Of a stretch of DNA of 11,312 nt, positions 1-11,312 are shown piece after piece. A program made the translations under genes and the position numbers. The stretch lies in NCBI GenBank assembly GCA_022013615.1, contig JAKLQB010000562.1:1-11312 (forward strand), read 5' to 3'. Source of the stretch: Desulfobacterales bacterium. Its GTDB lineage: Bacteria; Desulfobacterota; DSM-4660; Desulfatiglandales; Desulfatiglandaceae. The notes beneath the pieces are model-generated. The model did no database searches. It worked only from the letters and a program-made list of their open reading frames with translations, and was not told the DNA's origin. The first letter of the stretch is position 1, and each line of letters begins with the position of its first letter.

Positions 1-59
1 ATTGCACCCAAAGAAAATAAAAACAAGACAGTTAAACAAAGTACGAATAATTTTTTCAT
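1..59 (-). CDS. N-terminus of an exported protein (signal peptide only, partial)
   Basis: An ATG at 59-57 on the minus strand opens a frame that runs off the left edge. The 19 complete residues visible read MKKLFVLCLTVLFLFSLGA: two lysines followed by an uninterrupted hydrophobic stretch, a typical Sec signal peptide. A cysteine at residue 8 lies inside the hydrophobic core and is not a convincing lipobox. The start is strongly supported by AGGAGG placed five bases upstream of the ATG (65-70). The mature protein lies outside the window, so its function cannot be named; periplasmic binding proteins and small periplasmic proteins often begin this way. A sigma70-like promoter lies about 120 bases upstream. 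Confidence 0.7.
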   Translation of the reverse strand, partial: MKKLFVLCLTVLFLFSLGA

Positions 60-185
60 TCTAACCTCCTTTTTTGGTTTATGTTTCTTGTTAGTCCTTA
101 ACCCGGAAAAACAGTAAATCCAGGACACGAAATACAGAACAAATTGGTATAAGGTATTGATAAAAACTTCCTTTTTTCGAGATGA

Positions 186-214
186 AGCATAGAAAGTTTT
201 GGTTTTTGTGTCAA
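186..214 (-). promoter_or_regulatory. Sigma70-type promoter for the exported-protein gene
   Basis: On the minus strand a perfect -35 box TTGACA (214-209) is followed after exactly 17 bases by TATGCT (191-186), which matches four of six positions of the -10 consensus. Transcription would begin near 179, giving a leader of about 120 nucleotides before the ATG at 59. The promoter directly abuts the left direct repeat of the inverted-repeat element at 223-323. The prediction is from sequence only. Confidence 0.5.
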
Positions 215-331
215 GGGAAAAGGTAAGTTCTCAATAAATTTGGGCTGTATTAAGAAAATCCCCCTCAATCCCCCTTTGCAAAAGGGGGAAGGTTCGGAGT
301 GCCCAGCCTTATTGAGATGTTACGGGAAAAG
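215..331. repeat. MITE-like inverted-repeat element with 8-bp flanking direct repeats
   Basis: The core runs from 223 to 323 (101 bp). Its ends, 223-245 and 301-323, are inverted repeats matching at 18 of 23 positions, with a perfect CTCAATAA block in both arms. The direct repeat GGGAAAAG lies immediately outside each end (215-222 and 324-331) and looks like a target-site duplication; the match can be read as 10 bp if the following GT is included. The centre carries a hairpin, CCCCCTTTGCAAAAGGGGG (270-288). There is no coding potential. The layout fits a miniature inverted-repeat transposable element. The central hairpin could also act as a weak terminator for the DUF488 operon ending at 335, but no T-run follows it directly. 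Confidence 0.6.
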
Positions 332-334
332 GTG

Positions 335-781
335 TCACACAATATGCGTTATTGCAATATTTCCCCATTTATCATTGAGGTATTCTGCCACTAATCGGCG
401 ATGGCAGTGATCGGGCTTATCCTCACTGCACAATAAGCATCCTCTTTCAAATATATCTTTTGAAAGCTTTTTTTCAATTCGCCTGCTTGACAACAAAGCC
501 ATAAAATTCTTTTCATACAAAGCCCAGTCACCTTTATTTTTCTTATACTCATCCAAAATTTCTTTCGCAGGAGCAAGCTCCGGGATATGCATATAATCAA
601 TATCGCATATGGTTTTTAGAAAGTAACTAAGATCGTCCTTTTTTGCAAAGCCTGCAAGCTGTGAGACATTATTCAGGCGTACATCTATAATGCGTTTCAC
701 GCCCCTTTCACATAGCTGTTCAAAAAAGTATTCAGCAGTTTTCTTGGTAAAGCCTATAGTAAAAATTCTGGTTTTTTTCAT
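335..781 (-). CDS. DUF488 family protein (first paralogue)
   Basis: The product has 148 residues and carries the DUF488 signature: an N-terminal strand with TIGFT (8-12), DVR at 33-35, and the C-terminal block LLCSEDKPDHCHRRL (116-130) with C118, C126, H127 and R128. Conserved Cys and His residues in this block suggest a catalytic or metal-binding site, but no reaction is established for the family to my knowledge. The ATG at 781 is preceded by a purine-rich AGGATGGG stretch. It begins 15 bases after the stop of the second DUF488 gene and is the last gene of the recQ operon. It is not a recent duplicate of its neighbour: it has TIGFT where the other has TIGHST, and DVRLNN where the other has DVRSQP. 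The family call is firm; the function is unknown. Confidence 0.85.
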   Translation of the reverse strand: MKKTRIFTIGFTKKTAEYFFEQLCERGVKRIIDVRLNNVSQLAGFAKKDDLSYFLKTICDIDYMHIPELAPAKEILDEYKKNKGDWALYEKNFMALLSSRRIEKKLSKDIFERGCLLCSEDKPDHCHRRLVAEYLNDKWGNIAITHIV

Positions 782-796
782 GCAATTCCCATCCTA

Positions 797-1399
797 TCAT
801 CTCTTTCCATGTCCATTATCAAGATCTTCCGTATGGGCTATTTTCTCGCCCTGAATATCGTATGCACTCTGGATAATTTCTTCCGTGTTTTTGAATAAAT
901 TAGTCTCCTGTATTTTCAATATGCGCATCAACCTCTTGATCGAATCATCGTTCTCCTCAATAGAGCCATCTTCCAGAATATGCCTTATCCAAATTCCATT
1001 TTTGCGAAGGTGCCTGCATACCAGGATAGTCCTGTGACATGTAACAGGGTCCTTTTCTGCGCACATCAGAGCAATGCGATAAGACTCCATCCCCTTTCTT
1101 AATCTCTGGATTCCTTGGTGAAAGATGTCTGTCTTTGTCAGGCAGTCATACTGGACCTTGCCATCCACATAACAGGTTGGATCATCGCTCCGGGGCCCCA
1201 GTTCTTTTCCCAAAAACACGTATGTAATACCATGTTTTTCTAATTCTTTTTTTATTGTTTCACGGTTAAACTGTGGGTTGAACTTGCTATATGGCTGCGA
1301 ACGAACGTCACAGACTGCTGTTATCGCATGCATTGACAGAAGCTCAAAAAATTTATCAAATGGGTGTGTTGAATGACCAATTGTGTACACTTCATGCAT
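797..1399 (-). CDS. DUF488 family protein (second paralogue)
   Basis: The product has 200 residues from the preferred ATG at 1399. The frame stays open up to a TTG at 1441, but only the ATG has a good Shine-Dalgarno (AAGGA, 7-base spacing), and DUF488 proteins normally begin just before the TIGHST strand, as here (6-11). DVRSQPYS (31-38) and the hallmark block ALMCAEKDPVTCHRTIL (110-126) with C113, C121, H122 and R123 follow. About 60 residues after the domain form a charged, helical-looking tail with no recognised motif. The gene lies 63 bases downstream of the RecQ gene and 15 bases upstream of the other DUF488 gene, so all three are probably co-transcribed. The biochemical role is unknown; the link to a helicase suggests nucleic-acid metabolism. 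Confidence 0.88.
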   Translation of the reverse strand: MHEVYTIGHSTHPFDKFFELLSMHAITAVCDVRSQPYSKFNPQFNRETIKKELEKHGITYVFLGKELGPRSDDPTCYVDGKVQYDCLTKTDIFHQGIQRLRKGMESYRIALMCAEKDPVTCHRTILVCRHLRKNGIWIRHILEDGSIEENDDSIKRLMRILKIQETNLFKNTEEIIQSAYDIQGEKIAHTEDLDNGHGKR

Positions 1400-1406
1400 T
1401 CTTTGT

Positions 1407-1411
1407 TCCTT
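1407..1411 (-). promoter_or_regulatory. Ribosome binding site choosing the ATG of the second DUF488 gene
   Basis: AAGGA on the minus strand sits seven bases before the ATG at 1399-1397. The alternative upstream TTG at 1441 has no comparable site, and the 14 residues it would add have no family equivalent. Confidence 0.65.
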
Positions 1412-1462
1412 TTCAAGAGACTTCTTTGACAGGATTGCCAATATTCAACCGACAATCACCAA

Positions 1463-4330
1463 TCAGACGATGATTGCAGCCACAAGTTTGTAGCAGTAAC
1501 CTTCATAGGGCTCCCCAATACTCACGGTTAAATACACATTTTCTTCTGTTATTGTGTATTCCCCAATGTCTTTATTGAAGTATTTTTTTTCAATCAGGGG
1601 ATCAGTAACGGATAACCAGTATTTGACGCCGTTCAAATTGAATTTTGCGCGTATTTTCTTGAGCAGGTTTGGTCCTTCATCAACAGTAATGCGTAGGTTA
1701 CGTGGTTTTACAAGAACCAGTGAGGATAACACTGTTTCCTCAGCAATATTCAGGGGTATCCTGTCGTTCAGGCCATTATGGCTGTGATGCCCATTTATCC
1801 ATAAAGACTGAACATCATCACATAGCCCCGGCAAGTCTGATATGGAGAGTTTTCCTTTCTTAACCCATTGGCGATCATCTATGATATAGTTTTCCGACTG
1901 ATAAGAATGCGGGCTATGTCTTGTTAATGGGAAAGATATAATATCCAGCAACTCTGGAATTCCTCCATCCCGAAAACTGATATCTCTAAGGGAGAGTTCG
2001 CCGGTTTCCATCTGACCCACCGGTCTGATCCACTCACCAGTTTGTCCCTCAGCGGCCTCCTTGCCGGCGATGCAACAACCTGAATATTTCCGTGAATTGG
2101 CCAGGCATATTATTTGCTTATAGAAATATTTTCCCTTGGAATCAGCAACATCTATTCCCATAGCCAAATTGTATTTACACAAATAATAAAGGCGAAGAAT
2201 TTTTAGTTCGTCATAATTGACTTCCCCGTGAAATGCATCATAAACTGGTTTTAACAGGTCAGGGCCAAGCATTTCAAATGTTTTAGTGACAAGGGTTTTC
2301 TGGTCAGGTGGTATTGTTGAAAGCGCTAATAATTCATCTGATCTGACGGCATTCCCTTCCTGCAGATACTTGAATAAGTGATCTATAACCGTACCCTGCT
2401 TAATGTTATAATCGGTCATTATTTTGTTAACAGAATGCCCGGAATTGTATGCTTCTCCGATGACAATATATCTTTTCTTGCGGATAGAAGCTCTGGCGCT
2501 TGTCTCTGCTTTCCTTTTTCTCTTTGGTCTTTCTTCAATCTGATGCGCATGGCAATATTCTTTAATGATACTCAAGAAGTGAAAGCCATATTTCTCGCAT
2601 TTCACTGTCCCGACACCATGAATGTCCAACAAAGTGTCCCCGGTTTGTGGAAAAAATGTGGCCATTTCCACCAGCGTCTTGTCTGAAAAAATCACGAAAG
2701 GCGGCACATCAGCCTTGTCCGCTAAGGCCTTCCTCTTTTTCCGAAGTGCATCAAACAAATCTCTCTCATAGCCCGGATCGGTTTGCTTTTCAGTGGTTTC
2801 GTCCTCCTGTTCATATTCGAGCATCCCAAGAACGGTTTCTTTCCCTTTTAAAACATCCCATGCCTTGTCCGTGAGTTTTAAGCTCCCGAATTCCATATCC
2901 TGAACAATGAGACCTTTCTGGGTAAACTGTCGGGACAGATGGAACCACTGTCTTTTTGAATATTCCCGCCCAATTCCGTAAGTGGACAGGTGTTGATGTT
3001 CAAAACTCAATACCTTCTTTGCCTTTGAGCTGCGAAGCACATCAATAATATGGCCTGCGCCAAACATCTCCCCGGTTCGTTTTAGGCAGGACAGAAATTT
3101 TTGAGCAGGAATGGTTATATCCACGAGATCTCTTTTCTCTGCCTTGCAATTGTCACACATGTTACATTCTGAAGCCGGATATGTTTCTCCGAAATAGTTC
3201 AGAAGAGGGATACGGCGACACACTTCGGTTTCAACCAAACGCAACAGGGCGTTTAGATGAATATTCGCCACCCGTTGCTCGTGGTTCTCTTTCTTATTGA
3301 TAAAATATTTAATTTTCTGGATATCTCCATAACTGAACAACAATAGACAATCGGACCGGAGACCATCGCGTCCGGCCCGTCCGATTTCCTGATAATAACC
3401 CTCGATATTTTGCGGTAGATCATAGTGAACCACAAAGCGGACGTCTGGTTTATCAATCCCCATGCCAAAGGCAATAGTTGCTACAATGATTTGTGCATCA
3501 TCCCTGATGAAGCGTTCCTGGTTTTCATTGCGTTCCCTATCCGTCAGCCCTGCATGATAGGGCCGCACGGAAAAGCCTTCATTTCTTAAGACCTCATAAA
3601 GATCATCTACCTGCCTGCGGGAAAAACAGTAGATAATCCCGGATTGATTCGGGAATTTTTTAATGAATTTAATGGTTTGATCAAGGGGATTGTATTTAGT
3701 AGCGATCTGGATAAAGAGGTTTTTTCTGTCAAAACTGTCAATAAATTCATTGGAGGCGTCAAATCCAAGGTTAGCCTTAATATCCTCCCTTACCCTTGGC
3801 GTTGCCGTGGCTGTAAGTGCAATACAGGCTGCCTTTGGAAAACGATCTCTCACTTGAACCAGTTGCCGATATTCCGGCCGGAAATCGTGCCCCCACTGGG
3901 AAATGCAGTGGGCTTCGTCAATGGTAAGGCAATCCACCTCTACGGAAGAGAGCATCTCTAACATGTTTGCCTTTAACAATGCCTCTGGAGCCAAATAGAG
4001 TAATTTGACCGCTCCCCGCTTTATCCGATCCACATTGCGCCGGTATTCCCCAAGAGACAGGGAGCTGTTCAAGAATACCGCGGAAACGCCCATTTGCACC
4101 AATTGTTCCACCTGATCCTTCATTAACGAGATCAGAGGAGAAACAACAATGGTTAGGCCCTCAAAGATGAGGGCCGGAAGTTGATAGCAGAGGGATTTCC
4201 CGCCCCCGGTTGGCATAATGACCAATGTATCATTCTTCTGCAGAACATTTTCGATGATATCCGCCTGAAGAGGTCTGAACTCATCATAACCGAATACATG
4301 TTTAAGAATGCGTTCTGCCTTATCCATCAT
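1463..4330 (-). CDS. RecQ-family ATP-dependent DNA helicase with HTH and dual-OB-like C-terminal extension
   Basis: The product has 955 residues from the preferred ATG at 4330. It is a 3'-5' superfamily 2 DNA helicase. Motif 0 FRPLQ is at 18-22, Walker A PTGGGKS at 40-46, DEAH at 138-141 followed by the aromatic-rich loop CISQWGHDFRP, TATATP near 173-178, and motif VI QEIGRAGRDG at 314-323. The zinc-binding cysteines C371, C389, C392 and C395, a winged-helix RQC region (about 403-503) and an HRDC domain (about 520-598) follow. Residues 613-718 look like the helix-turn-helix domain found after HRDC in long RecQ proteins. The last 220 residues (735-955) resemble the dual-OB module (IICLANSRKYSGCC, GEWIRPVG). 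E. coli RecQ is about 610 residues, so a third of this protein is extra. It leads an operon with two DUF488 genes. The frame extends to a TTG at 4381, but AGGA seven bases before ATG 4330 favours the shorter form. It is too divergent in architecture to call the housekeeping recQ. Confidence 0.93.
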   Translation of the reverse strand: MMDKAERILKHVFGYDEFRPLQADIIENVLQKNDTLVIMPTGGGKSLCYQLPALIFEGLTIVVSPLISLMKDQVEQLVQMGVSAVFLNSSLSLGEYRRNVDRIKRGAVKLLYLAPEALLKANMLEMLSSVEVDCLTIDEAHCISQWGHDFRPEYRQLVQVRDRFPKAACIALTATATPRVREDIKANLGFDASNEFIDSFDRKNLFIQIATKYNPLDQTIKFIKKFPNQSGIIYCFSRRQVDDLYEVLRNEGFSVRPYHAGLTDRERNENQERFIRDDAQIIVATIAFGMGIDKPDVRFVVHYDLPQNIEGYYQEIGRAGRDGLRSDCLLLFSYGDIQKIKYFINKKENHEQRVANIHLNALLRLVETEVCRRIPLLNYFGETYPASECNMCDNCKAEKRDLVDITIPAQKFLSCLKRTGEMFGAGHIIDVLRSSKAKKVLSFEHQHLSTYGIGREYSKRQWFHLSRQFTQKGLIVQDMEFGSLKLTDKAWDVLKGKETVLGMLEYEQEDETTEKQTDPGYERDLFDALRKKRKALADKADVPPFVIFSDKTLVEMATFFPQTGDTLLDIHGVGTVKCEKYGFHFLSIIKEYCHAHQIEERPKRKRKAETSARASIRKKRYIVIGEAYNSGHSVNKIMTDYNIKQGTVIDHLFKYLQEGNAVRSDELLALSTIPPDQKTLVTKTFEMLGPDLLKPVYDAFHGEVNYDELKILRLYYLCKYNLAMGIDVADSKGKYFYKQIICLANSRKYSGCCIAGKEAAEGQTGEWIRPVGQMETGELSLRDISFRDGGIPELLDIISFPLTRHSPHSYQSENYIIDDRQWVKKGKLSISDLPGLCDDVQSLWINGHHSHNGLNDRIPLNIAEETVLSSLVLVKPRNLRITVDEGPNLLKKIRAKFNLNGVKYWLSVTDPLIEKKYFNKDIGEYTITEENVYLTVSIGEPYEGYCYKLVAAIIV

Positions 4331-4337
4331 AATCAAA

Positions 4338-4341
4338 TCCT
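4338..4341 (-). promoter_or_regulatory. Ribosome binding site deciding the RecQ start
   Basis: AGGA on the minus strand ends seven bases before the ATG at 4330-4328; a second ATG follows directly at 4327. The upstream TTG at 4381 lies inside an apparent target-site duplication of the adjacent repeat element and has no Shine-Dalgarno. Confidence 0.6.
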
Positions 4342-4373
4342 GCTTGAATAATTCGTAATTTTTAGATACCTTA

Positions 4374-4542
4374 ATTCCCAAGGATCATCGCGGATTAGTG
4401 TGAAAACCAGGTTAGGGACGTAGCACAAAAGCATTGTAGGGTCGGGTTTTATACCCGACCGGGGTTGCGGTGTCATATAAAATGCCACCCTACATGATGC
4501 GAGCAAAGGCTGTCACTCTAATCCGTGATGAGGCATTCCCAA
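4374..4542. repeat. MITE-like inverted-repeat element with 8-bp direct repeats, upstream of recQ
   Basis: The core spans 4382-4534 (153 bp). Terminal inverted repeats lie at 4382-4403 and 4513-4534 and match at 18 of 22 positions, including CGGATTAG in both. The direct repeat ATTCCCAA borders each end (4374-4381 and 4535-4542). Nested stems lie inside: TGTAGGGT/ACCCTACA (4435-4442 with 4487-4494), GTCGGGT-TTTAT-ACCCGAC (4441-4459), and an imperfect GGTGTCAT/ATGCCACC hairpin. There is no open reading frame of note. The element lies 44-52 bases upstream of the RecQ ATG, so any recQ promoter is either inside it or in the short gap. Confidence 0.65.
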
Positions 4543-4609
4543 TGGCGCTATCAGGCCAATTGTTTTTTCTGATCCATCGCCCCATTCGACCATGCCCTGT
4601 GCTTCTCGG

Positions 4610-5074
4610 CTACCTGTTCTTGTATCTCTTCGGGTCCCCAAAATAGATGCAATGGGCCAGACACACATTGTCGGCGCAGGCGGGTATGAGCCCCTGATCT
4701 ACCCGGTGATAACAGAGGTTACACTTTTGGGCGATGCCTTCCTCCGCATCAAAGGCTATGGCATCATAGGGGCATGCGTCTACACATAGTTCGCATCCGA
4801 CGCACTTCTCTTGGTCCAGAACCACAATACCGTCGTCTCTCTTGAAAATCGCTTCCTCCGGGCAGGCCTCGACACATTCGGGCTCATCGCAGTGTCTGCA
4901 CACATTCACCCGAAAAACAAATTCCGGTTTCCCTTCGACGATCCTGGGGCCTTCTTCCCAAACGGATATCAACTTGATCCCGGTGGGGGCCAGGTTTTCC
5001 TGTTTGCATGCTACCTCGCAGGTCTTGCACCCCCAGCAGGATTCGTGATCAATAATCAAGGCGTATGTCTTCAT
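4610..5074 (-). CDS. 4Fe-4S ferredoxin-type electron-transfer subunit (DmsB/PsrB/NrfC-like)
   Basis: The product has 154 residues from the ATG at 5074 and is the iron-sulfur partner of the MopB catalytic subunit encoded just upstream. Sixteen or more cysteines fall in four groups, as in DmsB-type proteins: C13-C16-C19-C23, C59-C62-C67-C71, C91-C94-C97-C101, and C118-C121-C133-C138. In the last group the final spacing is C-x4-C rather than the usual C-x3-C, and an additional C142 is present. There is no signal peptide or membrane segment, so it is cytoplasmic. The ATG overlaps the TGA of the preceding gene as ATGA and is served by GGGAGGGG six bases upstream, which indicates translational coupling. 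The frame is open to a TTG at 5116, but that would overlap the upstream gene by 46 bases. It should carry electrons to or from the catalytic subunit; the partner is unknown. Confidence 0.9.
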   Translation of the reverse strand: MKTYALIIDHESCWGCKTCEVACKQENLAPTGIKLISVWEEGPRIVEGKPEFVFRVNVCRHCDEPECVEACPEEAIFKRDDGIVVLDQEKCVGCELCVDACPYDAIAFDAEEGIAQKCNLCYHRVDQGLIPACADNVCLAHCIYFGDPKRYKNR

Positions 5075-7236
5075 AAGTTTCCCCTCCCTTTGCTTTCTTC
5101 CGGGCTTATCTTGCAAAGAAGCGTTCTCACATGGGTCGCCCCCATGGCCGGATCACAATCCTCATAGGCATTGCTTGTCAGGATATTGATGTTTGATTCA
5201 TCCCATCCGTGCCCGGGGTCCTTGTTTTCCGGGAACCACCAGGCATGTTCCGCGGAAACGATTCTCGGGTCCATCCCTGCAAAAAGCCTGGCCCGCTGTC
5301 GAACCTTGCCCCTCGGGGACTCGATGATCACCCAGTCTCCTTCCCTGATCCCTTCCTTCTCCGCGGTCTCAGGATGGATCTCCACTACCGGATCCTTGTG
5401 AAGCTCTCTGAGCCAGGGGACCTGACGGTTCTCCGTGTGGAAAAACCCGGGCTGTCTCCTGCCGGTAATAAGGATATAGGGATATTCCTTATAAATTTTC
5501 GGGTTGCTGTTGGGGCCTTCCGGCGGTTCCCGGAATTGTGGCAGGGGATCATATCCCCATTTTTCGAGCAGGGTGGAATAGAGTTCAAATTTCCCGGTGG
5601 GGGTGGAGAAACCTTTTTCCCTGTACTTCCGGTAGTTCACATCCCCCCTGATATAGTCCATCTTCTCGAAGTCCTTCCAGGTGATCCCCATGGGTTCAAG
5701 GATATGATCAAGGCCGCCTTCGAATGTATCCCACCAGTGTTCGCCCTGGCCGACCCTATGGGCCAGGTCGTTAAGCATCTCATGGTCAGACCGGCATTCA
5801 CCGATCTGGACGACCTTCCGCCGGGGCAGGATATACCCATGACGCTTCCAAAAATCACCGATATAATCCATCTCGAGCCATGTGGCCGCCGGCAGCACAA
5901 TATCCGCCAGCTCCGCTGTGGGGGTCATAAAAAAATCGGCGACTGCCATGAATTCCACGGCTTGCAGGGCCCGGTACACTTCCCTTGCGTTTCCCCGGGT
6001 CAAGACCGGGTTGGAGCTGATGAAAAAGAGCATTTTAACAGGATAGGGCTCTTCTTCCAAAATGGCGTCCCAGACGCATTTGGGATTGATTATGGCAAAA
6101 TTTCCCGCCAATCGGAAACGATCTCCTCCCAGCCGTTTTTCAGCCTGTTCCTTAGAGAGCATCTTGTGGGCTCCGAACTGACCAACGTTCCTGATTTTCG
6201 GGGAGCTGAAAAGCATCTGTCCGCCCTGAACGTCAATGTTCCCCGTGATGCCTATAAGGGCAAGCAAGGCACGGTTGTTATCCACGCAGTTTACCTGCTG
6301 CTCGATCGCCACCCCCCATTGAATGGCAGCAGGTTTTGTGGTGGCAAAAAGTCTTGCCGCCTCCTGGATTTTCTCCTTGGGCACCCAGGTGATTTCTTCC
6401 ACTTTTTTAAGGGGATATTGATTTACCCGCCGGACAAAGGCATTCCATCCGTGAACGTAGTTTTCCACGAACTCCTTATCATAGAGTTCTTCTTGGACAA
6501 TCACGTTACACATGCCTAATGCCAGGGCCGTGTCGGTCCCCGGTCTCAGGGGAAGCCAGATATCGGCACGTGCCGCAATGCGGGTAACCCTGGGATCCAC
6601 GGCAATCAGCTTTGCCCCGGCATCCAGGGCCGTGGAAAAAGGCTCACCTTTGTAGCAGTCCGGATTGCTGATCACCAGGTTGTTGCCCCAGACCATGATG
6701 CACCTGGGATTGTTTTCATAATCTACGATAGGGTTTGTACCGCAGGTGATGATGGTCGTGGCGATCCTGGGCCCGTAACAAAAATGGCCGGCAGTAAGCG
6801 TATTCGGCGATCCGAGAAGGTTGGCGAACCGGTAGATGACCGCCTCATTTTCTCTTCCCGTACCGTAACCCATCACAATGGATTCGGCGCCGAATGACTC
6901 TTTATAGTTCAGGATCTTCTCGGCAATGGCGTCCAGTGCCTCATCCCAGGATATGCGTTCCCATTTTCCGCTCCCCTTCGATCCGACCCTTCTCACGGGG
7001 TAGGTCAAACGATCGGGGTGATAGACCAGTTGACTGGCCCCAATGCCCTTTGAGCACAGAGTTCCGTGGTTTATAGGACAGTCCGGATCGCCAGCGATCT
7101 TTGCGATCTTGCCGTCTTTGACGTAAACCAGGACTCCGCAGCCGCCGTGACACATACGGCAATGGCTTTTCACAACCGAGTCATAGCCGTACACTTCCAT
7201 TTCCCTTTCTGTATTGGAATGTACGAATGCATCCAT
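5071..7236 (-). CDS. Molybdopterin (Mo/W) oxidoreductase catalytic subunit, acetylene-hydratase-like MopB family
   Basis: The product has 721 residues and belongs to the DMSO reductase superfamily. An N-terminal 4Fe-4S motif uses C26, C29, C33 and C61 (CRMCHGGC ... LCSKG). C153 in AGHFCYGPR is the likely cysteine ligand of molybdenum or tungsten. Conserved cofactor-binding stretches follow, such as VWGNN (182-186), VDPRVTRIAARAD (213-225) and a C-terminal molydopterin-dinucleotide-binding domain from about 585, including LITGRRQPGFFHTENRQVPW. There is no twin-arginine signal peptide, so the enzyme is cytoplasmic, and no membrane anchor gene is nearby. The ATG at 7236 has AGGAGA seven bases upstream. 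Overall it resembles the acetylene-hydratase/thiosulfate-reductase-like branch, but the substrate cannot be deduced; a formate-dehydrogenase- or polysulfide-reductase-type activity is possible. Confidence 0.92.
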   Translation of the reverse strand: MDAFVHSNTEREMEVYGYDSVVKSHCRMCHGGCGVLVYVKDGKIAKIAGDPDCPINHGTLCSKGIGASQLVYHPDRLTYPVRRVGSKGSGKWERISWDEALDAIAEKILNYKESFGAESIVMGYGTGRENEAVIYRFANLLGSPNTLTAGHFCYGPRIATTIITCGTNPIVDYENNPRCIMVWGNNLVISNPDCYKGEPFSTALDAGAKLIAVDPRVTRIAARADIWLPLRPGTDTALALGMCNVIVQEELYDKEFVENYVHGWNAFVRRVNQYPLKKVEEITWVPKEKIQEAARLFATTKPAAIQWGVAIEQQVNCVDNNRALLALIGITGNIDVQGGQMLFSSPKIRNVGQFGAHKMLSKEQAEKRLGGDRFRLAGNFAIINPKCVWDAILEEEPYPVKMLFFISSNPVLTRGNAREVYRALQAVEFMAVADFFMTPTAELADIVLPAATWLEMDYIGDFWKRHGYILPRRKVVQIGECRSDHEMLNDLAHRVGQGEHWWDTFEGGLDHILEPMGITWKDFEKMDYIRGDVNYRKYREKGFSTPTGKFELYSTLLEKWGYDPLPQFREPPEGPNSNPKIYKEYPYILITGRRQPGFFHTENRQVPWLRELHKDPVVEIHPETAEKEGIREGDWVIIESPRGKVRQRARLFAGMDPRIVSAEHAWWFPENKDPGHGWDESNINILTSNAYEDCDPAMGATHVRTLLCKISPEESKGRGNL
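5081..5088 (-). promoter_or_regulatory. Strong ribosome binding site for the ferredoxin subunit, inside the MopB gene
   Basis: GGGAGGGG on the minus strand lies within the last codons of the catalytic-subunit gene, six bases before the overlapping ATG at 5074. It fixes the start of the iron-sulfur subunit and shows that the two genes are coupled. Confidence 0.75.
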
Positions 7237-7253
7237 AGGTTATCTCCTATTCC

Positions 7254-7826
7254 TCAGTAGAACATCCTTCCCGTAATAACCCGCCCCTTATCGTTAAGAA
7301 AAATCCCCTCCATTTCCAGCAAGGCTTGTTTCATTCTGAGACCTCCCTGGTAGCCTCCAAGGGTTCGATCGGAGCGGATAGCCCTGTGACATGGAATCAA
7401 TAATGGGAATGGATTGTTGGCCAAAGCTGTACCAACGGCACGAGCTCCAGACGGCTTGTCAACTTGTTTGGCAATGCGCTGGTAAGTGCTCACATGCCCA
7501 CGAGGGATCCCATGTTCGGCACGTAAGACTTTCTGCTGAAATTCAGAGCAGATATCCAGTCGAGCGATTTCAAGAGAGAAGCTAATATCGTCGCCAGCGA
7601 GGAAAGCTTCAATCTGACTGGCAACTACGTCAATTTCAGTGCAAGAAGATTCTATGGACCTTGGAAAAGCGGCCTTAACCAACTGTGTGGATGAAGCCTC
7701 TGAATTTGAAAGAAGAATCCTGAAAATTTTCGGAAATCCCTCATAGACATACCAGAGTATGGCAACTGGCCCGAAGGTGCTTGAGAAGAAACAGACAGAT
7801 GATTGTTGCGTATATGTCTTCTTCAT
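7254..7826 (-). CDS. ogt: Methylated-DNA--[protein]-cysteine S-methyltransferase (O6-alkylguanine-DNA alkyltransferase)
   Basis: The product has 190 residues. This suicide enzyme moves alkyl groups from O6-alkylguanine in DNA to its own cysteine. The acceptor is C146 in the invariant LIPCHRAI block (143-150). The preceding helix-turn-helix is typical of the family: FQQKVL (96-101), IPRGHVSTYQRIAKQVDKP (107-125) and RAVGTALANNP (129-139), with R129 in the position of the arginine that flips the damaged base. The N-terminal half (1-90) is weakly conserved, as usual in this family, and there is no Ada-type zinc domain. The ATG at 7826 has AGGGG six bases upstream. It ends 17 bases before the MopB gene, whose ribosome site lies in that gap, so both are probably co-transcribed, an unexpected pairing of DNA repair with a redox enzyme. 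Confidence 0.93.
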   Translation of the reverse strand: MKKTYTQQSSVCFFSSTFGPVAILWYVYEGFPKIFRILLSNSEASSTQLVKAAFPRSIESSCTEIDVVASQIEAFLAGDDISFSLEIARLDICSEFQQKVLRAEHGIPRGHVSTYQRIAKQVDKPSGARAVGTALANNPFPLLIPCHRAIRSDRTLGGYQGGLRMKQALLEMEGIFLNDKGRVITGRMFY

Positions 7827-7873
7827 TGCTAACCCCTGTGGGAACCAATTTTCTGCATCCGAACACGAATGTA

Positions 7874-8203
7874 TCAGTACTGATAGTCTGCTCTCACAGG
7901 ACTGAACATATCGAACGCTCTGGCAGGGGTATCACCTGTCCTGGCACCGTGCTCCACACCGCCAGGAATGATGTAAGTATCCCCTGGCTTAAGCCAGCGT
8001 GTTTCCCCGTTGATGGTCATCTCCAACTCACCGGAAATAACAGCACCGGCTTGCTCGTGAGGATGACTATGAGCGGGGACAACAACGTTGGCAGCCAAAT
8101 CGACGATGGATAACAGCATCTTGTTGCCCCAAAAGGTGCGAATGTGCACACCAGGGACGGTTTCTTTCGCTTCCCTGTTTTCTAAATCGCAAAAATATTG
8201 CAC
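7874..8203 (-). CDS. Small cupin-domain protein
   Basis: The product has 109 residues from the preferred GTG at 8203 and is a single-domain cupin (Cupin_2 type). Motif 1 is PAHSHPHEQAGAVISGEL (43-60), with H45, H47 or H49 and E50 as metal ligands. Motif 2 is PGDTYIIPGGVEHGAR (73-88) with H85 as the last ligand. The function could be enzymatic or regulatory through a bound metal; cupins are too diverse to say more. The frame reaches a TTG at 8215, but GGAGG lies five bases before the GTG and within the region the longer form would translate, so GTG is chosen. It ends 47 bases before the alkyltransferase gene and may lead that operon. A MITE-like element lies about 55 bases upstream. Confidence 0.87.
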   Translation of the reverse strand: MQYFCDLENREAKETVPGVHIRTFWGNKMLLSIVDLAANVVVPAHSHPHEQAGAVISGELEMTINGETRWLKPGDTYIIPGGVEHGARTGDTPARAFDMFSPVRADYQY

Positions 8204-8208
8204 CTGTG

Positions 8209-8213
8209 CCTCC
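8209..8213 (-). promoter_or_regulatory. Ribosome binding site deciding the cupin start
   Basis: GGAGG on the minus strand precedes GTG (8203-8201) with a 5-base spacer. It overlaps the candidate TTG at 8215-8213, which makes that upstream start unlikely. Confidence 0.65.
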
Positions 8214-8257
8214 AATATAGAGTTCAGTAATGTGAGACTCCGGCAGCAACCGGGGCG

Positions 8258-8415
8258 CTATGAGGCTGTCCGAGAATGGCTATTTTCCCTCCCGCTAATA
8301 GCGGGACGTCAGGCTCAAATTATAATCCTCGAAATACTTCAATGTATTCCTGCGGTTATAATTTTCGCCTTCCTTGATCTTGGAAAAAATTTCTCATTCT
8401 CAGACAGCCTCCTAG
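8258..8415. repeat. MITE-like inverted-repeat element with nested hairpins
   Basis: Ends 8258-8278 and 8395-8415 are inverted repeats matching at 19 of 21 positions; the shared core is GAGGCTGTC-x-GAGAATG. Inside are a perfect CCCGCT-AAT-AGCGGG hairpin (8291-8305) and an imperfect palindrome of two 21-base arms (8317-8337 and 8344-8364, 16 of 21 paired) around a 6-base loop. The outermost CTAT/CTAG bases could be a 4-bp target duplication of CTAG with one change, but this is weak. The rest of the gap 8204-8580 holds nothing recognisable beyond a short CGCG-CTT-CGCG hairpin near 8463-8473. The element is not coding. Confidence 0.6.
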
Positions 8416-8580
8416 TGAGGAACATGCTTCAGCGTGTCTGTCTCTACCCCCGTTGATAGGCCGCGCTTCGCGCAATCCAGCTAATCACCTTGCTTGTTCA
8501 GCCAATTTTTCTCGTATTCTTGAGGAGTTAAAACATAACGAATGAAGTGGCCTGCCTCTATGGTGCGTCTCAACCTTCCG

Positions 8581-9087
8581 TTATTCAAAATGGAACTGTA
8601 CGGTGATCTTGCATTCTTTCCCGTTAAACTTGAGACAGCGACTGAGATCTGGAGTTCTGGTATATCTGAGCTCCATGGCGTCAAACCATCCCTCGATCCT
8701 CTCAAAGATACCACACTCGTAATCAGGAATGAGTCCTATCTTCTTCATACCTCTATGGGCAAAGCAATCTAAGAACTGAAAAACTTGAGAGTCATTACCA
8801 GGATAATCGATATGAACGGAGACGAAGTCTGGAAAGAAAACCTGTTTTCCTAACTCGAACAATTCCTGGTATTCCTCAATACCTGTAGGGGGCGGTGCTT
8901 CGACCATTTTCATCAAACGGCCGCACTCAATCTGCCCCAACTTTCTGCACACCCGAAGATTCATGGGGCTTGCATCAGCCATCCCAAACTTCGCCGCCAC
9001 CTCCCCATACCAAAGGGCGTCGTGTGTCATCCAGTTTTTGATCAGGATGTCTCTTAGCTGGTCTTTATTTATTTTACCTGATACCAC
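8581..9087 (-). CDS. Conserved hypothetical protein resembling DUF6125 / ATC-hydrolase-like proteins
   Basis: The product has 168 residues. The N-terminal WMTHDALWYGEVAAKFGM (19-36) and the C-terminal block YECGIFERIEGWFDAMEL (123-140), followed by C151 and C159, resemble small anaerobe proteins annotated as DUF6125 or as related to L-2-amino-thiazoline-4-carboxylate hydrolase; this assignment is from memory of motif style and is tentative. C108, C125, C151 and C159 could form a metal or redox site. There is no signal peptide or membrane segment. The start is a GTG at 9087 with AAGG six bases upstream; no better ATG exists before the conserved N-terminal block. The gene stands alone, 345 bases from the zinc-ribbon gene upstream. 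Real gene likely; function unknown. Confidence 0.7.
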   Translation of the reverse strand: MVSGKINKDQLRDILIKNWMTHDALWYGEVAAKFGMADASPMNLRVCRKLGQIECGRLMKMVEAPPPTGIEEYQELFELGKQVFFPDFVSVHIDYPGNDSQVFQFLDCFAHRGMKKIGLIPDYECGIFERIEGWFDAMELRYTRTPDLSRCLKFNGKECKITVQFHFE

Positions 9088-9432
9088 TATAGACCTTATC
9101 TGTGTGCAAAGATTTTCTTAAGGCTTAATTACAGACTGCGATAAAATGTAGAAAAAAGCCATAAAGATCTTGGATAGTGGCCCGAGCACAGCGATTTTGG
9201 CCGGTGTGAGTTTGCAACGTTAATGCTAATTTTGATGTTTAAGAATCATGAGAGTGCTAACAGCGTGTGCATATAATTGCTCATTGTTGTCAATTATTCT
9301 GCTCCCACCTTTTGGCCGGGAGGAAAAAAGGTTCAAAAAAAAGTCCCTAAAGACGGGGCCTTTCTTGACAGAAAATAACCCAATAAAACTGATAGATGAA
9401 AGCGGCAAGTCATTCGGCCCAATACGAGTTCA
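9088..9432. other. Intergenic region without a recognisable gene
   Basis: These 345 bases separate the zinc-ribbon gene from the DUF6125-like gene. They contain the terminator candidate at 9335-9364, two copies of TTTTGGCCGG (9195-9204 and 9310-9319) in direct orientation, and overlapping short hairpin possibilities at 9301-9333 (CTCCC/GGGAG, ACCTTTT/AAAAGGT). A promoter for the downstream gene must lie in 9088-9200 on the minus strand, but I cannot single out convincing boxes. No reading frame here looks like a protein. Confidence 0.5.
9335..9364 (-). terminator. Probable rho-independent terminator of the zinc-ribbon gene
   Basis: On the minus strand an AAAGGCCCC / GGGACTTT stem with one C-A mismatch and one G-T pair closes a 7-base GTCTTTA loop and is followed directly by a run of T (eight T in total, some in the stem). 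It lies about 70 bases after the stop of the zinc-ribbon gene. The stem is imperfect, so the call is moderate. Confidence 0.45.
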
Positions 9433-9738
9433 TCATCGGAATAGCTTACTGAGGAATCCTTTCGTCATTTGCGCATGTCCCTGTGCCAACAGTTCAATCT
9501 CACCATGATCCAACCATATACCTTTGCAATGAGAGCATGTGTCGATCATGACATTCTGGTAGTTCACTTCTTTTAGGTCGGCTCCGCATTTGGGGCACTT
9601 CATCCAGGTAGCCTCCTTACGCTTCTGTTTGGCTTCTCCTTCCCTTTTCTTATCCAAATCGGTGCGCAGTTTTTTTATCTTCTCCTGGTTAAGTTTAAGG
9701 AAATATTCCTCTTCTCTATCGAAAGGTTCAGTAGCCAT
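9433..9738 (-). CDS. Zinc-ribbon (zf-TFIIB type) small protein
   Basis: The product has 101 residues. A highly charged, probably coiled-coil N-terminal segment (8-43, rich in K and E) precedes a zinc ribbon with C48-x2-C51 and C68-x2-C71. The sequence after the second pair, KGIWLDHGEIELL (72-84), is the hallmark of the zf-TFIIB-type family. A short basic tail ends FLSKLFR. The start is supported by GGAGG eight to nine bases before the ATG at 9738. The family is usually annotated only as zinc-binding; the role is unknown. It has its own promoter (9787-9816) and a terminator candidate, so it is probably a monocistronic unit, divergent from the MoaD-like gene. Confidence 0.88.
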   Translation of the reverse strand: MATEPFDREEEYFLKLNQEKIKKLRTDLDKKREGEAKQKRKEATWMKCPKCGADLKEVNYQNVMIDTCSHCKGIWLDHGEIELLAQGHAQMTKGFLSKLFR

Positions 9739-9786
9739 GTCTATATCCTCCGTTTCATTCTTTTGGTAGTTTCTTTTGCACGCCTA

Positions 9787-9816
9787 AATATAAGCAAAGG
9801 GATAAGTAGATGTCAA
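9787..9816 (-). promoter_or_regulatory. Sigma70-type promoter for the zinc-ribbon gene
   Basis: On the minus strand TTGACA (9816-9811) is followed by an 18-base spacer and TATATT (9792-9787), five of six matches to TATAAT. Transcription would begin near 9780, giving a leader of about 40 nucleotides before the ATG at 9738. Confidence 0.65.
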
Positions 9817-9908
9817 CTGCAAATGGGTGAGGGGATTCAGGTCTCAACATTACCCATTTTTGTGATTTTTTTTAATATCTTTTTCAGCCATTCAATGAAC
9901 GTAATCTC

Positions 9909-9937
9909 TTGAAACCCGTTCCCGATTTTGATCTAAT
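9909..9937 (+). promoter_or_regulatory. Sigma70-type promoter for the MoaD-like gene
   Basis: TTGAAA (9909-9914), a 17-base spacer, and TCTAAT (9932-9937) each match five of six consensus positions. The expected start is near 9944, about 50 bases before the ATG at 9995. It diverges from the zinc-ribbon promoter roughly 90 bases away. Confidence 0.55.
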
Positions 9938-9994
9938 GCCTTTGTTTCTGAAATCATAATCCCCACAAAAATCCAAAAGAGATCGAAACCGCGA

Positions 9995-10285
9995 ATGAAG
10001 ATCAAGGTAAAAGGGTATTTTAACTTCAAGAAAGTAATTCGCAATTTGGGCATTTCAGAAATTGAGATGTCAGGTGGCAACCTAAGAGGCTTGTTTGATG
10101 TTTTGTCCGATAGGTTCGGGGAGGAGTTTGCAGATTTGATTTATGATTCAAGAACTAAGACAGTTAGGGGTGATATTCGTATTTTGTTGAACGGCCGGCA
10201 TATCGTCCATCTGCCAAAGGGGCTGGATACTGAATTGAAGGAGGGCGATGAGGTCGCCCTTTTTCCACCGGTCGCAGGAGGGTAG
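9995..10285 (+). CDS. MoaD/ThiS-family ubiquitin-like sulfur carrier protein
   Basis: The product has 96 residues and ends in VALFPPVAGG, the typical C-terminus of MoaD, where the terminal Gly-Gly is adenylated by a MoeB/ThiF-type E1 enzyme and converted to a thiocarboxylate that donates sulfur. The N-terminal strand MKIKVKGYFNF and the ILLNGRHI (73-80) and KEGDEVALFPP segments fit the beta-grasp fold. It is somewhat longer than E. coli MoaD (about 80 residues). No E1, MoaE or other cofactor gene is adjacent, so it may serve molybdopterin or tungstopterin synthesis, or another sulfur-transfer pathway. The ribosome site (AAGAGA) is weak and distant. It is the only plus-strand gene here and converges on the acyl-CoA synthetase gene, with nine bases between their stops. 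Confidence 0.87.
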   Translation: MKIKVKGYFNFKKVIRNLGISEIEMSGGNLRGLFDVLSDRFGEEFADLIYDSRTKTVRGDIRILLNGRHIVHLPKGLDTELKEGDEVALFPPVAGG

Positions 10286-10294
10286 GGCCAACGA

Positions 10295-11312
10295 TCAAAT
10301 CTCTCCCCGTTCCTTCATCTTTTCTATCTCTTCTTCCCTCAAAGCCCGCTTAAATATCTTCTCTGTTACTGTTAGAGGTAAGTCATCTCTAAATTCGATG
10401 GTTTTGGGCACAGCATAAGCGGCCAGGTTTTCTTTACAATAGTCAATGATCCCTTGCTCACTCACCTTTCCCTTGGAATTTTCCCGCAACCGGATGAAGG
10501 CTTTTATTCGTTCACTGCCGGGTCTTTCCGGATCAGGAATGCCGATGGTCACGGCCCCCTCTACCTCCGGATGCCTGAATAAAACCTCATCCACTTCGAT
10601 TGAATAGACCTTCATACCAGATACATTGATCATATCCTTGATTCGATCCACTACATGGAAATAACCATCATCATCCATCTTACCCAGGTCTCCGGTTTTC
10701 AACCACCCTCCGTCTTCGAGTCCTGAGCCCGCATCGGGCCAGTAACCTTTCATCAATTGAGGGCCCTTAACCCAAATCTCGCCCACCTCGCCAAAAGGAA
10801 CCTCTTCTCCCGTAACAGGATCCACGAGTTTCACCTCCGTATCGGGTACAGGCAATCCAACGCCAGGCCTGGTTGAGCTTGCAAAGCGGGTGACTTTCGA
10901 AAACACAGAAATATTAATATGGGTAACCGGGCCGGTTTCAGTCAGGCCATAGCCCTCCGAAATAGGCATCTTTATTTTCTCTTCCAGTTTTCGAGCCACC
11001 TCTGCCGGTAGTGGGGCAGCACCTGACATCACCATCACCGGCATTCGCCGGATTTTAATTTCCGGTTGTGCCAGCTTTAATAGTTGAGTGGGCACCATGA
11101 ATAGCAAAAATGGACGATATTCATTCATCACACTAACAATCAATTCAGTATCCCTCGGAGCCGGAATCAGAAATATCCTGAGTCCCCAATAAATGCTTGA
11201 CTGCATCAGGTAATGTCCCATTGCATGAAAGATGGGAATTGCCAACATGGAAGAGGCACTCCCCCTGTAAGTGGGAATGGGAGACATCATCCAGGGAAGC
11301 CCTTGAAGGATA
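10295..11312 (-). CDS. AMP-forming acyl-CoA synthetase / ligase, C-terminal part (partial)
   Basis: About 338 residues are visible; the frame is open to the right edge, so the start and the phosphate-binding loop lie outside. It activates a carboxylic acid to an acyl-adenylate and then an acyl-CoA. The visible part includes the substrate-pocket region (PIFHAMGHYLMQ), the A5 motif GYGLTETGPV, GEIWVKGPQLMKGYW, the ATP-binding GWLKTGDLG, the hinge motif DRIKDMINVSGMKVYSIEVDE split over A7-A8, and the A10 region LPLTVTEKIFKR with the catalytic lysine. In A10 the usual glycine before that lysine (TGK) is a glutamate (TEK). The substrate is probably a medium- or long-chain fatty acid or an aromatic acid; it cannot be resolved from this part. 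Confidence 0.93.
   Translation of the reverse strand, partial: ILQGLPWMMSPIPTYRGSASSMLAIPIFHAMGHYLMQSSIYWGLRIFLIPAPRDTELIVSVMNEYRPFLLFMVPTQLLKLAQPEIKIRRMPVMVMSGAAPLPAEVARKLEEKIKMPISEGYGLTETGPVTHINISVFSKVTRFASSTRPGVGLPVPDTEVKLVDPVTGEEVPFGEVGEIWVKGPQLMKGYWPDAGSGLEDGGWLKTGDLGKMDDDGYFHVVDRIKDMINVSGMKVYSIEVDEVLFRHPEVEGAVTIGIPDPERPGSERIKAFIRLRENSKGKVSEQGIIDYCKENLAAYAVPKTIEFRDDLPLTVTEKIFKRALREEEIEKMKERGEI

Follow-up and report, generated by a model that had tools for sequence, protein, structure and literature searches.

The window which we have analysed is a stretch of 11,312 nucleotides from a Desulfobacterales bacterium. It contains on its minus strand an operon of three genes which, judging by its profile matches, appears to be a RecQ-fused variant of PDC-M45 (DuOB + DUF488), a candidate module that is already catalogued; one part of the module is here fused onto the helicase. 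In the genomes, plasmids and viral contigs that we have compared, the constant unit is DuOB with DUF488-C, to which another enzyme from the clade of DUF488-C is usually added, rather than a helicase with DUF488. RecQ is an add-on, fused at either end of DuOB depending on the lineage. DUF488 proteins are tied to RecQ through DuOB and, separately, to plasmid cassettes with uvrA or uvrB and formaldehyde genes: this gives concrete candidate substrates, namely DNA ends and adducts. It also hints at a possible overlap between this defence candidate and the DNA repair of the host.

The operon and its genes

Three adjacent open reading frames are found on the minus strand: a RecQ-HTH_40-DuOB helicase (positions 4330–1463), DUF488-B (1399–797) and DUF488-C (781–335). 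With the ATG starts at 4330, 1399 and 781, which are supported by homologues, the gaps are 63 bp between the helicase and B and 15 bp between B and C. A same-strand operon with these gaps had been proposed in a preliminary description of this DNA, and it is borne out.

The first gene (1463–4330) codes for 955 amino acids from its ATG. It is a full RecQ helicase (TIGR01389, 758 bits for a cut-off of 640) with Walker A, DEAH, LTATA and QxxGRxGRD motifs and the zinc cysteines. The RecQ core is found in positions 2555–4315, which correspond to residues 23–609 of a 972-residue reading in TIGR01389; Pfam recognises in it the DEAD, Helicase_C, Zn-binding, RQC and HRDC domains. The C-terminal half had been described as non-standard, and we can now say what it is: an HTH_40 domain (2195–2452; PF14493, 47.7 bits), which lies between the RecQ core and DuOB, and the dual OB domain DuOB itself (1472–2119; PF22557, 209 bits, Pfam cut-off 27), which is the PDC-M45A part. 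The AF2 model of DuOB has a pLDDT of 95.4, and the Foldseek matches listed for it are led by the OB proteins HIN-200, Teb1 and LEF-3, so that an OB-type fold is predicted. Sequence searches against solved structures gave no useful match.

The other two genes code for DUF488 proteins with CHR blocks, as had also been noticed. DUF488-B (PDC-M45B, 797–1399) has 200 amino acids from ATG 1399 and scores 87 bits with PF04343; DUF488-C (PDC-M45C, 335–781) has 148 amino acids and scores 83.5 bits with PF04343 and 41.9 bits with PF22751 (active DUF488-N3). The Pfam cut-off for DUF488 is 22 bits. When aligned, both proteins have in common T-I-G, D-x-R and the block C-x-E-x5-C-H-R, which is found at nucleotides 1031–1063 in B and 398–430 in C, where it reads C118-x-E120-x5-C126-H127-R128. 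Across 78 aligned homologues no variation is seen in the first C, the E or the C-H-R. The block is kept in all 26 B proteins and in 25 of 26 C proteins; the single miss is due to a cut at a contig end.

Proteins of the rhodanese-phosphatase superfamily have a conserved cysteine which ends a core strand and an arginine which starts the next helix. The same arrangement is present in the AF2 model of DUF488-C (pLDDT 88.3): a strand with residues 114–118 is closed by C118 and a helix with residues 127–139 is begun by R128, both of them invariant in the 78 sequences. We take these to be the Cys and Arg positions of PTP-type enzymes. Among the structural matches listed for this model are an RNA 5'-phosphatase and phosphatases of the PTP type; RapZ is not among the 50 matches listed, an absence which excludes nothing.

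The operon is genuine, intact and maintained. When the window is compared with L001, a Desulfobacteraceae MAG contig with 95–96% DNA identity, dN/dS is 0.21 for DUF488-C, 0.22 for DUF488-B and 0.22 for the helicase: all three genes are under purifying selection. Scans for tRNA and Rfam gave no match.

Relation to known systems

All three products match the PADLOC models of PDC-M45, with 241 bits for PDC-M45A (the DuOB part), 281 for PDC-M45B (DUF488-B) and 238 for PDC-M45C (DUF488-C), so that the module is already catalogued as a candidate defence system. In PDC-M45 component A is DuOB, while B and C are DUF488 proteins; the window has the three of them, adjacent and on one strand. Unlike plain PDC-M45A, component A is here the C-terminal domain of a RecQ: the best M45A model covers only residues 754–971. 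The helicase has the domain set and motifs of the housekeeping RecQ (TIGR01389), which however has neither the HTH_40-DuOB tail nor a DUF488 pair in its operon. The PADLOC models for DpdF, a component of the Dpd system, also give a high score to the helicase part. We have rejected this identity, since the curated NCBIfam model of DpdF gives 207 bits for a cut-off of 550 and the protein is a RecQ.

The Pfam families DUF488-N3a, DUF488-N3i, DuOB, DUF4326 and mSLOG match either the operon proteins or their stand-ins. Burroughs and Aravind are said to have defined the DUF488 clade in 2023 and to have predicted its role in DNA-end processing in conflict systems. The DUF488 family is very large: all 8000 candidates that we scored matched it. 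In the literature, the name PDC-M45 was not found in the paper texts searched, nothing pertinent to DuOB turned up and no paper was found naming both RecQ and DUF488; among the titles listed of papers which name DUF488, none concerns its function.

A possible mechanism

We would give even chances to the reading that the RecQ-fused DuOB + DUF488 module processes DNA ends or lesions, using an active-site Cys for phosphate transfer, and serves in defence, in repair or in both. RecQ would open the DNA at an end, a fork or a lesion, and the exposed strand would be held by HTH_40 together with the two OB barrels that are predicted for DuOB. The DUF488 pair, of a presumably cysteine-based phosphatase/rhodanese-like clade, would then act on a phosphate or sugar-phosphate at the DNA end. 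Foreign or blocked ends might in this way be readied for degradation or repair, or marked. The substrate, the chemistry, the role in defence and the physical complex are what we infer.

Association of DuOB with DUF488-C

In 297 genomes from the phylum of the nearest genome, DUF488-C is found beside DuOB at 11 of 12 places (11 genomes). The proportion is 8 of 11 places (10 genomes) among 299 genomes from the phylum of G371, which is a Clostridia MAG. DUF488-C also accompanies DuOB in eight of nine places in viral contigs and in all 12 plasmid records examined, out of 23 with DuOB. In the genome samples, DUF488-C is missing next to DuOB at four places: those of G338 and G643, which are close to contig starts, and two partial matches in G654; the only viral case is a locus cut at its end. 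One DuOB place in each genome sample lies below the Pfam cut-off (G174 and G654:C23). A search of phage records for DuOB gave no match. In plasmid L148 DuOB and DUF488-C are set 4 kb apart by a transposase and further genes; plasmid L149 has a DuOB that reads as two pieces.

DUF488-C also occurs without DuOB. Strong matches (at least 188 bits) are found at 17 places in 16 of the 297 genomes, and DuOB is a neighbour at 11 of them. The other six places would fit a chance association of a housekeeping RecQ with two genes unrelated to it. We find such an accident very improbable, given the linkage counts above and a fusion with RecQ that is found in two orders. The divergence of DuOB, B and C also co-varies in 26 loci (Mantel r 0.66–0.75, with none of 2000 permutations as high), a further argument against accident, although shared descent alone could produce it.

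The second enzyme is variable: it may be DUF488-B, a DUF488-N3a protein (L156, L161) or an mSLOG-DUF4326 protein. Both mSLOG and DUF4326 are above the cut-off in four of the five third genes tested (L134, L135, L144 and L145); in the fifth one (L141) DUF4326 is present and mSLOG is just below the cut-off. Annotated DUF4326 proteins occupy this slot on plasmids of Klebsiella, Citrobacter, Leclercia and Acinetobacter. Such a replacement would favour a role in signalling: the DUF488/DUF4326 enzymes would act on a free nucleotide or an ADP-ribose-type signal, with DuOB-RecQ as the DNA sensor which triggers them. It is in line with a proposal, made in PMC9503650, that DUF4326, often fused to SLOG in viruses, processes the phosphates of ADP-ribose products. 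Signalling is nevertheless quite unlikely in our opinion: the window carries DUF488-B and not mSLOG, and the steady partner is an OB domain of DNA-binding type.

Fusion with RecQ

The preliminary description had considered RecQ and DUF488 as the unit. As worded, this claim fails: DUF488 genes are mostly found apart from such helicases, and DuOB is the constant partner. Over the four samples only 3 of 44 DuOB places, a few of them cut by contig ends and therefore not decisive, are fused to RecQ. The corrected claim, DuOB with DUF488-C and a second enzyme, stands. The three fusions are all within the 12 places of the nearest phylum; judging by the length of the open frame, none was seen among the 11 places in the phylum of G371, the nine viral places and the 12 plasmid places. 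Fusions are commoner in the family of the window itself (G003, G004, G026, G036, G037 and G040). The window has the arrangement RecQ-HTH_40-DuOB, and the order RecQ-DuOB is shared by L001, L002, L083, L094, L095, L097, L101 and L103. The opposite order, DuOB-RecQ, is found in L085 and L088.

We have also searched for the RQC domain in 26 genomes, picked partly for the presence of the module, and found it in 14. In all eight genomes with a clear, uncut fusion (G003, G004, G026, G036, G037, G040, G223 and G242; 71–99% complete), the RecQ-DuOB fusion is the sole RQC match. This is suggestive of a fused RecQ as the only RQC protein of these genomes, which may thus perform the ordinary RecQ work of the cell. 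It favours a repair operon which has no part in defence, where RecQ, DuOB and DUF488 would clear chemically blocked or protein-linked ends, such as aldehyde adducts, for the host; we consider this possible, if doubtful. According to annotation, an HTH regulator and a peptidase of ImmA/IrrE type lie ahead of DuOB-B-C in L118, and a peptidase of this type is also present in L136: both would fit a control by DNA damage. On the other hand the module is patchy and has been lost in the nearest relative compared (G001, see below), and it is found on plasmids, on viral contigs and in BREX and CRISPR loci.

In a ninth genome, G131, the end of a contig truncates the fused gene, and the single RQC match comes from the beginning of a different contig. 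G023 has a plain RecQ ahead of a fragment of B and an intact C.

Flanking sequences and history of the site

Mobile-looking repeats had been noticed at both ends of the operon. The repeats are real, but they are dispersed genomic repeats and give no evidence of mobility of the operon. One of them, of 100 bp and with inverted ends, is found outside the operon at 224–323 (215–332 with its 9-bp target duplications, 215–223 and 324–332); the stretch 223–323 has at least 21 copies in G001–G003. The other one, of about 154 bp, lies upstream of the helicase at 4382–4535, also outside the operon, with at least 23 copies in G001 and G003. Repeats like 8258–8416 are likewise scattered through related genomes. 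L001 and G001 lack repeat 224–323 at the corresponding site; this empty site and the 9-bp target duplication indicate that it was inserted later than the operon. We therefore reject the idea that the operon is bounded by the ends of a mobile element.

The operon is indeed AT-richer than the redox genes, as had been claimed: its GC content is 42.6%, versus 53.5% in the Fe-S/Mo genes. This is not distinctive, since five of the six other stretches of the window that were measured have 44–48%; the cupin gene has 51.8%. Nor do we take the low GC as evidence that the operon arrived recently, given the similar values of other genes in the window and the presence of the operon between the same flanks in L001. 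G003 has it between these flanks too; its contig C514 agrees with L001 in length and match. L001 differs from the window by 395 bp of extra sequence between the helicase and B, and in the upstream stretch. The close relative G001, with the same flanks, has lost the operon: only a match of 168 bp remains (window 318–485, which takes in roughly the final 150 bp of C). This stump of DUF488-C is followed by a junction of 162 bp and then by the Fe-S/Mo genes.

Neighbouring defence genes

Many loci of the module have ordinary neighbours. Others lie within or next to defence loci: BREX in L086 and L092, RadC and type I RM-like genes in L078, HsdM (type I RM-like) in L093, a HEPN_Swt1-DUF499 context in L074, a NotI RM system in L117, CBASS, accompanied by an integrase and an HTH/ImmA pair, in L118, and a type III CRISPR in L120. 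About 140 bp upstream of the module, L165 has JetA and JetD, which enclose a DUF4194 gene and an SMC-like one; we read the set as Wadjet JetABCD.

Proximity was counted in 26 genomes that carry the module, with rounded genome sizes and with pieces of genes merged by eye. For PglZ, 2 of 15 matches are no further than 20 kb from the module (expected 0.09, P about 0.004). For N6-methylases, whose 129 rows had been merged by eye to about 110, the figure is 2 (expected about 0.7, P about 0.15), and for ribosomal S4 it is none of 27 (expected 0.17). The enrichment beside defence genes, which had been suggested as a check, is thus present but modest. We have also scanned the neighbours of 18 chosen loci, 11 of the 12 places in the nearest phylum and 7 of the 11 in the phylum of G371; G338, G643, G424 and both places of G654, which are short, partial or cut, were left out. 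Since no neighbour was obtained for L088, the scan comprised 17 loci with 119 proteins. These match 153 PADLOC families at E 1e-15, versus 49 for 119 control proteins drawn from 20 random regions; these totals are not gene counts, since models overlap and the control families among the 25 listed come largely from one CRISPR locus. The earlier idea of a mobile repair or anti-phage module holds in part: a selected set of genes, catalogued as a candidate, is carried by plasmids and viral contigs and has in some cases defence genes beside it, whereas the repeats fail as a sign of mobility.

DUF488-C beside uvrA and uvrB

A lone relative of DUF488-C (56–59% identical) is found on plasmids directly next to uvrA or uvrB, in a setting of formaldehyde genes. 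Its hosts are E. coli, Enterobacter, Kosakonia and Aeromonas, which share one cassette, Comamonas and Acinetobacter pittii. Neither DuOB nor B is annotated beside it, and a profile check of L119 and L122 found none. This context points to DNA adducts as a substrate and favours the repair operon discussed above; the DUF488-C of Rhizobium Q54 (51% identical) speaks against it, as it has no uvrA/uvrB-formaldehyde context. The context is also the basis of another reading, which we judge unlikely: DUF488-C would take a group off DNA ends blocked by aldehyde or protein adducts or by phage end modifications, or transfer it; the RecQ-DuOB operon would be a replacement RecQ pathway for ends of this kind, and the chemistry would be common to the plasmid formaldehyde-uvrA/uvrB cassettes and the defence islands.

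A DUF488-C match is found in 132 plasmid records; seven of them, or eight with Rhizobium, were examined for this context. One paper was found naming both DUF488 and formaldehyde, PMC8765078, apparently in an incidental way. Shinella also has a DUF488-C relative near formaldehyde genes.

Neighbouring genes

An HTH regulator and/or an ImmA/IrrE-type metallopeptidase gene is found ahead of the dual OB domain (DuOB), DUF488-B and DUF488-C genes in the comparison loci L136 (4152–8839), L140 (7597–9723) and L118 (5963–9429). L136 also has a serine recombinase downstream, and L118 an integrase close by. In locus L165 (1767–10293) the order is DUF488-B, DUF488-C, DuOB: they are immediately preceded, on the same strand, by Wadjet-type JetA, DUF4194, SMC-like and JetD genes.

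Lone relatives of DUF488-C adjoin uvrA or uvrB on plasmids from several genera (L119, 8998–9429; L194, L195 and L196, each at 6998–7429; L197, 8007–8438; L199, 7995–8435). These pairs are placed among formaldehyde-response genes or close to them. The window itself has a repair-type gene at 7254–7826, with a 6-O-methylguanine DNA methyltransferase DNA-binding domain; it is located past the Fe-S/Mo genes, on the operon's upstream side and a few kb away.

Altered copies and dispersed repeats

In the Klebsiella pneumoniae plasmid pH205 (L148, 132–5647) DuOB, which is shortened, and DUF488-C, which reads as two pieces, are separated by the transposase of ISEcp1 and a gene for a CMY beta-lactamase; DUF4326 follows this stretch. 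Locus L080 (9625–11997) is a version of the operon in partial decay: after a RecQ without DuOB come a DUF488-B fragment of 50 aa and then an intact DUF488-C.

Three distinct short dispersed repeats are present in the window, in positions 223–323, 4382–4535 and 8258–8416. All of them have inverted ends and are MITE-like, and related genomes contain many copies.
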